From Gammaproteobacteria bacterium (lineage in GTDB: Bacteria > Pseudomonadota > Gammaproteobacteria > 21-64-14), in NCBI GenBank assembly GCA_027013145.1, contig JALUXX010000065.1, forward strand, positions 1 through 64,000: DNA of 64,000 nucleotides, in the 5' to 3' direction. The translations under genes and the position numbers were made by a program. This document shows, piece by piece, positions 1 through 64,000 of the stretch; position 1 is the stretch's first letter; every line of letters starts with the position of its first letter. A model generated the notes under the pieces. That model searched no databases. It was not told where the DNA came from and saw nothing but the letters and a program-made list of their open reading frames with translations.

Positions 1-149
1 TAGACCCCACTGCCGTCTGGCGGCGGGTGTGTGAACACCTGATGACCATGCTGACGGGGGTGAACTGGCTTCGGCCTCCGCCAAATCGCCTGGCAGGGGC
101 AGGGTAATACACGTTTTTAGGTTCATTGTGCCCGACCGAATCCCGTTTT
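1..149. other. Gene-free left edge
   Basis: This stretch lies downstream of the minus-strand cyclic-di-GMP gene. It contains a small palindrome, GGTGT-GTGA-ACACC, near position 27-41. I see no open frame with coding character. It could be the tail of a gene outside the window, since the first three bases read TAG, but that cannot be tested here. Confidence 0.4.
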
Positions 150-3100
150 TCACGCCGGTTCGTTCGCTTCGGTGCGCATGCGCTCCTGAAGAAGGTCGAG
201 GAATTCCCTGCGCAGGTGGGCGTACTCGCCGGTCCGTGTGCCGCCCGCGCGCACCGCATCGCCAATGCGGCGGGCGCTGCGGGTCAGGGAATCGTCGTGT
301 CGGGCCCCGCCTCCGAGGTAGCGGTCGACGAGGGCGGGCAATTGTTCCGCCACCGGTGCGGCGACCGGGGAGGCGCCCGCCAGGGAGGTCGCCCGCGCCT
401 GCCATTGGAGGAAACAGGCCAGGAGGGCGAGCGCGGAGCGCGGAGGGTCGCCCGCGGGTGCGGGTCGCCGCATCCCGGCCCATGCGGGCAGGGCCTCCGC
501 CTCGAGGGGGGGTGCAATGGCCCGACCCTGTCCGTAATCCGCTCCGAGGACACCGACGGCCTCGGCGAGCGGGACATCCTCCAGTCCTTCCGCGACCACG
601 CCGGCCCCCAGGGCATGGGCGAGCGCGGTGAGCTGGCCGATGAGGTTGAGCAGCCGCTCCGGCTCATCGCGCCCCGGCAGCACCAGGGACTTGTCGATCT
701 TCACCAGATCGAAGGGCAGCTCGCGCAGCCGCGCCAGGCTGCTGTAGCCGGTGCCGAGGTCGTCCTCGGCGAACTCGATCCCGAGCGCGCGAAAAGGGGC
801 GAGGCGCTCGGCGAGGGGCCGGTCGGTGCGCATGAATTCGTGCGTCTCGAGGACCTCCAGCGTGAGGCCGGCACCCTCCGGCAGCGGATGATCGGCCAGT
901 GCGCGCCGCGTCGCTTCGAGATAGCGGGGATCGTGCAGTCCCGCCGGCGGGAGGTTTACGGAGACTCCGATCCGCAGATCCCGTCGTGCCCAGCCCCGCG
1001 TTGCCTGAAGGGCCGCGAGGAGGCCGAGGCGGTACAGGTCGAAGAGGTCGTCGGCGAGGAACACCGGGAGGAAGCGGGCCGGGGGAATCAAGGTCTCGCC
1101 GTCGCGCAGCCGTGCGAGTGCCTCCGCCTTGATGAGCCGGCCGCCGTGCAGTTCGATCAGGGGTTGATAGTGCATGACCAGGCCGCCGCCGCGCAGGCGG
1201 TCGCGGTAGTGAAGCCGTTCCGGCAGCGCCTGGACCCGCGGGCGACCCGCCTCGGCCTCGATCCGCGTGATGCCCAGCGAAAGCGAGCGCTGGAGGTGCT
1301 CGAGCAGGGTCCGCTGGGCGGGGGTCCCGAGGCCGCCGGGATAGGGGGAGAACAGCAACAGGATCGCCTCGCGCCGCCCACCCGTACCGGTGAGAGGCAC
1401 GGCGGCGACCGAGCGGACGCCGGCGCTCAGCGCGAGGTCGCGCCATGGGGAGACTTCGGCGTCGGTCGCGAAGTGGGTATTGCGGTGGATCGTCCCTGTA
1501 CGCCAGCTCTCCGGACCGGCGCCTCGTCCTCCCGGCAGTGCGGGATCGGTCACGATCGGCGGTACCGCCCCCGTCCGGACCGCCTCGAGGTAGCGCAGGC
1601 AGGCCTCGCCCGCCATCGCCTCGGGCAGGAAGATCGCCTCCTCGTTGGGGCGCGCGATGGCGGCCGCGGCGATCTCCTGGAGGTCCACCAGGGCGCGGAC
1701 GGCGCCTTCGATCAGGTCCGCATAGCGCTCGGCCGTCCACGCGAGAACGTCGATACGTGCGCGCATCCGCTCGCGTTCCGCCGCGATCCGTTCGTAGCCG
1801 ATGCGCTGGAACTCCGCGTCCCGGGCGAGCCGCCGGTCGAGTACCGGTAGCGCGAGCTGTGCGCGCAGGATGCTCTCGCCCGAGGCTTGGCGCACGCGCG
1901 CGAGCCACGTGCCGTAGGTCTCGGTGATCCATGCCGGATCCACGCCGACGATGCAGTGCACGCGCCCCACCGCCTGCGCAGCCTGCCGGTGGCGCTCCTC
2001 GTCCAGTTCCGGTTCGACGAGCAGGCGCAGATGCGCCGCGAGGGCCGCCTGCAGGCGGGCGTATTCGGACTCCGGGAGTGTGTCCAGCAGGGCCGCCGCT
2101 TCGGGCTTGCCGGAAAACGCCCCGCGCAGGTTTCGCGCCAGGGCGGCGGCGGATGCGATGAGCGACGCGGCCAGTGGCGCGAGCGCGACCCCGGCCGCGG
2201 GGCCGTACGGAGGGGCGATTGCGCCGGCACGGCGAAGCGGCGTTTGGCCCGTCGTCCCCGCGTCGGGGCGCGGACCTTCGTCGGGCAGGCTCCACCAGGT
2301 GCTGCGGGTCCCTTTCCCCGCCTTGGATTGATACAACGCGCGGTCGGCCAGGCGCAGGAGTTCGCCGGGCATGTCCGGCTCGCACAGCGGGTAGAGGACC
2401 AGTCCCAGGCTCGCGCCCACGCGCACGGTCACCCCGTCCACCTCGAGCGGGGCGGTCAGCCCCTCGTGCACGCGTTGCAGGACCGGTTCGAGGTCGTCCA
2501 GATCCTCCAGGTCCTCGAAGATCAGGAAGAACTCGTCGCCCCCCAGCCGCGCGACGAAGTCGCTGGCGCGCAGTGCCTCCTTCAGGCGGGCGGCGCTCCG
2601 GCGCAGCACCTCGTCCCCGAAAGCGTGCCCGTAGCGGTCGTTGACCGGTTTGAAATCGTCGAGGTCCAGCAGCCCGATCGCCAGCAGGCGTTGATGGCGG
2701 GCGCTGCGGCTGAGCGCACCCTCGAGCTGAACCTCCAGGGCGCGCCGATTGGGCAGCCCGGTGAGGTGATCGGTGAGTGCCAGGTTGAGCCGATGCAGCG
2801 TCATGCCCGCGACGAGGGCGACGTGCTCGAGCAATTGCGGCCACGGCGGCGTGGCGAAGCGCTCGGGCGTTCGGCTGTACAGGGCCAGGACCGCAACGGG
2901 TCCCTCGGGACCTGCGAGGGGCACCGCGGTGACCGAGCGCCAACCGGCGACCTCCCCGGCCTCGCGCCACGGTTCCATCTCCGGGGCACCGTTCCAGTCG
3001 GCCGCCGTCTGGATCCGGCCGGTTCGCCACGCGCGCCCTGCGGGTCCTTCGGCCGCCGGCCCCTCGTCGGCGCGAATGGTGACCGCGTGCAGGTACTCGG

Positions 3101-3287
3101 AGAGACCGTCGCCGCCCCAGGCACGGAAGCGCATCTTCCCGCCGGCCTCCGGATGGCCGCACCAGGCCGCGTCGGCCCCGGCGGATATGGCCCAGTCGAC
3201 CAGCACCCGGTCGAGGTCGTCGCGGCTGTTGACGCGCACGAGCCGGCGGTCCAGATCGAGCAGCGGGGAGAGCGGATCGGGCATCAT
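150..3287 (-). CDS. GAF-GGDEF-(globin-like)-GAF-EAL cyclic-di-GMP enzyme
   Basis: Predicted bifunctional cyclic-di-GMP turnover protein of about 1045 residues, with no obvious membrane segment. The order is a GAF-like sensor (about 10-170), a GGDEF cyclase domain with an intact RLGGDEFF signature near residue 246, a helical region (about 395-540) whose GRVHCIVGVDPAW stretch resembles the proximal-histidine part of globin-coupled sensors, a second GAF-like region (about 545-690), and an EAL domain (about 700-960). The EAL domain carries KAEALARLR, EDDLGTGYSS and VVAEGLED, so both the cyclase and phosphodiesterase signatures look intact. A helical tail of about 100 residues follows. I start at ATG 3287 (a second ATG follows directly); an in-frame TTG at 3398 would add 37 low-complexity residues. 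The globin assignment is tentative; the GGDEF and EAL calls are firm. Confidence 0.88.
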   Translation of the reverse strand: MMPDPLSPLLDLDRRLVRVNSRDDLDRVLVDWAISAGADAAWCGHPEAGGKMRFRAWGGDGLSEYLHAVTIRADEGPAAEGPAGRAWRTGRIQTAADWNGAPEMEPWREAGEVAGWRSVTAVPLAGPEGPVAVLALYSRTPERFATPPWPQLLEHVALVAGMTLHRLNLALTDHLTGLPNRRALEVQLEGALSRSARHQRLLAIGLLDLDDFKPVNDRYGHAFGDEVLRRSAARLKEALRASDFVARLGGDEFFLIFEDLEDLDDLEPVLQRVHEGLTAPLEVDGVTVRVGASLGLVLYPLCEPDMPGELLRLADRALYQSKAGKGTRSTWWSLPDEGPRPDAGTTGQTPLRRAGAIAPPYGPAAGVALAPLAASLIASAAALARNLRGAFSGKPEAAALLDTLPESEYARLQAALAAHLRLLVEPELDEERHRQAAQAVGRVHCIVGVDPAWITETYGTWLARVRQASGESILRAQLALPVLDRRLARDAEFQRIGYERIAAERERMRARIDVLAWTAERYADLIEGAVRALVDLQEIAAAAIARPNEEAIFLPEAMAGEACLRYLEAVRTGAVPPIVTDPALPGGRGAGPESWRTGTIHRNTHFATDAEVSPWRDLALSAGVRSVAAVPLTGTGGRREAILLLFSPYPGGLGTPAQRTLLEHLQRSLSLGITRIEAEAGRPRVQALPERLHYRDRLRGGGLVMHYQPLIELHGGRLIKAEALARLRDGETLIPPARFLPVFLADDLFDLYRLGLLAALQATRGWARRDLRIGVSVNLPPAGLHDPRYLEATRRALADHPLPEGAGLTLEVLETHEFMRTDRPLAERLAPFRALGIEFAEDDLGTGYSSLARLRELPFDLVKIDKSLVLPGRDEPERLLNLIGQLTALAHALGAGVVAEGLEDVPLAEAVGVLGADYGQGRAIAPPLEAEALPAWAGMRRPAPAGDPPRSALALLACFLQWQARATSLAGASPVAAPVAEQLPALVDRYLGGGARHDDSLTRSARRIGDAVRAGGTRTGEYAHLRREFLDLLQERMRTEANEPA

Positions 3288-3543
3288 GGCGGGTTTCGCG
3301 GCCTCCCGGGCGGCGGGTGTCTGTCGACGGGACCACCACCGCAACCAAATGCCTCCGCTGCCAACGGCCGGATCGATGAAGTGTATACCACGCCGCAACG
3401 CCCGGCCCGACGGACCGGGTCGGTGGCGTGCGGGTGGGCGGCGCGGAACAGCGGGAGGGCCTGATGGCGGAGAAGCGGATCCAGATGGGCGGCGGACGGC
3501 CGCGGGGAGGTGCGGCGCCGGTGCCGGTTCCCGTCACCCGGCC

Positions 3544-3580
3544 CGGGGACGCACGCGCACACGGCGCGTATGCGTCCCCG
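3544..3580 (-). terminator. Stem-loop downstream of soxB
   Basis: CGGGGACGCA and TGCGTCCCCG form a perfect 10-bp stem about 40 bases beyond the soxB stop. The loop has its own CGCG/CGCG pairing. There is no T run, so it may be an mRNA 3' stabiliser or a factor-dependent end rather than an intrinsic terminator. Confidence 0.45.
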
Positions 3581-3616
3581 GCGGCGACGGCGTACCGCGT
3601 GCGACGCGCGGCCGGG

Positions 3617-5350
3617 TCAGGCCGCGTAGCCCGGGTTGCCGCGGACGTTCTTGAGCTTCGGGACGTTGGGCCGTTCGACCCGGACGGTCTTGCGTTCGCG
3701 CAGGTACTCGTTGACGACGTCCCACACGGCCCGTCCCTTCAGCGGTTGCGAGACGTTGGCCCAGCCGGCGACGGTATATTTCTTCTTCGGGTCGATCGGC
3801 TTGCCGTCGAGTTCCATGTCGCTGATGCGGTGACCGATGTCCTGGGTCGGGTCCATGGTGTAGTGCAGTCCGCCGACCCGCACCATGTCGCCGCCCTGCT
3901 GATAGTACGGATCCTTGTTGAACAGGTTGTCGGCGATGTCTTCGAGGATCGCCTTGATGCGCGCGCCGGTGAAGGCGTTGCGGGTGACGACGGGGTAGGT
4001 GATCGCGGTCTGCGCCATGACGTCCTCGACGGTGATCGGCTGGCCCGGGAGGACCGAGGTCCCCCAGCGGAAACCGGGCGAGAGAGCGATCTGTGCGTCC
4101 ATGACCTTGCGCAGGGCGTCGCAGATCACCTGATCGAAGGTCCCGTTGAAATTCCCGCGTCGATAGAGAAGCCCTTCGGTGACGGCGAGCCTTTCGCCGA
4201 GCTTGGAGCGATACGGAGCGCGGACCTTGTCGATGTAGGCCTGCATCTCTCGGTCCGCGGGCAGCAGGTTGGAATACACCGGCAGATAGTGGAAGCGGTA
4301 GTCGCGCACACCGCCCTTGCGCACATCGAGGTCGAGCACGGTGATGACCTTGCCGTTGGAACCGGAGTTGATCACCAGAGTCGTGCCGCCGGCGTTCTTC
4401 ACCTCGATCGCCTTCGGCACCATGTCGTGCGTGTGCCCGCCCAGGATGGCGTCGAGGCCGCTCACGCGCGAGGCGAGTTTGAGATCTACATCCATGCCGT
4501 TGTGCGAGAGCAGCACGACGACCTGCGCTTTCTTGGCCCGGACCTCGTCGATAGTCTTCTGCAGGCGGCCCTGATCGATCCCGAAGCTCCAGTTGGGGAT
4601 CATGTAGGCCGGATTGGCGATCGGGGTGAACGGGAAGGCCTGGCCGATGACCGCGGTGGGTACGCCGTTGATCTCCCGGATCGTATAGGGCTTGAACACG
4701 GGATCGCCCCAGTCCTTGGTGACGACGTTCTGGGCGAGGAATTCGACCTTGCCGCCGAGTTCCTTTTTGATCAGTTCCATGACGCGCTCGGCCCCGTAGG
4801 TGAACTCCCAGTGGCCGGTCATCACGTCGACCCCCAGGCGGAGCTGCGCGCCGGCCATGTCCGCGCCGCGGGTCCAGAGCGAGGTCGCCGAGCCCTGCCA
4901 GGTGTCGCCGCCGTCGAGCAGCAGCGCGCCCGGACGCTGTGCGCGCAGCCGCTTCACCAGGGTGGCGATATGGGCGAACCCGCCGAGGGTTCCATAGCGA
5001 CGGGCGAGTTCGACGAAATCGAGGTAGGTGAATGCGTGCGCCCGCCGGGTCCCGGGCCGGACCCCGTAATATTCGAGGAAGTATTCGCCGACGAGATGGG
5101 GGGGATGCCCGCGCATCGACCCGACCCCGATGTTGATGCTCGGCTCGCGGAAGTAGACCGGGAGGAGCTGGGCGTGGCAGTCGGTCATGTGCAGCAGCGA
5201 GACGTTGCCGAAGCGCGGCAACTCGTAGAAATCGGACGGCCCGCGGCCCGCGGCGCGTACGGCGGCGTCGGCCGGACCGGAGCCGAGCGGCAGGCCGGCG
5301 GCCCCGGCGATGGCGAGCATTTGGAGGAACTCACGGCGTGACAGGTTCAT
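3617..5350 (-). CDS. soxB: SoxB, thiosulfohydrolase
   Basis: Periplasmic di-manganese hydrolase of the Sox pathway. It removes the terminal sulfone of SoxY-bound thiosulfate as sulfate. The protein has 577 residues, the usual family length. It opens with a twin-arginine signal (SRREFLQMLAIAGAAGLPLG), fitting cytoplasmic folding before export. Metallophosphoesterase motifs are in order: MTDCHAQL, GGDTWQGS, the SoxB-type GHWEFTYG (where 5'-nucleotidases have GNHEFD), SHNG and GGHTHD, followed by the C-terminal nucleotidase-like domain. It is the last gene of the sox run but is set apart from soxA by 174 bases that hold a strong intrinsic terminator. Its transcription therefore probably depends on read-through or on its own promoter. 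Confidence 0.97.
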   Translation of the reverse strand: MNLSRREFLQMLAIAGAAGLPLGSGPADAAVRAAGRGPSDFYELPRFGNVSLLHMTDCHAQLLPVYFREPSINIGVGSMRGHPPHLVGEYFLEYYGVRPGTRRAHAFTYLDFVELARRYGTLGGFAHIATLVKRLRAQRPGALLLDGGDTWQGSATSLWTRGADMAGAQLRLGVDVMTGHWEFTYGAERVMELIKKELGGKVEFLAQNVVTKDWGDPVFKPYTIREINGVPTAVIGQAFPFTPIANPAYMIPNWSFGIDQGRLQKTIDEVRAKKAQVVVLLSHNGMDVDLKLASRVSGLDAILGGHTHDMVPKAIEVKNAGGTTLVINSGSNGKVITVLDLDVRKGGVRDYRFHYLPVYSNLLPADREMQAYIDKVRAPYRSKLGERLAVTEGLLYRRGNFNGTFDQVICDALRKVMDAQIALSPGFRWGTSVLPGQPITVEDVMAQTAITYPVVTRNAFTGARIKAILEDIADNLFNKDPYYQQGGDMVRVGGLHYTMDPTQDIGHRISDMELDGKPIDPKKKYTVAGWANVSQPLKGRAVWDVVNEYLRERKTVRVERPNVPKLKNVRGNPGYAA

Positions 5351-5470
5351 TGCACTCTCTCTCCCGACGACGATCCGCCTGTTGGAAACGGGTCCGCGCA
5401 GGTGGCGGTCTCCGGCGCGGGCCGTCGCGACGGCGCAAAGGCGCCCGCGACTCGGGCCTGTACGGGCGGG

Positions 5471-5499
5471 AAAAAAGCGGCCCGCCGGAGGCGGGCCGC
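5471..5499 (-). terminator. Intrinsic terminator between soxA and soxB
   Basis: Read on the minus strand, GCGGCCCGCC and GGCGGGCCGC form a perfect 10-bp stem around a three-base loop, followed at once by six T residues. It lies 26 bases past the soxA stop and 121 bases before the soxB start, both on this strand. That is the textbook form of a rho-independent terminator, and it would uncouple soxB level from soxXYZA. Confidence 0.85.
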
Positions 5500-5524
5500 G
5501 GCTACTCCGTACCGCCTCCCGCCA

Positions 5525-6397
5525 TTACTGTCGGACGGTGGGACCGACCTCGGGCAGACCGTTGCTCATGTAGGTCAGGAAGTACTCGAGATCGCGGTAC
5601 TCGCGGCTCTGGAACGGGAACGGCTTGGCCCGCACCTGCTTGTTGCAGCCCCGGAAACGGCGCTGCAGCGTGCCGAGCGCGCCCCACTTGAGCCGGTACG
5701 TCGGCCAGTGGGTGGCCTGCCCCAGCATCGGGCTGAGCGTGTTGGCGCGGATAAGGCGTCCGGCGTTCTGTATGTGGCAACTCGCGCAACTGAAGTTCAA
5801 CTGCCCGCGGCGGGCGTAGTAGAACTCCTTGCCGCGTTCGTAGGCCTCGAGCGCCCGCGGATCATTCGCGGGGATCACCACGTGGATCTTCTTGCCCTTG
5901 GCGGTTTCGGCCATGTAGGCGAGGATGTCGGCGATCTTGCCCTTTCCGTAGGGGAGGGGTTTTTCGCCGTTCGCCTCGCGGCACAGGTTCAGTGCGAGAG
6001 CCAGCGTCACCACTTCGCCGCGCTTCGCATCCCAGCGCGGGTAGGTGTTGGCGATGCCGATGCCTCTATGGGGGAAGCAGTCGGCGTAGCTCCTGCCGTT
6101 CTTGAACTTGGTGTGGAAGAGCTTCTTCCCTGTGTCCAGGGCCGGCAGATAAGGCGGAAACACCATGATCTGCTCCCACTCCGCGCGCATCTGCGGGTTG
6201 ATCGCATAGACGCCGTTGACGTAGTCGTCGAGCTTGAGTTTCGGGAAGCGCGCCTCGTAGAAGCCGATGAGATGGATCCGGTCCTGTTCCGGCCCGGCAT
6301 GGGCTGGATAGGGCGCGAACCCTGCGGCCACACCGGCGGCCAGCACCGCCAGCGTCGCCGCGAAACCGCGAGATCCCTTGATGTTCGTCTGGCGCAT
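5525..6397 (-). CDS. soxA: SoxA, c-type cytochrome subunit of SoxXA
   Basis: Periplasmic subunit of the SoxAX cytochrome, which oxidatively joins thiosulfate to the SoxY cysteine. It has 290 residues with a Sec signal (residues 1-34, PAHA cleavage region). One haem motif is present, CASCH at 204-208, and Cys251 in RGCNKQ matches the cysteine ligand of the active haem. The site that binds a second haem in diheme SoxA is lost: it reads CFPH at 107, and Cys107 and Cys139 are placed to make the disulfide seen in monoheme SoxA. The start is ATG 6397 with GGAG seven bases upstream; an upstream in-frame start would add 29 residues overlapping soxZ. soxZ ends 29 bases before it. Confidence 0.95.
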   Translation of the reverse strand: MRQTNIKGSRGFAATLAVLAAGVAAGFAPYPAHAGPEQDRIHLIGFYEARFPKLKLDDYVNGVYAINPQMRAEWEQIMVFPPYLPALDTGKKLFHTKFKNGRSYADCFPHRGIGIANTYPRWDAKRGEVVTLALALNLCREANGEKPLPYGKGKIADILAYMAETAKGKKIHVVIPANDPRALEAYERGKEFYYARRGQLNFSCASCHIQNAGRLIRANTLSPMLGQATHWPTYRLKWGALGTLQRRFRGCNKQVRAKPFPFQSREYRDLEYFLTYMSNGLPEVGPTVRQ

Positions 6398-6426
6398 CGG
6401 GTTGCTCCGTTTGGAAGGTTGTCGAA

Positions 6427-6744
6427 TCACAGCTCGCTGAGCTTGCCCTGGCGGGTGTCGTGCTCGCCCTTGTTGTCCACCCAACTGATCTTCAGCACGT
6501 CGCTGGGCTTGGCGCCCTTTATCACGAAGGACATATAGGGGTTCTTGGAGATAGCGATACTCCAGTCGGCGGTGAGGATCGTCTTGCCGTTGAGGTCGCA
6601 GGTCACCGTTTTGATGAAGTGTGCCGGGATGGGTTTGCCCGTCTTTTTGTTCTTCCGCAGGCCGGTCTCCATCGGGTGTCTGATCAGCATCCGGACCTTG
6701 GTGGTCTCGGGTCCGACATTGGTCTTTACCAGAATCGTCGACAT
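6427..6744 (-). CDS. soxZ: SoxZ, sulfur-carrier scaffold subunit
   Basis: Small immunoglobulin-like protein of 105 residues that pairs with SoxY to form the periplasmic SoxYZ carrier. Typical SoxZ stretches are seen: KVRMLIRHPMETG near the start and ISKNPYMSF in the second half. It has no signal peptide of its own, as is usual for SoxZ, which is exported with SoxY through the Tat pathway. GAGGAACAG precedes the ATG at good distance. It sits 49 bases after soxY and 29 before soxA in the same run. Confidence 0.97.
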   Translation of the reverse strand: MSTILVKTNVGPETTKVRMLIRHPMETGLRKNKKTGKPIPAHFIKTVTCDLNGKTILTADWSIAISKNPYMSFVIKGAKPSDVLKISWVDNKGEHDTRQGKLSEL

Positions 6745-6793
6745 CGTCTGTTCCTCGAATTGGGTCGCTGGGGGATGCAGTGGGCGCGAACGA

Positions 6794-7261
6794 TCAGCCG
6801 CCGCAACCGCCGATGGTGACCTTGACCTTGCGCTTGGCGCTGTAGAGCTTGCCGTCGGACTTGACCACGGCGACGACGTCGGTCGTTTTGGCCATCTTCA
6901 CCCGCATCGAGAGCTTGGGCTCCACCCGGTCGGAAAGATGGTAGGTGGCCGCCATCGGGCGCGGGTTCTTTGCGACGAAGAGCGTGATCTGGGTGACGTT
7001 CGGCAGCGTCGTGGCGATGTTGATCGGGACCGAGCGCGCGTCCTGGGCGAGTGTGGGAAGCTCCGGAAAGTGGATCTTCCCGCTCTCGGCGATCGGCGTG
7101 CCGCCGAAGATATCCTTCTCCGCGGCGTCGAGCGACTTGGCGTCGAAGGCCTTGGCCGGCCAGGCCGCAAGCACCGCGCGGGGCACGAGCGTGCCGGCGA
7201 GAACGGCGCCGCCGGCGGTCAGCGCCCCTTTGAGAAACACCCTGCGTTTCATGTTAGTCAC
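6794..7261 (-). CDS. soxY: SoxY, sulfur-carrying subunit
   Basis: Carrier protein of the Sox cycle, 155 residues. Sulfur intermediates are bound to the cysteine of the extreme C-terminal GGCGG swinging arm, which is intact here. A Tat signal (KRRVFLKGALTAGG) precedes the mature domain, consistent with export as a complex with SoxZ. I take GTG at 7261 as the start because GGAGG lies ten bases upstream; an ATG three codons later (7252) is the alternative and would change only the leader. It lies between soxX and soxZ. Confidence 0.96.
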   Translation of the reverse strand: MTNMKRRVFLKGALTAGGAVLAGTLVPRAVLAAWPAKAFDAKSLDAAEKDIFGGTPIAESGKIHFPELPTLAQDARSVPINIATTLPNVTQITLFVAKNPRPMAATYHLSDRVEPKLSMRVKMAKTTDVVAVVKSDGKLYSAKRKVKVTIGGCGG

Positions 7262-7324
7262 GTCGGTCAGTCCTCCGAGTCGGGTCGTGTGGTTCGTGCG
7301 CGAGCGCGGCCGTCGGGACCGCGG

Positions 7325-7717
7325 TTACTGGGTCCAGATGTAGGCGGCGATCTCGTCGATCTCCTTGTTTGTCAGGATCCGGTTGCGCCCGAACGGCGGC
7401 ATCACGCTGTTCGGGTGGTTCGCGGTGGCGTCCCAGATCTGGGCGCGCAGCTTGGCGAAATCCGGGTAGCGCTTCTTGACGTGTACCAGCGGCGGGCCGA
7501 CGTTGCCCGGGTCCGTACCGTCGTCGATCTGGTGACAGGCGAGGCAGTTGCCCTTCTTACGGTTGAAGGCGAGCTTCTTGCCCGCGGCCAGCACCGCCGC
7601 CGAGGGATGGGTCCATTCCGCCATGGACCCCGCCCGCGCCGGTGCGGCCGTCAGCCCGCCGACCAGGATCAGGGCCGAGGCGGCCCCCGAGAGCGTGATT
7701 CCGATCGTCTTCTTCAT
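7325..7717 (-). CDS. soxX: SoxX, monoheme cytochrome c subunit of SoxXA
   Basis: Periplasmic electron-accepting subunit of SoxXA, 130 residues. A Sec signal ends near ARAG at residue 30. There is one haem motif, CLACH at 58-62, and the distal ligand is Met106 in SVMPPFG, in the usual place. The start at ATG 7717 gives a compact signal peptide; a longer frame would add ten residues. It is the first sox structural gene after the anti-sigma gene, 73 bases downstream of that gene's stop, which supports one transcript that begins with the sigma factor. Confidence 0.95.
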   Translation of the reverse strand: MKKTIGITLSGAASALILVGGLTAAPARAGSMAEWTHPSAAVLAAGKKLAFNRKKGNCLACHQIDDGTDPGNVGPPLVHVKKRYPDFAKLRAQIWDATANHPNSVMPPFGRNRILTNKEIDEIAAYIWTQ

Positions 7718-7790
7718 TCGAGTCGTTACCCCCGTATGGCTCATCACGAGTTGATCTCCGCGTCGCTTGTCGGCGGGGCGCCGGGCCCCC

Positions 7791-8549
7791 TCAGACCTTG
7801 ATGTAGATCCACCCTTCCTGCAGACGGGTGACGATCTCGTGGACCGCCGTCGGGCCCACCCGGGTGTCGGGAATCAGGTCCACGGCGTGCGGACCGAGTT
7901 CGCGTTTGAGTCTGGCGACCGTATTGCTGCAGGCGAGGAAGGTCAGGTTCGGGTACCTGCGCATCAGCTCCTCGACGCGCGCCTTGTAGGGCGAAACATT
8001 GGCGCGTAGCAGGTTCACGCCGCCCGCGTTCGTGACCACCTCCACCTGGAGCTGGTCGCGCGGGAACATGCCCATGAGCTCCTGCACCTCATTGAGGGCC
8101 ATCTCCATGCGCTTCGGGCTCGAGGAGGTGAGGTGGAGCAGGACGTGGCGCACGCCGTGCGCCGGCACCGGCGCACCGACGCGGGAGACGAGGAAGGAGC
8201 CGTCGTGCCGCGCGATGCGCGCAAGCGTCCCCTCGTCCAGCACGCCGGAGCCGCCCGCACCGGGGTGCAGCAGCCAGCCGAACGCCGCGCCCGTCAGGAG
8301 CAGCAGGACGGCGGCGACGCCGCGCAACAGGTGGCTGTGGCGCGGCGCCGGGCGCAGGCGCTTCGGCTTGGGGCAGTCCCGGTAGCCGAACTGGACCATG
8401 CTGCGCAGCCGGGTGAGTTCGCAGGCGCGCTCGGTCAGGTGCCGGTCGCGGTTGATCGCCTCGAAGACGTCGCCGCGCTCATCGGCCGCCAACTGGTCGT
8501 CGACGAAGGCGTTCAGCGTCTCGTCCGAGATCTTGTCGGGCTCATTCAT
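7791..8549 (-). CDS. Membrane anti-sigma factor fused to a periplasmic DsrE-like domain
   Basis: A 252-residue protein in three parts. Residues 1-60 (ISDETLNAFVDDQLAADERGDV) look like the cytoplasmic N-terminal domain of ECF anti-sigma factors. Residues 74-94 are one membrane helix after a basic stretch, so the rest should face the periplasm. Residues about 133-252 form a DsrE/DsrF-like sulfur-relay fold with a single cysteine, Cys207, in FLACSNT, and an EGWIYIKV end. The secreted protein at 9450-9899 shares the AC-x-NT motif and the ending. The gene starts 26 bases after the sigma-factor stop, and soxX follows. I infer that the DsrE half senses a periplasmic sulfur species and controls release of the sigma factor. 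The anti-sigma part is called from pattern and position; the sulfur ligand is unproven. Confidence 0.8.
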   Translation of the reverse strand: MNEPDKISDETLNAFVDDQLAADERGDVFEAINRDRHLTERACELTRLRSMVQFGYRDCPKPKRLRPAPRHSHLLRGVAAVLLLLTGAAFGWLLHPGAGGSGVLDEGTLARIARHDGSFLVSRVGAPVPAHGVRHVLLHLTSSSPKRMEMALNEVQELMGMFPRDQLQVEVVTNAGGVNLLRANVSPYKARVEELMRRYPNLTFLACSNTVARLKRELGPHAVDLIPDTRVGPTAVHEIVTRLQEGWIYIKV

Positions 8550-8575
8550 CTGCGTATCCCTCGACCAAAAACGTC

Positions 8576-9133
8576 TCAGCGTACGCTCCGTAAGGGCACC
8601 GCCCGCTCCGCCGCCCGGGCGGTCTCCTCGAGATCGAGGAGGTGTCGCTTGAGGGCCTTGCGCGCGCGCGACAGGCGGCTCATCACGGTCCCGATCGGGC
8701 AGTCGACGATCTCCGCGACCTCGATGTACGAGAATCCCTCGAGGTCGACCAGCGTCAGCACCTGCCGCTGCGCCAGCGGCAACCGGCCCACGGCCGCCCG
8801 CACCCGCGTGACGACCTCGTGCTGGCCGTGTTCGTGTTCCGGTGTATCCTCGTGGCAGTAGACGATCTCGTCCACGTCGACGGTCGGGCGCGCGCGCCGG
8901 AAATGATCGCGCCAGCAGTTGGCCAGGATGCTGAACAACCATGTATTCATGGCCTTGGGATCGCGCAACTGGCTGCCGTTTCGCAGCGCCTTCGCCATTG
9001 TCTCCTGTACCAGGTCGTCCGACAGGTGCGGATCGTGGCTCCATGCATACGCGAGACGGTACAGGCGTTCGCGACTCGCCTCCAGCCGCTCCCGGAATTC
9101 CCGCGAGCGGCAGAACAGCGTGAGAATGCTCAT
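8576..9133 (-). CDS. ECF-type RNA polymerase sigma factor
   Basis: Group 4 sigma factor of 185 residues. Region 2 (about 20-90) contains RLAYAWSHDPHLSDDLVQETMAKAL and NTWLFSILANCWRDHFRR, the helices that bind core polymerase and the -10 element. Region 4 (about 120-170) has LPLAQRQVLTLVDLEGFSYIEVAEI with the GTVMSRLSRARKAL recognition helix. The chosen start, ATG 9133, has AGGAGG five bases upstream; an in-frame start eight codons earlier is weaker. It is the first gene of the run leading into soxXYZAB and is followed by its likely anti-sigma factor, so it probably drives the sox operon and its own gene. The sigma call is firm; the target set is inferred. Confidence 0.93.
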   Translation of the reverse strand: MSILTLFCRSREFRERLEASRERLYRLAYAWSHDPHLSDDLVQETMAKALRNGSQLRDPKAMNTWLFSILANCWRDHFRRARPTVDVDEIVYCHEDTPEHEHGQHEVVTRVRAAVGRLPLAQRQVLTLVDLEGFSYIEVAEIVDCPIGTVMSRLSRARKALKRHLLDLEETARAAERAVPLRSVR

Positions 9134-9449
9134 CGACCCCTCCTCAGCTCCACTCACGAAGACGCGATGACGGCGGGGCTTATTCCCGGCTCTGGTTTGA
9201 ACATCGCATCGTGTTTGCTCAGGATAGCCGAAATTGCAGTGCGTACGACACCCCGGACAAACTTAAGAATATTAGCGAGTGCTTATTTAAAAGGCGTCGT
9301 TCGCGCCGATGAAATAAAACGCGGGCCGTCGGCGTCTCCCCCCACCGAAGCCCCGCAGTCCCACGCGGTCATCCGCCCGCTGCGGGGGGACATATAGATA
9401 GAGAAGACGACCCAATATCGGCCGGGTGCCGAATCCAGTGGAGGATGCG
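9134..9449. promoter_or_regulatory. Divergent control region between the sox-sigma operon and the secreted DsrE gene
   Basis: This 316-base gap carries the starts of both divergent units. It includes an AT-rich patch (about 9260-9320) unusual for this GC-rich DNA, a likely place for promoters or regulator binding. On the minus strand GGAATAA (9186-9180), a 16-base spacer and GTC (9163-9161) resemble an ECF-type promoter, about 28 bases before the sigma start. I do not see the same pair in front of the divergent gene. No gene is visible in this gap. Confidence 0.4.
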
Positions 9450-9899
9450 ATGCGTAAACCTTATCTCCTTGCGGTCCTTTGGGCGGGCGCGCTGGCGCTG
9501 TTGCTCGCCGCGCCGGTCACGCGTGCGGACGAGGCCAAGCCCTTCGCGGTCGCCAAGTACGCGCTGCAGTTGAGCAGCGGCGGGGCCCCGGCGCAGACGC
9601 TGGTGCTCAACGTCGCCAGCAATCTGATCAAACACTACGGCCCGGACCGGGTGGAGATCGAGATCGTCGCCTTCGGTCCGGGGCTGCGGCTGCTGCTCGC
9701 CAACAACGTCAACAAGGGGCGGATCGCGGGGCTGGCGTCGTCGGGCGTGCGCTTCAGCGCCTGCGACAACACCTACGCGAAGTTCACCAAGAAGCTGGGG
9801 TATCCGCCCAAGCTGAACCCGCACGCGGTCCACGTCTCGGCGGGCGTCGTGCGCCTGTACGAGCTGGCCCACGAGGGCTATACCATCGTCAAGCCGTAG
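9450..9899 (+). CDS. Secreted DsrE-like sulfur-relay protein
   Basis: A 149-residue protein with a clear Sec signal (residues 1-26, VTRADEA cleavage region) and a DsrE/DsrF-like mature domain. One cysteine remains after the signal, Cys105 in FSACDNTYAKF. It is related to the C-terminal half of the anti-sigma protein encoded divergently: both have AC-x-NT, a following HAV segment and an EG-x-(Y/I)-x-(I/V)-(V/K)-K type ending. Start ATG 9450 has GGAGG seven bases before it. DsrE-family proteins usually move sulfur bound to a cysteine in the cytoplasm; a periplasmic member beside sox could bind sulfane sulfur there and signal to, or compete with, the anti-sigma sensor. That role is inference. 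Confidence 0.82.
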   Translation: MRKPYLLAVLWAGALALLLAAPVTRADEAKPFAVAKYALQLSSGGAPAQTLVLNVASNLIKHYGPDRVEIEIVAFGPGLRLLLANNVNKGRIAGLASSGVRFSACDNTYAKFTKKLGYPPKLNPHAVHVSAGVVRLYELAHEGYTIVKP

Positions 9900-10001
9900 G
9901 ACCGGACGTGTGCGTTACCGGTCGAAAATGATCCGAATAAACCCGGGGGTCGTTGACCCGCTTCGTGGAAACACTCGATCGAGGTTGAGGAGGCGAGAAT
10001 T

Positions 10002-11456
10002 ATGAAACGCAAGATGCGTCGCATCGCGGTGGCGCTGTCCCTGGCCGGAGCCGCGTCGCTGAGCCTGCCGGCCCACGCGACCAACTGGCTCAAGCTGCAG
10101 GGCACGCAGCCCTCGGGCGTCACGCCCCGGGCGAAGTTCTGGGGCTTCATCCAGCCGGGCTACGCCTGGACACCGGGGAGCGAGCTGTCGGGGCTCAAGG
10201 GTCCCGCAGCGGTGCTCAACGGGACGCGGCCGAATTTCAACAACATCGGCCCGGACCAGACGTCGAGCAACACCTTTTCCATGCGGCGTGCACGGATCGG
10301 GGTGCGCGGCGCGGCCACGCCGCTGAGCAACGACATCGACTACTTCTTCCTGGCCGAGTTCGGCAACAACGCCCTGAGCAGCTCGGTGGGCTACCACCCG
10401 GTGATCACCGACGCCTCGGTGACCTTCAACCAGCTCAAGAAGTTCGTGCGCTTCCGCCTCGGGCTGTTCAAGATGCCTGGCGACTCGGAGGAGGGGCTCC
10501 AGGGCATCCCGATGCTGCCGTACGTGAACTTCAGCAACGTGGGCAACCAGCTCATGCTGGAGCGGTTCGTGAAGGCGGCCGGCGGCAGTTGCTGGAATCC
10601 CAACAACAATGCCCTGACCGACGGCGCGGTCGGCAGCAATGCCGTCTGTTCCGGGCCCGGACCCGGCCGGAACGGCATCCCGGTGGCGACGGACGGCGTG
10701 TACGCGACGACCACGGGCCTGAACGCTTACCGCGACATGGGTCTGATGGCCTTCAACTGGTTCCGATTCGGGCCGTGGGAGTACACCTACGGCGTGATGG
10801 TCGGCAACGGCGGCCAGATCGACCGGCTCGACTCGAACAACAGCAAGGACATCAATGGCCGGCTGCAGGTCTCCTATATCTTTAACAACACGCACGGCCC
10901 GTTCCGCAGTGACATCACCGCCCTGATCTGGGGCCAGAACGGGGACCGCTCCTTCAACGGTTCATCGTATCAGCGGACGCGGATGGGTTTCGGCGTCTAC
11001 GGGCGCTACGGCTTCATGCGTCCGGGGGCGATCCGGGCGGCGGCCGAGTACATGTTCGGCAAGGGCATGATTTTTGCCGGCTCGCCGTTCGCGAGCGTCG
11101 ACGGCACCGCGAGCAAGCAGCCGGTGACGATGTACCCGGGCTACAACAACGGCGGGCGCGGGTTCTACATCGAGAGCGGGGTCTTCGTCACGCACCACCT
11201 GCAGCTCGAGTTCCGCTACGACAAGTACGACCGGCTGTTCAATGACCCGCAGAACGAGCGGATCTTCAACAGCTATACCTTCGGGGCGCAGTACTTCTTC
11301 ACACCCAAGGCCCGGTTGACGTTCAACTACGCCATCAACACCCTGGATGTGCAGAACCCCGGGGCATTCACGAATGCCGTGCAGTTGAGCAACGCGGAGG
11401 CGGTGGCGAACACCTTCGACAACCGCCTGGACCTGCAGATGACGATCATCTTCTGA
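10002..11456 (+). CDS. Outer-membrane porin (phosphate-selective porin O/P type)
   Basis: A 484-residue beta-barrel protein with a Sec signal (residues 1-25, LPAHA) and a C-terminal phenylalanine, as in outer-membrane porins. The SMRRARIGVRG stretch and the following DYFFLAEFG strand are typical of the porin O/P superfamily. Alternating hydrophobic strands and aromatic residues continue to the end (DLQMTIIF). GAGGAGG precedes ATG 10002. It follows the secreted DsrE gene by 102 bases on the same strand and ends in a good terminator, so the two probably form one unit. Its place suggests uptake of an anion such as thiosulfate or sulfate; this is inferred from context only. Confidence 0.85.
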   Translation: MKRKMRRIAVALSLAGAASLSLPAHATNWLKLQGTQPSGVTPRAKFWGFIQPGYAWTPGSELSGLKGPAAVLNGTRPNFNNIGPDQTSSNTFSMRRARIGVRGAATPLSNDIDYFFLAEFGNNALSSSVGYHPVITDASVTFNQLKKFVRFRLGLFKMPGDSEEGLQGIPMLPYVNFSNVGNQLMLERFVKAAGGSCWNPNNNALTDGAVGSNAVCSGPGPGRNGIPVATDGVYATTTGLNAYRDMGLMAFNWFRFGPWEYTYGVMVGNGGQIDRLDSNNSKDINGRLQVSYIFNNTHGPFRSDITALIWGQNGDRSFNGSSYQRTRMGFGVYGRYGFMRPGAIRAAAEYMFGKGMIFAGSPFASVDGTASKQPVTMYPGYNNGGRGFYIESGVFVTHHLQLEFRYDKYDRLFNDPQNERIFNSYTFGAQYFFTPKARLTFNYAINTLDVQNPGAFTNAVQLSNAEAVANTFDNRLDLQMTIIF

Positions 11457-11928
11457 CGCGTGCGTTCCGGTCCCCGCCCGCGGTTTGCGCGGGGGCGCGA
11501 TCCAGCCCGCGGCGGTCTCCGGACCGGCGCGGGCCGGAGCCCAGGAGGGCAGGGATGCCCATTTGCCCCGCCCGATTGGCGGGGCGTGTTGTGACATTTC
11601 GTACGACTCCTCCTTCTCGGGGCGCTGCGGCGCCCCGTCTTTTTCGCGAATCCGGCGGCGTCGGCGGGCCAAGGCCCGCCCTACGGGTGCCCGCATCGGC
11701 GACGGATTCGCGGTAGGGCCGGGCTTGCCCGGCCGACGGCGTGGATTGGACCGCTGTCGTTTGCATCGCCGGCGGCGGCGGGGCGAGCCCCGCCCTACAG
11801 GTGCCCGCATCGGCGACGGATTCGGGGTAGGGCCGGGCTTGCCCGGCCGACATCGTCGATCGAAGCCGGCGTCGTGAATCGGGTGCGATGTGGTTTGGGT
11901 CGGCGTTGCCGGCGGGCCGAGGCCCGCC
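11457..11928. repeat. Cluster of palindromic repeats downstream of the porin
   Basis: This 472-base gap holds no gene. After the terminator come five palindromic units in alternating orientation, at about 11661-11684, 11713-11737, 11776-11798, 11827-11851 and 11910-11932. Each pairs a core such as GGGCCGGGCTTGCCCGGCC and ends in a GTAG or CTAC tag. A block of about 75 bases containing two units and the spacer GTGCCCGCATCGGCGACGG is present twice (11663-11737 and 11777-11851), a recent local duplication. The last unit runs into the final codons of cysQ. They resemble REP-type elements. Confidence 0.8.
11618..11645 (+). terminator. Intrinsic terminator after the porin gene
   Basis: CGGGGCGC and GCGCCCCG form a stem around a short TGCG loop, followed by TCTTTTTC. 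It lies about 160 bases beyond the porin stop on the same strand. Confidence 0.75.
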
Positions 11929-12762
11929 CTACGGATGTCCGTCGGGGAGATAGCGGGCCCAATCCTGGGAGGGGTCGCCGAACACGAGAAAATGGGGATT
12001 CAGCAGGGACTCCTTGGTGTTGTAGCGCAGCGGGTGCAGACTGAGGTCGGTCACGCGGCCGCCGGCCTCCTCGACGAGGCAGTGCGCCGCGGCGGTATCC
12101 CATTCCGAGGTCGGTCCGAGCCGGGCATAGAGGTCCGCCCGGCCCTCGGCGACGAGGCAGAACTTGAGCGAGCTGCCCATGCCGATGAGTTCATAGTCCC
12201 CGAGCCGTTCGAGCAGGCGGTCGAGGGAGGCGCCGCGGTGCGAGCGGCTGCCGGCCACGGTGACGCGCCCCGGCGGGCGCGGCCGCGTGTGCAGCCGCTG
12301 CGGCGCGCCGCCGGGTTCGAGACGCCATGCCCCGTGCCCGCGCGCGGCGCGGTAGGTGCGCCCGCCGACCGGCACGTATACCACGCCGAGCACGGGTTCG
12401 TGATCCGCGACCAGGGCGATGTTGACGGTGAACTCCCCATTGCGCTTGACGAACTCCCGCGTTCCGTCGAGCGGGTCCACGAGCCAGTAGCAGGGCCATG
12501 CCGCGCGCTCGGCGAACGGGATCCGGGCGGACTCCTCTGAGAGGACCGGCACCTGCGGTGTGAGCCGCGCGAGGCCGTCGACGATCGCCCGGTGCGCCGC
12601 CAGGTCGGCGGCGGTCAGCGGCGAGTCGTCGGCCTTGTGTTCGACCGCGAAGTCGGTCTCGTAGACCTCGAGGATCCGTTCCCCAGCCGTGCGCGCGATC
12701 GCGCACACCGGATCCAGCAGGGCACCGGGGTCGGTGACGGTACAGCGCGTCTCATTCGTCAC
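11929..12762 (-). CDS. cysQ: CysQ, 3'(2'),5'-bisphosphate nucleotidase
   Basis: Inositol-monophosphatase-fold phosphatase that hydrolyses 3'-phosphoadenosine 5'-phosphate (PAP), the by-product of PAPS reduction. Family motifs are intact: KADDSPLTAADLAAH, LSEES, the metal site DPLDGTREF, VAGSRSHRG, GSSLKFCLVAEG and the second metal aspartate in TSEWDTAA. It has about 277 residues when started at GTG 12762; no better ATG is seen in front of the conserved LLDPVCAIARTAGE, and a shorter start is possible. The stop overlaps a palindromic repeat unit, so the last residues (GHP) come from repeat sequence. It may serve sulfur metabolism, though every proteobacterium that makes PAP needs it. Confidence 0.92.
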   Translation of the reverse strand: MTNETRCTVTDPGALLDPVCAIARTAGERILEVYETDFAVEHKADDSPLTAADLAAHRAIVDGLARLTPQVPVLSEESARIPFAERAAWPCYWLVDPLDGTREFVKRNGEFTVNIALVADHEPVLGVVYVPVGGRTYRAARGHGAWRLEPGGAPQRLHTRPRPPGRVTVAGSRSHRGASLDRLLERLGDYELIGMGSSLKFCLVAEGRADLYARLGPTSEWDTAAAHCLVEEAGGRVTDLSLHPLRYNTKESLLNPHFLVFGDPSQDWARYLPDGHP

Positions 12763-12990
12763 GGTGGGTCTCGATTCGTGGAGGGGCTGACAGTGTACCG
12801 GATCATCGTTGGATGTTCGCAGGCACGGCCCCGAAAATGCCGCCATGGGAGGAGCAGCGCGCCCCTGCGCCGAAGAGGTATCCAATGATCGGGGGCGCTC
12901 ACGCGCCGCCCCGGGGGCCGATGCCGCGGGCGATGGCGCCGCGCGCGCGGCGCGGCGATAATGTACTGCGCGCGACTGGAGCCTCCCCCG

Positions 12991-13665
12991 ATGCCCGATT
13001 GGTCCCGCATCGACACCGTGCTGCTCGACATGGACGGCACGCTGCTCGATCTGCACTTCGACAACCACTTCTGGCGCGAGCACGTGCCGTTGCGGTTCGC
13101 CGAGCGCCACGGGCTCGGCCTCGATGAGGCCAAGGCCGAACTCTACCCGCGCTTTCGGCGCGTCGAAGGTACGATGGCTTGGTACTGTGTCGACCACTGG
13201 ACGCAGGAGCTGGGCCTCGACATCGCCGCCCTGAAGGAGGAGGTGGCCCATCGGATCGCCGTGCTGCCCCGCGCGCGCGAGGCGCTCGATACGCTGCGCC
13301 GGCGCGGCAAGCGGCTCGTCCTGGTGACGAACGCGCACGGCAAGAGCCTGGCGCTCAAGATGCGTCGCACCGGCCTGGCCGGCCACCTGGACGCGGTGGT
13401 CTGCGCGCACGATCTCGGGCACCCCAAGGAGGCGGATGCCTTCTGGGAGCGGCTGCGGACGCGCGAGCCCCACGACCCGGCCGCCACCCTCCTGGTCGAC
13501 GACAGCCTCCCGGTACTGCGCGCGGCCGCGCGCAACGGGGTCGCACACCTGGTCGCGGTGCGCCGCCCCGACACGCGGGCGCCGGCGCGCACCATCGACG
13601 AGTTTCCGGCGGTGGATACCTTCGCCGATCTGGTGTCGGCGCTTGCGGACCACCGGATCGGGTAG
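12991..13665 (+). CDS. yrfG: HAD-family GMP/IMP nucleotidase, YrfG-like
   Basis: Haloacid-dehalogenase hydrolase of 224 residues. Motif I is DMDGTLLDL with the nucleophile aspartate near residue 12, motif II is VTNAHG, the motif III lysine lies in the HPKEADAF stretch, and motif IV is LVDDSLPVL. The FDNHFWREHVPLRFAERHG and EGTMAWYCVDHW cap segments match the YrfG purine-nucleotidase group. Start ATG 12991 has GGAG eight bases upstream; an earlier in-frame ATG at 12961 lies inside the promoter region. It is divergent from cysQ and converges with the next gene. Confidence 0.85.
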   Translation: MPDWSRIDTVLLDMDGTLLDLHFDNHFWREHVPLRFAERHGLGLDEAKAELYPRFRRVEGTMAWYCVDHWTQELGLDIAALKEEVAHRIAVLPRAREALDTLRRRGKRLVLVTNAHGKSLALKMRRTGLAGHLDAVVCAHDLGHPKEADAFWERLRTREPHDPAATLLVDDSLPVLRAAARNGVAHLVAVRRPDTRAPARTIDEFPAVDTFADLVSALADHRIG

Positions 13666-13690
13666 CCGGTCACCGGGCCGGTCGCGGAAC

Positions 13691-14095
13691 TCAGCGCTTG
13701 TCCCAGCGTTTGAAGCGTTTCCTGCAGTATTTGAGCAGGGCCTCGTAGTCCTCGAAGAACAGGTCGAAGCCGTCCTCCGAAGGGGAGTCGAATTCGCAGT
13801 AGTCGTTGGAATGCTCGCGGCAGATCTGCGGGCGTACCTCGTAGATGCCGCAACGCCCGTCCGGTTGCAGGTGTTTGCACGGGGTGTTGACCAGCAGCGT
13901 CCAGCCGTCCTCGTCCTTGTATACCTGCACGTTGCGATGCGAGATCTGCCAGAGCAGGTGGTCGAAGTCGTACTTGGAGCGCGGCGTCTCCACCGTCTGG
14001 GTGATGTAGGTGCAGCATTTGGCGCTGGTGCAGTAGCCGCACTTCGTCTCGGGCGTGATGACCGGCATCACCGCCCACCGACCGTTCGTCTTCAT
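13691..14095 (-). CDS. YkgJ-type cysteine-cluster protein
   Basis: A 134-residue cytoplasmic protein with many conserved cysteines: CGYCTSAKCC near the start, CKHLQPDGRCGIYEVRPQICREH in the middle and YCEF after it. This is the pattern of the YkgJ/CxxCxxCC family (PF03692), thought to bind zinc or an iron-sulfur centre; the enzyme activity is unknown. The C-terminus is basic. It converges with the yrfG-like gene 25 bases away and precedes the gsp run on the same strand, but the reading direction places it after gspN with a 74-base gap. No link with secretion is evident. Confidence 0.8.
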   Translation of the reverse strand: MKTNGRWAVMPVITPETKCGYCTSAKCCTYITQTVETPRSKYDFDHLLWQISHRNVQVYKDEDGWTLLVNTPCKHLQPDGRCGIYEVRPQICREHSNDYCEFDSPSEDGFDLFFEDYEALLKYCRKRFKRWDKR

Positions 14096-14169
14096 CGCGA
14101 ATCCCGGTGTTTCGAGTGAAGCGGCATTATACCGGATCAGCGTATCGATTTTCGGCGCAGCGGGAGGGG

Positions 14170-14931
14170 TTACATCGGCGGCAGGCGCCCGCTCCAGCGG
14201 ATATGGAATCGTCCGTCGCGGTCGGGCGTGCCGCCCGCTTGCAGCGCCGCGACCAGGGCCTTTGGTGCATCGGCGTGCGGTTTCACCGCGGCGTCGAGTT
14301 GCAGGCGCCCGCCGGGCAGCAGGCGGACGGTGCCGCCGAGAGTGAGCGGGCCGCCCCGGGATTCCAGCGTCCCGCGCGGCGGTCTTGCGCCCGGATCCAG
14401 CTTCAGCAGCAGCGTCCCGAGCGCGACCGGCCCGCTCCAGTGCACGGCGGCGTCGCGCCACGCGATCGTCCCTGCGGCGTGTTGCAGTTGACCCGCCGCG
14501 ATCTCGATCCCGTGCAGGCGCAGGTCGAGCGCGCCGTCGAGGGTGACCGGAACCGGGAGTGCGCGCTGCAGGGCCGAGGCGGGTACGCGCAAGGTGAGGT
14601 CGGGCAGCCGCAGCCCGCCCCAGAGCCCTACCTGGACGCTGCCGCGCCCGGCGGGTCCGCGGTCCCCCGCGGCGGACCAGTACACGCGCACCTGCCCGAG
14701 CGGCAGGCGCAGCAGGCCGACGTTCCAGCGTAGCGGACCGAAGTCGAGAGGTCCGATCCGCGCGCCCGCGGCGCGCCCGGACCACACGCTCCCGTCGAGC
14801 GTGTAGAAGGACACCGCCCGCGTCGCCGCCGGCGGTGCAAAGCGCCAGGCCTGCCGCGCCGGGAAGGTCGCCACCAGCATCAGCAGGTAGGCGGCGAGGC
14901 CGGCGAGGAGGTAGCCGCGCGCGCCGCTCAT
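14170..14931 (-). CDS. gspN: Type II secretion system protein N (GspN)
   Basis: Inner-membrane accessory protein of the type II secretion system, 253 residues. One N-terminal membrane helix (YLLAGLAAYLLMLVATFPA) is followed by a periplasmic beta-rich domain with the family stretch LDGSVWSGRAAGARIG and repeated short strands such as GALDLRLHGIEI. It overlaps gspM by four bases (ATGA), so translation is coupled. It is the last gene of the gspG-N run. Confidence 0.88.
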   Translation of the reverse strand: MSGARGYLLAGLAAYLLMLVATFPARQAWRFAPPAATRAVSFYTLDGSVWSGRAAGARIGPLDFGPLRWNVGLLRLPLGQVRVYWSAAGDRGPAGRGSVQVGLWGGLRLPDLTLRVPASALQRALPVPVTLDGALDLRLHGIEIAAGQLQHAAGTIAWRDAAVHWSGPVALGTLLLKLDPGARPPRGTLESRGGPLTLGGTVRLLPGGRLQLDAAVKPHADAPKALVAALQAGGTPDRDGRFHIRWSGRLPPM

Positions 14932-15413
14932 GAGCCGGCGCCTTCGAGGATCACGCGCCCGTTCACCTGCCCCGGCACGCCGCTCGCCTCGAGGCTGACC
15001 GACGTGATCTGCAGCCCGGCGTCGTGCTGCAGCCTGCCCAACCAGCGCGCGACCTGATCGAACGGCGCCTGCTCGAGGCTCACGCGCACGCCGCCGCGGT
15101 TGTCCGGATCCATGCGCTTGATGCTCTCGTCCAGGTGTTCGGCGCGCGCCGTGCGATCGACGACCGAGAGGATCGAACCGCCGGTGGCAGGTGCCCCGCC
15201 GCCGGCGCGGCGTAGTGCGCGGATCTCCGCGGCGGTGCGATGCATCCAGTGCAGGAGGTCCTCCTGCTCCGCCGCGGTCCGGCGAAGCTGGGCGAGACCG
15301 GCGAAGAACGGGTGCAGCACGGCGCCGTAGAGAAGGGCCAGCGACAGAAAGGCGGCCCCGGCGGCGAGGATGCGCCGCTCGCGCGGCGTGCGCGACTGCA
15401 GCCACTCTTTCAC
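14928..15413 (-). CDS. gspM: Type II secretion system protein M (GspM)
   Basis: Assembly-platform protein of 161 residues: a short basic cytoplasmic start (RTPRERR), one membrane helix (about 16-36), a coiled-coil-like stretch with AEQEDLLHWMHRTAAEIRAL, and a small ferredoxin-like periplasmic domain. GspM partners GspL. Start and stop overlap the neighbouring gspL and gspN genes by four bases each. Confidence 0.9.
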   Translation of the reverse strand: MKEWLQSRTPRERRILAAGAAFLSLALLYGAVLHPFFAGLAQLRRTAAEQEDLLHWMHRTAAEIRALRRAGGGAPATGGSILSVVDRTARAEHLDESIKRMDPDNRGGVRVSLEQAPFDQVARWLGRLQHDAGLQITSVSLEASGVPGQVNGRVILEGAGS

Positions 15414-16738
15414 GAGCCCCGGCTCCGGATCCGGATGCGGCCCTCGACGCGCTCCCCGCTGGTGCTGGCCGACTGCAGGTCCACGCTCAGCCCGCCCGCG
15501 GCGGCGAGCGCGGCGCGCATCCGGTCGAGGCCCGGCATGTCCTTGGCGGTGACGCGCAGGTCCAGGCCGCCGTCGCGGTAGTCGAGCGCCTGCAGGGCGA
15601 CTCCGGGCGTGGCCTCCATGGCCGTGCCGACCTTGGTCAGCAGGGCGAGGAATCCGCCCTCTGCCGCACCCCGGCGGCGGAGCAGCGCCTCGAGGTGATG
15701 TTCCATCTGCGCGCGCGCGTTGACCACGCGGTGCTCATCGGGGAAGGTGCGCCGGTAGAGCGCGACGATCTCCCGCGCCCCGGCGGCGGTACGCGCACGC
15801 AGGTCGAAGTACTGATAGATCTGCAGCCCCGCACCCACCAGCAGCCATGCCGCCAGCAGCGCCGCGGTCGCGCGCCACGGGCGCCACAAGCGGCCGAGCT
15901 GTTCGCGGCGGCTGTACGGCCCCTGGAGCAGCGAGATCGCGCGCCGCGCCGGATCGTTTTCCGCAACGGGGTCCGTCAGTAGCCCGAGAATCCCCTCCGG
16001 GGCCTCTTCGATCGCGACCGGGACGGGCAGCCCCTCGAGGCCCGCCGGGGGTTCGACCGCCGCGCCGAGAAACAGGCGGATCCGCTGCGGGGGGCCGCCC
16101 GCCACGGACACCTCCGGCTCTTCGGGCGCCCCCTTGCCCGGCGCGGTGTCGGGATCCGCGGCCGTGTCTGCCTCCGCGAGCGCGAGCGCCAACAGCGCCG
16201 CGAGATTGTCGGGATCGCCGGCGATCCCGTCCTGGCCCCCGGTGCGCAGGATCACCCGGTGCGGTTCGACCAACCCGGTCCAGGTGCCGGGCTCCCAGGG
16301 GAGCAGCAGCGTGTCCGGCACCAGGGCGTCGGCCTGGATGCCGGCGCCCCGCAGGGCCTCCAGCCAGGCGTCCATCCGCGCGCGTGCGGTGACCGCGACC
16401 GCCGTGCCGCGTACCGGGTCGTGCGCGCCGAGGGCGAAATGCAGGCCTTCGACGTCCTCGGCGAGTTGCTCCTCGAGGGCATAGGGCACGGCGCGCAGCA
16501 TGCGCTGGCGCTGCGCGGTGGGGATGCGCGCGCGCAGGAGGCCGACCGATTCGCCCGGCACCGCCACCACCACGCGACAGGTTGCGGCGAGGGCGGCGGC
16601 GTCCGCGAGCGCTCCGTTGCGGATCGCGCCGGCGGCCCCGCCCGGCTCCCGCCACAAGGCCTCCCCGGGCGTGTCCGCCCCGGGCGTGTCGCCCCCGTGC
16701 GCGCCGGCGCTGAGGCGGATGTACAAGGTCTCGCGCAT
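15410..16738 (-). CDS. gspL: Type II secretion system protein L (GspL)
   Basis: Bitopic inner-membrane protein of 442 residues that anchors the GspE ATPase to the platform. The cytoplasmic actin-like domain covers about residues 1-300 (VVVAVPGESVGLLRARIP, LRAVPYALEEQLAEDVEGLHF), one membrane helix follows (AALLAAWLLVGAGLQIY, about 310-330), and a ferredoxin-like periplasmic domain ends the protein. Start ATG 16738 lies two bases past the gspK stop. GspE itself is not in the window. Confidence 0.92.
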   Translation of the reverse strand: MRETLYIRLSAGAHGGDTPGADTPGEALWREPGGAAGAIRNGALADAAALAATCRVVVAVPGESVGLLRARIPTAQRQRMLRAVPYALEEQLAEDVEGLHFALGAHDPVRGTAVAVTARARMDAWLEALRGAGIQADALVPDTLLLPWEPGTWTGLVEPHRVILRTGGQDGIAGDPDNLAALLALALAEADTAADPDTAPGKGAPEEPEVSVAGGPPQRIRLFLGAAVEPPAGLEGLPVPVAIEEAPEGILGLLTDPVAENDPARRAISLLQGPYSRREQLGRLWRPWRATAALLAAWLLVGAGLQIYQYFDLRARTAAGAREIVALYRRTFPDEHRVVNARAQMEHHLEALLRRRGAAEGGFLALLTKVGTAMEATPGVALQALDYRDGGLDLRVTAKDMPGLDRMRAALAAAGGLSVDLQSASTSGERVEGRIRIRSRGS

Positions 16739-16740
16739 CC

Positions 16741-17724
16741 CTATGAGGTCCCGCCGCCGGGGGAGATCGGGCCGGTGGGCGCCCCCCGCGTGCGCATTAT
16801 AACCGTTTCCCCCCGAGCTTCCCGGTGCACGAGGCTGTTCAGAAACACACGCGCGCGCGCGATCCGGACCGCCGCGTGGATCATGAAATAGTCGCTGGAC
16901 ACGCTGATCCCCTGCCGCAGCGCGGCGGCGAGGCCCGGGTCGCGCTCGAGCCATACCTGCACCGCCGGTTGATTCAGGAAATCGTCCGGGCTCTGATACG
17001 GCTGCGCGTTGCGTGCCCGCACCAGCGCCTTGGCGTCGTCGGCGCTCAGGCCCGGCACCAGCATGGCGAGGACCGGGGCCGGGGCGGTGTCGACGTTCAC
17101 CGGGGTCCGCGTGGGCAGGGCGGTGACGTACGGGGCCAGTCGGGCATACATCTTGGGGGTGAAGCCCGCGACCAGCAGCAGCTCCGAGGGACTGACCATG
17201 GTGCGGTCGGCGGCGCGATAGGGCGGGGTGAGTCCCAGATAGTACTCGTCCTCGGCTCCACCCGGGAAGCGCGCCTGCTGGTCCGGATCGAGCCAGTCGA
17301 GGACCGCCTGGACATGCTGCGGGTCGATGTCCAGGAGTTGCAGCAGACGCTGGAAGCGGGCCACGTCCGGCGCGCTGGGCGCCCCGTTCACGAGCAGGTC
17401 GTTGAGGTTGAACCGCCCCTGCAGGTCCTCGATGTGGCCGGAGATGGTCCCGCCCTCGACCTGGATCGGCGGCGGAAGCCGGGCCCAGTTCTCGCGCAGA
17501 TCGTCGACGTCGCCCTGCCGGCGGTCGCGTTGCAGGATGCGCTCGCCCCAGGTCTCCACGGCGAGCGCGTACAGGTAGGCCTGATCCTCGGCGAGCAGGT
17601 TGGCGGTGCGGCGGATGTCGAACTGCTGGCGTGCGGTCATGGCGGCCACCGCGGCGACGGCGAGCGCCATGACCAGCAGCGCAAGGATGAGCGCCACGCC
17701 GCGCTGGCGGCCTGCCGCGCTCAT
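16741..17724 (-). CDS. gspK: Type II secretion system minor pseudopilin GspK
   Basis: Largest minor pseudopilin (327 residues), which with GspI and GspJ forms the pilus tip. The prepilin-like start RQRGVALILALLVMALAVAAVAAM has the leader glycine but lacks the glutamate at mature position 5, as is typical of GspK. The large inserted alpha domain follows, with FNLNDLLVNG, LDWLDPD, the EDEYY segment that contributes to calcium binding, and a helix-hairpin-helix-like VNVDTAPAPVLAML. It overlaps gspJ by four bases (ATGA). Confidence 0.94.
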   Translation of the reverse strand: MSAAGRQRGVALILALLVMALAVAAVAAMTARQQFDIRRTANLLAEDQAYLYALAVETWGERILQRDRRQGDVDDLRENWARLPPPIQVEGGTISGHIEDLQGRFNLNDLLVNGAPSAPDVARFQRLLQLLDIDPQHVQAVLDWLDPDQQARFPGGAEDEYYLGLTPPYRAADRTMVSPSELLLVAGFTPKMYARLAPYVTALPTRTPVNVDTAPAPVLAMLVPGLSADDAKALVRARNAQPYQSPDDFLNQPAVQVWLERDPGLAAALRQGISVSSDYFMIHAAVRIARARVFLNSLVHREARGETVIMRTRGAPTGPISPGGGTS

Positions 17725-18347
17725 CCCGGGAGCCGGAAGACCCATCGGATCCGCCCCCAGTCCTTCAGCTCCAGCCGCACCTCGACGGCCCGCGGCAGCG
17801 GCGCCGCCGCCGGCAGCGCCTGGAACTGCGGCGGCGGCCAGGTCGGCTGCCAGACGCCGGCGGCATCGAGAAAGCGCATGCTCGCCGAGTCGACCCCGGT
17901 CAGCACCTTGGAAACGGCGGGTTGGTCGCCCTGCGCGCGGTCGAGCACGGGCCACGCGATGCGTTCGAGGTCGTGGTCGTGCAGCCGCCAGGCGATGCGC
18001 TCGAGCTCGCTGCGGCGCGGGAGTTGCGCCGGATTGGCGCGTCCGCCGCGCGTCGCCGCCACCAGGACCTCGTTGCCGGCGCCGCCGCGCAGCGCGGCCA
18101 CCGGGCTGCCGAGCTCATCGCGGATGCTGCGCGGGACGGTCTGCTGGAGGTCGCGCTGCATCTGCAGGTAGGCGAGCTGGATCCGGGCGAGGCGCCGCAT
18201 GCGCGCGGCGGTGTCGTTGCGGGTGTCGAGCACCGACGTCAGGCCGCCGTAGGCGAGTCCCGCGAGTACCGCGAATACCGCCACGGCCACGAGGATCTCC
18301 AGCAGGGTGAAGCCGCGCGCCCGCGCGCGCGGGGACGGCCGGTTCAC
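17721..18347 (-). CDS. gspJ: Type II secretion system minor pseudopilin GspJ
   Basis: Minor pseudopilin of 208 residues with the prepilin cleavage site ARG/FTLLEILVAVAVFAVLAGLAY; the glutamate at mature position 5 is present. The beta-rich body contains LQMQRDLQQTVPRSIRDE and RVFRLPG-type ending (IRWVFRLPG). The start is GTG 18347, which overlaps the gspI stop (GTGA); no ATG precedes the leader, so this start is well supported. Confidence 0.92.
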   Translation of the reverse strand: MNRPSPRARARGFTLLEILVAVAVFAVLAGLAYGGLTSVLDTRNDTAARMRRLARIQLAYLQMQRDLQQTVPRSIRDELGSPVAALRGGAGNEVLVAATRGGRANPAQLPRRSELERIAWRLHDHDLERIAWPVLDRAQGDQPAVSKVLTGVDSASMRFLDAAGVWQPTWPPPQFQALPAAAPLPRAVEVRLELKDWGRIRWVFRLPG

Positions 18348-18760
18348 GGTCCCGTCCCCGGCACCGGGGTCCCCGGCAGCGGCCGTCCGAGGTAGCCGGT
18401 GAGCGAGGTCTGCGCGCCGTCGGTCTCGCCCTTCGGGCGCACGGTGACCTCGATGCGGCGCATGTCGGGATCGGGGGTCCCCGCAACGCGCGCGCGCCAG
18501 CGCCACTCGCGGCCGGCCATTTCCACCGTCCCGTCGCTGGTGCCGACCGGCGGCCAGGTGTGCGCGAGCTGCGCCTCGATGATCTGGTTGCGCGCGACCC
18601 AGTCGCCGACGGTGCGCGCCTGCAGATAGGCGGCGCTGCCGGCGACCCCGCCGGCCGCGCGCACGGCGGCGCCGAGGACGATCGCCACGACGGCGAGGGC
18701 GATCAGCACCTCGAGCAGGGTGAAGCCGCGCCCGCGAGCGTAGGGACCGCGCGCGTTCAT
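18344..18760 (-). CDS. gspI: Type II secretion system minor pseudopilin GspI
   Basis: Minor pseudopilin of 138 residues. The leader GRG/FTLLEVLIALAVVAIVLGAAV has Glu5, and the family stretch WVARNQIIEAQLAHTWP follows; GspI nucleates the tip complex with J and K. Overlaps of four bases with gspH and gspJ show translational coupling. Confidence 0.93.
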   Translation of the reverse strand: MNARGPYARGRGFTLLEVLIALAVVAIVLGAAVRAAGGVAGSAAYLQARTVGDWVARNQIIEAQLAHTWPPVGTSDGTVEMAGREWRWRARVAGTPDPDMRRIEVTVRPKGETDGAQTSLTGYLGRPLPGTPVPGTGP

Positions 18761-19287
18761 CCGGGGGGCTCCGCAGCGGCCTTGACGCGGATCCTGCCGC
18801 TGAAGGGAACGACGACGCGCACCGGCGCCCCGCCCGATTCGATGCGCAGCGTCGCCGTGAACGGCGTGCGCTCGCCCGTCGAATACAGGTAGACATCGGG
18901 TTTGGTGTCGTCGCCTCCGGCGCCCAGTGCGACGGTCTGTCCGGACACCTTCAGGGTCAGGCGCATGCCCGCCGCGAGACGGCGCGGGCGCAGAATCGTG
19001 TCGTCCGCGACCGGATGCCAGTTCTTTTCGTCCAGGACCATGAATTCGTAGCCGTGCGGCGTGAAACGCATCCCGTACTGTTCGGAGGACATGACCGCCT
19101 GCTGTCCGGCCATGTCGATCAGGGCCGCCAGCCGGCGGGCCTGTTCCGTGAGCACGGTCTGCGGGCCGCGGGTGCCGATGCTCAGGCTGATCATCGAGAT
19201 CGTCACGCCGACGATGACGAGGACCACGAGGAGTTCCAGCAGGGTGAAACCGCGTGCACCGGGCCCGCGGTGTGCGGCGGCGTTCAC
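18757..19287 (-). CDS. gspH: Type II secretion system minor pseudopilin GspH
   Basis: Minor pseudopilin of 176 residues with prepilin site ARG/FTLLELLVVLVIVGVTISMISL, Glu5 present, then RLAALIDMAGQQAVMSSEQYGMRF, the usual GspH helix. The C-terminal part is beta-rich. Start GTG 19287 lies 40 bases after the gspG stop. It ends by overlapping gspI by four bases. Confidence 0.9.
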   Translation of the reverse strand: MNAAAHRGPGARGFTLLELLVVLVIVGVTISMISLSIGTRGPQTVLTEQARRLAALIDMAGQQAVMSSEQYGMRFTPHGYEFMVLDEKNWHPVADDTILRPRRLAAGMRLTLKVSGQTVALGAGGDDTKPDVYLYSTGERTPFTATLRIESGGAPVRVVVPFSGRIRVKAAAEPPG

Positions 19288-19327
19288 GCGGACACCGGGT
19301 CCGGGCCGCCCGGTGCCGCCGGCGCGC

Positions 19328-19777
19328 CTACTGGATGTTCCAGTTGCCGATCTCGCCCTTGCCGGGTTGGCCGCTGGGGCCGAGCGAGTAGACGTCGATC
19401 GGTCCGTGCTGCCCGGGGTTGAGGTACTGGTAGGGGTGCCCCCACGGATCCATGGGCAGCCGCGCGATGTAGCCACCGGCCTTCCAGTGCGGCGGGATCG
19501 GCGGCTGCGTCGGCTTCCGGACCAGCGCCTGCAGCCCCTGGTCGGTGGTCGGGTAGACATAGTTGTCGAGCTTGTACATCTGCAGGGCGCTCTCCAGCGC
19601 GCGCACGTCCTGCTGTGCCTTGACGATCCGGGCCTGCTCCGGTTTGTCCATGATCCGCGGGACGATCAGGGCCGCCAGGATCCCGAGGATGATCACCACC
19701 ACCATGATCTCGATGAGGGTGAAGCCGCGCATGCGCGCGCGGGGCGCGTGGCGGCCAGCAGCAATGCCAGGATGCAT
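19328..19777 (-). CDS. gspG: Type II secretion system major pseudopilin GspG
   Basis: Major pseudopilin, 149 residues. The prepilin site is MRG/FTLIEIMVVVIILGILAAL with Glu5; the body has the GspG signatures QARIVKAQQDVRALESALQMYKLDN, YPTTDQGLQALV, and the calcium-binding loop DPWGHPYQYLNPG. The long start gives a 17-residue leader; an internal ATG (19732) would leave only two residues before the cleavage site, so the long form is favoured. It is the first gene of the run. The gspC, D, E and F genes are not in this window and no prepilin peptidase is seen. Confidence 0.95.
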   Translation of the reverse strand: MHPGIAAGRHAPRARMRGFTLIEIMVVVIILGILAALIVPRIMDKPEQARIVKAQQDVRALESALQMYKLDNYVYPTTDQGLQALVRKPTQPPIPPHWKAGGYIARLPMDPWGHPYQYLNPGQHGPIDVYSLGPSGQPGKGEIGNWNIQ

Positions 19778-19876
19778 GGATCGAACACCTGCCGGTGAAA
19801 CGGGGCTTCATTCTAACACCCGGATACCGCGGTGGTAGTCCCGGGGGCGCCGCGCGTCGCCCGTGTCATTCCCGTG

Positions 19877-21046
19877 TCACACGGGCGGGGGCGCGTCGAT
19901 ACAGAAACGCCGGATCAGTCCCCGGAGCACCTCGACGGTGGGTGCGATGCGCGCGAGGGCGAGGAATTCGTCCGGTTGATGGGCCTGGTCGATATCGCCC
20001 GGTCCGAGGATCACGGGATCCATGCCGAGGGCCTGCAGGTACGGGCCCTCGGTGCCGAAGGCGACGGCCTCGGCGGCGTGGCCGGTGAGGTGTTCGGCGG
20101 CGGTGACGATGGGGCTCGCGGCGGGTGTCTCCAGGGCCGGGGCGCCCGGGAAGAGGGGATAGAGTTCGAGGGTCACACCGCTGCCCGCCAGCACCGCTTC
20201 CAGGCGCGCATGCAGTTCGGTGCGCAGGGTGTCCGGATCCATCCCGGGCAGCGGCCGCAGGTCGAAGTGCAGCTCGCACTCGCCGCAGATCCGGTTGGGG
20301 TTGTCTCCGCCCTGGATGCGCCCCAGGTTCAGAGTGGGGAACGGGACGCGAAAGCGCGGGTCGCGGTGGGCGGCCTGCAGTTCCGCGCGCCAGGCGAGGA
20401 CCTCGCCGAGGACGCGGTGCATGGCCTCCAGTGCGCTGGTCCCGAGCGCGGGATCGCTGGAGTGGCCGGAGCGGCCGACGAGCCGGACCGCCTCCATCAG
20501 GATCCCCTTGTGCAGGTTCACCGGCCGCAGTCCGGTCGGCTCGCCGATCACCGCATAGCGCGCGCGCGGGCGCCCGGCGTCCACCAGCGCCTGCGCGCCG
20601 GCCATGGAACTCTCCTCGTCGGCAGTCGCGACCAGGATCAGCGGGGCGCGCAGGTCCGCGGCCCGCACCTCCCGCACCGCCTCCAGGGCGAGGGCGAAAA
20701 ACCCCTTCATGTCCGCGGTCCCGAGCCCGTAGAGGCGCCCGTCGGCCTCGGTGAGGGTGAACGGGTCGTGGCGCCAGCGCGTCTCGTCCCAGGGCACGGT
20801 GTCGGTGTGCCCGGCCAGGACCAGCCCGCCGGGACCGCCACCCAGCGTGGCGATGAGATCGGCCTTGTCCGGCCGTCCGGGCAGCGGCAGGATCTCGACG
20901 GCGAAACCGAGATCGGCGCACCACTGCGCGAGCCGGTCGACCACGTTGCGGTTGCCCTGGTCGAAGTCGGGGCTGACGCTGCTCACGGACGGCGCGGCGA
21001 TCAACGCCCGCAACAGCTCCCGCAACGGCGGCAGGTGGGTGCCCAT
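19877..21046 (-). CDS. argE: Acetylornithine deacetylase (ArgE)
   Basis: M20-family zinc peptidase of 389 residues that releases acetate from N-acetylornithine in arginine synthesis. Metal and catalytic motifs are intact: GHTDTVPWDE (first zinc histidine and general aspartate), YGLGTADMKG (bridging aspartate), ATADEESSMAG (catalytic Glu-Glu), GEPTGL and a late histidine in GDIDQAHQPDE. The start ATG 21046 (MGTHLPPLRELL) sits in front of the conserved region; an upstream in-frame start would read into repeat DNA. argD, argF and argG are elsewhere in the window, so arginine genes are dispersed here rather than in one operon. Confidence 0.93.
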   Translation of the reverse strand: MGTHLPPLRELLRALIAAPSVSSVSPDFDQGNRNVVDRLAQWCADLGFAVEILPLPGRPDKADLIATLGGGPGGLVLAGHTDTVPWDETRWRHDPFTLTEADGRLYGLGTADMKGFFALALEAVREVRAADLRAPLILVATADEESSMAGAQALVDAGRPRARYAVIGEPTGLRPVNLHKGILMEAVRLVGRSGHSSDPALGTSALEAMHRVLGEVLAWRAELQAAHRDPRFRVPFPTLNLGRIQGGDNPNRICGECELHFDLRPLPGMDPDTLRTELHARLEAVLAGSGVTLELYPLFPGAPALETPAASPIVTAAEHLTGHAAEAVAFGTEGPYLQALGMDPVILGPGDIDQAHQPDEFLALARIAPTVEVLRGLIRRFCIDAPPPV

Positions 21047-21071
21047 GGGAGGATTCTGCGGCCCGCGCTGT

Positions 21072-21200
21072 GGCCGGGCAAGCCCGGCCCTACGTCGGAT
21101 CGGTGGGGGCATCATGGGGCGGGTAGGCGGGGCAGGCCCGGCCCAACGGTGCCTTTCGTGCCGACCCCGGCACCCGTAGGGCGGGCCTTGGCCCGCCGAC
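21072..21200. repeat. Palindromic repeat pair upstream of argE
   Basis: Two clear palindromic units of the dispersed family, at 21072-21093 (GGCCGGGCAAGCCCGGCC then CTAC) and 21176-21200 (GTAG then GGCGGGCCTTGGCCCGCC), with a degenerate copy near 21125-21145. They fill the gap between argE and the SH3-domain gene, both minus strand. Confidence 0.75.
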
Positions 21201-21235
21201 GACGCCGATCCGGACCGGGCCGGATCCCCCGGCGG

Positions 21236-21904
21236 TCAGAACGAATCCCATCCCCCGCGCCGGCGCAGGCGCAGGCGCGGGAGGATCAGGCCGAGGAGCA
21301 TGCCGGCGAACAGCACCAGCGCCCCCGCCAGGAACCAGTCGCGCTTGCTGCGGTCCTTGAGCATCTCGTTTTCCTGGCGCAACGCCTGCAGTTCGCGGCC
21401 CTGCGCAAGGGTCTGTGCCTTGAGATCGCGATTTTCATGGTCGAGCGCCAGCGCGCTGCCGGCCGCGCGCCGGATGCGGTCGACCTCCGCGGTAAGGTTC
21501 TGCTTGTCCTGCTCCAGCTTGGCGAGCTGCGTGCCCTGCGCCCCGGTCTTGGCGCCCAGGGCCGCGACCTGCTTCTTGAGCTTTGCGTTCTCGAGGGTGA
21601 GCCGCGCGACCTGCTGTTTCGCCGCGGCGAGCTGCGCGCGGGCGCTTGGCGCATCCATGAGGAACCGCGTCAGGACCCAGCCCACGGTACCGTCCGGCGC
21701 GCGCACCTGGCTGTAGCCGGAGTCCTTGGACGTCTGCAGTACCTGCACCGGCGTGCCGCTGGGGAGCATGCGCAGGATACGGTGCTGCACGCTCTGGCCG
21801 GAGCGCAGCGGCAGCTCCAGGCGGTCGCTGATGTACTGCTGCGTCGGCGCGGCGACCGCCGCCGCCGTGAAGAGCAGCATCGCCGCGATCAAGGCTCGGG
21901 TCAT
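21236..21904 (-). CDS. SH3-domain membrane protein (TIGR04211/YgiM-like)
   Basis: A 222-residue protein with a Sec signal (1-18), a bacterial SH3 domain (about 25-85: LELPLRSGQSVQHRILRMLPSGTPV and GTVGWVLTRFL), a long coiled coil (about 90-180: AQLAAAKQQVARLTLENAKLKKQV) and one C-terminal membrane helix (WFLAGALVLFAGMLLGLILP) followed by a basic tail. This architecture matches the YgiM/TIGR04211 family, placed in the inner membrane with the SH3 domain in the periplasm. The molecular role is not settled. It precedes argE in reading direction, separated by repeats. Confidence 0.85.
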   Translation of the reverse strand: MTRALIAAMLLFTAAAVAAPTQQYISDRLELPLRSGQSVQHRILRMLPSGTPVQVLQTSKDSGYSQVRAPDGTVGWVLTRFLMDAPSARAQLAAAKQQVARLTLENAKLKKQVAALGAKTGAQGTQLAKLEQDKQNLTAEVDRIRRAAGSALALDHENRDLKAQTLAQGRELQALRQENEMLKDRSKRDWFLAGALVLFAGMLLGLILPRLRLRRRGGWDSF

Positions 21905-22011
21905 GCCTCAGGGTACCTGTCGTATCGGGTCCGGGATATCGGGCCGCGGCCGGCGCGGCCGCTTCGGATGATACGCGATCCCCCGCGGGGTGGCCAGGCG
22001 GCCGCGCCGCC

Positions 22012-22039
22012 AAAAAAAGACCCGCCGCGAGGGCGGGTC
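22012..22039 (-). terminator. Intrinsic terminator of the first minus-strand porin gene
   Basis: On the minus strand GACCCGCC and GGCGGGTC form a stem, followed by seven T residues, 48 bases past the porin stop. Confidence 0.88.
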
Positions 22040-22086
22040 GAACAGAGGAGGAAGTGGGAACGGGCGGTCGCGGACCGCGCGCGGAA

Positions 22087-23457
22087 TCAGAAATCGATCT
22101 GCGCCCGCGCCTGCACGATGTTGGCACGCTCGCTGCCGGCGCTGGTCTGCCCCGGCAGGAGATGCTTGGCGTTGCCGGTCGCGTCGCTGTCGCCCATCGC
22201 GCGCACATAGTTGAGCATGAAGCGCACGTGCGGGTTTACGTACCAGTTGACTCCGACGGTGATGTCGCGCTCGCGCCCGCCGGTGACCGCCCCGTCGGTC
22301 AGATCGAGGGTGCTGTAGCGTACCGCCACCTCCCAGGCGCCTGGGCCGCCGGCGCCGAAGTTGCGCAGCGGCTTGACCCGGCCGAACTTGCCCTTTTCGG
22401 GTTCGTAGCGGCGCGACTCGCCGGTGACGAACCAGCTTGCCTGGATGTAGTAACCGCTGAAGTCCAGATTCCCTCCCATCGATCGGGACAGGTGTTGCAT
22501 CGCGTACTCGCCCTGTACCGAGAACGGCCCGTATACCGCCGCGAGTTCCGGATCCACCGTGAAGCTGTGGTCGATGTCGGCGATCGTACCGGTGTCCACG
22601 AGGCGGGCACCGGTCACGTGGCTTTCGGGGCGTTCCCGGAAGCGCACCGACTGGCCGTTGGGGGTGTGATAGACCACGCCGACGCCGAGATGCAACGCCT
22701 GCGTCTTCCCGTACAGCGGCGCGAAGGTGATGCGCCCGGCGAGATCGTAGCCGTCGTTCGCCTCCCCGGAGGCGCCCTTGGCCACGGCGGCGCCGAACAG
22801 GCCGCCGTTCACGGTCCAGTTCGCTCCGTGGGTGCCGGCCTTGAAGCCGAGGTGGCGACCGGGCGAGAAGACGATCGGCAGCGCCCGTTCCATGAAGGTG
22901 ATGTACTTCGAGCTGGTCTGCTCCTCCAAGCTGTAGGGTTCCTTGAAGTTGCCCATCGTGAGGTGGATCGGCAACCCGTTCCAATGCAGCCCCGTGTACT
23001 GGAGGTAGGCGTCCTTGACGGCGACCTTGTTGCCGGCGAAATCGAGCTGGAGCTTGTATCCCCAGATCCGGTAGAGGGTGCCCTTCATGAACAGGCGCGC
23101 GCGCCGGATCTCGGCCCCGTCGCCCATCTCCGTCTTGCGGGTATCGTAGACCGCGCCGTCGGCCATGATGCGTCCGCCGAGTTGCGCCTTGAAGTTCCCG
23201 TCGGCGGAACGGATCTTGATCCCGCCCTTGGTGCTGATGTGCAGGCCGTGGCCACCCCCTTTGGAGGCCTCGATGGCCTTGCGGTTACGCTCTACTTCGC
23301 GCTCGAGCCGGTGGAGCTTGCGCATCGTCGCGGCGTTGCGCATTTCCGGGTCCTCCTGCGCATCGGCGTACCCCGGCACGCCCATGGCCACGGCCAGCGG
23401 CAGGGCGGTGACGCCCAGCCACGCCTTGCGGCGGATCCCCTGTAGTCTCGTTTCCAT
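22087..23457 (-). CDS. Phosphate-selective porin O/P family protein
   Basis: Outer-membrane porin of 456 residues. After the signal region (1-35, PGYADAQ) comes a short coiled coil (MRKLHRLEREVERNRKAIEAS), as in OprP/OprO-type porins, then the barrel, beginning FKAQLGGRIMADGAVYD and EIRRARLFMKGTLYRIWGYKLQLDF. The C-terminus ends in IDF. Start ATG 23457 has AAGGGGG about eight bases before it; the longer frame would run back through the previous terminator. Its place beside phoB, phoR, pstB and phoU supports phosphate or polyphosphate uptake. No Pho box is visible in the short gap upstream, so its promoter is unclear. Confidence 0.9.
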   Translation of the reverse strand: METRLQGIRRKAWLGVTALPLAVAMGVPGYADAQEDPEMRNAATMRKLHRLEREVERNRKAIEASKGGGHGLHISTKGGIKIRSADGNFKAQLGGRIMADGAVYDTRKTEMGDGAEIRRARLFMKGTLYRIWGYKLQLDFAGNKVAVKDAYLQYTGLHWNGLPIHLTMGNFKEPYSLEEQTSSKYITFMERALPIVFSPGRHLGFKAGTHGANWTVNGGLFGAAVAKGASGEANDGYDLAGRITFAPLYGKTQALHLGVGVVYHTPNGQSVRFRERPESHVTGARLVDTGTIADIDHSFTVDPELAAVYGPFSVQGEYAMQHLSRSMGGNLDFSGYYIQASWFVTGESRRYEPEKGKFGRVKPLRNFGAGGPGAWEVAVRYSTLDLTDGAVTGGRERDITVGVNWYVNPHVRFMLNYVRAMGDSDATGNAKHLLPGQTSAGSERANIVQARAQIDF

Positions 23458-23516
23458 GCCAGACCCCCTTGCATGATGCGGTGTGGTCGCCGCGCGATGC
23501 CGGCACTGCGCGGGCG

Positions 23517-23560
23517 AAAAAAAAGCGGCGGGCCCGGCCCGCAGGCCGGAGCGCCGCCGC
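23517..23560 (-). terminator. Intrinsic terminator of the second minus-strand porin gene
   Basis: On the minus strand a GC-rich two-part stem (GCGGCGGCGC and CCCGCCGC outer arms, CGGCC/GGCCG inner arms) is followed by eight T residues. It lies just past the porin stop and separates the two porin genes. Confidence 0.85.
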
Positions 23561-23572
23561 CCAAGGCTCACG

Positions 23573-24649
23573 TCAAAACTTGACCTGCGTCCACAGGCCG
23601 ACTTCGTTGTAGTTCAGGTTCTGGAACCCGGACGGCGTGTTGCTCGTCTTCCAGCCGCCGCCCGCGTTGCCGTCTTCCCACTTCTCGTGCTTGAACACGA
23701 GGGCGAGGTCGACGTTCTTGTAGACCTCATCCTGCACGCCGACGTTGAAGTAGTAGTCCTTCAGGCCCGGTTGCAGGTCCTGGCTCGGTTTCGCGTAGTC
23801 GAAGCGCCCGAAGAGCGTGATGTGACGCATCGGGGTGACGGCGCCCCAGGCGGAGATGCCGTAGCCGCGATCGCTCACGCCGATGGGCGTGGGCCCCGAG
23901 TTGTTCCAGTCGTAGGCCTTGAAGTACTCGACGCCGATGCGGTAGGCGGGCCGCACGTAGGCGGCGATCAGGTCGAGCCGCTTCACCGTGTTCACCGGGG
24001 CGGCGTTGCTGACGTTCTTGCCGAGCTTGCCGACGTAGCCGCCGACGGCGACGTTCAGGCCCGGGAGCGGCTGCGCGGAGACGCGGCCGGCGAAGTCCAC
24101 GCTCTTGGAGCGCGTGGGGTTGTGGTAGCCGCCGCCGTTGACCGCGGAGAACGCGTAGCCCAGCATGCCTTCCTTGCCGAGCAGGTGCACGCCCCAGTCC
24201 GCGGAGTGACCCAGCCCGAGCCGGTCGATGAGGGTGTTCTCGACATAGCGGAAGCCGTACAGACCCTCGTCGTAGGGGATCCAGGGCATGTCGGCCGATC
24301 CCAGACGCACGGTGGCAAGCGGCGAGAACTTCGCCTGGACATAGGCCTTCTTGATGAAGACCTGCGTGTTCTTGTCGGAGCTGCTGTAGTTGAAGTCGGT
24401 GGTCAGGTTCACGGACCAGATATCGTTGAAGCGGTGGCCGACCCCGAAATAGAAGCGCTTGACGTCGGCGCCGACGCCGCTGTTGCCGACCTCGTGCCCG
24501 TCACCCTTGAGGTGCTTATAGGTGAGGTCGCCGTAGAACTTACCGCCGATCGTGGTGTTGCCGTCACTGCTTACGTAGCCGGCCATGGCGTTGGTGCTCA
24601 CGGTCCCGAGCGCGGCCAGCGTGGCCGCCAGGAGGATGTGCCTGCGCAT
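23573..24649 (-). CDS. Outer-membrane porin in the Pho neighbourhood
   Basis: A 358-residue protein with a Sec signal (1-23, NAMA cleavage) and a beta-barrel body (TIGGKFYGDLTYKHLKG, ADVKRFYFGVGHRFNDIWSVNLTTDF), ending in the outer-membrane signature LWTQVKF. It looks like a small porin of the carbohydrate- or phosphate-selective superfamily rather than a true OprP. AAGGAG lies eight bases before ATG 24649. The gene has a long upstream region with a Pho-box-like site at 25012-25029 pointing to it, so induction in phosphate starvation is likely. Substrate is not visible from sequence. Confidence 0.85.
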   Translation of the reverse strand: MRRHILLAATLAALGTVSTNAMAGYVSSDGNTTIGGKFYGDLTYKHLKGDGHEVGNSGVGADVKRFYFGVGHRFNDIWSVNLTTDFNYSSSDKNTQVFIKKAYVQAKFSPLATVRLGSADMPWIPYDEGLYGFRYVENTLIDRLGLGHSADWGVHLLGKEGMLGYAFSAVNGGGYHNPTRSKSVDFAGRVSAQPLPGLNVAVGGYVGKLGKNVSNAAPVNTVKRLDLIAAYVRPAYRIGVEYFKAYDWNNSGPTPIGVSDRGYGISAWGAVTPMRHITLFGRFDYAKPSQDLQPGLKDYYFNVGVQDEVYKNVDLALVFKHEKWEDGNAGGGWKTSNTPSGFQNLNYNEVGLWTQVKF

Positions 24650-24691
24650 GCGAGAGGCTCCTTGTATAAGGTCTTGGAGAAACGGGTATGG

Positions 24692-24817
24692 ACCAGGAGC
24701 CTGTCCGAGGGATCGTGCGGCCCGTGGCGCCGCACGGATCCCCCCCGGCGGGCGGGTATCGGTCGGTGTATGCCCGTGCGCGTCGCTGCCCACAGACCCC
24801 TCGGACAGACCCCTGGT
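24692..24817. repeat. Long inverted repeat with nested hairpin upstream of the porin
   Basis: ACCAGGAGCCTGTCCGAGGG at 24692-24711 is matched by its reverse complement (18 of 20 positions) at about 24798-24817. Within the 86-base interval a second palindrome, GATCGTGCGG and CCGCACGGATC (24711-24740), is nested. If transcribed from the Pho-box promoter on the minus strand, it would fold in the porin leader. No transposase or target duplication is seen. Confidence 0.6.
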
Positions 24818-25011
24818 CGGTCGGCGACCGGCGCCAGACGCGCCGCGTGCCGTGGCGTCGCCGTCGTCGAGTCGCCGTCTGGGTACCGCATCGCCCGGCG
24901 GCCGATCCGCCCGCCCCGGCCGTTCGCCGCTGGGTTGGGTGAAGCCGCATCGCCGCCTGCCGGCTGGCCCCGTAGGATGGGCGCGGAGTGTTACGGGTTC
25001 GTGATCGGAAT

Positions 25012-25029
25012 GTGACGTTTCGATGACCG
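25012..25029 (-). promoter_or_regulatory. Pho-box-like site upstream of the porin at 23573
   Basis: On the minus strand CGGTCAT-CGAA-ACGTCAC matches the PhoB direct repeat CTGTCAT-N4-CTGTCAY at 6 and 5 of 7 positions, with the correct four-base spacer. It points toward the porin start about 360 bases away. No convincing -10 box follows at the standard distance, so the call is moderate. Confidence 0.5.
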
Positions 25030-25141
25030 GTGGCCGTGACGCGGCGTGCATGCGCGGCCTGCTATGGGGTTTGGTCGCACGCTGTATTACCATAGCCCCG
25101 TTTCACCATATCGGTGCGGTTGTCGGAACAGGGGGTCGAAA

Positions 25142-25840
25142 GTGGGCGCGAGAGTGCTGATCGTCGAGGACGAGCCGGCCATACGCGACATGGTGCGTTT
25201 CGCACTGGTGCGTGCCGGCTTCGAGGCGGACGAGGCGCCGGACGCGGAGCAGGCGCGATCCCTCATCCTCGAGCGGCCGCCCGACCTGGTGCTGCTCGAC
25301 TGGATGCTGCCCGGCGTGAGCGGGATCGATCTCGCGCGGCGGCTGAAGAAGGACCCGCACACCCACCATATCCCGATCGTGATGCTGACCGCGCGCGGCG
25401 AGGAGGAGGACCGCGTGCGCGGTCTCGAGAGCGGGTCGGACGACTACGTCGTCAAGCCGTTCTCGCCGCGCGAGCTGGTGGCGCGTATCCGCGCCGTGCT
25501 GCGCCGCGCCATGCCGCACCGCGGCGAGGAGGTCGTGGCGGTCGAAGGGCTCGAGGTCGACCCCGCGGCGCACCGCGTCACCGCGCGCGGCGAGGAGGTC
25601 CGGCTCGGGCGCACGGAGTTCCGGCTGCTGCAGTTTCTCATCACTCATCCCGAGCGTGTCCACAGCCGCGGTCAGCTCCTGGACCGCGTGTGGGGCCCGC
25701 ACGTGGTGGTCGAGGAGCGTACCGTGGACGTGCACGTGCTGCGTCTGCGCAAGGCACTCGCCGGACACGGCTACGACCGGTTGATCCAGACCGTGCGGGG
25801 GGCGGGTTACCGCTTCTCGGCGCGGGGCGACGAGCGTTGA
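25142..25840 (+). CDS. phoB: PhoB, phosphate-regulon response regulator
   Basis: OmpR-family transcription activator of 232 residues. The receiver domain has VLIVEDE, phosphoacceptor Asp53 in LLDWMLPG, the switch threonine in [12 protein letters not shown] and the lysine in [12 protein letters not shown]. The winged-helix domain (about 130-228) contains [32 protein letters not shown] and [17 protein letters not shown] 25142, with AGGGGG upstream, gives the usual PhoB length; earlier in-frame starts would add over 30 unrelated residues. It overlaps phoR by four bases (TTGA) and is divergent from a porin with a Pho-box-like site. Confidence 0.95.
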
Positions 25841-27177
25841 TCGGAATCTGGAGTCCGGAAGTCTGGAAGGGGATCGGACTGCTCGCCGCGGCGCTGTTGC
25901 TCGGCGCCGCGTTCGGGTATACGGCGTGGTTCCTCCTCGGCGCCGTCACGATCTATCTCGGCCTCCATCTCTACAACCTGCACCGTCTCGAGCACTGGCT
26001 GCGCGTCGGTCGCCGCTACCATCCGCCGGACGCCCGCGGGATCTGGGGTGACGTCTTCCACGGGCTGTACCGGCTGCAGCAGCGCAACCGCCGGCGCAAG
26101 CGTCGCCTGGCGCAGTTCCTCGACCGCTTCGAGCAGGTCCTCGGCGCCCTGCCCGACGCGACGGTCGTGCTGGGGGCCGACCACACCATCGAGTGGGCCA
26201 ACGAGGCGGCCGCGCGGCTGCTCAATCTGCGCTGGCCGCAGGATTCGGGCCGGCGCATTCAGACCCTGGTGCGCTTCCCGCTGTTCCTGGAGTACGTCGA
26301 GCGCGGCGATTTCGCCGAGCCGGTGGAGATGCCGTCTCCGGCCGACGGCCGCGTGCGTCTCGCGGTGCGCCTGATCCCCTACGGCCAGGATCAACTCCTC
26401 CTGGTGGCGCGCGACATGACGCGCATTCACCGCCTGGAGCAGGTGCGGCGCGATTTCGTCGCCAACGTCTCGCACGAGTTGCGCACGCCGCTGACGGTGA
26501 TGCGCGGCTACCTCGAGACCCTGGAGGGCGCGGGCGACGAACTCCCCGCGGCCTGGGGCGAGCCGGTCGCGATCATGGGCCAGCAGGTTGCGCGTATGCA
26601 GCGCATCGTCGAGGATCTGCTCCTGCTCGCGCGGCTGGAGGCCGAGCCCGTCGGCGCCGGTGCGCGGGTGGTGAAGGTCGCGCCGATGCTGGCGCAACTG
26701 CGCGAGGAGGCGCGCGTGCTCTCGGGCGAGCGCGGGCACCGTATCGAGCTGACGGCCGACGAGGAGCTGTGTCTGCGCGGCGAGGAGCACGTGCTGCGCA
26801 GCGCCTTCGCCAACGTCCTGTTCAACGCGGTGCAGTACACCCCCGCCGGGGGCGGGATCACCATGCGCTGGTACGCCGACGGCGATGGCGCCCATTTCGA
26901 GGTCGAGGACAACGGCATCGGGGTCCCGCCGGCGCACATTCCGCGGCTCACCGAGCGTTTCTATCGCGTCGACAAGGGTCGCTCGCGCGCCACCGGCGGG
27001 ACCGGGCTGGGCCTGGCGATCGTCAAGCACGCCCTCAACCGCCACGACGGGCGCCTGCGGGTACAGAGCGAGGTGGGGGTGGGCAGCGTCTTCACCTGCG
27101 ACTTTCCGCGCGAGCGCGTGGTCGAGGGTTGCGGGAGCATCGAAGCCCTGCCGCCCCCGAAGGGCGCGGCCGGTTGA
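25837..27177 (+). CDS. phoR: PhoR, phosphate-regulon sensor kinase
   Basis: Inner-membrane histidine kinase of 446 residues. Two N-terminal membrane helices ([17 protein letters not shown] and [16 protein letters not shown]) are followed by a PAS domain (about 90-200: [23 protein letters not shown]), the dimerisation domain with phospho-histidine in [18 protein letters not shown], and the ATPase with N box [17 protein letters not shown] and [12 protein letters not shown]. It lacks a large periplasmic sensor domain, as in PhoR proteins that read PstB/PhoU status. The start is TTG 25837 overlapping the phoB stop; no ATG or GTG lies at a suitable place. Confidence 0.94.
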
Positions 27178-27831
27178 TACGCGCCGGGCCGGGTACCCGA
27201 CCGCCGCCGTGAAACGGGGCGTTGCGGGAACCCCGGGTCTCTATTGAGCCGAGAAAGCGGGTAAAGAAGCTCGGATAAGCGATTGACTGCATCGCGTAAT
27301 AGAAAGCTTGCACGAGGCCCGGCAGGGTATGTCACGCGATTGTCATACTGCACGGATACAATCGGATCGAAGCGACGGGCGACACGCATCGGCGTCGAAT
27401 GCGCCGTAGATTCGCCGTCGGCCGGTTCGCCCGCGTGGCGGCGGTGGCGGACCGGGATCCCCGCTTCTACCGCCCGGGACTTGCCCGCCCGTTGCCGTCT
27501 CCGTCATGAAGCGGGTCCGGACAAGGGTGTCGTGGCGGGCGCCATGGGCGGTGCCTCGGCGATGGTCCGGGACCTGGTGCGGACTGGTATACTGGCCGGG
27601 GCTTTCGCGGCGCTGGTACGTATCGGCGGCGAACATACGACTATGGGGCGCCGATCCATCGATATGCGCCGGCCGTTGGTCAATCTGCCCGTGGCAAACC
27701 TTCAGTCCGCGATGATCCTGTATCATCGGTGGTCCCAGCAGGTCCGGGCGTGCGAGTCGCCGTTGGTATCTTGTTGTTGAACGTCGTCGCCCGCGTGCTG
27801 GTTCGGGCGCGTAAGACGGGGCACTGAAGTC
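27178..27831. other. Gene-free leader region of the pstB-phoU unit
   Basis: A 654-base gap between phoR and pstB. It contains a Pho box with a following -10 box, placing a promoter about 470 bases before pstB. Short open frames here have no coding character or ribosome-binding site. The region is where pstS, pstC and pstA would be expected, and none is present. I see nothing else that can be named. Confidence 0.55.
27329..27362 (+). promoter_or_regulatory. Pho box and -10 element upstream of pstB-phoU
   Basis: ATGTCAC-GCGA-TTGTCAT (27329-27346) matches the PhoB direct repeat with the right four-base spacer. TACAAT (27357-27362) follows after ten bases, the distance usual for PhoB-activated promoters, where the Pho box replaces the -35 element. 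This strongly suggests phosphate-starvation control of pstB-phoU. Confidence 0.78.
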
Positions 27832-28749
27832 ATGGAACCCGAGGTCCGCCTTTCCGTGCAACGCGTCGCTTCGGTCGATCCGGGCATGGCCCCACAGGAT
27901 CGAACCGCCACCATGTCTCAGCCTGACCTCGTCGGATCCGCCGCGGCCCGGCCGGGGGTCGCGGACGGCGCGCAGCCGACCGCATCGACGGATGCCGACA
28001 TCAAGATCCGGGTGCGCGGTCTCGCCTTTCATTACGGAAAGTTCCAGGCCTTGCACGACATCAATCTAGGGATCCGCGAACGTTGCGTCACCGCGTTCAT
28101 CGGACCGTCGGGGTGCGGGAAGTCGACGCTGCTGCGTGCCTTCAACCGCATCTACGAACTCTATCCGGACCAGCGCGCGAGCGGCGAGATCATCCTCGAC
28201 GGGGAGAACATCCTCGACCCGCGCCAGGACCTTAATCTGCTGCGGGCCCGGGTGGGCATGGTGTTCCAGAAGCCGACCCCCTTCCCGATGTCCATCTACG
28301 ACAACATCGCCTTCGGTGTGCGACTCTACGAGCGCCTGTCGCGCACGGAGATGGGCGAGCGCGTGGAGTGGGCCTTGCGCAAGGCGGCGCTTTGGGGCGA
28401 GGTCAAGGACAAGCTCAAGCAGACCGGGACCCAGTTGTCGGGCGGGCAGCAGCAGCGCCTCTGCATCGCGCGCGCGATCGCGGTCAAACCCGAGGTGCTG
28501 CTGCTCGACGAACCCGCCTCGGCCCTCGATCCGATCTCCACGGCCCACATCGAGGAGCTGATCGACGAGCTCAAGAAGGACTACACGATCGTGATCGTCA
28601 CCCACAACATGCAGCAGGCGGCGCGGGTGTCGGACTATACCGCCTTCATGTATCTCGGAAAATTGATCGAATTCGGGGCCACCGATCAGATCTTCACCAA
28701 CCCGGCGCGCAAGGAGACCGAGGACTACATCAGCGGGCGCTACGGCTGA
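27832..28749 (+). CDS. pstB: PstB, phosphate ABC transporter ATPase
   Basis: ATP-binding subunit of the high-affinity phosphate importer, also part of the PhoR signalling complex. Walker A is [11 protein letters not shown], the Q loop is [13 protein letters not shown], the signature is [14 protein letters not shown], Walker B is [12 protein letters not shown], and the switch histidine is in [11 protein letters not shown]. The protein is 305 residues if begun at ATG 27832; about 50 residues before the conserved [11 protein letters not shown] are extra and low in complexity, so a start at 27886 or 27913 is possible. It is followed by phoU, but pstS, pstC and pstA are not in the window. Confidence 0.94.
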
Positions 28750-28796
28750 GGGGGCGGCGCGGCCACTGCGTGCGGTGGTGTGGAGGGGCGAAGGCG

Positions 28797-29528
28797 ATGA
28801 GCAGGATCGAGATCGGACAACATATCTCCCAGCAGTTCAACTCCGAACTGGAGGACATCCGCGAGCGCGTCCTGGCCATGGGCGGGCTGGTGGAACAGCA
28901 GATCGGGGACGCGTTGCGCGCCCTGGTGGAGGTGGACAGCCAGCTCGCCGAGGTGGTCCTGCGCGGTGACTACAAGGTCAACGCCATGGAGGTGGCGATC
29001 GACGAGGAGTGCACGCATATCATCGCGCGCCGCCAGCCGGCGGCGACCGATCTGCGCCTGGTGGTGGCGGTGATCAAGACGATCACCGATCTCGAGCGCA
29101 TGGGCGACGAGGCCGAGCGCATCGCGCGTATGGCGCTGCGGCTCGCCGAGGCGGGCAACGGCGGTGCGCGCAAGCATTTCACGCAGATCGAGTACATGGG
29201 AGAGAGCGTACGCAAGATGATGCACGACGCGTTGGATGCCTTCGCGCGCACCGACCCGGAGGCGGCGGTCGCGGTGTGGCGCGAGGATCAGCGCATCGAC
29301 GAGGAATACGAGGCCATCATGCGCCAGCTCATCACCTTCATGATGGAGGACCCGCGCTCGATCCCGGTGGCACTGGACGTCATGTGGTCGGCGCGCGCCC
29401 TCGAGCGCATCGGCGACCGGGCGCGCAACATCTGCGAATACGTGATCTATCTGGTGCGCGGCAAGGACGTGCGCCACACGAGCCTCGAGCAGATGGAAAA
29501 GGAGGCGCGCGAGGGCCGCGGCGCCTGA
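28797..29528 (+). CDS. phoU: PhoU, phosphate signalling protein
   Basis: Negative regulator linking PstSCAB to PhoR, 243 residues. It is made of two three-helix repeats, each with a metal-binding E(D)xxxDxxE-type stretch: TDLERMGDEAERIARM in the first and RALERIGDRARNICEYV in the second. The N-terminal HISQQFNSELEDIRERVLAMGGLVEQQ is typical. AGGGGCGAAGGCG precedes ATG 28797. It lies 47 bases after pstB and should share its Pho-box promoter. Confidence 0.95.
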   Translation: MSRIEIGQHISQQFNSELEDIRERVLAMGGLVEQQIGDALRALVEVDSQLAEVVLRGDYKVNAMEVAIDEECTHIIARRQPAATDLRLVVAVIKTITDLERMGDEAERIARMALRLAEAGNGGARKHFTQIEYMGESVRKMMHDALDAFARTDPEAAVAVWREDQRIDEEYEAIMRQLITFMMEDPRSIPVALDVMWSARALERIGDRARNICEYVIYLVRGKDVRHTSLEQMEKEAREGRGA

Positions 29529-29691
29529 GCGCACCAGGGGCGCGCCCCCAGGGGCCCCCAGGGCCGCCCCAGGGGGGCGCGTCGGTGCGCGATGCCGCAG
29601 GGCCGGGCTTGCCCGGCCGACAACACCCGAACCAGACGACATCGATCCGATCCACGACGTCGGCCCGTAGGGCGGGGCTTGCCCCGCCGAC
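29529..29691. repeat. Stem-loop after phoU and two palindromic repeat units
   Basis: Directly after the phoU stop, GCGCACC (29529-29535) and GGTGCGC (29584-29590) close a large GC stem with inner CGCGCCCCC/GGGGGCGCG pairing, a possible transcript end without a T run. Two units of the dispersed palindrome follow at 29597-29621 and 29667-29691, in the same orientation. The gap to modC (246 bases) has no gene. Confidence 0.65.
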
Positions 29692-29774
29692 GATGTTTGA
29701 TCCAAACGTCATCGACCCCGATCCACGACCTCGGCCCGCAGGGTGCCCCAAGGCGCGCAAGGGCGCGCTTCGCC

Positions 29775-30848
29775 TCAGGACAGCGCCACGCTCTTCACCT
29801 GCGCGTAGACGGCCAGGCCCGGCTGCAGGCCGAGGGCTTCGGCCGAGCGGCGCGTGACCCGCGCGAGGAGCGCCGGACCACCGGCGTCGAGCCGCACCAT
29901 CACCTGTGCGGGTCCGTCCTCCGAGAGTTCGGCGACGCGCGCCGCCACGATGTTGAGAATGCTGGTACGCTGCGGCGGATCGAGCGTGAGGCTCACGTCG
30001 CGCGCGAGGACGCGCACGCGTACCGGGGTGCCGGGGGGCGCCGGGTGGTGCGCGACCAGGAACCGCCCGCCCGGGAAACGGAGGGTGGTGAGCGCGTAGC
30101 GCGGGTCGTGCGCCTCGACGACCGCGTGGATCACCGCGCCCGCCTGATCGCCGTGCGCGGTCGGCAGGTCCAGGCGCGCGAGCATGGCCGCGGTCTCCCC
30201 CTCGCCGCGCACCGCACCGTCCTCGATCAGCACCATCCGGTCCGCCGTGCGTGCGACCACGTCGAGGGAATGGCTGACCAACAGCACCGGGATGTCCAAC
30301 ATCTCCCGCAGCCCCTGGAGGTGTGCGAGGACCCGCAGGCGACCGGCGAGGTCGAGCGCCGAGAGCGGCTCGTCGAGCAGGAGCAGGCGCGGGGCGCCGA
30401 GCAGGGCGCGCGCGATCGCGACCCGCCGGCGCTCGCCCCCCGAGAGATCGGCGGTACGGCGGTCCAGCAGGGGTCCGAGTTCGAGACGGCGGGCGACGGC
30501 CTCCGGGTCGAGGCGGCGCTCGCCGGCGGGGGCGCGGCGCCAGGCGTAGGCGAGGTTCCCGCGCACCGTGAGGTGCGCAAACAGTGCGGCGTCCTGGAAG
30601 ACATAGCCGACCCCGCGGCGATGGGCGGGGACGAAGGTGCGCCGCGCACCATCCTGCCAGACGGCGTCCCGCACCCGCACGCGGCCGGTGGCGGCGGGCT
30701 CGAGGCCGGCGATGGCGCGCAGAAGGGTCGTCTTGCCGGCACCCGAGGGACCGAACAGCGCCGTCACACCGCGCGCGGGCGCCTCGAAGCGGGCCTCGAG
30801 CACGAACCCGCGCCGCGCGAGGTGCAGATCGACCTCCATTCCGTTCAC
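29775..30848 (-). CDS. modC: ModC, molybdate ABC transporter ATPase
   Basis: ATP-binding subunit of the molybdate importer, 357 residues. The ATPase half has GPSGAGKTTLL, VFQDAALFAHLTVRGNL, LSGGERRRVAIARALL, LLLLDEPLSALD and the switch histidine in LVSHSLDVV. The C-terminal third (about 290-357) is a TOBE/molybdate-binding regulatory domain (RTSILNIVAARVAEL, GLAVYAQVKSVAL). GTG 30848 overlaps the modB stop; ATG 30839 is an alternative. Molybdate is needed for molybdopterin enzymes, which may include sulfur-oxidising ones in such a bacterium. Confidence 0.93.
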   Translation of the reverse strand: MNGMEVDLHLARRGFVLEARFEAPARGVTALFGPSGAGKTTLLRAIAGLEPAATGRVRVRDAVWQDGARRTFVPAHRRGVGYVFQDAALFAHLTVRGNLAYAWRRAPAGERRLDPEAVARRLELGPLLDRRTADLSGGERRRVAIARALLGAPRLLLLDEPLSALDLAGRLRVLAHLQGLREMLDIPVLLVSHSLDVVARTADRMVLIEDGAVRGEGETAAMLARLDLPTAHGDQAGAVIHAVVEAHDPRYALTTLRFPGGRFLVAHHPAPPGTPVRVRVLARDVSLTLDPPQRTSILNIVAARVAELSEDGPAQVMVRLDAGGPALLARVTRRSAEALGLQPGLAVYAQVKSVALS

Positions 30849-31531
30849 GGCGTACGCGGCCCGAGGCGGCGGTTGATCGTGTACACCATCAACAATACCA
30901 GGAAGGAGAACGCCAGCAGACCGGCGGAGAGGAGATCGGCGCGCGCGTACTGCAGGTCCTGGACGTGGTTATAGACGGCGATCGAGGCGACCAGGGTGCG
31001 GCCGGGGATGCCGCCGCCGATCATCAGCACCACCCCGAACTCGCCGACGGTGTGGGCGAAGCCGAGGGTGGCCGCGGTGATGAACCCGCGCCGCGCGAGC
31101 GGCACGGCGACGGTGAAGAACCGATCGATCGGGCCCGCGCGCAAGGTGGCGGCCGCCTCGAGTGCGGCGCGCCCCTGGGCCTCGAAGGCCGCCTGCAGCG
31201 GCTGCACCACGAACGGCAGGGAGTAGAGCACCGAGCCGGCCACCAGGCCGGCGAAGGTGAACGGCAGCGTCGAGCCGGTCAGGCGCAGCCAAGCCGCACC
31301 CAGGGGGCTGTGCGGCCCGAGGCCGACGAGCAGATAGTAGCCGAGCACCGTCGGCGGGAGCACCAGCGGCATCGCCACCAGCGCCTCGACCGGTGTGCGC
31401 GCCGGTGAGCGGGTGCGCGCCAACCACCAGGCCAGCGGGGTGCCCCCGATCAGCAGGATGGCGGTCGCGGTGGCGGCGAGCCGCAAGGTCAGCGTGACGG
31501 CGGCGAGGTCCGCGGCCGCGGTCGGGGTCAT
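30845..31531 (-). CDS. modB: ModB, molybdate ABC transporter permease
   Basis: Inner-membrane permease of 228 residues with about five membrane helices. The conserved cytoplasmic loop that docks to ModC is seen as EAAATLRAGPIDRFFTVAVPLARRG, and LVAMPLVLPPTVLGYYLL and AHTVGEFGVVLMIGG are typical of ModB. It overlaps modC by four bases (GTGA) and starts six bases before the modA stop. Confidence 0.94.
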   Translation of the reverse strand: MTPTAAADLAAVTLTLRLAATATAILLIGGTPLAWWLARTRSPARTPVEALVAMPLVLPPTVLGYYLLVGLGPHSPLGAAWLRLTGSTLPFTFAGLVAGSVLYSLPFVVQPLQAAFEAQGRAALEAAATLRAGPIDRFFTVAVPLARRGFITAATLGFAHTVGEFGVVLMIGGGIPGRTLVASIAVYNHVQDLQYARADLLSAGLLAFSFLVLLMVYTINRRLGPRTP

Positions 31532-31537
31532 GGACCG

Positions 31538-32329
31538 TCAGCCGCGTCCGGGGCCGCCGCGCGCCGGCGCGGGCAGGCCGTAGCCGTGGGCGCGGATCGC
31601 GCGGCGCGCGGCCGGGCCGCGCAGGTAGGCGAGGAAGGCCCGGGCCGCGGGGTCGTCGGCCGCGCGGCGCAGCAGGACCGCCTGCTGGCGGATCGGGGGG
31701 TAGAGCCGCTGCGGTACCCGCCAGCGCGAGCCCGGGTGCGGGCCGTGCGCCGACGGGAGTTCGGAGAGGGCGACGAAGCCGAGCTCGGCGTTGCCGCTGG
31801 CCACGAACTGAAAGGCCTGGGCGATGTTCTCGCCGATCACCAGCCGCGGGCGCATGCGCCGCCACAGCCCGAGCCGCTCCAGCACCGCGCGCGCCGCGCT
31901 GCCGTAGGGGGCGGTGCGCGGGTCGGCGATCGCGAGGTGGCGGAAGCGCCCCGAACGCAGCACGGCGCCGGAGCCGCGGATCAGGCCCGGGTCGGCGCTC
32001 CACAGTACCAGCCGGCCGAGCGCATACGTGAAGCGCGTGCCGGGCACGGCGAGCCCGGCGGCTTCGAGCAGCCGCGGACGGCGGGCGTCGGCGGAGAGGA
32101 ACACCGCGAACGGCGCGCCGTTGCGGATCTGTGCGTAGAGGTTTCCGGTGGAGCCGAAGCTCAGTCGCACGCGGTCGCCGCCCGCACGCTCGAAGCCGGC
32201 CGCGACGGCGCGGGCCGCGGCGATGAAGTTGGCGGCGACGGCCACGTCGACCGCCCCGCCGGTGCCCGCGGCGCGCGCGCCGGGGACGGACAGCAGCGCT
32301 GCCGCGACGAGCGCGATCAGGGTGCGCAC
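31538..32329 (-). CDS. modA: ModA, periplasmic molybdate-binding protein
   Basis: Solute-binding protein of 263 residues with a Sec signal (1-20, VPGARA). Family stretches are [97 protein letters not shown], which include the oxyanion-binding serines. GTG 32329 has GGAG eight bases upstream and lies inside the 3' end of argF, a 13-base overlap. The C-terminus ends in a glycine- and proline-rich tail. Confidence 0.93.
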
Positions 32330-33225
32330 AACAGGAACTCCAGCAGCGCCTTCTGCGAGTGCAGCCGGTTCTCCGCCTCGTCCCAGACCACGCTCTGCGG
32401 CCCGTCGATCACCTCCGCGTCCACCTCTTCCCCGCGGTGTGCCGGCAGGCAGTGCATGAACAGCGCGTCGTCCCGCGCGCGCGCCATCACCTGCGGTGTT
32501 ACGCGGTAGGGCTCGAAGGCGCGCGCCCGCGCCAGGTGTTCCTCCTCCTGCCCCATGCTGGCCCACACGTCGGTCACCACCAGGTCGGCGCCGGCGGCCG
32601 CCTCGAGGGGATCGCGCAGCACCCGCGCGCGCTCGCCCGCGGCGGCGAGGACCGCCGGATCCGGATCGAAGCCTTCGGGGCAGGCTACCCGCAGTTCGAA
32701 TCCGAACTGCAGCGCGGCGTGCAGATAGCTGTGGCACATGTTGTTGCCGTCGCCGAGCCAGGCCACTGCGCGCCCGGCGATGTCGCCGCGGTGCTCGAAA
32801 TAGGTCTGGAGGTCGGCGAGGAGCTGACAGGGGTGGAAGCGGTCGGTGAGGGCGTTGATCACCGGCACCTGGGAGTAGGCGGCGAAGCGCTCGGCCTTCT
32901 CGTGTTCGTAGGTGCGGATCATCACGCAGTCGACCATGCGCGAGAGTACCCGCGCGGTGTCCTCGATCGGCTCACCGCGCCCGAGCTGGCTGTCGCGCGG
33001 GGACAGGAAGATCGCATGCCCGCCGAACTGGGTCATGGCGGTCTCGAAGGAAACGCGCGTGCGCGTCGAGGATTTCTCGAAGATCATCCCGAGCACCCGG
33101 TTCTTGAGGGGCTCGTGGATCTCGCGCCGCGCCTGGAGGCGCTTGAGTTCCGTCGCGCGCACGAGCAGCGCGCGCAGCTCGTCGCGGGTCAGATCGGTGA
33201 GGGTGAGAAAGTGCCGTACGCCCAT
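32317..33225 (-). CDS. argF: Ornithine carbamoyltransferase (ArgF)
   Basis: Makes citrulline from ornithine and carbamoyl phosphate in arginine synthesis. It has 302 residues, the usual length. Carbamoyl-phosphate motif [13 protein letters not shown], then [12 protein letters not shown], and the ornithine-binding [10 protein letters not shown] are all intact, as is [10 protein letters not shown]. It lies 22 bases after argD. Its 3' end overlaps modA, so arginine and molybdate genes appear to share a transcript. Confidence 0.97.
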
Positions 33226-33247
33226 CTTCGACCGCTGTGCGGCGGCC

Positions 33248-34426
33248 TCAGGCGGCCGCGCAGAAGGATTGGACGAGGCCGCAGACCTCGGTGACGATGC
33301 GGTCGGCCTGATCGTCGCTCAGGATCAGCGGCGGCAGCAGGCGGACGACCCGCTCGGCGGTGACGTTGATCAGTACGCCGCGATCGAGGGCGCGGCGCAC
33401 CAGGTCCGCGCACGGCCGGTCGAGTTCGACGCCGATCATGAGGCCGCGGCCGCGGATCTCGCGTACGCCCGACGCCGGCGAAAGCCCGTGCGCCAGACCG
33501 TCGCGGATGCGTTCGCCGAGTTGCGCGGCGCGGCGCACCAGGTCCTGCTCGGCGATCGTGCGTACCACCGCGAGCGCCGCGGCGCAGGCGAGCGGGTTGC
33601 CGCCGAACGTCGAGGCGTGAGTGCCGGGGGTGAACACCGTGGCGGCCTCCCCGCGCGCGAGGCAGGCGCCGATCGGGATCCCGTTCCCCAGCCCCTTGGC
33701 CAGCGCGATCACGTCCGGGCGGACCGCCTCGTGCTGGAAACCGAACCATTCGCCCGTGCGCCCAAGACCGGTCTGGACCTCGTCGAGCATCATCAGCCAG
33801 CCGAACTCGTCGCACAGCGCGCGCACGCCCGCCAGGTAGCCCGGGTCGGGCACGCGGACCCCGCCCTCGCCTTGAACCGGTTCGAGCAGCACGGCGACGG
33901 CGTTGGGGCTGTTCTGCGCGACCGCACGCAGCCCGTCGAGGTCGTTGTACGGCACGCGCAGGAAGCCCTGCACCAGCGGCTCGAAACCCGCCTGCACGCG
34001 GCGGTTTCCGGTCGCCGTCAGGGTCGCGAGCGTGCGCCCGTGGAAACTTCCTTCGGCCACGACCACCGCCGGTTGCGCGACGCCGCGGCGGTGTCCGTAG
34101 AGGCGCGCGAGCTTGATCGCCGCCTCGTTGGCCTCGGCGCCCGAGTTGCAGAAGAACGCCGCGTCCATGCCGGCGCGCTCGGTCAGGCGCGCGGCGAGTT
34201 CGGCCTGGAGCGGGATCTCGTAGAGGTTCGAGGTGTGGACCAGGGTCCCCGCCTGGGTGCATACCGCCTCGGCGACGGCGGGGTGGGCATGACCCAGGCC
34301 GCAGACGGCCACACCGCTCACCGCGTCCAGGTACTCGCGCCCGGCGGCGTCCCAGAGGAGGGCGCCGGCGCCGCGGGCGAAGGCGACCGGCAGGCGGGCG
34401 TAGGTGGACATCAGGGCGTCGTTCAT
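33248..34426 (-). CDS. argD: Acetylornithine aminotransferase (ArgD)
   Basis: Class III pyridoxal-phosphate aminotransferase of 392 residues in arginine synthesis (and possibly lysine synthesis). Motifs: [54 protein letters not shown] and the cofactor lysine in [30 protein letters not shown] follows. It is the first gene of the minus-strand argD-argF-modABC run and is divergent from the hydantoinase-like gene over 142 bases. Confidence 0.96.
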
Positions 34427-34568
34427 GGCACATATACCGGACGGTTGGGCCGAACGGCGTTGCAGGCGCCGGATCAGCGAAAACCGGTGATTCTAGTCGC
34501 ATCGGGATCGCACGGCAAATCCGGCGCCCGGCGTGTGCGTGCCGCCCGCGGGGGCACGGGAGCGCCCG

Positions 34569-36098
34569 ATGGATCCGATCAGCTTGAGCGTGTTCGCGCG
34601 CCGCATCGCGGCGGTCTGCGCCGAGATGGGTGCGACGCTGCAGCGCGCCGCCTTCTCCACCAATATCCGCGACCGACTGGATTTCTCCTGCGCCGTGTTC
34701 GACGCCGGCGGAGAACTCTGCGCCCAGGCCGCCCACATCCCGGTGCACCTCGGCAGCATGGCCTATGCCATGCGCGGGATCGTGGGCCGCGTCGACTGGG
34801 TGCCGGGGGATGTCCTGATCCTCAACGATCCCTTTCTCGGCGGCACACACCTACCGGACGTGACCGTGGTGTCGCCGTGGTTCGTGGGGGGCACGCGGGT
34901 CGGGTTCGTGGCCAACCGCGCCCATCACGCGGACATCGGCGCCGCCGCCCCCGGCTCCATGCCGATCGCCCGACGCCTCGAGGAGGAGGGGCTGGTCATC
35001 CCGCCGACCCGCCTGGTGCGCGGCGGGCGGCCGGTTCCCGGTGCGCTGGAGGCGATCGTGGGGGCGATGGGCGATGCGCAGCGCGCGCGCGGCGACTTCG
35101 CGGCGCAGATCGCGGCCAACCGTCGCGGGCTCGAGCGCCTCGCGGCGCTGTCCGCGGCGGCGGGGGAGGTGACGGCCGCGCTCGCCGCGGTCAACGAGTA
35201 CGGCGAGCGGATCGCGCGCGCGGCCCTGGGGCGGTTGCCGCGCGGTAGTTTCCGCTTTACGGACCGGCTCGACGATGACGGTCTCGGCACACGCGACCTG
35301 CCCATCGCCGCCGCCGTGACCGTTGCCGACGGGGAGGTCCACGTCGACTTCGCGGGCAGCGCGGCGCAGGCGGCGGGCAACGTCAACTGCCCGCTGTCGG
35401 TCGCGGCCGCCGCCGTCTACTACGTCTTCCGTTGCCTCATGCCCGCCGGGGCCCCGGACTGTGCGGGCCTGTTCCGCCCGATCACCGTCGCGGCGCCCGC
35501 CGGCTCGCTGGTCAACGCGCGCCGCCCGGCGGCGGTGGCCGCCGGCAACGTCGAGACCTCGATGCGCATCGTCGACGCCGTGCTCGGGGCGCTCGCCCCG
35601 GCGCTGCCCGACGCGATCCCCGCCGCGAGCCAGGGGACCATGAACAACCTCGCCATGGGCGCGCGCGGGGCGCGGCGCTGGGACTACTACGAGACCCTCG
35701 GTGGGGGCATGGGGGCCGGCCCCCGCGGCGGCGGCCTGAGCGCGGTGCAGACCCACATGACGAACACCCGCAACACCCCGATCGAGGTCCTCGAAATGAC
35801 CTGCCCGGTGCGCGTGCGCCGCTATCAGGTGCGGCGCGGCTCCGGCGGGGCCGGGCGCCGGCGCGGCGGCGACGGTCTGGTGCGTGAATACGAGTTCCTG
35901 GAACCGGCGACGGTGACGCTGCTCACCGAGCGGCGCCGGCACGCGCCCTGGGGGCTCGCGGGGGGCGCGCCGGGCGCGCGCGGGCGCAATCTCCTCAACG
36001 GCCGGGAACTTCCGGGGAAGGTGTGCGTCGAGGCGGCGCCGGGTGACCGGCTGACCCTGGAGACGCCCGGTGGCGGCGGGTGGGGGCGCGGGAGCTGA
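34569..36098 (+). CDS. Hydantoinase B/oxoprolinase-type subunit (HyuB-like)
   Basis: A 509-residue protein of the HyuB family (PF02538). Characteristic stretches are [99 protein letters not shown] and [35 protein letters not shown]. Such proteins normally work with an ATP-binding HyuA partner to open hydantoin or oxoproline rings. No hyuA is adjacent, so the partner is elsewhere or the protein has another job. Start ATG 34569 has GGGAG about seven bases before it. Confidence 0.85.
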
Positions 36099-36187
36099 AC
36101 GCCGCGGCGCGTTGGCCGGCGGCCGGCGGCGATTGTGGTAGGCTTGCGGGCGCGCGCAGGTGCGGGCGTGCTGGAACAGAGGGGCGG

Positions 36188-36568
36188 ATGAACGGTCGTC
36201 GGGCGGATCGGGTCGCGTGGAGACTCCGGCTCGTCGGGCTCGCGGCGCTCGCCGCGGTGCCGCTGTCGGGCTGCGTGGCGCTGCTGGTCGGCGGTGCGGC
36301 CGGCGGCGGCTACTACGTGGGCAAGGACCAGCGCAGCGCCGGCCGCGTCGCCGACGACGCCGGGATCACCACCCGCATCAACGCGCGCTACGCGCGCGAT
36401 CCCGCGGTGCCGGCGCGCGCGATCGACGTCGACACCTACGCGGGCGTCGTGACCCTGCGCGGTACGGTCCCCAGCCGTGCGGTGCGCGCGCGTGCGATCG
36501 CGATCGCCCGCAGCACGCGCGGTGTACGCCGGGTGGTCTCGAAGCTCGAGGTCGCGCCGCCGCGCTGA
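36188..36568 (+). CDS. BON-domain lipoprotein
   Basis: A 126-residue lipoprotein. The signal has a lipobox LSGC at residues 26-29, then a glycine-rich patch VGGAAGGGYYVGKDQRS and one BON domain (about 50-122: DDAGITTRINARYARDPAVPARAIDVDTYAGVVTLRGTV). BON-domain lipoproteins such as DolP/OsmY relatives bind membranes and help envelope integrity. The usual second BON domain is absent. It lies 25 bases before the next gene on the same strand. Confidence 0.85.
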   Translation: MNGRRADRVAWRLRLVGLAALAAVPLSGCVALLVGGAAGGGYYVGKDQRSAGRVADDAGITTRINARYARDPAVPARAIDVDTYAGVVTLRGTVPSRAVRARAIAIARSTRGVRRVVSKLEVAPPR

Positions 36569-36593
36569 GGCGGGGCGGCGCGATCTTTCCCGG

Positions 36594-38372
36594 ATGTGCG
36601 GCATCTGCGGTGAACTGCGGTTCGACGGGGCGGCGCCCGACCCGGAGCGGATCGCGCGCATGTCCGCCGCGCTCGCGCGCCGCGGGCCCGACCACGCCGG
36701 CGCCTGGGCGGACGGGCCGGTGGCCTTCGGACACCGGCGCCTGGCGATCATCGATCTCTCGCCGCGGGCCGACCAGCCGATGGTCGACGCGGCGACCGGA
36801 CTGACGCTGGTCTTCAACGGCACGATCTACAACTACCGCGAACTGCGTGCGGAGCTGGCCGCGCGCGGCCACCGGTTCGTGTCGGACGGCGACAGCGAGG
36901 TCATCCTCAAGGCCTACGCCGAGTGGGGCGCGGACTGCGTGTCGCGCTTCAACGGGATGTTCGCCTTCGCCATCTGGGACCGGTCGGCGCAGCGCCTGTT
37001 CCTCGCGCGCGACCGCCTCGGGATCAAGCCGCTCTACTACAGTTGCACCCGCGGGTCGTTGCGCTTCGCTTCCAGCACGCAGGCGCTGCTCGCCGCGGGC
37101 GGCGTCGATACGACGATCGATGCGGTGGCCCTGCACCACCACCTCACCCTGCACGCCGTCGTGCCTGCGCCGCGCACCGTGCTCGCCGGGGTGCGCAAGC
37201 TCGCCCCGGCGACGACACTCGCGGTGGGGGCGGACGGCCGCCGCGAGGTGCGCCGCTACTGGACGCTCCGCGCGCAGCGCCCCGACGCACCGCGCGCGGA
37301 GGGGGAGTGGATCGAGGAGATCGGTGCGGCGCTCGCACGCGCGGTGCGCCGGCGCCGGCTCGCCGCCGACGTCCCCGTCGGCGTGCTGCTCTCGGGGGGG
37401 CTCGACTCGAGCCTGCTGGTTGCGCTGCTGGCCGAACAGGGCGGCGGGCCGCTGCACACCTTCTCGGTCGGCTTCGAGGACGTGGGCGGGGAGCGCGGCA
37501 GCGAGTTCGAGTACTCCGACGCGGTGGCGGAGCGCTACGCGACCGCGCACCATCGTTTCCAGGTGCCCAACGATGCGCTGCTCGCGCGCCTGCCGGAGGC
37601 CGTCGATCAGATGGCCGAACCGATGGTGGCTCAGGACGCCGTGGCCTTCTACCTGCTCGCCGAACGTGTCTCCCGCGAGGTCAAGGTGGTGCAGAGCGGG
37701 CAGGGCGCCGACGAGGTCTTCGCGGGCTATTTCTGGTACCCGGAGATGGAGGCCGCCGCGGGGAGCGACCTGGAGCGCTTTCGCAGCCACTACTTCGACC
37801 GTGACCATGCGGAGTTCCTGGAGACGGTCGCGCCCGCATACGGCGGGCCGGACTACACCTCCGCGCGCATCGGTGCGCTGCTCGCGCGTCCCGGGGCCGA
37901 TACCTTCCTCGATCGCGTGCTGCGCCTCGACGTCACCACGCTGATCGTCGACGACCCGGTCAAGCGCGTGGACAACATGACCATGGCGTGGGGCCTGGAG
38001 GCGCGCGTCCCGTTCCTGGATCACGAGCTGGTGGAGCTGGCCGCGGCGCTGCCGCCCGAGTTCAAGCTGCGCGCCGGCGGCAAGTACCCGTTGCGGGTGC
38101 TGGCCCGCGGCCGCGTCCCGGACGCGGTCATCGACCGGCCCAAGGGCTATTTCCCGGTCCCCGCGCTCAAGTTTGTGCGCGGCGATTTCCTCGAATTCAT
38201 GACCGGGGTGCTGGATTCCGAGGCGTGCCGGCGGCGCGGCCTGTTCCGCCGCGAGTACGTCGACCGGCTGCTCGCCGACCCCGAGCGCCACCTCACGCGC
38301 ATCCGCGGCAGCAAGCTCTGGCATCTGGCGCTGCTCGAATTGTGGCTGCAGCGCAACGTGGACCGCTGCTGA
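36594..38372 (+). CDS. N-acetylglutaminylglutamine-type amidotransferase (AsnB family)
   Basis: Asparagine-synthase-like enzyme of 592 residues. The N-terminal glutaminase begins MCGICGEL with the catalytic Cys2, and has RRGPDHAGAW, FGHRRLAIIDLS and FNGTIYNYREL. The synthase half has the ATP loop VLLSGGLDSSLLVALL and later WGLEARVPFLDHELVE. The sequence pattern, including HHHLTLHAVVPAPRTVLAGVRKL, matches the TIGR03104 group that makes the osmolyte N-acetylglutaminylglutamine amide, together with an acetyltransferase-ligase. That partner gene (ngg) is not adjacent, which is unusual. No good ribosome-binding site precedes ATG 36594, so coupling with the upstream gene is possible. Confidence 0.82.
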   Translation: MCGICGELRFDGAAPDPERIARMSAALARRGPDHAGAWADGPVAFGHRRLAIIDLSPRADQPMVDAATGLTLVFNGTIYNYRELRAELAARGHRFVSDGDSEVILKAYAEWGADCVSRFNGMFAFAIWDRSAQRLFLARDRLGIKPLYYSCTRGSLRFASSTQALLAAGGVDTTIDAVALHHHLTLHAVVPAPRTVLAGVRKLAPATTLAVGADGRREVRRYWTLRAQRPDAPRAEGEWIEEIGAALARAVRRRRLAADVPVGVLLSGGLDSSLLVALLAEQGGGPLHTFSVGFEDVGGERGSEFEYSDAVAERYATAHHRFQVPNDALLARLPEAVDQMAEPMVAQDAVAFYLLAERVSREVKVVQSGQGADEVFAGYFWYPEMEAAAGSDLERFRSHYFDRDHAEFLETVAPAYGGPDYTSARIGALLARPGADTFLDRVLRLDVTTLIVDDPVKRVDNMTMAWGLEARVPFLDHELVELAAALPPEFKLRAGGKYPLRVLARGRVPDAVIDRPKGYFPVPALKFVRGDFLEFMTGVLDSEACRRRGLFRREYVDRLLADPERHLTRIRGSKLWHLALLELWLQRNVDRC

Positions 38373-38535
38373 ACCGCCGCCTGCGCTGCACTGATCCCCG
38401 GGGGCGGCGGGCCGGCCTATTCCCCCGGTCGGGGTGACTTTTATCGGGGCGGGCGCCCCGGTACACTGACGCCCAGATCAAGGGGCCGCATCCCCGCGCG
38501 CCCGCATTCGCCAAATGCAACCAGCAGGTGACCCG

Positions 38536-38877
38536 ATGTCCGATCCGTTGCAGCGCATCAAGGAACAGGTGGAGGGGAATCCGGTAATCCTCTATATGAA
38601 AGGCACGCCGGATTTCCCGCAGTGCGGTTTCTCCAGCCGGGCGGCGCAGGCGCTCAAGGCCTGCGGCGTCGATTTCGCCTACGTCAACGTCCTCGCCGAC
38701 CCGGAGATCTTCGAGAATCTGCCGAAGTTCGCGAACTGGCCGACCTTCCCCCAGCTCTACGTCAACGGCGAGCTGGTCGGCGGCTGCGACATTACGCTGG
38801 AGCTGTATCAGAAAGGCGAGCTGCAGCCCATGGTGCAGCAGGCCGCACAGGGCGCCGCCAAGCCCGCGGAGTCCTGA
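38536..38877 (+). CDS. grxD: Monothiol glutaredoxin (Grx4/GrxD)
   Basis: CGFS-type glutaredoxin of 113 residues that holds a [2Fe-2S] cluster with glutathione and BolA partners, delivering clusters and sensing iron. Active site PQCGFSSRA, then ANWPTFPQLYVNGELVGGCDI, both typical. AGGTG lies six bases before ATG 38536; seven more residues would be added by an upstream ATG at 38515. It stands alone, with a possible promoter (TTTATC, 16 bases, TACACT) about 60 bases upstream. Confidence 0.95.
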   Translation: MSDPLQRIKEQVEGNPVILYMKGTPDFPQCGFSSRAAQALKACGVDFAYVNVLADPEIFENLPKFANWPTFPQLYVNGELVGGCDITLELYQKGELQPMVQQAAQGAAKPAES

Positions 38878-38893
38878 GCGCCCGCACGGGGGC

Positions 38894-39454
38894 TCAGTGA
38901 CCGCCGCGCTCGAGGCGCTGGAGTTCCTCGAGGATTGCCGTCACCAGCTTCTCCCCCTGCGGGGTCATCCCGCGGGTGAGGCGCTCGGGTTCCCATTCCC
39001 CGCGCGCCAACGGGTTCATGATGCCCGCCAGCCGCGCCATGTCCCCGCCCATCTTGAGCATCTGCTGCGCCATGTCCGCGAGCAGTTGCAGCGACTGGAG
39101 ATCGCCGCGGCGCACGGCGTGGACCAGCGTCGCGATGCCGGGCGCGGCCATGCCGGGATCGGGCTTCGCGTTCGGGTCCGGCAGGGTCGTCGGATCCTGC
39201 AGGCCGCGCAGGATCGCCTCGGTGATGATGCGGTCCTCCTCGTCGAGCCCCTGCAGCAGCGAGGGCTCGCGCGCGCCGCCGAGCACGGCGCGGATCGCGG
39301 CCACCAGGCGCGTCCAGCCGTTGCGCTCCGAGACCTCGAGGATGCGCTCGAGGTCGGGGACCCGGTCGCGGTTCTGGCACGCCATTACCACGCGGTGGAT
39401 GAGTCCGGCATGGGCCTGGAGGATCTGCTGCTCCTTGGCCGGTAGTCCTGACAT
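38894..39454 (-). CDS. Conserved protein of unknown function beside a PleD-like cyclase
   Basis: I do not recognise this 186-residue protein. It has no signal or membrane segment. The N-terminal half is helical (EQQILQAHAGLIHRVVMACQN, LERILEVSERNGWTRLVAAIRAVLGG); a proline-rich linker (TTLPDPNAKPDPG) separates it from a second helical half with LADMAQQMLKMGGDMARLAGIMN. GGAGG precedes ATG 39454. It is 96 bases after the PleD-like gene on the same strand and may work with it. Codon use is like its neighbours, so it is likely a real gene. Confidence 0.7.
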   Translation of the reverse strand: MSGLPAKEQQILQAHAGLIHRVVMACQNRDRVPDLERILEVSERNGWTRLVAAIRAVLGGAREPSLLQGLDEEDRIITEAILRGLQDPTTLPDPNAKPDPGMAAPGIATLVHAVRRGDLQSLQLLADMAQQMLKMGGDMARLAGIMNPLARGEWEPERLTRGMTPQGEKLVTAILEELQRLERGGH

Positions 39455-39550
39455 CGCCGCCTCCTTTTCTGTAACGCCGCAGCCGCCCCTCCCCAGTGTA
39501 GCCGCTTTCCCCGGCGCCGTCGGGGCGCCGCAGGGGGCGTTCGTGCCGGC

Positions 39551-40498
39551 TCAGTACACGACGCGGTCGCGCCCGGCCGCCTTGGCGGCGTAGAGCTTTT
39601 CGTCGGCGCACTTGAGCAGGCCGTCGGGGTCCGGGGGCGCGCCGCGCGTGTAGCAGCAGACGCCCATGGAAACGGTGATCTCGACCGGGCCGGCGGCGGT
39701 GGTGACGGCGCGCTCGCGCACGGTCTGCAGGATGCGGTCGAAGATGGCGGTGTTCAGCCGCAGCTCCGGATAGTGCATCACGACGGCGAACTCCTCTCCG
39801 CCCATCCGCACCACGACGTCGGTGGGGCGCACGGTGCGCCGCAGCCGGGTGGCGAGCGATTTCAGGACCTCGTCGCCGGCGTCGTGCCCGTAGCGGTCGT
39901 TGACCGCCTTGAAGTGGTCGATGTCGATCATCGCGCAACAGGTGGAGCCGCCGCGCGCGGCCGTCTCCAGCAGCAGCGCGTTGAGGCGCCCTTCGAGATA
40001 GCGCCGGTTGCCGAGGCCGGTGAGGGGGTCGGTCGTGGCCAGCTCCTGGAGCCGGCGGTTGAAATGGGTGAGCGCGGCGGTGGTTTCGAGCAGGGTGTTC
40101 TGGAGCGTGGCGATGCGCCCGGCGGCGTGGACCCGGGCGGCGAGTTCGCGCTCGTTGAGCGGCTTGGTGAGGTAGTCGTCGACGCCGCGCTCGAAGGCCT
40201 CGACCAGCGCCTCGACGCCCTCCTTCGCCGTGAACAGGATCACCGCAGTATAGCGATTGGTCTCCTCGTCGAGCTGGCGGATACGCTCGGTCAGCGTCAG
40301 CCCGTCCATGGCGGGCATGATCCAGTCGGCGAGCACGACGTCGGCGCGCCGCTCGGCGAGCATCTCCAGGGCCTGGTTGGCGTCGCTCGCCAGGCGCACG
40401 TCGGCGTAGCCGGCGCGGTTGAGCGCGGCGCGGATGGTCGCGCAGCTCACCTCCATGTCGTCGACCACGATCGTGGCGAGGTCCCGGTCCTGCGGCAT
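39551..40498 (-). CDS. PleD-like response regulator with GGDEF domain
   Basis: A 315-residue protein with an N-terminal receiver domain (about 8-125: TIVVDDMEVS, phosphoacceptor aspartate in LADWIMPAMDG, lysine in DYLTKPLNERELAARV), a linking helix, and a C-terminal diguanylate cyclase domain (about 160-312) with DPLTGLGNRRYLEGRL, AMIDIDHFKAVNDRYGHDAGDEVL and active-site GGEEF in RMGGEEFAVV. It should make cyclic-di-GMP when phosphorylated. No cognate kinase is adjacent; the gene downstream is of unknown function. Confidence 0.93.
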   Translation of the reverse strand: MPQDRDLATIVVDDMEVSCATIRAALNRAGYADVRLASDANQALEMLAERRADVVLADWIMPAMDGLTLTERIRQLDEETNRYTAVILFTAKEGVEALVEAFERGVDDYLTKPLNERELAARVHAAGRIATLQNTLLETTAALTHFNRRLQELATTDPLTGLGNRRYLEGRLNALLLETAARGGSTCCAMIDIDHFKAVNDRYGHDAGDEVLKSLATRLRRTVRPTDVVVRMGGEEFAVVMHYPELRLNTAIFDRILQTVRERAVTTAAGPVEITVSMGVCCYTRGAPPDPDGLLKCADEKLYAAKAAGRDRVVY

Positions 40499-40640
40499 GG
40501 GGCGCGTTCCCCCGGATGCGGGTGGTGGTATTCGCGGATTGGAGTTATCGGCCGGCGCGCCCGCGCGCCGGGTCGGGCGTCTACCTTACTCCCGTTGCCG
40601 GTGAAGGGGAACTGGCACGGCCCTGGGGCGCAGGCGCCCC

Positions 40641-41297
40641 TCAGGGGCGGGCCGCGGCGGCCCCGGCCGGCGGTGCGCCCGCATCGAGTTCCGCCCAGCG
40701 GTTGACCACGGCGCAGAACAGATCCGCGGTCTTCTCGGCGTCGTAGATCGCCGAGTGCGCCTCGTCCGGATTCCAGTCCAGTCCCGCCGCCTGGACCGCG
40801 CGGGCGAGGACCGTCTGGCCGTAGGCGAGCCCGCCGAGACTGACGGTGTCGAAGGCGCTGAAGGGGTGGAAGGGGTTGCGTTTGATCGCGCAGCGCGCCA
40901 CCGCGGCGTTGAGGAAACCGAGGTCGAAGGCGGCGTTGTGGCCCACCAGGATCGCGCGGCTGCAGCCCTGCTCGCGCACGGCCTCGCGCACGGGACGGAA
41001 GATGCGCTGGAGTGCCTCGCGCTCCGGGAGGGCGCCGCGGAACGGGTGGTGCGGGTCGATCCCGTTGACCGCGAGCGAGGCGGGATCGAGATGGGACCCG
41101 GGGAACGGGAGGACGTGGCAGGCGTGGGTGGCGTCGCGCCGCAGGCGCCCGTGCGCGTCCATGCGCACGAGCACCGCGGCGATTTCCAGGAGGGCGTCGT
41201 GGCGCGCGTCGAATCCGCCGGTCTCGACATCGACCACGACCGGGAGGAAACCCCGGAAGCGCCGGGCCATCGGGGATTTGGCGGGGGCCTCGCTCAT
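40641..41297 (-). CDS. rnt: Ribonuclease T (DEDDh 3'-5' exonuclease)
   Basis: Exonuclease of 218 residues that trims the 3' ends of tRNA and other stable RNAs. The DEDDh motifs are [11 protein letters not shown] (ExoI), [14 protein letters not shown] (ExoII), and [14 protein letters not shown] (ExoIII). The stretch [27 protein letters not shown] is typical of RNase T. ATG 41297 is chosen; an ATG five codons earlier (41312) is equally possible because neither has a clear ribosome-binding site. Confidence 0.93.
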
Positions 41298-41450
41298 GGC
41301 CCGGGAGAGCATAGCTAAAGCCCGCGTCGAATGCGACGCTAACCCGAATTGCGGCGGGCGTGCGCGCCCGGAGCGGGACCTCGGTCCGGCGCCGCGGCCG
41401 GCAAGACGAACGAGCCACAAGGAACCGCCTCCGGGCATGGGCCACCCGCT

Positions 41451-42440
41451 GTGAATCTCCCGGTGCAATCGGTGCGGAAACGACGCGTGGGCGCCGCGGC
41501 GTTCCTGGCGCTGTCGGCGGCGGGCATAGGCGCGGTCTGTGCGGCCCCCGCGCCCCTGCTCTGGCGCGTGACCGGCTGCACCCCGGGGCCGAGCTATCTC
41601 TTCGGGATCCTGCATTCGGCCGACCCCCGGGTCACCGCGCTGGCGCCGCCGGTGCGCCGCGCCATCGACGACTCGCGCCGGCTGGTCATGGAAGTCCTGC
41701 CGACCCCGGCCACGCTCGCCGTCCTCGGGGCGGCGGGCTTCGACGCCGCCGGCCCGGGCCTGCCCGCGCGGCTCGGTCCCGCGCTGTTCGCCGCTACCGC
41801 CCGGCGTATCGAACCCTACGGCGTGCCGAAAGATCTGCTGCGCCGGATGCGGCCGTGGGCGGTGGTGGCGACCCTGAGCCTGCCGCCGCCGCGGGCGGGG
41901 CTGTATCAGGAATTTGTCGTGTACCTGTATGCGCGCGCTCGCGGCAAGCCGGCCGCGGCTTTGCTCGATCCCGAGGCGCAGGTCGCCCGGTTCGAGCGCC
42001 TCCCGGGGGCCCGGCAGGTGGCCCTGGTGCGTGCCGTCGTCGACCGTCACGGTGCCGCCGTGCGGGCCCTGGCCGAGCAGCGCCGCGCCTACCTGGACGG
42101 AGATCTCGCCGCGCTCGCGCGCCTGCGGCGGGACTATCCGACCTTCCGCCATCATCCGGCCGCGGCGGCGGCCTTTCGCGCCCTGCTGCGCCGCACCGCC
42201 CGGCGCGAGGTGCCGCGACTGCTCGCGCAATTGCGGGCCGGCTCGCGTTTCGCGGCGATCACCGCGATCAACCTCCCCGGGCCCGACGGTGTCCTGGCGG
42301 GTCTGCGCGCCGGCGGGTGCACGCTGCGGCGCACGGGGGTGCCGGATGCCTACGCCGGGTCCGCCTCCACCGCCAGCAAGCGCCAGGCCACCGTCGCGCC
42401 CGCCCGCAACGCCACCACGCGCGCGTCGCCGAACGGGTAG
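41451..42440 (+). CDS. TraB/GumN family protein
   Basis: Exported protein of about 329 residues in the TraB/GumN (PF01963) family. The signal region ([24 protein letters not shown]) is followed by the family start [29 protein letters not shown], with the conserved GxxH motif (GILH) also found in Tiki metalloproteases, and LMEVLP-like (LVMEVLPTP). A late [19 protein letters not shown] is also typical. Start is uncertain: GTG 41451 or GTG 41472. Its last 91 bases overlap the end of pyrC on the other strand, giving a low-complexity tail that may not be functional. Confidence 0.8.
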
Positions 42441-43399
42441 TCCTCGGGGACGGTCCAGCCCTCGCGCGCCAGCGTGACGGTCCCGGTATTGCGCGCCAGC
42501 CCGTAGAAGTCCGCGCCGTGGAAGGCGGCGAAGGCTTCGAGGCGCTCGAGCGCGCCGACGGATTCGAAGGCCTCCGCGTAGAGTTCGAGCGCCGCGTGCG
42601 CGGTGAAGATGCCGGCGCAGCCGCAGCCGGACTCCTTCGCCCCGCGCGGATGCGGTGCGCTGTCGGTGCCGAGGAAGAACCGGGGGTCGCCGGAGACGGC
42701 GGCTTCGAGGAGCGCCCGGCGGTGCGTCTCGCGTTTCAGGACCGGCAGGCAGTGGTGATGGGGCCGCAGGCCGCCGGCGAACAGGGCGTTGCGGTTGAGC
42801 AGCAGGTGGTGCGCGGTGATCGTCGCGCCCACGCGCCCCCCGGCGCCGCGCACGAATGCCACCCCCTCGCGCGTCGTCACGTGTTCGAGCACCAGCGGCA
42901 GCGCCGGGAACCGCTCGTGCAGCGGGGCCAGCACGCGTTCGATGAACGCCCGTTCGCGGTCGAAGACGTCGACCTCCGGGTCGGTCGCCTCGGCGTGCAC
43001 CTGCAGGGGCAGGCCGACCTCCTCCATCGCCGCGAGCGCCGGGAGGACACGCCCGATGTCGCGCACGCCGGCCGCCGAGTGGGTGGTGGCCCCGGCCGGA
43101 TAGAGCTTGGCCCCGACGATGCACCCGTCGGCCCGCGCCCGGCGGATCTCATCCGGCGCGGTCGTATCGGTGAGGTAGAGCGTCATCAGCGGCTCGAAGC
43201 GCATGCCTGCCGGCAGCGCCGCGAGGATGCGCTCGCGGTAGGCGCGCACCGCCGCCACGGTCGTGAGCGGCGGGTCGAGGTTGGGCATGACCACCGCGCG
43301 TGCGAACCGCCGCGCCGTGAACGGCAGCACCGCCGCCATCTGCGCACCGTCGCGCAGGTGCAGGTGCCAGTCGTCGGGTCGTGTCAGCGTGATGTCCAT
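42350..43399 (-). CDS. pyrC: Dihydroorotase (PyrC, class II)
   Basis: Zinc amidohydrolase of 349 residues making dihydroorotate in pyrimidine synthesis. The zinc motif DWHLHLRDG, the carbamylated lysine in [12 protein letters not shown], histidines in VHAEATD and LEHVTT, and the catalytic aspartate in GTDSAPHPR are all present. It is close in length to the E. coli enzyme. The start ATG 43399 immediately precedes the conserved [11 protein letters not shown]. It converges with the TraB/GumN gene, overlapping it by 91 bases. Confidence 0.96.
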
Positions 43400-43793
43400 G
43401 GCGCGGCACGTGTCGGTCGGGGTGCGCGGCGACGGCCGGCCCCAGGCGCAGACTATCACGGACTCCGGCGCCGCGGTCGGCGGCGGCCCCGGCCGGGACC
43501 TTGTGACCCGTCGCCGGGCGGCAGTGGCCGCCGTCGCTGCGGGCACGGCCCCGCCCCGGGCCCGCAGCGAAATAGTGAGACCTTGATTTGTCTCGCTTTC
43601 GCGCCCCCTTCCGCAGGGCCCGGGACGGCCCTTTTCCTTGACCTGGAGGCGCAAAAACACGGATCATATCGCGCTCGTTCGATTCCGGATACGCCCGCCC
43701 GGCGCGGTTCGCGGGCGCCGCCCGCGCGGCGCCCGCGCGCCACGGTGCCCGCGAACCGCGCCGGCGGAATCCGCCCCCAGTCAAGGGAAATGC
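43400..43793. promoter_or_regulatory. pyrC/pdh divergent region with two inverted repeats
   Basis: A 394-base gap without a gene. An imperfect inverted repeat (GCGAAATAGTGAGAC at 43567-43581 with GTCTCGCTTTCGC at 43590-43602) could be an operator. TTGACC (43638-43643), 18 bases and GATCAT (43662-43667) is a weak promoter candidate. A perfect 18-base inverted repeat, CCGGCGCGGTTCGCGGGC (43699-43716) with its complement at 43747-43764, encloses 30 bases that can pair further. If transcribed it would fold just before the pdhA start at 43794. Confidence 0.5.
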
Positions 43794-44786
43794 ATGGAAA
43801 TCGCCGACAAGAAACGGATCCTCCGGGACATGCTGTTCTCGCGCCGCTTCGAGGAGCGCTGCTACGAGGCCTACGTGGAGCGCAAGATCGGCGGCTTCCT
43901 CCACCTCTATCCGGGTCAGGAGGCCTGCGTGCACGGGGTCATGGAGGCGGCGCGCCCCGGCCACGACTACGTCATCACCGGCTATCGCGACCACATCCAT
44001 GCGATCCGCTGTGGCGCCGATCCCAAGGCGGTGATGGCGGAACTCTTCGGCAAGGAGACGGGCGTCAGCCGCGGGCGCGGCGGATCCATGCACCTGTTCG
44101 ATGTGAAGCACCGTTTCATGGGTGGTTACGCCCTGGTCGGCGGGCCCTTCCCGCTCGCCGCGGGCATGGCCAAGGCGATCCAGATGCGCGGCGGCGACGA
44201 GATCGCCATCTGCTTCCTCGGCGACGCCGCCAACAACCAGGGGACCTTCCACGAGTCGCTCAACATGGCCGCGCTGTGGAAGCTGCCGGTCCTCTACGTG
44301 TGCGAGAACAACCTCTACGGCATCGGTACCCGCATCGACCGTTCCACGGCGGTGGTGGACCAGTACAAGCGCGTCTGCGGTTACGGTATCCCCGCCGCCC
44401 AGGCCGACGGGCAGGACGTGGAGGCGGTCGCGCGGGCGGCCGCCGCGGCGGTGGACCACGTGCGCGGCGGCGGCGGGCCCTATTTCCTGGAGCTGCTCAC
44501 CTACCGCTATCGCGGCCATTCGATGTCCGATTCCAACGCCTACCGTGCCAAAGAGGAGGAGCGCATGTGGAGCGGGCGCGACCCGATCATCCTGCTGCGC
44601 GATCGCCTGATCGAGGCCGGGGCCATGACCAAGGAGGACTACAAGGCGCTCGATACCGAGATCCTCGAGGAGATCGAGGAGGAGATCATCGCCTTCGCCG
44701 AGTCGTCGCCGCCCCCGGCCGTTGAGGATCTCGAGCGCTACGTGTGGGCGGAGGACGGTTCCTGCCGCTCCGGGGGTGCGGGCTGA
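43794..44786 (+). CDS. pdhA: Pyruvate dehydrogenase E1 component, alpha subunit
   Basis: Thiamine-diphosphate-dependent E1 alpha chain of 330 residues, of the alpha2-beta2 type (not the single-chain AceE type). It has RRFEERCYEAYVERKIGGFLHLYPGQEA, YRDHIHAI, SRGRGGSMHLFD, the thiamine motif GDAANNQGTFHESLNMAALWKLP, and phosphorylation-loop-like YRYRGHSMSDSNAYR. AAGGGAAA precedes ATG 43794. The stop overlaps the next start (TGATG). It probably decarboxylates pyruvate; acetoin dehydrogenase is the closest alternative, but the lack of aco genes disfavours this. Confidence 0.93.
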   Translation: MEIADKKRILRDMLFSRRFEERCYEAYVERKIGGFLHLYPGQEACVHGVMEAARPGHDYVITGYRDHIHAIRCGADPKAVMAELFGKETGVSRGRGGSMHLFDVKHRFMGGYALVGGPFPLAAGMAKAIQMRGGDEIAICFLGDAANNQGTFHESLNMAALWKLPVLYVCENNLYGIGTRIDRSTAVVDQYKRVCGYGIPAAQADGQDVEAVARAAAAAVDHVRGGGGPYFLELLTYRYRGHSMSDSNAYRAKEEERMWSGRDPIILLRDRLIEAGAMTKEDYKALDTEILEEIEEEIIAFAESSPPPAVEDLERYVWAEDGSCRSGGAG

Positions 44787-45769
44787 TGGGTGTCCTGATG
44801 TACTGGGAGGCGATCCGCCGCGCCCACGACGAGGAACTGGCCAACGACCCGATGGTGATCGTCATGGGCGAGGACGTCGGGGTCGCCGGCGGCACCTACA
44901 AGGCGACGCGCGGGCTTTATGAAAAATACGGTCCCGAGCGCGTCATCGACACCCCCATCTCCGAGAACAGTTACACCGGCCTCGGGATCGGCGCCTCCTT
45001 TCTCGGTGTGCGCCCGATCATCGAGCTGATGTCGGTGAACTTCGCCTGGCTCGCCCTCGACCAGATCGCCAATACCGCGGCCAAGGTGCGCTACATGTCC
45101 GGCGGCCAGCTCAGCGCGCCGGTCGTGATCCGCTCGCCCGGCGGCAGCGCGCACCAGCTCGGCTCCCAGCATTCGGCGCGCATGGAAAAGGTGTTCATGT
45201 CGATCGCCGGCCTGCGCGTGGTGACGCCGTCCAATCCGCGGCAGGCGTACGGCCTCCTCAAGTCCGCGGTGCGCTGCAACGATCCGGTGTTCATCAACGA
45301 ACACGAGTTGATGTACAACCTCAAGGGCGAGGTGCCGGACGGCGAGTATTTCCACCCGCTCGAGGGCTCGGAGCTGGCGCGCGAGGGGCGCGACGTTACG
45401 CTGTTCGGGTACAACGTCTCGGTGCATCTGTGCCTGCAGGCCGCCGACGTGCTCGCGCGCGAGCACGGCATCGAGGCCGAGGTCGTGGACCTCTACGCCT
45501 TGAGCCCGCTCGATCGGGCGGGCATCGCGCGTTCGGTCGCACGGACCCACCGCGCGGTGGTGGTGGAGGAGGCCGAGGCCCCGGTGGGCGTCGGTGCCGA
45601 GGTGATCGCCATCCTGAACGAGGAGTGCTTCTTCGAACTCGACGCGCCGCCGCGGCGGGTCTCGGCGCGCAACGTCCCGATCCCGTACGCGCGCAACCTG
45701 GAGAAGGCGGCCGTGCCGCACGCCGCCGACGTCGTGCAGGCGGTGCTGGGCCTGTTCGGTCGCACCTGA
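44786..45769 (+). CDS. pdhB: Pyruvate dehydrogenase E1 component, beta subunit
   Basis: E1 beta chain of 327 residues that completes the thiamine-diphosphate site. Motifs are VIVMGEDVGVAGGTYKATRGL, DTPISENSYTGLGIGASFLGVRPIIELM, IANTAAKVRYMSGGQ, RSPGGSAHQLGSQHS and VVDLYALSPLD. Translation is coupled to pdhA. It is followed after 148 bases by the fused E2-E3 gene. Confidence 0.95.
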   Translation: MGVLMYWEAIRRAHDEELANDPMVIVMGEDVGVAGGTYKATRGLYEKYGPERVIDTPISENSYTGLGIGASFLGVRPIIELMSVNFAWLALDQIANTAAKVRYMSGGQLSAPVVIRSPGGSAHQLGSQHSARMEKVFMSIAGLRVVTPSNPRQAYGLLKSAVRCNDPVFINEHELMYNLKGEVPDGEYFHPLEGSELAREGRDVTLFGYNVSVHLCLQAADVLAREHGIEAEVVDLYALSPLDRAGIARSVARTHRAVVVEEAEAPVGVGAEVIAILNEECFFELDAPPRRVSARNVPIPYARNLEKAAVPHAADVVQAVLGLFGRT

Positions 45770-45917
45770 GGCACGGAGTCGCCGCGCGGGCGTCGCGTCC
45801 GGCCGGAGTCCGGGCCGGCCCCCGGCGCCCGTCCCCTCGCGGATCTCACACCACTGACGGCGCGGGACGCGCGGGCGCGTGACCGGCGCCCGGAAAATCC
45901 CGGGAAGGGAAGGAACG

Positions 45918-48900
45918 ATGGCAGAACCCTACGCGATCAAGATGCCCCAGCTCTCCGACACGATGACGGAGGGCACGGTCGTGAGCTGGGAGAAGCGCCC
46001 GGGCGACGCCGTGCGCCGCGGCGACGTGGTGGCGCAGGTGGAGACCGACAAGGCGATCATGGACGTGGAGGTGTTCCGCGACGGCTACCTGTCCGGCCCG
46101 CTGGCGCCGGTCGACGGCGTCGTGGCGGTGGGGGCGCCCATCGGTTACCTCGTGGCCGAGCCCGGGGATGTCGTCGGCGGGGATGCGCCCGCCGCTCCGG
46201 CCGCCGCGGCGGAACCGGGTCCGGGGGCGCAGGCCGGTTCGCCGGTGCCGCCGCCGACGGGGGCGGCGTATGAGATCAAGATGCCGCAGCTCTCCGACAC
46301 CATGACCGAGGGTACGGTCGTCGCATGGACGCACGCGCCCGGCGATGAGATCCGCCGCGGCGATGTGGTGGCGCAGGTGGAGACCGACAAGGCGATCATG
46401 GACGTGGAGGTGTTCCGCGACGGCTACCTGTCCGGCCCGCTGGCGCCGGTCGACGCGGTGGTGCCGGTCGGCGGGGTCCTCGGCTACCTCGTCGCGGAGG
46501 CCGCGGAGGTGGTGCACGGCGAGGCGCCGGTCCCCGCGCGCCCGTCGCAGACGGCGGCCGCGCCCGAACCCGCGTCGCGCGCACCGGGCGGCGCGGACAC
46601 GCGGGCGTTCGCACCGGCGCCTCGGCCCACGCGCGGGCAGGCCTCGCCCTACGCCCGGCGTCTGGCTGCGGAGCGCGGCGTGGACCTAAATCCGCTGCGC
46701 GGCAGCGGCGCCGGAGGCGTGATCGTCGGCGCCGACGTCCTGCGCGCCGATCCGACGACCGGCGCGGGCTTGCCGCCGGGTACGCGCCCCCCCGTCGAGC
46801 CGCCGGTGCCCGGGGACGGGCGCCCGATGAACGCGATGGAAAAGGCGGTCAGCCACAGCATGACCTCGGCCCTGACCCTGCCGACCTTCCACGTGACCGT
46901 CAACGTGCAGACCAAGGCGCTGATGGCGGCCGCCAAGGCGCTCGGCGTGTCGGTCACCGTGGCCATCGCCAAGGGCTGCGCGCTCGCCCTGAAGCGTCAC
47001 CCGCAGGTCAACTGGGCCTACCAGCCGGTCGACCGCCTGGTCGAGCGCGACTGGGTCGACATCGGCATGGCCGTGGCCACCGAGGACGGCGGCCTGGTGG
47101 TCCCGGTGCTGCGCCGTTGCGAGTCGCGCGGGATCCAGGAACTCGACGCCGAGTGGAAGGACCTCGTCGGGCGCGCGCGGCGCCGGCGTCTCAAGCCCGA
47201 GGAGTACCGCAACCCCACCTTCCAGATCTCCAACCTGGGTATGTTCGGGGTGAGCTATTTCGACGCCATCCCGACGCCGGGGATCGCGGCGATCCTGGCG
47301 ATCGCGAGCGCCGGTGCCCAGGGGATGCCGATCACGATCACCGCCGACCATCGCGTCGTGAACGGAGCGCTGGCGGCGCAGTTCCTCAACACCCTGCGCG
47401 AGACCCTGGAGCACCCCGAGGGCTGGCTGCGTGCGCCCGGCCCGCGCATCCCGGCGGGCGACTGGGACTATCCGGTGGTGGTCATCGGCGCCGGGCCCGG
47501 GGGCGAGGATTGCGCCCGCGAACTGGCCGAGCACGGCATCCGCGCCGCCCTGATCAGCGACGCCCCACTGCCCGGGGGGGAGTGTCTGTGGCGCGGCTGC
47601 ATCCCGTCGAAGACCTGGCGCGCCGCGGCCGACCGCATCCGCGACCGCGCCCACGACGCCCATCTCGGGGTCGAGGGCACGAGACGCGCGCGCCTGTCCT
47701 GGGAGCGGCTGGAGGAGACCCGCCGCGGCATCCTCGAGGCGCGCGGTGCGATGGCGGAGAAGACCGACAAGGGGCTGCGGATCGAGATCGTGCAGGGGAG
47801 CGCGCGCTTCGAAGACGCCCACACGCTCGTCGTCGACGCCTCCGGCAACGACGCCGATCCCCACCGCCGGCCGCGCCCCGGCGACGGCTCCGACGGACGG
47901 CGCATCACCTTCGGTTGCGCGGTGGTCGCCACCGGCGCGCCGCCCTACGTGCCCCCCATACCCGGTGCGCGCGAGGGTCTGGCGTCCGGCGGCGTGCTGA
48001 CCTCGGACACGGTCTGGGGCCTGGAGGGCGTGCCGCGTCGTCTGGTCGTCATCGGCGCCGGCGCGATCGGCGCCGAGATGGCGCAGATGTTCCAGGACTT
48101 CGGGAGCCGGGTGACGCTGCTGGAGGCGCAACCGCGTATCCTCGCCGAGGTCGAGCCGGAGATCGCCGCGCGCCTGGCGCAGATCCTCGCCGCCGATCCG
48201 CGCCTCACCGTCGAGGTCGACGCCGCGGTGCAGCGCATCGCGGGGGCGCCGGGGACGATGAAGGTGAGCTACCGCGACGCCGCGGGCAAGGCGCACACGC
48301 TGTCGTGCGACTACGTGCTCATGGCGACCGGCAAGCGCCCCGATCTCTCGCGGCTCGGGACGGAGAAGGCGGGGATCGATACGGCCGGCGGCGTGATCGC
48401 GGCGGACGCCCACTGCAGGACGAACGTCGAACACATCTATGCGGTCGGCGACGTGATCGGCGGGCTGATGCTGGCGCACACCGCCGCCCGCCAGGGCCGC
48501 GTGGCCGCGGCGGCGATCGCCGGCGAGGAGGCCGCCTACGACGCCGACCGCGACTGCGGGGTCATCTTCACCCGCCCGCAGGCCGCCTTCGCCGGCCTGT
48601 CAGTGGAGCAGGCCAAGGCGCGGGGGATCGATGCGGTGGAGGTGAAGGTCCCCTTGAGCATCGACGCCAAGGCGATGATCACCGGCGAGACCGAGGGGAT
48701 GATCAAGCTCGTCGCCGACCGTGCGAGCCGGCGTATCGTCGGCGTGCACCTGCTCGCCGACCACGCCGACACCCTCATCGGCGAGGCGGTGATGATGGTC
48801 GGCGCCGGGCTGCGCCTCGAGCAGGTCGCCGAGGCGATCCATCCGCACCCGACGCAGACCGAGCTGTTCGGCGACCTCGCCCGGCGCCTGCTCTCGCGCC

Positions 48901-48929
48901 TGCGACGCAGCGCCAGGGTGCGCGGGTAG
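45918..48929 (+). CDS. Fused E2-E3: dihydrolipoamide acetyltransferase and dihydrolipoyl dehydrogenase
   Basis: A 1003-residue single chain holding both remaining pyruvate dehydrogenase components. Two lipoyl domains have swinging-arm lysines at 45 and 158 (ETDKAIM). An E1/E3-binding domain follows (SPYARRLAAERGVDLNPLRGSGAGGVI, about 238-275), then the acetyltransferase core (about 300-505) with catalytic His478 in DHRVVNG. E3 starts near residue 515 with the FAD motif VVVIGAGPGGEDCA, the redox pair Cys556/Cys561 in ECLWRGCIPSK, the NAD motif VVIGAGAIGAEMAQMF, and the C-terminal catalytic HPHPTQTE. Start ATG 45918 has AAGGAA upstream. The two parts are in one frame with no stop or shift between them, so the fusion looks natural. 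Confidence 0.95.
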   Translation: MAEPYAIKMPQLSDTMTEGTVVSWEKRPGDAVRRGDVVAQVETDKAIMDVEVFRDGYLSGPLAPVDGVVAVGAPIGYLVAEPGDVVGGDAPAAPAAAAEPGPGAQAGSPVPPPTGAAYEIKMPQLSDTMTEGTVVAWTHAPGDEIRRGDVVAQVETDKAIMDVEVFRDGYLSGPLAPVDAVVPVGGVLGYLVAEAAEVVHGEAPVPARPSQTAAAPEPASRAPGGADTRAFAPAPRPTRGQASPYARRLAAERGVDLNPLRGSGAGGVIVGADVLRADPTTGAGLPPGTRPPVEPPVPGDGRPMNAMEKAVSHSMTSALTLPTFHVTVNVQTKALMAAAKALGVSVTVAIAKGCALALKRHPQVNWAYQPVDRLVERDWVDIGMAVATEDGGLVVPVLRRCESRGIQELDAEWKDLVGRARRRRLKPEEYRNPTFQISNLGMFGVSYFDAIPTPGIAAILAIASAGAQGMPITITADHRVVNGALAAQFLNTLRETLEHPEGWLRAPGPRIPAGDWDYPVVVIGAGPGGEDCARELAEHGIRAALISDAPLPGGECLWRGCIPSKTWRAAADRIRDRAHDAHLGVEGTRRARLSWERLEETRRGILEARGAMAEKTDKGLRIEIVQGSARFEDAHTLVVDASGNDADPHRRPRPGDGSDGRRITFGCAVVATGAPPYVPPIPGAREGLASGGVLTSDTVWGLEGVPRRLVVIGAGAIGAEMAQMFQDFGSRVTLLEAQPRILAEVEPEIAARLAQILAADPRLTVEVDAAVQRIAGAPGTMKVSYRDAAGKAHTLSCDYVLMATGKRPDLSRLGTEKAGIDTAGGVIAADAHCRTNVEHIYAVGDVIGGLMLAHTAARQGRVAAAAIAGEEAAYDADRDCGVIFTRPQAAFAGLSVEQAKARGIDAVEVKVPLSIDAKAMITGETEGMIKLVADRASRRIVGVHLLADHADTLIGEAVMMVGAGLRLEQVAEAIHPHPTQTELFGDLARRLLSRLRRSARVRG
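46026..46115 (+). repeat. 90-bp exact direct repeat, first lipoyl domain
   Basis: This segment is identical over 90 bases to 46365-46454. It encodes the core of the first lipoyl domain, including the lysine. Identity at silent positions shows recent duplication or gene conversion. Confidence 0.95.
46365..46454 (+). repeat. 90-bp exact direct repeat, second lipoyl domain
   Basis: Second copy of the 90-base segment, 339 bases downstream and in frame, coding for the core of the second lipoyl domain. The flanks differ between copies. Confidence 0.95.
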
Positions 48930-49221
48930 GAGTGGCGGCGGAGCCGCCCGGAGTTCCAGGGCCCCCGCCCCGATCTAGCCCGGAGGGAGCGCAGCGCAAT
49001 TCGGGGAAGGGAAGTTCCCCGGCACCGTGATTCCCCGGATTCCGGCCTGCGGCCTGCATCCGGGCCACGACGGCGTTGGTAATCGACGGTAGGGCCGGGC
49101 TTGCCCGGCCGAGGCCGTGGAATCGCCACCCGCGGCAAACGCCGGCCGGATCGATTAGAATCGGAGCGCCGCGGCGGGCGCCGCGGGATCCGACGGTCCA
49201 TACACGCCCCGGGGAGCCCCG
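48930..49221. repeat. Repeat-bearing gap between the E2-E3 gene and argG
   Basis: No gene is seen. The region contains a palindromic unit of the dispersed family at 49089-49113, and before it a longer GC palindrome-rich stretch with CTAGCCCGGAGGGAGCGCAG (from 48975) facing TTCCCCGGATTCC/CCGGGCC-type sequence to about 49070, another common intergenic repeat type in GC-rich gammaproteobacteria. The argG promoter must lie near its end. Confidence 0.6.
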
Positions 49222-50445
<1,224 letters not shown>

Positions 50446-50655
50446 TAGCCGGCACTACAAAGACTTAATTCTCTTTGCCACTCTGTCCCCGGCGGCGCTC
50501 AAGCTTCTCGGGCGCCGGCCGATACCTCCTCTCATGGCAGCCTGCGCCCGCGCGCAGCGCCCGTCGCAGCCAGGACTGGATCCACCGCCGCCGCCCCCTT
50601 CCGGGAGGAGGGGGGCGGAACGGGACCGGCGCAACCGTAACAACAACGAGCCGGC
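50446..50655. other. Leader region of the GGDEF-EAL gene
   Basis: A 210-base gap without a gene. CCGCCCCC and GGGGGCGG form a strong hairpin at about 50591-50618, some 40 bases before the next start. An earlier GGCGC/GCGCC pair near 50492-50516 could be the end of the argG message, but it has no T run. Confidence 0.4.
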
Positions 50656-53079
50656 ATGCTGATACTGGAACAGACGGGGACTACTCCGGTCTCGGGGCCC
50701 GTGGGCGTGGCGCCAGCGGCCGGGGGCGGGCGGCACGACGGCGTGCAGGCCGAACAGGTGCGCCTCCTCTACGGGCTCGCGCCCGCAGGTCTGTTTGCGG
50801 GCCTGCTGGCGGGCCTGGTCGTGGCGGTCGTCCTGCGCGACGTCGCCCCGCGTCCGATCGTCTACCTGTGGATCGCCGCGCTCCTCGCGGTCATGCTCGC
50901 GCGGCTGGGGCTCGTGCGCCGCTATTCGCGGATCCGGGGGACAGGACCGGGTGTCGTCGCCGATCCGGCGCGCTGGCTGCGGCATTATTGCGTGGTCTGT
51001 TTCGCCGCCGGATCGGTCTGGGGCGGCGGGGCGCTGCTGCTGGCGATGCACGGGGACATCGTCCACCAGCTCTTCCTCGTATTGACCCTGACGGCGGTAT
51101 CGGCGGGCGCGATGAGTACCATGATCGCCTCGCCGCGGGCGCTCTGCGCCTTCCTGCTCCCGGCCGTGCTGCCGCCGGCGGCTTGGCTGCTGGCGCAGGC
51201 CACGGTGCCCCAGGCGGGCCTCGGGGCCGCGCTGCTGCTGGCCGCCCTGTTCCTGGCGCGAGGTGCGCGTCACCTCAACGGCCAGCTGCTACGCTCACTG
51301 ACCCTGGCGATGCGCAACGAGGAGCTGGTCGCCGATCTCAGCCGCGCCAAGGCGCGGCTCGAGGACGTCAACCGCGAACTGATCCGCGAGGTGGAGGATC
51401 GCACCCGGGCGGAGGATCGCGAGAAGGAGCGGGTGCAGGTGACCCTGGAATCGATCGGCGACGGGGTGATCACCACCGACGTCGATGCGCGCGTCGAGTA
51501 TCTCAACCCGGTCGCCGAGCAGATGACCGGATGGAGCGCCGCGCAGGCCCGCGGGCGCCCGCTGCCGGAGGTGCTCAACCTGGTCGACGAAGGGGGGCGT
51601 TCCCCGGTCGGCAACCCGGTACGCCGCTGTCTGCAGGAGGGGGCCCCGGTGTGCGTGGCCGCGCCGACCTCGCTGCTGCACCGCGGCGGGGATCGCGAGT
51701 TCTCGGTGAAGGTCACGGCGGCCCCGCTGCGGGCGCGCGAGCGCGAGGTCATCGGCGCGGTGCTCGTGTTCCACGACGTCACCGAGCTGCGCTCGATGGC
51801 GCGCCGGATGGCGTTCCAGGCCAGCCACGACGCGCTCACCCGCCTCATCAACCGGCACGAGTTCGAGGGCCGCCTGGAGCAGGCGCTGGCGGGTGCGCGC
51901 GGCTCCGGGCGCGTACACGCGCTGTGCTTCCTGGACCTCGACCGCTTCAAGCAGGTGAACGACACCTGCGGCCACGAGGCCGGCGACGAGCTGCTGCGCC
52001 AGCTCGCGGCCTGCCTGAAGGCGCGGATGCGCGAGCGCGACTCGCTCGCGCGCCTGGGCGGCGACGAATTCGGCGCCCTGTTCCTGGATTGCCCCGCCGA
52101 CAAGGGGCGGGAACTGGCCGAATCCCTGCTCGATGCCGTCCGGGGCTTCCGGTTTTCCTGGGGCAAACAGTCCTTCGAGGTCGGCGCCAGCATCGGGGTG
52201 GTCCCCGTGGACGGGCACAGCGGGGGCGTCGGCGAGGTCATGAACGCGGCGGATTCGGCGTGCTACGCGGCGAAGGAGGGCGGGCGCAACCGCGTGCACG
52301 TCTATCGGGAGGAGGACGCGGAGCGCACGCGCCGCCACGGCGACACGCAATGGGCGCAGCGCATCCGCCTGGCGCTGCGGGAGCGACGCCTCCGCCTCCA
52401 CTTCCAGCCGATCCGGCATCTCGGCGGAAACGGCGGCGGCGGCGAGCTGCTGTTGCGGATGCTCGACGAGGGCGGGCGCCTGGTCGCGCCGCGGGTCTTC
52501 CTGCCGGCGGCCGAGCGCCACGGTTTGATGACGGATATCGACCATTGGGTCGTCGATTCCGCCTGCAGTGCGCTGGACGAAGAACATCGCTTGGTGCGGG
52601 GCCTCCAGCATTGCAACATCAATCTGTCGCCGCAGTCGATGGCCGACGGCGACTTTCTCGCCGCCACGCTCGATCGCCTGCGCGTCTCGCCGCGCGCGGC
52701 GCAAGTGTTATGCTTCGAGATCGCCGAGACCGCGGCGATCGCGAATCTGTCCACCGCGATGCAGTTCATCACCGAGGTGCGTGCCTTGGGGTGTCGGTTC
52801 GCCCTCGACGACTTCGGGGCCGGTCTCAGCTCCTTCGCCTACCTCAGGACCCTGCCTGTCGACTTCCTGAAGATCGACGGCGCCTTCGTGAAGGATATGC
52901 TGCGCGATCCGGTCGATCACGCCATGGTGGATGCGATCAACCGCATCGGGCACCTGATGGGCGTACGGACAGTGGCGGAATTCGTGGAGGACGGGCGGAC
53001 GCTGGAGTCCGTGCGCCGACTCGGGGTGGACTACGCGCAGGGCTACGGAGTCGGAGCGCCGTGCGCGCTGGAGTCGTGA
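50656..53079 (+). CDS. Membrane PAS-GGDEF-EAL cyclic-di-GMP protein
   Basis: An 807-residue inner-membrane protein. The first 210 residues have about six membrane helices (for example GLFAGLLAGLVVAVVL and AALLLAALFLARGA), then a coiled coil (VADLSRAKARLEDVNRELIREVEDR), a PAS domain (about 260-375: LESIGDGVITTDVDARVEYLNPVAEQMTGW), a GGDEF domain (about 390-545) with intact RLGGDEFGALF, and an EAL-type domain (about 565-800). In the last domain the signature is GELLLRM (ELL in place of EAL), but the glutamate, the INLSPQS asparagine region, DDFGAGLSS and the FLKIDGAF lysine are kept, so phosphodiesterase activity is still possible. Confidence 0.92.
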   Translation: MLILEQTGTTPVSGPVGVAPAAGGGRHDGVQAEQVRLLYGLAPAGLFAGLLAGLVVAVVLRDVAPRPIVYLWIAALLAVMLARLGLVRRYSRIRGTGPGVVADPARWLRHYCVVCFAAGSVWGGGALLLAMHGDIVHQLFLVLTLTAVSAGAMSTMIASPRALCAFLLPAVLPPAAWLLAQATVPQAGLGAALLLAALFLARGARHLNGQLLRSLTLAMRNEELVADLSRAKARLEDVNRELIREVEDRTRAEDREKERVQVTLESIGDGVITTDVDARVEYLNPVAEQMTGWSAAQARGRPLPEVLNLVDEGGRSPVGNPVRRCLQEGAPVCVAAPTSLLHRGGDREFSVKVTAAPLRAREREVIGAVLVFHDVTELRSMARRMAFQASHDALTRLINRHEFEGRLEQALAGARGSGRVHALCFLDLDRFKQVNDTCGHEAGDELLRQLAACLKARMRERDSLARLGGDEFGALFLDCPADKGRELAESLLDAVRGFRFSWGKQSFEVGASIGVVPVDGHSGGVGEVMNAADSACYAAKEGGRNRVHVYREEDAERTRRHGDTQWAQRIRLALRERRLRLHFQPIRHLGGNGGGGELLLRMLDEGGRLVAPRVFLPAAERHGLMTDIDHWVVDSACSALDEEHRLVRGLQHCNINLSPQSMADGDFLAATLDRLRVSPRAAQVLCFEIAETAAIANLSTAMQFITEVRALGCRFALDDFGAGLSSFAYLRTLPVDFLKIDGAFVKDMLRDPVDHAMVDAINRIGHLMGVRTVAEFVEDGRTLESVRRLGVDYAQGYGVGAPCALES

Positions 53080-53106
53080 AGACGCAGGCTTCGCCCCCTC
53101 CGCGGC

Positions 53107-53547
53107 TCAGATCCGGCGCACGATCCAGTAGTCCAGACTGAGGCGCCCGGCGCCGCCGAACAGCAGCGGTGCCAGCATCGCGAGATAGAGCCAGGGACGA
53201 TCTCCGCCGTGCCCGGCGGCGGAATGCAGCAGGAGCCAGCCGGCCGCCTCGGTCGCCATCAGGACCAACGCGGCGATACGCGTACCGAAGCCGAGCAGCA
53301 GGAACACCGCGCCGAGCAGTTCGATCCAGGCCGCGGCGAACCACACGCCGCCGGCCGGCAGGAAGGCGAGCGGGGCCGGCAGCCCGTGCGCGAGTCCGAG
53401 CAGCCGGTCCATGCCGTGCAGCTTGTGCTGGCCGGCGAGCCAGAACTCCCACGCCAATACCGCGCGCAGGAGCAATTGCGGCAGAAACGCGCCGAGCCGG
53501 TTGAGCGCGGCGGCGATCGTGCAGAAGGTGTCGTAGACCGCTTCCAT
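53107..53547 (-). CDS. DoxX-family membrane protein
   Basis: A 146-residue protein with four membrane helices (QLLLRAVLAWEFWLAGQHKL, PAGGVWFAAAWIELLGAVFLLLG, RIAALVLMATEAAGWLLLH, WLYLAMLAPLLFGGAGRLSLD). The pattern matches the DoxX/DoxD family (PF07681), whose founding member is the thiosulfate:quinone oxidoreductase subunit of Acidianus; most relatives have no known substrate. The thiosulfate link is tempting in this organism but not supported by position, since the gene is far from sox. It converges with the GGDEF-EAL gene. Confidence 0.78.
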   Translation of the reverse strand: MEAVYDTFCTIAAALNRLGAFLPQLLLRAVLAWEFWLAGQHKLHGMDRLLGLAHGLPAPLAFLPAGGVWFAAAWIELLGAVFLLLGFGTRIAALVLMATEAAGWLLLHSAAGHGGDRPWLYLAMLAPLLFGGAGRLSLDYWIVRRI

Positions 53548-53642
53548 CCCAAGCCCACCGCGTGCCGCGCTCTGGCGCGGCGCGGCCCGCTATCGGATGG
53601 ACCGCCGCGCGCGCGGGAAGGTTCCGTCGGGCTCCGGCGTGC

Positions 53643-54284
53643 TCACGCGGGTGCGGGGGTCTTTTCGCGGTATTCGCACCAGGGTTCGATCGGGCACTGC
53701 GGGCAGCGGGGCCGGCGCGCGGTGCACACGTAGCGCCCGTGCAGGATGAGCCAGTGGTGCGCATTGCGCCGGAAGGGCTCCGGGGTCAGGCGCGTGAGCC
53801 GGCGCTCCACCTCCGCGGGCGTACGCCCGCGCGCGAGGCCGGTGCGGTTGGCGACGCGGAAGACGTGCGTGTCGACGGCGATGGTCGGCTCGCCGAAGGC
53901 GGTGTTGAGGATGACATTGGCCGTCTTTCGCCCTACGCCCGGCAGGGCCTCGAGCGCGGCGCGGTCCCGCGGCACCTCGCCCCCGTGGCGCTCGATGAGG
54001 ATGCGGCAGGTCCTGATCAGGTTGCGCGCCTTGCTGTTGTACAGGCCGATCGTGCGGATGCGGTGCGCCAGCCCTTTCTCGCCCAGGCACAGGATCGCCT
54101 GCGGGGTGTTGGCGACGGGGAAGAGCTTCGCCGTGGCGGCGTTGACGCTGCGGTCGGTGGCCTGCGCCGACAACACGACCGCGACCAACAGCTCGAAGGT
54201 GCTGCCGTACCGCAGTTCCGTCGTCGGCTCGGGGTTGCCCGCGCGCAACCGCGCGAAGATCTGCTCGCGCGTCGCGCGATTCAC
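53643..54284 (-). CDS. nth: Endonuclease III (Nth)
   Basis: Base-excision repair glycosylase and AP lyase for oxidised pyrimidines, 213 residues. The helix-hairpin-helix LEALPGVGRKTANVIL contains the catalytic lysine, VDTHVFRVANRTG holds the catalytic aspartate, and the C-terminal [4Fe-4S] loop is CTARRPRCPQCPIEPWC. The start is GTG 54284, twelve bases past the previous stop. The order metG-rnfB-x-nth is common in gammaproteobacteria. Confidence 0.96.
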   Translation of the reverse strand: MNRATREQIFARLRAGNPEPTTELRYGSTFELLVAVVLSAQATDRSVNAATAKLFPVANTPQAILCLGEKGLAHRIRTIGLYNSKARNLIRTCRILIERHGGEVPRDRAALEALPGVGRKTANVILNTAFGEPTIAVDTHVFRVANRTGLARGRTPAEVERRLTRLTPEPFRRNAHHWLILHGRYVCTARRPRCPQCPIEPWCEYREKTPAPA

Positions 54285-54296
54285 CGCCGGGAACGG

Positions 54297-54734
54297 TCAG
54301 ACGTGGCGGAAATAGCCCACGTCGGGGACCGGCGGCCGCGGCGTTTTTGCGGCCTCGGCCTCGAGCTCGTGCAGCATCTGCGCGTGGGCCTCTTCGAGTT
54401 TGTGGCGCGCGGCGTCGTCCAGACGGGGCAGGATCAGCTCGCGGATGAAGTCGCCGAGATCCGACATCGCCGCGGCCCACATCTTGTCGTTGAGGTGGAA
54501 GCTGTGCAGTGCGTGCTGGCCCATGGGGTAGGAATTGAACTCCACCGCTTTGGCGGCACTCAGGTCCGGATCCCGGGCGACGAAGTCGCGCGCCCATTCA
54601 TACCACCAGCGGTAGTAGCGCTCCTGCAGTTCGGTGCCGAATCCCCGGCTCTCGAAGAATGCGGCCATCGTCATGCGCGGCGCCTGGCCGTAACGGACCC
54701 CGCGCAGCGCTACAAAGGGAATGTGTCCGGACAT
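54297..54734 (-). CDS. Conserved protein of unknown function between rnfB and nth
   Basis: I do not recognise this 145-residue protein. It has no signal or membrane segment. It is rich in aromatic residues (ERYYRWWYEWARDFV), has a histidine-rich middle (YPMGQHALHSFHLNDKMW) and a helical end with LPRLDDAARHKLEEAHAQMLHELE. GGGAG precedes ATG 54734 by ten bases. Its tight spacing to nth and shared codon use suggest a real gene in the metG-rnfB-nth neighbourhood. Confidence 0.7.
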   Translation of the reverse strand: MSGHIPFVALRGVRYGQAPRMTMAAFFESRGFGTELQERYYRWWYEWARDFVARDPDLSAAKAVEFNSYPMGQHALHSFHLNDKMWAAAMSDLGDFIRELILPRLDDAARHKLEEAHAQMLHELEAEAAKTPRPPVPDVGYFRHV

Positions 54735-54826
54735 CGCCTGTTTCTCCCGCGGATCGTGCAATCTGCCGCGGGCAGTATACCAGACCCGTGGGGTCGGACG
54801 AGGCGGCGCACGGGCGGGGGGCGGCG

Positions 54827-55480
54827 TCAGGGGCGCCGGCGCGCCGCGCGCCGCGCGCGGACCCGCTCGACCGCCGCGCGGATCGCGGCGGCCTTCCCGG
54901 CGTCGGCCCCGGGCGTGTGGAGTTCGCGCCGTGCGGCCCGCTCCTCGGCCCGGCGCCGCCGGCGCTCGCAGTGGAGCCGGTAGCGTTCCCGTGCGCGGCG
55001 CGCCGCCTGCGGATCGTCGCGGGTCGGGGCTTGCGCGCGGATCGTGACCAGCCGGATGCAGTCGACCGGGCACGCCGGCGGGCAGAGTTCGCATCCGGTG
55101 CACTCGGGCGGCAACACGGTGTGCGCCTGGCCGGGAGCACCGACGATGGCGTCGACCGGACACGCCGGCAGGCAGAGGGTGCAGCCGATGCAGGCCGCCT
55201 CGTCGATGACCGCCACCGTCCCCATGGCGGCGGAGCCGACCGCGGGGTCCGGCGGCAGAGCCGGGCGCCCCAGCAGTCGCGCCAGTGCGCGGATGGTCGG
55301 CTCGCCCCCCGGGGCGCAACGGTTGAGCTCCGTTGCGCCGCGCGCGAGCGCCGCCGCATAGGCACGGCAGTCCGGGAAGCCGCAACGGGTGCATTGAGTC
55401 TGGGGCAGCAGGTCGTCGACGGCGTCGACGAGTCGTGCCGTCCCCGCCGGCCCGCCGCCGTTCCGGTTCGCAGCGGTCAC
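54827..55480 (-). CDS. rnfB: RnfB/RsxB-type iron-sulfur protein
   Basis: Electron-transfer protein of 217 residues. The Fis/Fes [4Fe-4S] domain is TQCTRCGFPDCRAYAAALARG with a fourth cysteine in LNRCAPGG; two ferredoxin clusters follow, CIGCTLCLPACPVDAIVG and CTGCELCPPACPVDCIRL. A basic, arginine-rich tail of about 65 residues ends the protein. It lacks the N-terminal membrane helix of true RnfB and no other rnf/rsx genes are adjacent, so it may be a soluble relative with its own partner. Start GTG 55480 has GAGGG upstream; it lies 22 bases after metG. Confidence 0.88.
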   Translation of the reverse strand: MTAANRNGGGPAGTARLVDAVDDLLPQTQCTRCGFPDCRAYAAALARGATELNRCAPGGEPTIRALARLLGRPALPPDPAVGSAAMGTVAVIDEAACIGCTLCLPACPVDAIVGAPGQAHTVLPPECTGCELCPPACPVDCIRLVTIRAQAPTRDDPQAARRARERYRLHCERRRRRAEERAARRELHTPGADAGKAAAIRAAVERVRARRAARRRP

Positions 55481-55501
55481 CTGTCGTCCCTCGTCCTGCG
55501 C

Positions 55502-57526
55502 CTACTTCACGCGCATGCCGGGGCGGGCGCCCGCGTCGGGTGCGATCAGCCACAGGTCGCGCCCGCCCGGTCCGGCGGCCAGCACCATGCCTTCGGATAC
55601 CCCGAAGCGCATCTTGCGCGGGGCGAGGTTCGCCACCACGACGGTGAGGCGTCCGGCGAGGTCTTCGGGGCGGTAGGCCGCCTTGATCCCGGCGAACACG
55701 GTGCGCGTCTCCTCGCCCAGGTCCAGGGTCAGGCGCAGCAGCTTGTCGGCGCCCGCGACCGCCTCGGCGCGGACGATCCGCGCCACGCGCAGATCGATCT
55801 TGGCGAACTGTTCGTAGTCGACCGTCGGGACCTCGTCCGCGGCCGCCGGAGCGGCCGTCGCGTCGGTCCCCGCATCCCCCTGCGGCCCCGCGGCCGCCAT
55901 CATCGCCGCGACGGCGGCCGGATCGACGCGCCGCAACAGCGGTTCGAACTGCGCGATTGCGTGATCGAGCAGCGGGGCGTGCACGTCGTCCCAGCGCAGC
56001 GCCCCGGCGGCGAGGAACGACTCGGCCCGCTCGGCGGTCGCGGGCAGGACGGGCTTGAGGTACACCATCAGCGCGCGAAAGAGATTCAGGCCCTGCGTGC
56101 ACACGGCGGTGACTTCCGCCGCGCGCGCCGGATCCTTGGCCGCCAGCCACGGCTTGTGGGCGTCGATGTATTGGTTGGCGCGGTCGGCCAGGGCCATGAT
56201 CTCGCGCATGGCGCGCGCGTAGTCGCGCTCTTCGTAGGCGGCCGCGACGGTATCGGCGGCGCCCGCGAATTCCCCGTACAGGCCGGGCTCGGGCAGCGCC
56301 GCGGCCAGGCGGCCGCCGGCCAGCCGATGAACGAAGCCCGCGCAGCGGCTGGCGATGTTCACCACCTTGCCCACGAGATCGGCGTTGACGCGCTGGACGA
56401 AGTCCTCGAGGTTGAGATCGAGGTCGTCGACGCCGGGACCGAGCTTGGCGGCGAAGTAGTAGCGCAGGTATTCCGCGTCGAGGTGATCGAGATAGGTGCG
56501 GGCGCGGATGAAGGTGCCGCGCGACTTGGACATCTTGCGTCCGTTCACCGTCAGGAAGCCGTGGGCCCACACCGCCGTCGGGGTGCGGAAGCCGCTGCCG
56601 TGGAGCATCGCCGGCCAGAACAGTGTGTGGAAGTAGACGATGTCCTTGCCGATGAAGTGGTAGAGCTCGGCTGTCGAGTCCGGCCCCCACCATTCGTCGA
56701 AGTCGAGGCCGGTGCGCTCGCACAGCCGGCGGAAGCTCGCCATGTAGCCGATCGGGGCGTCGAGCCAGACGTAGAAATACTTGCCCGGACTGCCGGGGAT
56801 CTCGAAGCCGAAATAGGGCGCGTCGCGCGAGATGTCCCACTCACGCAGGCCGGCATCGAACCACTCCCCGAGTTTGTTGGCGACCTCCGGCTGTACGTGG
56901 CCGCCGCCGGTCCATGCGCGCAACATTGGCTCGAAGTCCGGCAGCCGGAAGAAGAAATGCAGGTTCTCGCGCGGTTCGGGGCGGGCGCCGGACAGCGCCG
57001 AGACCGGATCGCGCAGCTCGGTGGGGCTGTAGGTGGCGCCGCAGACCTCGCAACTGTCCCCATACTGGTCCGCGGCCCCGCAACGCGGGCAGCCGCCCTT
57101 GATGAAGCGGTCCGGCAGGAAGATCTTCTTTTCGGGATCGTAGAGGTCGGTCACGGTGCGCTGGACGATGTGACCGCCCTCCCGCAGCCGCGCGTAGATG
57201 CGCTCGGCGAGCTCGCGGTTCTCCGGAGAGTGCGTCGAATGGTACTGGTCGAAGGCGATGCCGAAGCCGGCGAAGTCCGCGCGGTGCTCCTGCGCCATGC
57301 GTGCGATCAGCACCTCCGGATCGATACCCTCGGACCAGGCGCGCAGCATGATCGGGGTACCGTGGGCGTCGTCGGCGCAGACGTAATGGCACTCGTGCCC
57401 GCGCAGGCGCTGGAAACGGGCCCAGATGTCGGTCTGGACGTATTCCACCAGATGCCCGAGGTGAATCGGCCCGTTGGCGTAGGGCAGGGCGCTGGTGACC
57501 AGTATCCTTCGCGGCGATGGGGTCAT
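55502..57526 (-). CDS. metG: Methionyl-tRNA synthetase (MetG)
   Basis: Class I aminoacyl-tRNA synthetase of 674 residues. The nucleotide motif is [14 protein letters not shown] (HLGH), the zinc knuckles are [17 protein letters not shown], and the catalytic lysine loop is KMSKSRG. The C-terminal part (about 570-674) is an EMAP-type tRNA-binding domain ([31 protein letters not shown]). ATG 57526 directly precedes the conserved start. It is divergent from mrp across 182 bases, as in many gammaproteobacteria. Confidence 0.97.
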
Positions 57527-57708
57527 GGGACTTTCAAGGACTTGTAGCGCGGCGCCGGGGTTGCGGGGCGTGCCTACGGTAGCAACTCCGCGGCGCGGTT
57601 GCCAGTGCGGGAGGCGACGGCGCCGGGGGAATCGTGTACACTGCCGGGATCCCCGAGGAATCATGCGCCGGCCCACCGGGCCGGCGCGTTGCGCAGGAGG
57701 TCCGGAAC

Positions 57709-58800
57709 ATGGCGGAGGTATCGCGGCTCCAGGTGGAGACGGCCATCAAGGAATACATCGATCCCTGTCTCGGCAAGGATCTGGTCGCCGCCAAGGCGAT
57801 CAAGGACATCGCCGTCGACGGCGGGTCCGTATCGGTGCAGGTCGTGCTGGGCTTCCCGGCCAAGGGCCACGTGGACGAACTCGTCCGGGCGCTCCAGGCG
57901 AAGATCGAGGCGATCGACGGCGTCGACAAGGCGGACGTCGAGGTCTCCACCAAGATCACCGCGCACACCGTCCAGAAGAACCTCAAACCGCTGCAGAACA
58001 TCAAGAACATCATCGCCGTGGCCTCCGGCAAGGGCGGCGTCGGCAAGTCCACGGTCGCGGTCAATCTGGCGTTGGCCCTGTCCGCCGAGGGGGCCAGCGT
58101 CGGGATCCTCGATGCGGACATCTACGGCCCCAGCCAGCCGCGCATGCTCGGGATCAAAGGGAAGCCGGACTCGAAGGACGGCAAGTCGCTGGAGCCGATG
58201 ACCAGCTACCATCTGCAGGCCATGTCGATCGGCTTCCTGATCGAGGAGGAGACGCCGATGATCTGGCGCGGCCCGATGGTGACGCAGGCCCTCGAGCAGC
58301 TCCTCAACGATACCCGCTGGAAGGATCTCGATTACCTGGTGATCGATCTGCCCCCGGGCACGGGCGACACCCAGCTCACCCTCGCGCAGCGGGTGCCCGT
58401 GAGCGGCGCCGTAATCGTCACCACCCCCCAGGACATCGCCCTGCTCGATGCGCGCAAAGGGCTCAAGATGTTCGAGAAGGTAGACGTCCCGGTACTCGGC
58501 ATCGTCGAGAACATGGGGCTGCACATCTGCAGCAACTGCGGACACGAGGAGCACATCTTCGGCGAGGGCGGGGGCAAGCGCCTCGCCGAGCAGCACGGCG
58601 TCGAACTACTCGGCTCGCTGCCGCTGGACGCGAGCATCCAGCGCGACGCCGACAGCGGGCGGCCGTCGGTGGTCTCGGACCCGGACGGTAGGATCGCGCA
58701 GATCTTCCGCGAGATCGCGCGCCGTACCGCGGCCAAGCTCTCGCTGCAGGCCAAGGACTTCAGCGCGCGCTTCCCGAGCATCGTCATTCAGAACAACTAA
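57709..58800 (+). CDS. mrp: Mrp/ApbC iron-sulfur cluster carrier
   Basis: P-loop ATPase of 363 residues that carries and transfers [4Fe-4S] clusters. An N-terminal MIP18-like domain (1-85) is followed by the deviant Walker A motif [40 protein letters not shown] and the cluster-binding CSNCGH pair (about 282). AGGAGG lies eight bases before ATG 57709. It is followed by dcd on the same strand after 41 bases. Confidence 0.96.
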
Positions 58801-58841
58801 GCGGTAGCGGCCACGGGCGGGGGCGCTGCGGCGCGAGGCGC

Positions 58842-59408
58842 ATGCCGATCAAGTCCGACAAATGGATCCGGCGCATGGCGCGCGAGCACGGCATGATCGA
58901 GCCGTTCGCGCCCGACCAGGTGCGCACGAACGGCGGCGCGCGTATCGTCTCCTACGGTACTTCGAGCTACGGTTACGATATCCGTTGCGCGGACGAGTTC
59001 AAGATCTTCACCAACATCAACTCTGCGATCGTCGATCCCAAGGATTTCGACGCCGACAGCTTCGTCGACGTCAAGGGCGCCGTCTGCATCATTCCGCCGA
59101 ATTCCTTCGCCCTCGCACGCACGGTCGAATACTTCCGCATTCCGCGCAACGTGCTGACGATCTGTCTGGGCAAATCGACCTACGCGCGCTGCGGGATCAT
59201 CGTCAACGTCACCCCGCTCGAACCCGAATGGGAGGGGCACGTCACCCTCGAGTTCTCGAACACCACGCCGCTGCCGGCCAAGATCTACGCCAACGAAGGC
59301 GTCGCGCAGGTGATCTTCCTCGAGGCCGATGAGTTGTGCGAGGTCTCGTATCGGGACCGCGGCGGCAAGTATCAGGCTCAGCGCGGGGTGACCCTTCCGA
59401 AGACCTGA
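58842..59408 (+). CDS. dcd: dCTP deaminase (Dcd)
   Basis: Makes dUTP from dCTP on the way to dTTP, 188 residues. Family motifs are [63 protein letters not shown] (with the catalytic glutamate in PLEPEWEG) and [18 protein letters not shown]. The mrp-dcd order is often conserved. It converges with the DUF3108 gene. Confidence 0.97.
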
Positions 59409-59420
59409 GGCCGCCGGCGA

Positions 59421-60251
59421 TCAGCGCGCCGCCGTCGCACGCCGATCGCGATCGGTCCCCGGCTCGCGACTCCGCCCCGGGAGCGGGATGCCGCCCGTGA
59501 GCGCGTCCAGGAGCAGGTCGAGGTCGGGTCGGTGCGCACGCCGGTAGGTGATGCGTACCGCCAGGTAGCACAGGCGCGGCGCGGCCCAGACGTAATCGGC
59601 GCGCTCGCCGGGCAGCGGGAGGCGCTCGAGCCGGACGGTGTCGAAGGTCCCGATCGGCGTCTGGACGCGCGCTCCGCCCATGATCGTGAAGCGGAAGGTC
59701 TTTACGCGACCGGCGTCGATGAACCGGTACGTCAGCGGCCGGCGGCCCGTGCGCAGATCGCGCATGAGCGCGAGCTGGAACAGGATCCGGTCGAGGATGC
59801 CGTCGCGCAGCGGCAGTACGGCCTCGCCGCCGCGCCGGTACTGCACGGCGCGCATCGCCGACCAGTCGAAGTGCGTGCGCGCGCGCCGCGTGCGCCCGTC
59901 CCGTGTGCGTTCATAGAGGCTGTCGAGCGGCCGGATCCGGCCGCCGAGCAGCGTCCAGTCGCTGCGCTCGAGGATGGTCTCCCTGCGGAACCAGGCGAGG
60001 AGGCCGGTGGAGCGGCTGAGCGCCTGGTAGCGGAAGCGATCGGGGCCGATACGGGAGAGGGACACGCGATACTCCCCTACGGTCGCCAGGCCCCCGAGGA
60101 TGCTCGCCCGGTAGCGTGCGGTGAACGGCGGCGGCACCCCGGTGGGGCAGCCGGGCGCGCCGCCCGCGCGGGGCCCGGGCTCCGCATTGCTCCCGGCACC
60201 GGCCGCGAGCGCCGGGAGCAGCAGCGCCGCCGCGGCGGCGCGCCGGATCAC
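59421..60251 (-). CDS. DUF3108 exported protein
   Basis: A 276-residue exported protein of the DUF3108 family. A signal (1-20) is followed by the family start FTARYRASILGGLATVGEYRVSLSRIGPDRFRYQALSRSTG and by RTHFDWSAMRAVQYRR, DGILDRILFQLALMRDL, FTIMGGARVQTPIGTFDTVRLERLP. Its function is unknown; the fold is predicted beta-rich and periplasmic. Start GTG 60251 overlaps the purN stop by four bases. The purM-purN-DUF3108 order is common in gammaproteobacteria. Confidence 0.85.
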   Translation of the reverse strand: MIRRAAAAALLLPALAAGAGSNAEPGPRAGGAPGCPTGVPPPFTARYRASILGGLATVGEYRVSLSRIGPDRFRYQALSRSTGLLAWFRRETILERSDWTLLGGRIRPLDSLYERTRDGRTRRARTHFDWSAMRAVQYRRGGEAVLPLRDGILDRILFQLALMRDLRTGRRPLTYRFIDAGRVKTFRFTIMGGARVQTPIGTFDTVRLERLPLPGERADYVWAAPRLCYLAVRITYRRAHRPDLDLLLDALTGGIPLPGRSREPGTDRDRRATAAR

Positions 60252-60916
60252 ACCGGGGCCCGTGTGTCGGGCCGCAGGCTCAGGGGACGCGTGAGGACAC
60301 GCCCGTCGAGGTGCACGCCGTCTTCGCCCAGGCGCAGGCGCCCGGCGGCGAACCAGGCGACCGCCAGCGGATAGATGCGGTGTTCCTGCTCGAGCACGCG
60401 CGCCGCCAGCGTGTCGGGGTCGTCGCCCGGGAGTACAGGTACGCGCGCCTGGATCACGACCGGTCCGCCGTCGAGTTCCGCAGTCACGAAGTGCACGCTG
60501 GCGCCGTGCTCGGACACGCCCGCCTGCAGCGCGCGCCGGTGGGTATCCAGGCCGCGGAAACGCGGCAGCAACGAGGGGTGGATGTTGAGGATGCGCCCGC
60601 GGTAGTGGGATACGAAATCGGCGCCGAGGATGCGCATGAAGCCGGCGAGTGCCACCAGCCCGGGGTCGTGGCGGTCGATGGCGGCGCGTAGCGCCGCATC
60701 GAAGGCGCCGGGGGCGCGCAGGGTGCGGTGATTCACCACCTCGGTGGGGATGCCCGCGCGGCGCGCCCGTTCCAGGCCGGCCGCGTCGGGTCGATTGGAG
60801 ATCACGGCGCGCACGGCGAAGGGCGCCTCGCGGGCGGCGCCGGCGTCGATCAGCGCCTGGAGATTGCTGCCGCGTCCGGAGATCAGCACCACCACGGACA
60901 TCGGTGTGCCCGGCAT
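60248..60916 (-). CDS. purN: Phosphoribosylglycinamide formyltransferase (PurN)
   Basis: Purine-synthesis enzyme that uses 10-formyltetrahydrofolate, 222 residues. Phosphate-binding ISGRGSNLQALIDA, active-site asparagine-histidine in ILNIHPSLLPRFRGLDTHRRAL, VHFVTAELDGGPVVIQARVPV with the catalytic aspartate-like region, all intact. ATG 60916 overlaps the purM stop (TGATG); ATG 60901 is an alternative. The C-terminal RLRLGEDGVHLDG is typical of proteobacterial PurN. Confidence 0.95.
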   Translation of the reverse strand: MPGTPMSVVVLISGRGSNLQALIDAGAAREAPFAVRAVISNRPDAAGLERARRAGIPTEVVNHRTLRAPGAFDAALRAAIDRHDPGLVALAGFMRILGADFVSHYRGRILNIHPSLLPRFRGLDTHRRALQAGVSEHGASVHFVTAELDGGPVVIQARVPVLPGDDPDTLAARVLEQEHRIYPLAVAWFAAGRLRLGEDGVHLDGRVLTRPLSLRPDTRAPV

Positions 60917-62007
60917 CACCGGATCTCGACCTCGGGTTCGGGATCGTTCGAGGGCTCGATCCGGCCGATCGTCCAGGCCTGCTCGCCGCGGCCCTCCAGC
61001 AGGGCCAGCGCGGCGGGCACCGCCGCGGGCGGCAGGACCACGACCATGCCGATGCCGCAATTGAAGGTGCGGTGGAGTTCCGTCTCCGCGATGCGGCCGC
61101 GCTCGCGGAGCCAATCGAAGATCGGCGGCCGCGGCCAGCTCGACGCATCGACCACCGCGCGCGTGCCCGTCGGCAGGACCCGCGGGAGGTTTTCCGGCAG
61201 GCCGCCGCCGGTGATGTGCGCCAGGCTGTGCACCTCGACCCGCTCCAGCAGTTCGAGCAGCGGCTTGACGTAGATGCGGGTCGGAGCGAGGAGCACCTCG
61301 CCGAGCGGGCGGCCGTGGAAGTCCGCCGCCAGGTCGGCCCCGCTGCGGGCGAGGACCTTGCGGATCAGAGAATAGCCGTTGGAGTGCGGGCCGGAGGCGG
61401 CTAGGCCGACGAGCACGTCGCCCGCACGCACGCGCGATCCGTCGAGGATGCGTGCCTTCTCCACGATGCCCACGCAGAAGCCCGCGAGGTCGTAGTCGCC
61501 CGGGGCGTACATGCCCGGCATCTCGGCGGTCTCGCCGCCGACCAGCGCAGCACCCGCCTGTTCGCAGCCCGCGGCGATTCCGCGCACGACGTCTGCGGCG
61601 ACGTTCACGTCGAGCGCGCCGGTGGCGAAGTAGTCCAGGAACAGCAGCGGCTCGGCCCCCTGCACGATGACGTCGTTGACGCACATCGCCACCAGGTCGA
61701 TGCCGATGGTGTCGTGCCGGGCCAGTTCGATCGCCAGCTTGAGCTTCGTGCCGACACCGTCCGTCCCCGAGACGAGGACCGGTTCGCGATAGCGCTCCAG
61801 CGGCACCCGGCACAAGGCCGCGAACCCGCCGAGCCCGCCGATCACTTCGGGACGGCGCGTGCGCGCGGCGAAGGGCTTGATGCGTTCGACCAGTTCGGCG
61901 CCGGCGTCGATGTCGACGCCGGCGGCGCGGTAGGTCAGGGCCCCGGTGTCGCCGGTGTCGCCGGTGTCGCCGCCGGCGGACGGGGAGGTTTCGTCGGAGG
62001 AGGGCAT
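60916..62007 (-). CDS. purM: Phosphoribosylformylglycinamidine cyclo-ligase (PurM)
   Basis: AIR synthetase of purine synthesis, 363 residues. It has [62 protein letters not shown], and [16 protein letters not shown]. The N-terminus before [15 protein letters not shown] is extended by about 24 residues containing a [10 protein letters not shown] tandem repeat (nine-base units near 61935-61970), probably a slippage-prone addition. It is the first gene of the purM-purN-DUF3108 run. Confidence 0.95.
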
Positions 62008-62206
62008 GGTCGGTCGGGGTTCCCCGGATGCGGCCCGGGCCGCGCTGCCCGGGGTTTTACACTATACGGCATCGCACGGCCAGCGGCCCGCGCCCGCCGG
62101 TACCGCGGCGGCGCCGGGTTGAGGCCGCCGCGAGCGGGTATGGTATTTTAACGCTTCGATCCGGCGCCCGGCGCCGGCGCTTCCCGCCGAGCGTGGAGAC
62201 CCGTTC

Positions 62207-63526
62207 ATGAGTCACGATTTCCGCCGATGCGGCGCGTGGTTCCGCGTCGCCGGAGCCCTCGCCCTCCTGCTGGCGGCGGCGCCGGCCTCCGCGCGCGTGG
62301 TGCGCGACCTCTACACGGTCGTCGAGCCGGTTCAGGGTCAGGACGCGACCGAGCGCCTCGGCGCCTTCCGCGACGCGCTGGCACAGGTCTTCGTGCGCGT
62401 GTCGGGCGACGCGCAGGCGGGCGCGGATGCGAAGCTGCAGGCGGCCCTGCAGGATCCGGCCCGGTTCGTGCAGGAGTACCGCTACGAGCAGGCGCCCGCG
62501 ACGGCGCCGGCGGTGACACCCGCCGGCGCTGCGGTCGCCGGGTCCGCTGCAGGCGCGGGCGCGCCGGCCCCCGCCCCGTCGGCCGCCGTCGCGGGCACAT
62601 CCCCCGCGGCGACCGCACCCGGTACCGCCCCCGCACCGGGCGCGCTCGCATCCCCCACGTCCGCCGCATCCCCCAGGTCCGCGGCGCCCGCGGCACTCGG
62701 TTTGTGGGTGCGCTTCGATCCGGACGCCGTGCGCGCCGCACTGCGCCAGGCCGGGCTGCCCGTTTGGGGCGACGCCCGCCCGACCACGCTGCTGTGGTTG
62801 GCGGTGGAGGACGGTGTCCGGCGTTCGATCCTGGCCGAGGACGATCAGTCGCCGCTGGAGCAGGCCCTGCTCGCCGCCGCCTCGGCGCGCGGCGTCCCGG
62901 TCATCCTTCCGCTCATGGATCTGGAGGACGAGCGCAACGTGAGTTTCGGCGATCTGTGGGGTGGCTTCTCGGCACCGGTACGGGCGGCCTCGGCGCGTTA
63001 CGGGACCCATGCGATCCTGGTCGGGCGTATACGCCACTTTGCCGGCGGGCCCTGGAGCGCGCGCTGGACGCTCTATTCCGGCACGCGGACCTCCCGCTGG
63101 CGCACGACGGCCGACGCCGAGGCGCCGTTGCTCGCCGCGGGCGTCGACGGCCTGGCCGACCGCTTGGCGGCGCAGTTCGCACTGCCCGCGGGCGCGAGCG
63201 CGCGCGGGCTGGTGGAGATCGAGATCACCGGCGTGCGTTCGCTCGCCGACTACGCGCGCGCACGCGCGTATCTGCGGGGCCTGAGCCCGGTGTTGCACGT
63301 CCAGACCGTCGCGGTCGCCCCCGACCGGGCGCGCTTCCGCCTCGAGGTGCAGGGCGACGCGCAGGGGCTCGAGCAGGCGATCGGGCTCGGCCGGACCCTG
63401 ACGCCGGCACCCGCCGCCGGGCCGGTGACCCTCGGGGGCGGCGGCCCGACCCCCGCGGGGCAGACCGCGCCCGCCGGGACGAACCCGTCGGGTCCGGCGG
63501 TGGCGGTCTACCGCCTGGTGCCATGA
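62207..63526 (+). CDS. DUF2066 exported protein
   Basis: A 439-residue protein with a Sec signal (1-29, APASA). The family region starts at RDLYTVVEPVQGQDATERLGAFRDALAQVFVRVSGD and continues as VRFDPDAVRAALRQAGLPVWGDARPTTLLWLAVEDG, VPVILPLMDLEDERNVSFGDLWGGF and GGPWSARWTLYSG. An alanine- and proline-rich insert of about 60 residues interrupts it (about 100-160), and a glycine-proline tail ends it. The function is unknown. GGAG is nine bases before ATG 62207. It stands divergent from purM, a common gammaproteobacterial order, and overlaps the next gene by four bases. Confidence 0.85.
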   Translation: MSHDFRRCGAWFRVAGALALLLAAAPASARVVRDLYTVVEPVQGQDATERLGAFRDALAQVFVRVSGDAQAGADAKLQAALQDPARFVQEYRYEQAPATAPAVTPAGAAVAGSAAGAGAPAPAPSAAVAGTSPAATAPGTAPAPGALASPTSAASPRSAAPAALGLWVRFDPDAVRAALRQAGLPVWGDARPTTLLWLAVEDGVRRSILAEDDQSPLEQALLAAASARGVPVILPLMDLEDERNVSFGDLWGGFSAPVRAASARYGTHAILVGRIRHFAGGPWSARWTLYSGTRTSRWRTTADAEAPLLAAGVDGLADRLAAQFALPAGASARGLVEIEITGVRSLADYARARAYLRGLSPVLHVQTVAVAPDRARFRLEVQGDAQGLEQAIGLGRTLTPAPAAGPVTLGGGGPTPAGQTAPAGTNPSGPAVAVYRLVP

Positions 63527-64000
63527 GGGCCGGCGACCTTCCCAATCTGATCAGCCTGTTGCGCATCCTGCTGGTCGGGCCGGTGGTGGTGCTGCTGCTG
63601 GAGCATCACGACCGCGTCGCGCTGTCGCTGTTCGCGGTCGCCGGGGTCTCGGATGCGCTCGACGGCTATCTCGCGAAACGCCACGGCTGGACGAGCCGCC
63701 TCGGCGCCGTGCTCGACCCGCTCGCCGACAAACTCCTGCTCGTCGCCACCTACGTCACCCTGGGCTGGCTCGCCGCGCTCCCGGTCTGGCTGGTTGCGCT
63801 CGTGCTGGGCCGCGACCTCCTGATCGTCGTCGGCGCGATCATCTTTCGTGCGCGCTTCGGGCCGTTCCGGCCACAACCCAGCGCCGTCAGCAAGCTCAAT
63901 ACCGCCGTCCAGATCGCCCTGGTCCTGGCGGTGACGTTCGATCGCGGCGTCGCGCGCGTGGGTTCCGGCACGCTCGCCGCGCTGGTCGGCGCCGTGGCGG
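63523..64000 (+). CDS. CDP-alcohol phosphatidyltransferase, partial (runs off the right edge)
   Basis: Inner-membrane phospholipid-synthesis enzyme; 159 residues are visible and the gene continues past the window. It opens LPNLISLLRILLVGPVVVLLL and has the catalytic CDP-alcohol motif as SDALDGYLAKRHGWTSRLGAVLDPLADKLLL, with all the conserved aspartates (the usual arginine after DGxxA is lysine here). Several membrane helices follow. It resembles PgsA-like enzymes, but the exact product cannot be told. ATG 63523 overlaps the DUF2066 stop (ATGA). Confidence 0.88.
   Translation, partial: MRAGDLPNLISLLRILLVGPVVVLLLEHHDRVALSLFAVAGVSDALDGYLAKRHGWTSRLGAVLDPLADKLLLVATYVTLGWLAALPVWLVALVLGRDLLIVVGAIIFRARFGPFRPQPSAVSKLNTAVQIALVLAVTFDRGVARVGSGTLAALVGAVA

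Follow-up and report, generated by a model that had tools for sequence, protein, structure and literature searches.

The window, that is the whole stretch of 64,000 nucleotides that was analysed, carries a gene for an ECF sigma factor, followed after a gap of 26 nt by an anti-sigma factor gene and then by soxX, soxY, soxZ, soxA and soxB, all on the minus strand, as the coordinates and gene order of a preliminary description had correctly stated. A secreted DsrE-like protein and a porin are encoded divergently. The features of the locus are as follows.

3617..5350, minus strand: soxB (TIGR04486, 880 bits)
5525..6484, minus strand: soxA (TIGR04484 above cut-off; the end of the open reading frame overlaps soxZ and the real start may be further in)
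6427..6744, minus strand: soxZ (TIGR04490 above cut-off)
6794..7261, minus strand: soxY (TIGR04488 above cut-off)
7325..7717, minus strand: soxX (start ATG at 7717; TIGR04485 above cut-off)
7791..8549, minus strand: anti-sigma factor of 252 aa with one helix and a DsrE-fold outer domain (residues 1-70, anti-sigma domain; 73-93, transmembrane (TM) helix; ~134-251, DsrE)
8576..9133, minus strand: ECF sigma factor of 185 aa (PF04542, Sigma70_r2, and PF08281, Sigma70_r4_2, above cut-off; 85% identity to the G001 orthologue)
9161..9186, minus strand: predicted ECF-type promoter GGAATAA-N15-CGTC (agrees exactly with the family motif and lies 27 nt upstream of the sigma ATG; kept in G001)
9311..9336, plus strand: one-mismatch copy of the motif, GAAATAA-N15-CGTC, preceding the divergent secreted DsrE gene (the G001 copy, L021, has 14-nt spacing)
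9450..9899, plus strand: secreted DsrE-like protein with a signal peptide and a cysteine in FSACDNT, of the same domain family as the outer domain of the anti-sigma factor
10002..11456, plus strand: PF07396 outer-membrane porin, encoded after the secreted DsrE gene (about 30 further loci show this order)

Pfam detected regions 2 and 4 as the only sigma-70 content of the sigma protein, and SoxX, SoxY, SoxZ, SoxA and SoxB each passed the NCBIfam curated cut-off. The secreted DsrE protein was related to the anti-sigma factor of the window (BLASTP, E 6e-10) and, by hhalign, to the alignment of the anti-sigma-DsrE family (E 1e-12). The same block is present in the metagenome-assembled genome BMS3Bbin13 (G001), with 74-85% protein identity. 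The divergent secreted DsrE and PF07396 porin genes (9450-11456), which the preliminary description had left aside, show the promoter type of the pair, and such genes are frequent neighbours of these pairs elsewhere. In simple scans, positions 7300-9600 showed no sigma-70-like promoter, and no terminator was found to separate soxX from the anti-sigma gene. The sox operon of the window has no motif of its own and would rely on read-through from the sigma promoter; the simplest reading is that sigma-antisigma-soxXYZAB form one transcript initiated at the 9161-9186 promoter.

An anti-sigma factor with a DsrE outer domain

A single-sequence scan of the anti-sigma protein drew no match from Pfam or NCBIfam, which made it necessary to work with a family profile, taken from an alignment of 82 full-length relatives of the protein. 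Compared with DsrE-like structures, the outer domain in this profile matched MTH1491 (1l1s, E 1.1e-22) and ST0148 (2pd2, E 3.9e-13), and Cys207, which lies in the motif ACSNT, was aligned with the cysteine of MTH1491, where the motif is also ACSNT. The AlphaFold model of the protein (mean pLDDT 86.7) gave with Foldseek a target-normalised TM-score of 0.90 to 1l1s and of 0.66 to the DsrE subunit of DsrEFH (2hy5_A). Profile search and structure prediction confirm that the outer domain, which the preliminary description had called DsrE-like from the letters alone, is a DsrE fold with a cysteine at the DsrE cysteine position. PF02635 was found in 27 of the 82 members of the fusion family, the window protein taken alone being under Pfam detection. 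Identity of most of the 82 fusions to the window protein is 25-42%, and D17, C207 and W247 are invariant in all of them. Cys207, which had been singled out at the outset, is also the sole outer cysteine of the window anti-sigma factor.

DsrE is a sulfur-carrier fold, and DsrE proteins form oligomers. They had been described beforehand as normally cytoplasmic, a statement which proved incomplete: among 49 sampled relatives of the neighbouring secreted DsrE protein, 48 have a signal-peptide-like N-terminus, and the cysteine is invariant in the 49.

Residues 1-70 form three helices. Sixteen of the 17 listed fold matches of this N-terminal domain in the PDB were anti-sigma domains (RskA, ChrR, RslA, MucA, DdvA), each match being weak (E 2-10), and the best two sequence matches in the PDB were entries of MucA and RseA_N (E ~0.03). 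When 73 N-termini of the family were searched at E < 0.05, PF13490 was recovered in 45 and RseA_N in 21. A hydrophobic helix at about 73-93 of the window protein is rich in K/R on its N side; by simple hydropathy a TM helix is present in 80 of the 82 fusions, and in 78 of the 82 its N side has the larger number of K/R residues. This distribution of charges indicates an N-in, C-out orientation with the DsrE domain outside the membrane. RseA, MucA and RskA each have one TM helix. The N-terminal region is thereby assigned as a cytoplasmic anti-sigma domain, which is predicted to bind and inhibit the sigma factor. The preliminary picture of a one-helix protein with an anti-sigma-like N-terminus and an external DsrE domain was thus borne out by computation.

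Distribution of the fusion

Full-length fusions were counted in an even draw of 369 gammaproteobacterial genomes and were present in 63 of them, belonging to 39 families, which rules out the fusion as an oddity of one genome. SoxB was found in 62 of the 63 fusion genomes versus 86 of the 306 others (Fisher p 8e-28, phylogeny not corrected for), where one counted SoxB (G100) is a partial gene under cut-off and the non-fusion controls may hide fragmented fusions. No full-length fusion was found outside Gammaproteobacteria in a phylum draw of 398 genomes, and no relative of the window anti-sigma protein in viral contigs. A single-sequence scan of genome contigs returned one orthologue (BMS3Bbin13) and one distant match.

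An ECF sigma gene lies directly upstream of the fusion at nearly every locus. Among 79 fusion loci there are 35 cases in which a divergent secreted DsrE gene adjoins the pair, and in most of them a PF07396-type porin gene comes next; for about half of the pairs no secreted DsrE gene was detected within the sampled flank. Several of the sampled genomes are fragmented, and contig ends clip some neighbourhoods. Fusion genomes frequently harbour several paralogous pairs. The genome of the window itself has a second sigma/anti-sigma-DsrE pair (G000:C11:321080-322490; L017, 7060-8490), away from sox and with a CATC-type promoter. Two tandem pairs with an additional DsrE domain gene were seen at L061 and L063. 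At L073, L109 and L112, genes for SoxB-like 5'-nucleotidases (24-26% identity to SoxB) are divergent from the pair, and exact motif copies face genes of this kind in G095 (C6:4364-4388) and G100 (C153:1430-1455).

The pair had been placed at the head of a sox operon. This holds in the window, but not as a general trait, since sox genes lie beside the pair only in the genus of the window and in one other lineage, G167. In G167, an independent lineage, soxXYZAB, a secreted DsrE gene, the pair and a second secreted DsrE gene with a porin gene occupy one 10-kb block (L114, 5595-15032). The fusion as a speciality of sox operons was ruled out, as most pairs are not beside sox. Because sox linkage is rare, we take the sigma/anti-sigma-DsrE pair together with its promoter, and not a position within a sox operon, as what defines the system.

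A shared promoter motif and distant sox genes

The motif GGAATAA-N14/15-CGTC was present upstream of the sigma genes as an exact copy in 36 of 81 cases and with at most one mismatch in 63 of 81, against 0 and 0.6 in shuffled sequences. Before the divergent secreted DsrE genes it was exact in 17 of 35 and within one mismatch in 29 of 35 (shuffles, 0.2). Its extended form is GGAATAA(A/T)-N-CGTCT(A/T)A. This conservation points to a predicted ECF-type, autoregulated promoter before the sigma gene. Shuffles, the backward pattern and genome-wide counts ruled out the motif as a general promoter word. The raw genome-wide excess across all fusion genomes was only about two-fold (215 versus 101), and lone matches lacking a sensible downstream gene were therefore not counted as targets. 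A YeeE/YedE sulfur transporter gene (PF04143) has the motif upstream, exact in G083 (C1:2299798, L232) and with one change in the window genome G000 (C34:38194, L138). The motif was also seen before a gene for a PhnD-like periplasmic binding protein (PF12974) in G000 (C11:99577, L135) and G083 (C1:140126, L203).

Adjacency to sox in one genus could be an accident, and sox promoters distant from the pair were for this reason the main test of the wiring. In 40 fusion genomes with sox apart from the pair, 400 bp upstream of the genes were scanned with up to one mismatch allowed. The motif was found before 8 of 19 soxX and 12 of 40 soxB genes (14 of the 40 genomes), whereas shuffles gave 0.1 for each gene and the backward pattern gave 0. 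In SoxB genomes without a full-length fusion, used as controls, the motif occurred at soxX in 2 of 20; one of these two assemblies is fragmented and belongs to a family in which fusions occur. The motif was absent before soxX or soxB in the other 26 fusion genomes, several of whose contigs end early, so that control of sox is not universal in the fusion family; the regulon may vary by lineage or paralogue, or the site may have been cut off or have drifted from the consensus.

Two genomes allow the sox sites to be assigned to one type of pair. In G081 (complete, 2.9 Mb) and in G205 the exact motif occurs three times per genome, before the sigma gene, soxX and soxB. The promoters of the paralogous pairs of these genomes carry CATC, not CGTC, and hence the sox sites fit the sigma factor of the window type. 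When the pairs were placed in a tree, almost all genomes in the window's clade had the motif at sox, with G111 as the exception. The motif was likewise at sox in another clade, made up of G083, G310 and G207. Taken together, the shared motif, the distant sox promoters and the co-occurrence with SoxB speak for the wiring initially proposed, in which the sigma factor sets sox transcription, and comparative genomics gives good support to regulation of sox by this factor.

Proposed sulfur sensing and relation to known systems

The domain identities, the topology, the invariant residues, the shared promoter and the co-occurrence with sox, all established from sequence, are the ground on which the function of the pair can be considered. 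We think it probable that the pair acts as a trans-membrane switch dedicated to sulfur, in which the sequestered sigma factor would be released when Cys207 receives sulfur, leading to transcription from the motif promoters, including those of sox. As long as no suitable sulfur compound is present outside, the anti-sigma factor would, through its N-terminal domain, keep its ECF partner at the inner membrane; both this sequestration and the release by a signal are what anti-sigma biology would lead one to expect. A periplasmic sulfur species, most likely sulfane sulfur, would arrive directly or via the secreted DsrE partner and would be received by the DsrE domain on its single outer cysteine, Cys207, a role suggested by the DsrE fold. 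This arrangement is compatible with Cys207 as the point at which periplasmic sulfane sulfur would be sensed, and thiosulfate and sulfite are candidate ligands beside sulfane sulfur. Receipt of sulfur would then alter or destabilise the anti-sigma factor, and the sigma factor would be freed, by proteolysis or by a conformational change. The freed sigma factor is expected, from the distribution of the motif, to initiate at GGAATAA-N14/15-CGTC in front of its own operon (in the window, sigma-antisigma-soxXYZAB) and of the secreted DsrE-porin operon, the YeeE-type sulfur transporter being a probable further target. In related genomes, where soxX and soxB have separate promoters, the same sigma type would act on these in trans. 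The secreted DsrE partner might serve in sulfur delivery or in feedback. A broader view, which we hold tentatively and at slightly less than even confidence, is that of a widespread gammaproteobacterial family in which a periplasmic DsrE domain would be a persulfide (sulfane-sulfur) receptor and one type of ECF promoter would govern sox, a secreted DsrE carrier with its porin, and sulfur import.

The signal may instead be a protein contact, a sulfur-carrying secreted DsrE protein (or SoxYZ) docking on the DsrE domain of the anti-sigma factor, which would be a mere receiving surface. The two proteins belong to the same domain family, with the same invariant cysteine, a shared promoter and divergent genes, and the formation of oligomers by DsrE proteins would suit such docking. 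However, it would have to account for the roughly one half of pairs with no secreted DsrE gene detected in the sampled flank, and we regard this explanation as somewhat unlikely. A lone periplasmic cysteine can also react with sulfite, peroxide or thiols, as known from general chemistry, and the sensor could thus read sulfite or another oxidised product, or the general redox state, its DsrE cysteine undergoing oxidation or disulfide bonding instead of taking up sulfane sulfur. A response to sulfite, by a mechanism reported as unknown, is documented for the ECF26 pairs RpoE4 and SigE (PMC6527743, PMC3511301); yet the outer domain here has the fold of a sulfur carrier, and the motif stands in front of thiosulfate-oxidation genes, which makes such a sensor rather improbable.

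That the pair mainly drives the divergent secreted DsrE-porin operon, for periplasmic sulfur handling or uptake, and itself, with the sox genes of the window lying downstream by chance, would agree with the neighbourhoods: a secreted DsrE gene is both divergent and adjacent in 35 cases among the 79 loci and has the motif in 29 of 35, while sox is linked only in the window genus and G167. The motif before distant soxX and soxB genes, which in two genomes are the sole exact copies besides that of the sigma gene, makes this quite unlikely. An ordinary RseA-type envelope-stress pair, with the DsrE fold reused as a structural outer domain devoid of any sulfur role, is highly improbable, for although the anti-sigma domain is similar to the MucA/RseA and ChrR types, Cys207 is invariant in 82 sequences, the fusion is nearly exclusive to SoxB genomes and motif promoters are found at sox.

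If the trans-membrane sulfur switch that we favour is correct, sulfur would be read where Sox works, which would explain how regulators in these bacteria sense external sulfur. As the sensor appears to serve a single sigma factor whose promoter signature is clear, external sulfur sensing becomes testable. With the fusion present in 39 family-level gammaproteobacterial groups, nearly all Sox carriers, this may be a main route of sox control there.

A literature search, which covered open-access papers, yielded no account of anti-sigma factors fused to DsrE, and the system was consequently classed as a widely distributed ECF/anti-sigma pair whose sensor domain is new and whose predicted regulon concerns sulfur. 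There are precedents for ECF control of sox, in Arcobacter, and for sulfite-responsive pairs, in ECF26; the new element is the DsrE sensor domain on an anti-sigma factor. As for its two halves, the outer domain shares its fold and the position of its cysteine with MTH1491/ST0148 and DsrE/TusD, which are however stand-alone soluble proteins without an anti-sigma domain, and the short helical N-terminal anti-sigma domain is shared with RseA/MucA and ChrR/RskA/RslA, whose sensor domains and signals differ.

In Arcobacter butzleri, the ECF factors sigma2, with anti-sigma2, and sigma7 alter transcription of soxCDXYZAB (PMC3445524). The likeness lies in ECF sigma factors with linked anti-sigma genes that affect sox, but no DsrE is mentioned there, sox does not adjoin the pair, the response extends to nap and many further genes, and the signal is unknown, oxygen having been suggested, in a bacterium of a different phylum (PMC3445524). 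The ECF26 pairs of S. meliloti (RpoE4) and Starkeya novella (SigE) are triggered by sulfite, and the mechanism of sensing was reported as unknown (PMC3511301, PMC6527743). They too are ECF/anti-sigma pairs beside sulfur-oxidation genes and activated by a sulfur compound, but their target is the sulfite oxidase sorT/sorA, their trigger sulfite and their hosts alphaproteobacteria (PMC3511301, PMC6527743). Compared by description, ECF26 anti-sigma factors are mostly of the COG5662 type, DsrE not being described in the ECF26 papers, whereas the outer domain in the window is DsrE.

The best-studied sox regulators are cytoplasmic repressors, whereas here a sensor domain with a sulfur-carrier fold is predicted to face the periplasm. 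SoxR and sHdrR are ArsR-type DNA-binding repressors of this kind, responsive to sulfane sulfur, and a YeeE-like SoxT relays the signal (PMC10451225, PMC11582611); the sensing of external sulfur by sulfur oxidisers has been called poorly understood (PMC11582611). The SoxR/sHdrR circuits with SoxT1B resemble the system described here in their sulfane-sulfur-responsive control of sox and in their YeeE-like transporter (PMC10451225, PMC11582611). They differ in that SoxR and sHdrR depend on a membrane protein for information on external sulfur, whereas in the window the domain predicted to be the sensor lies beyond the membrane itself.
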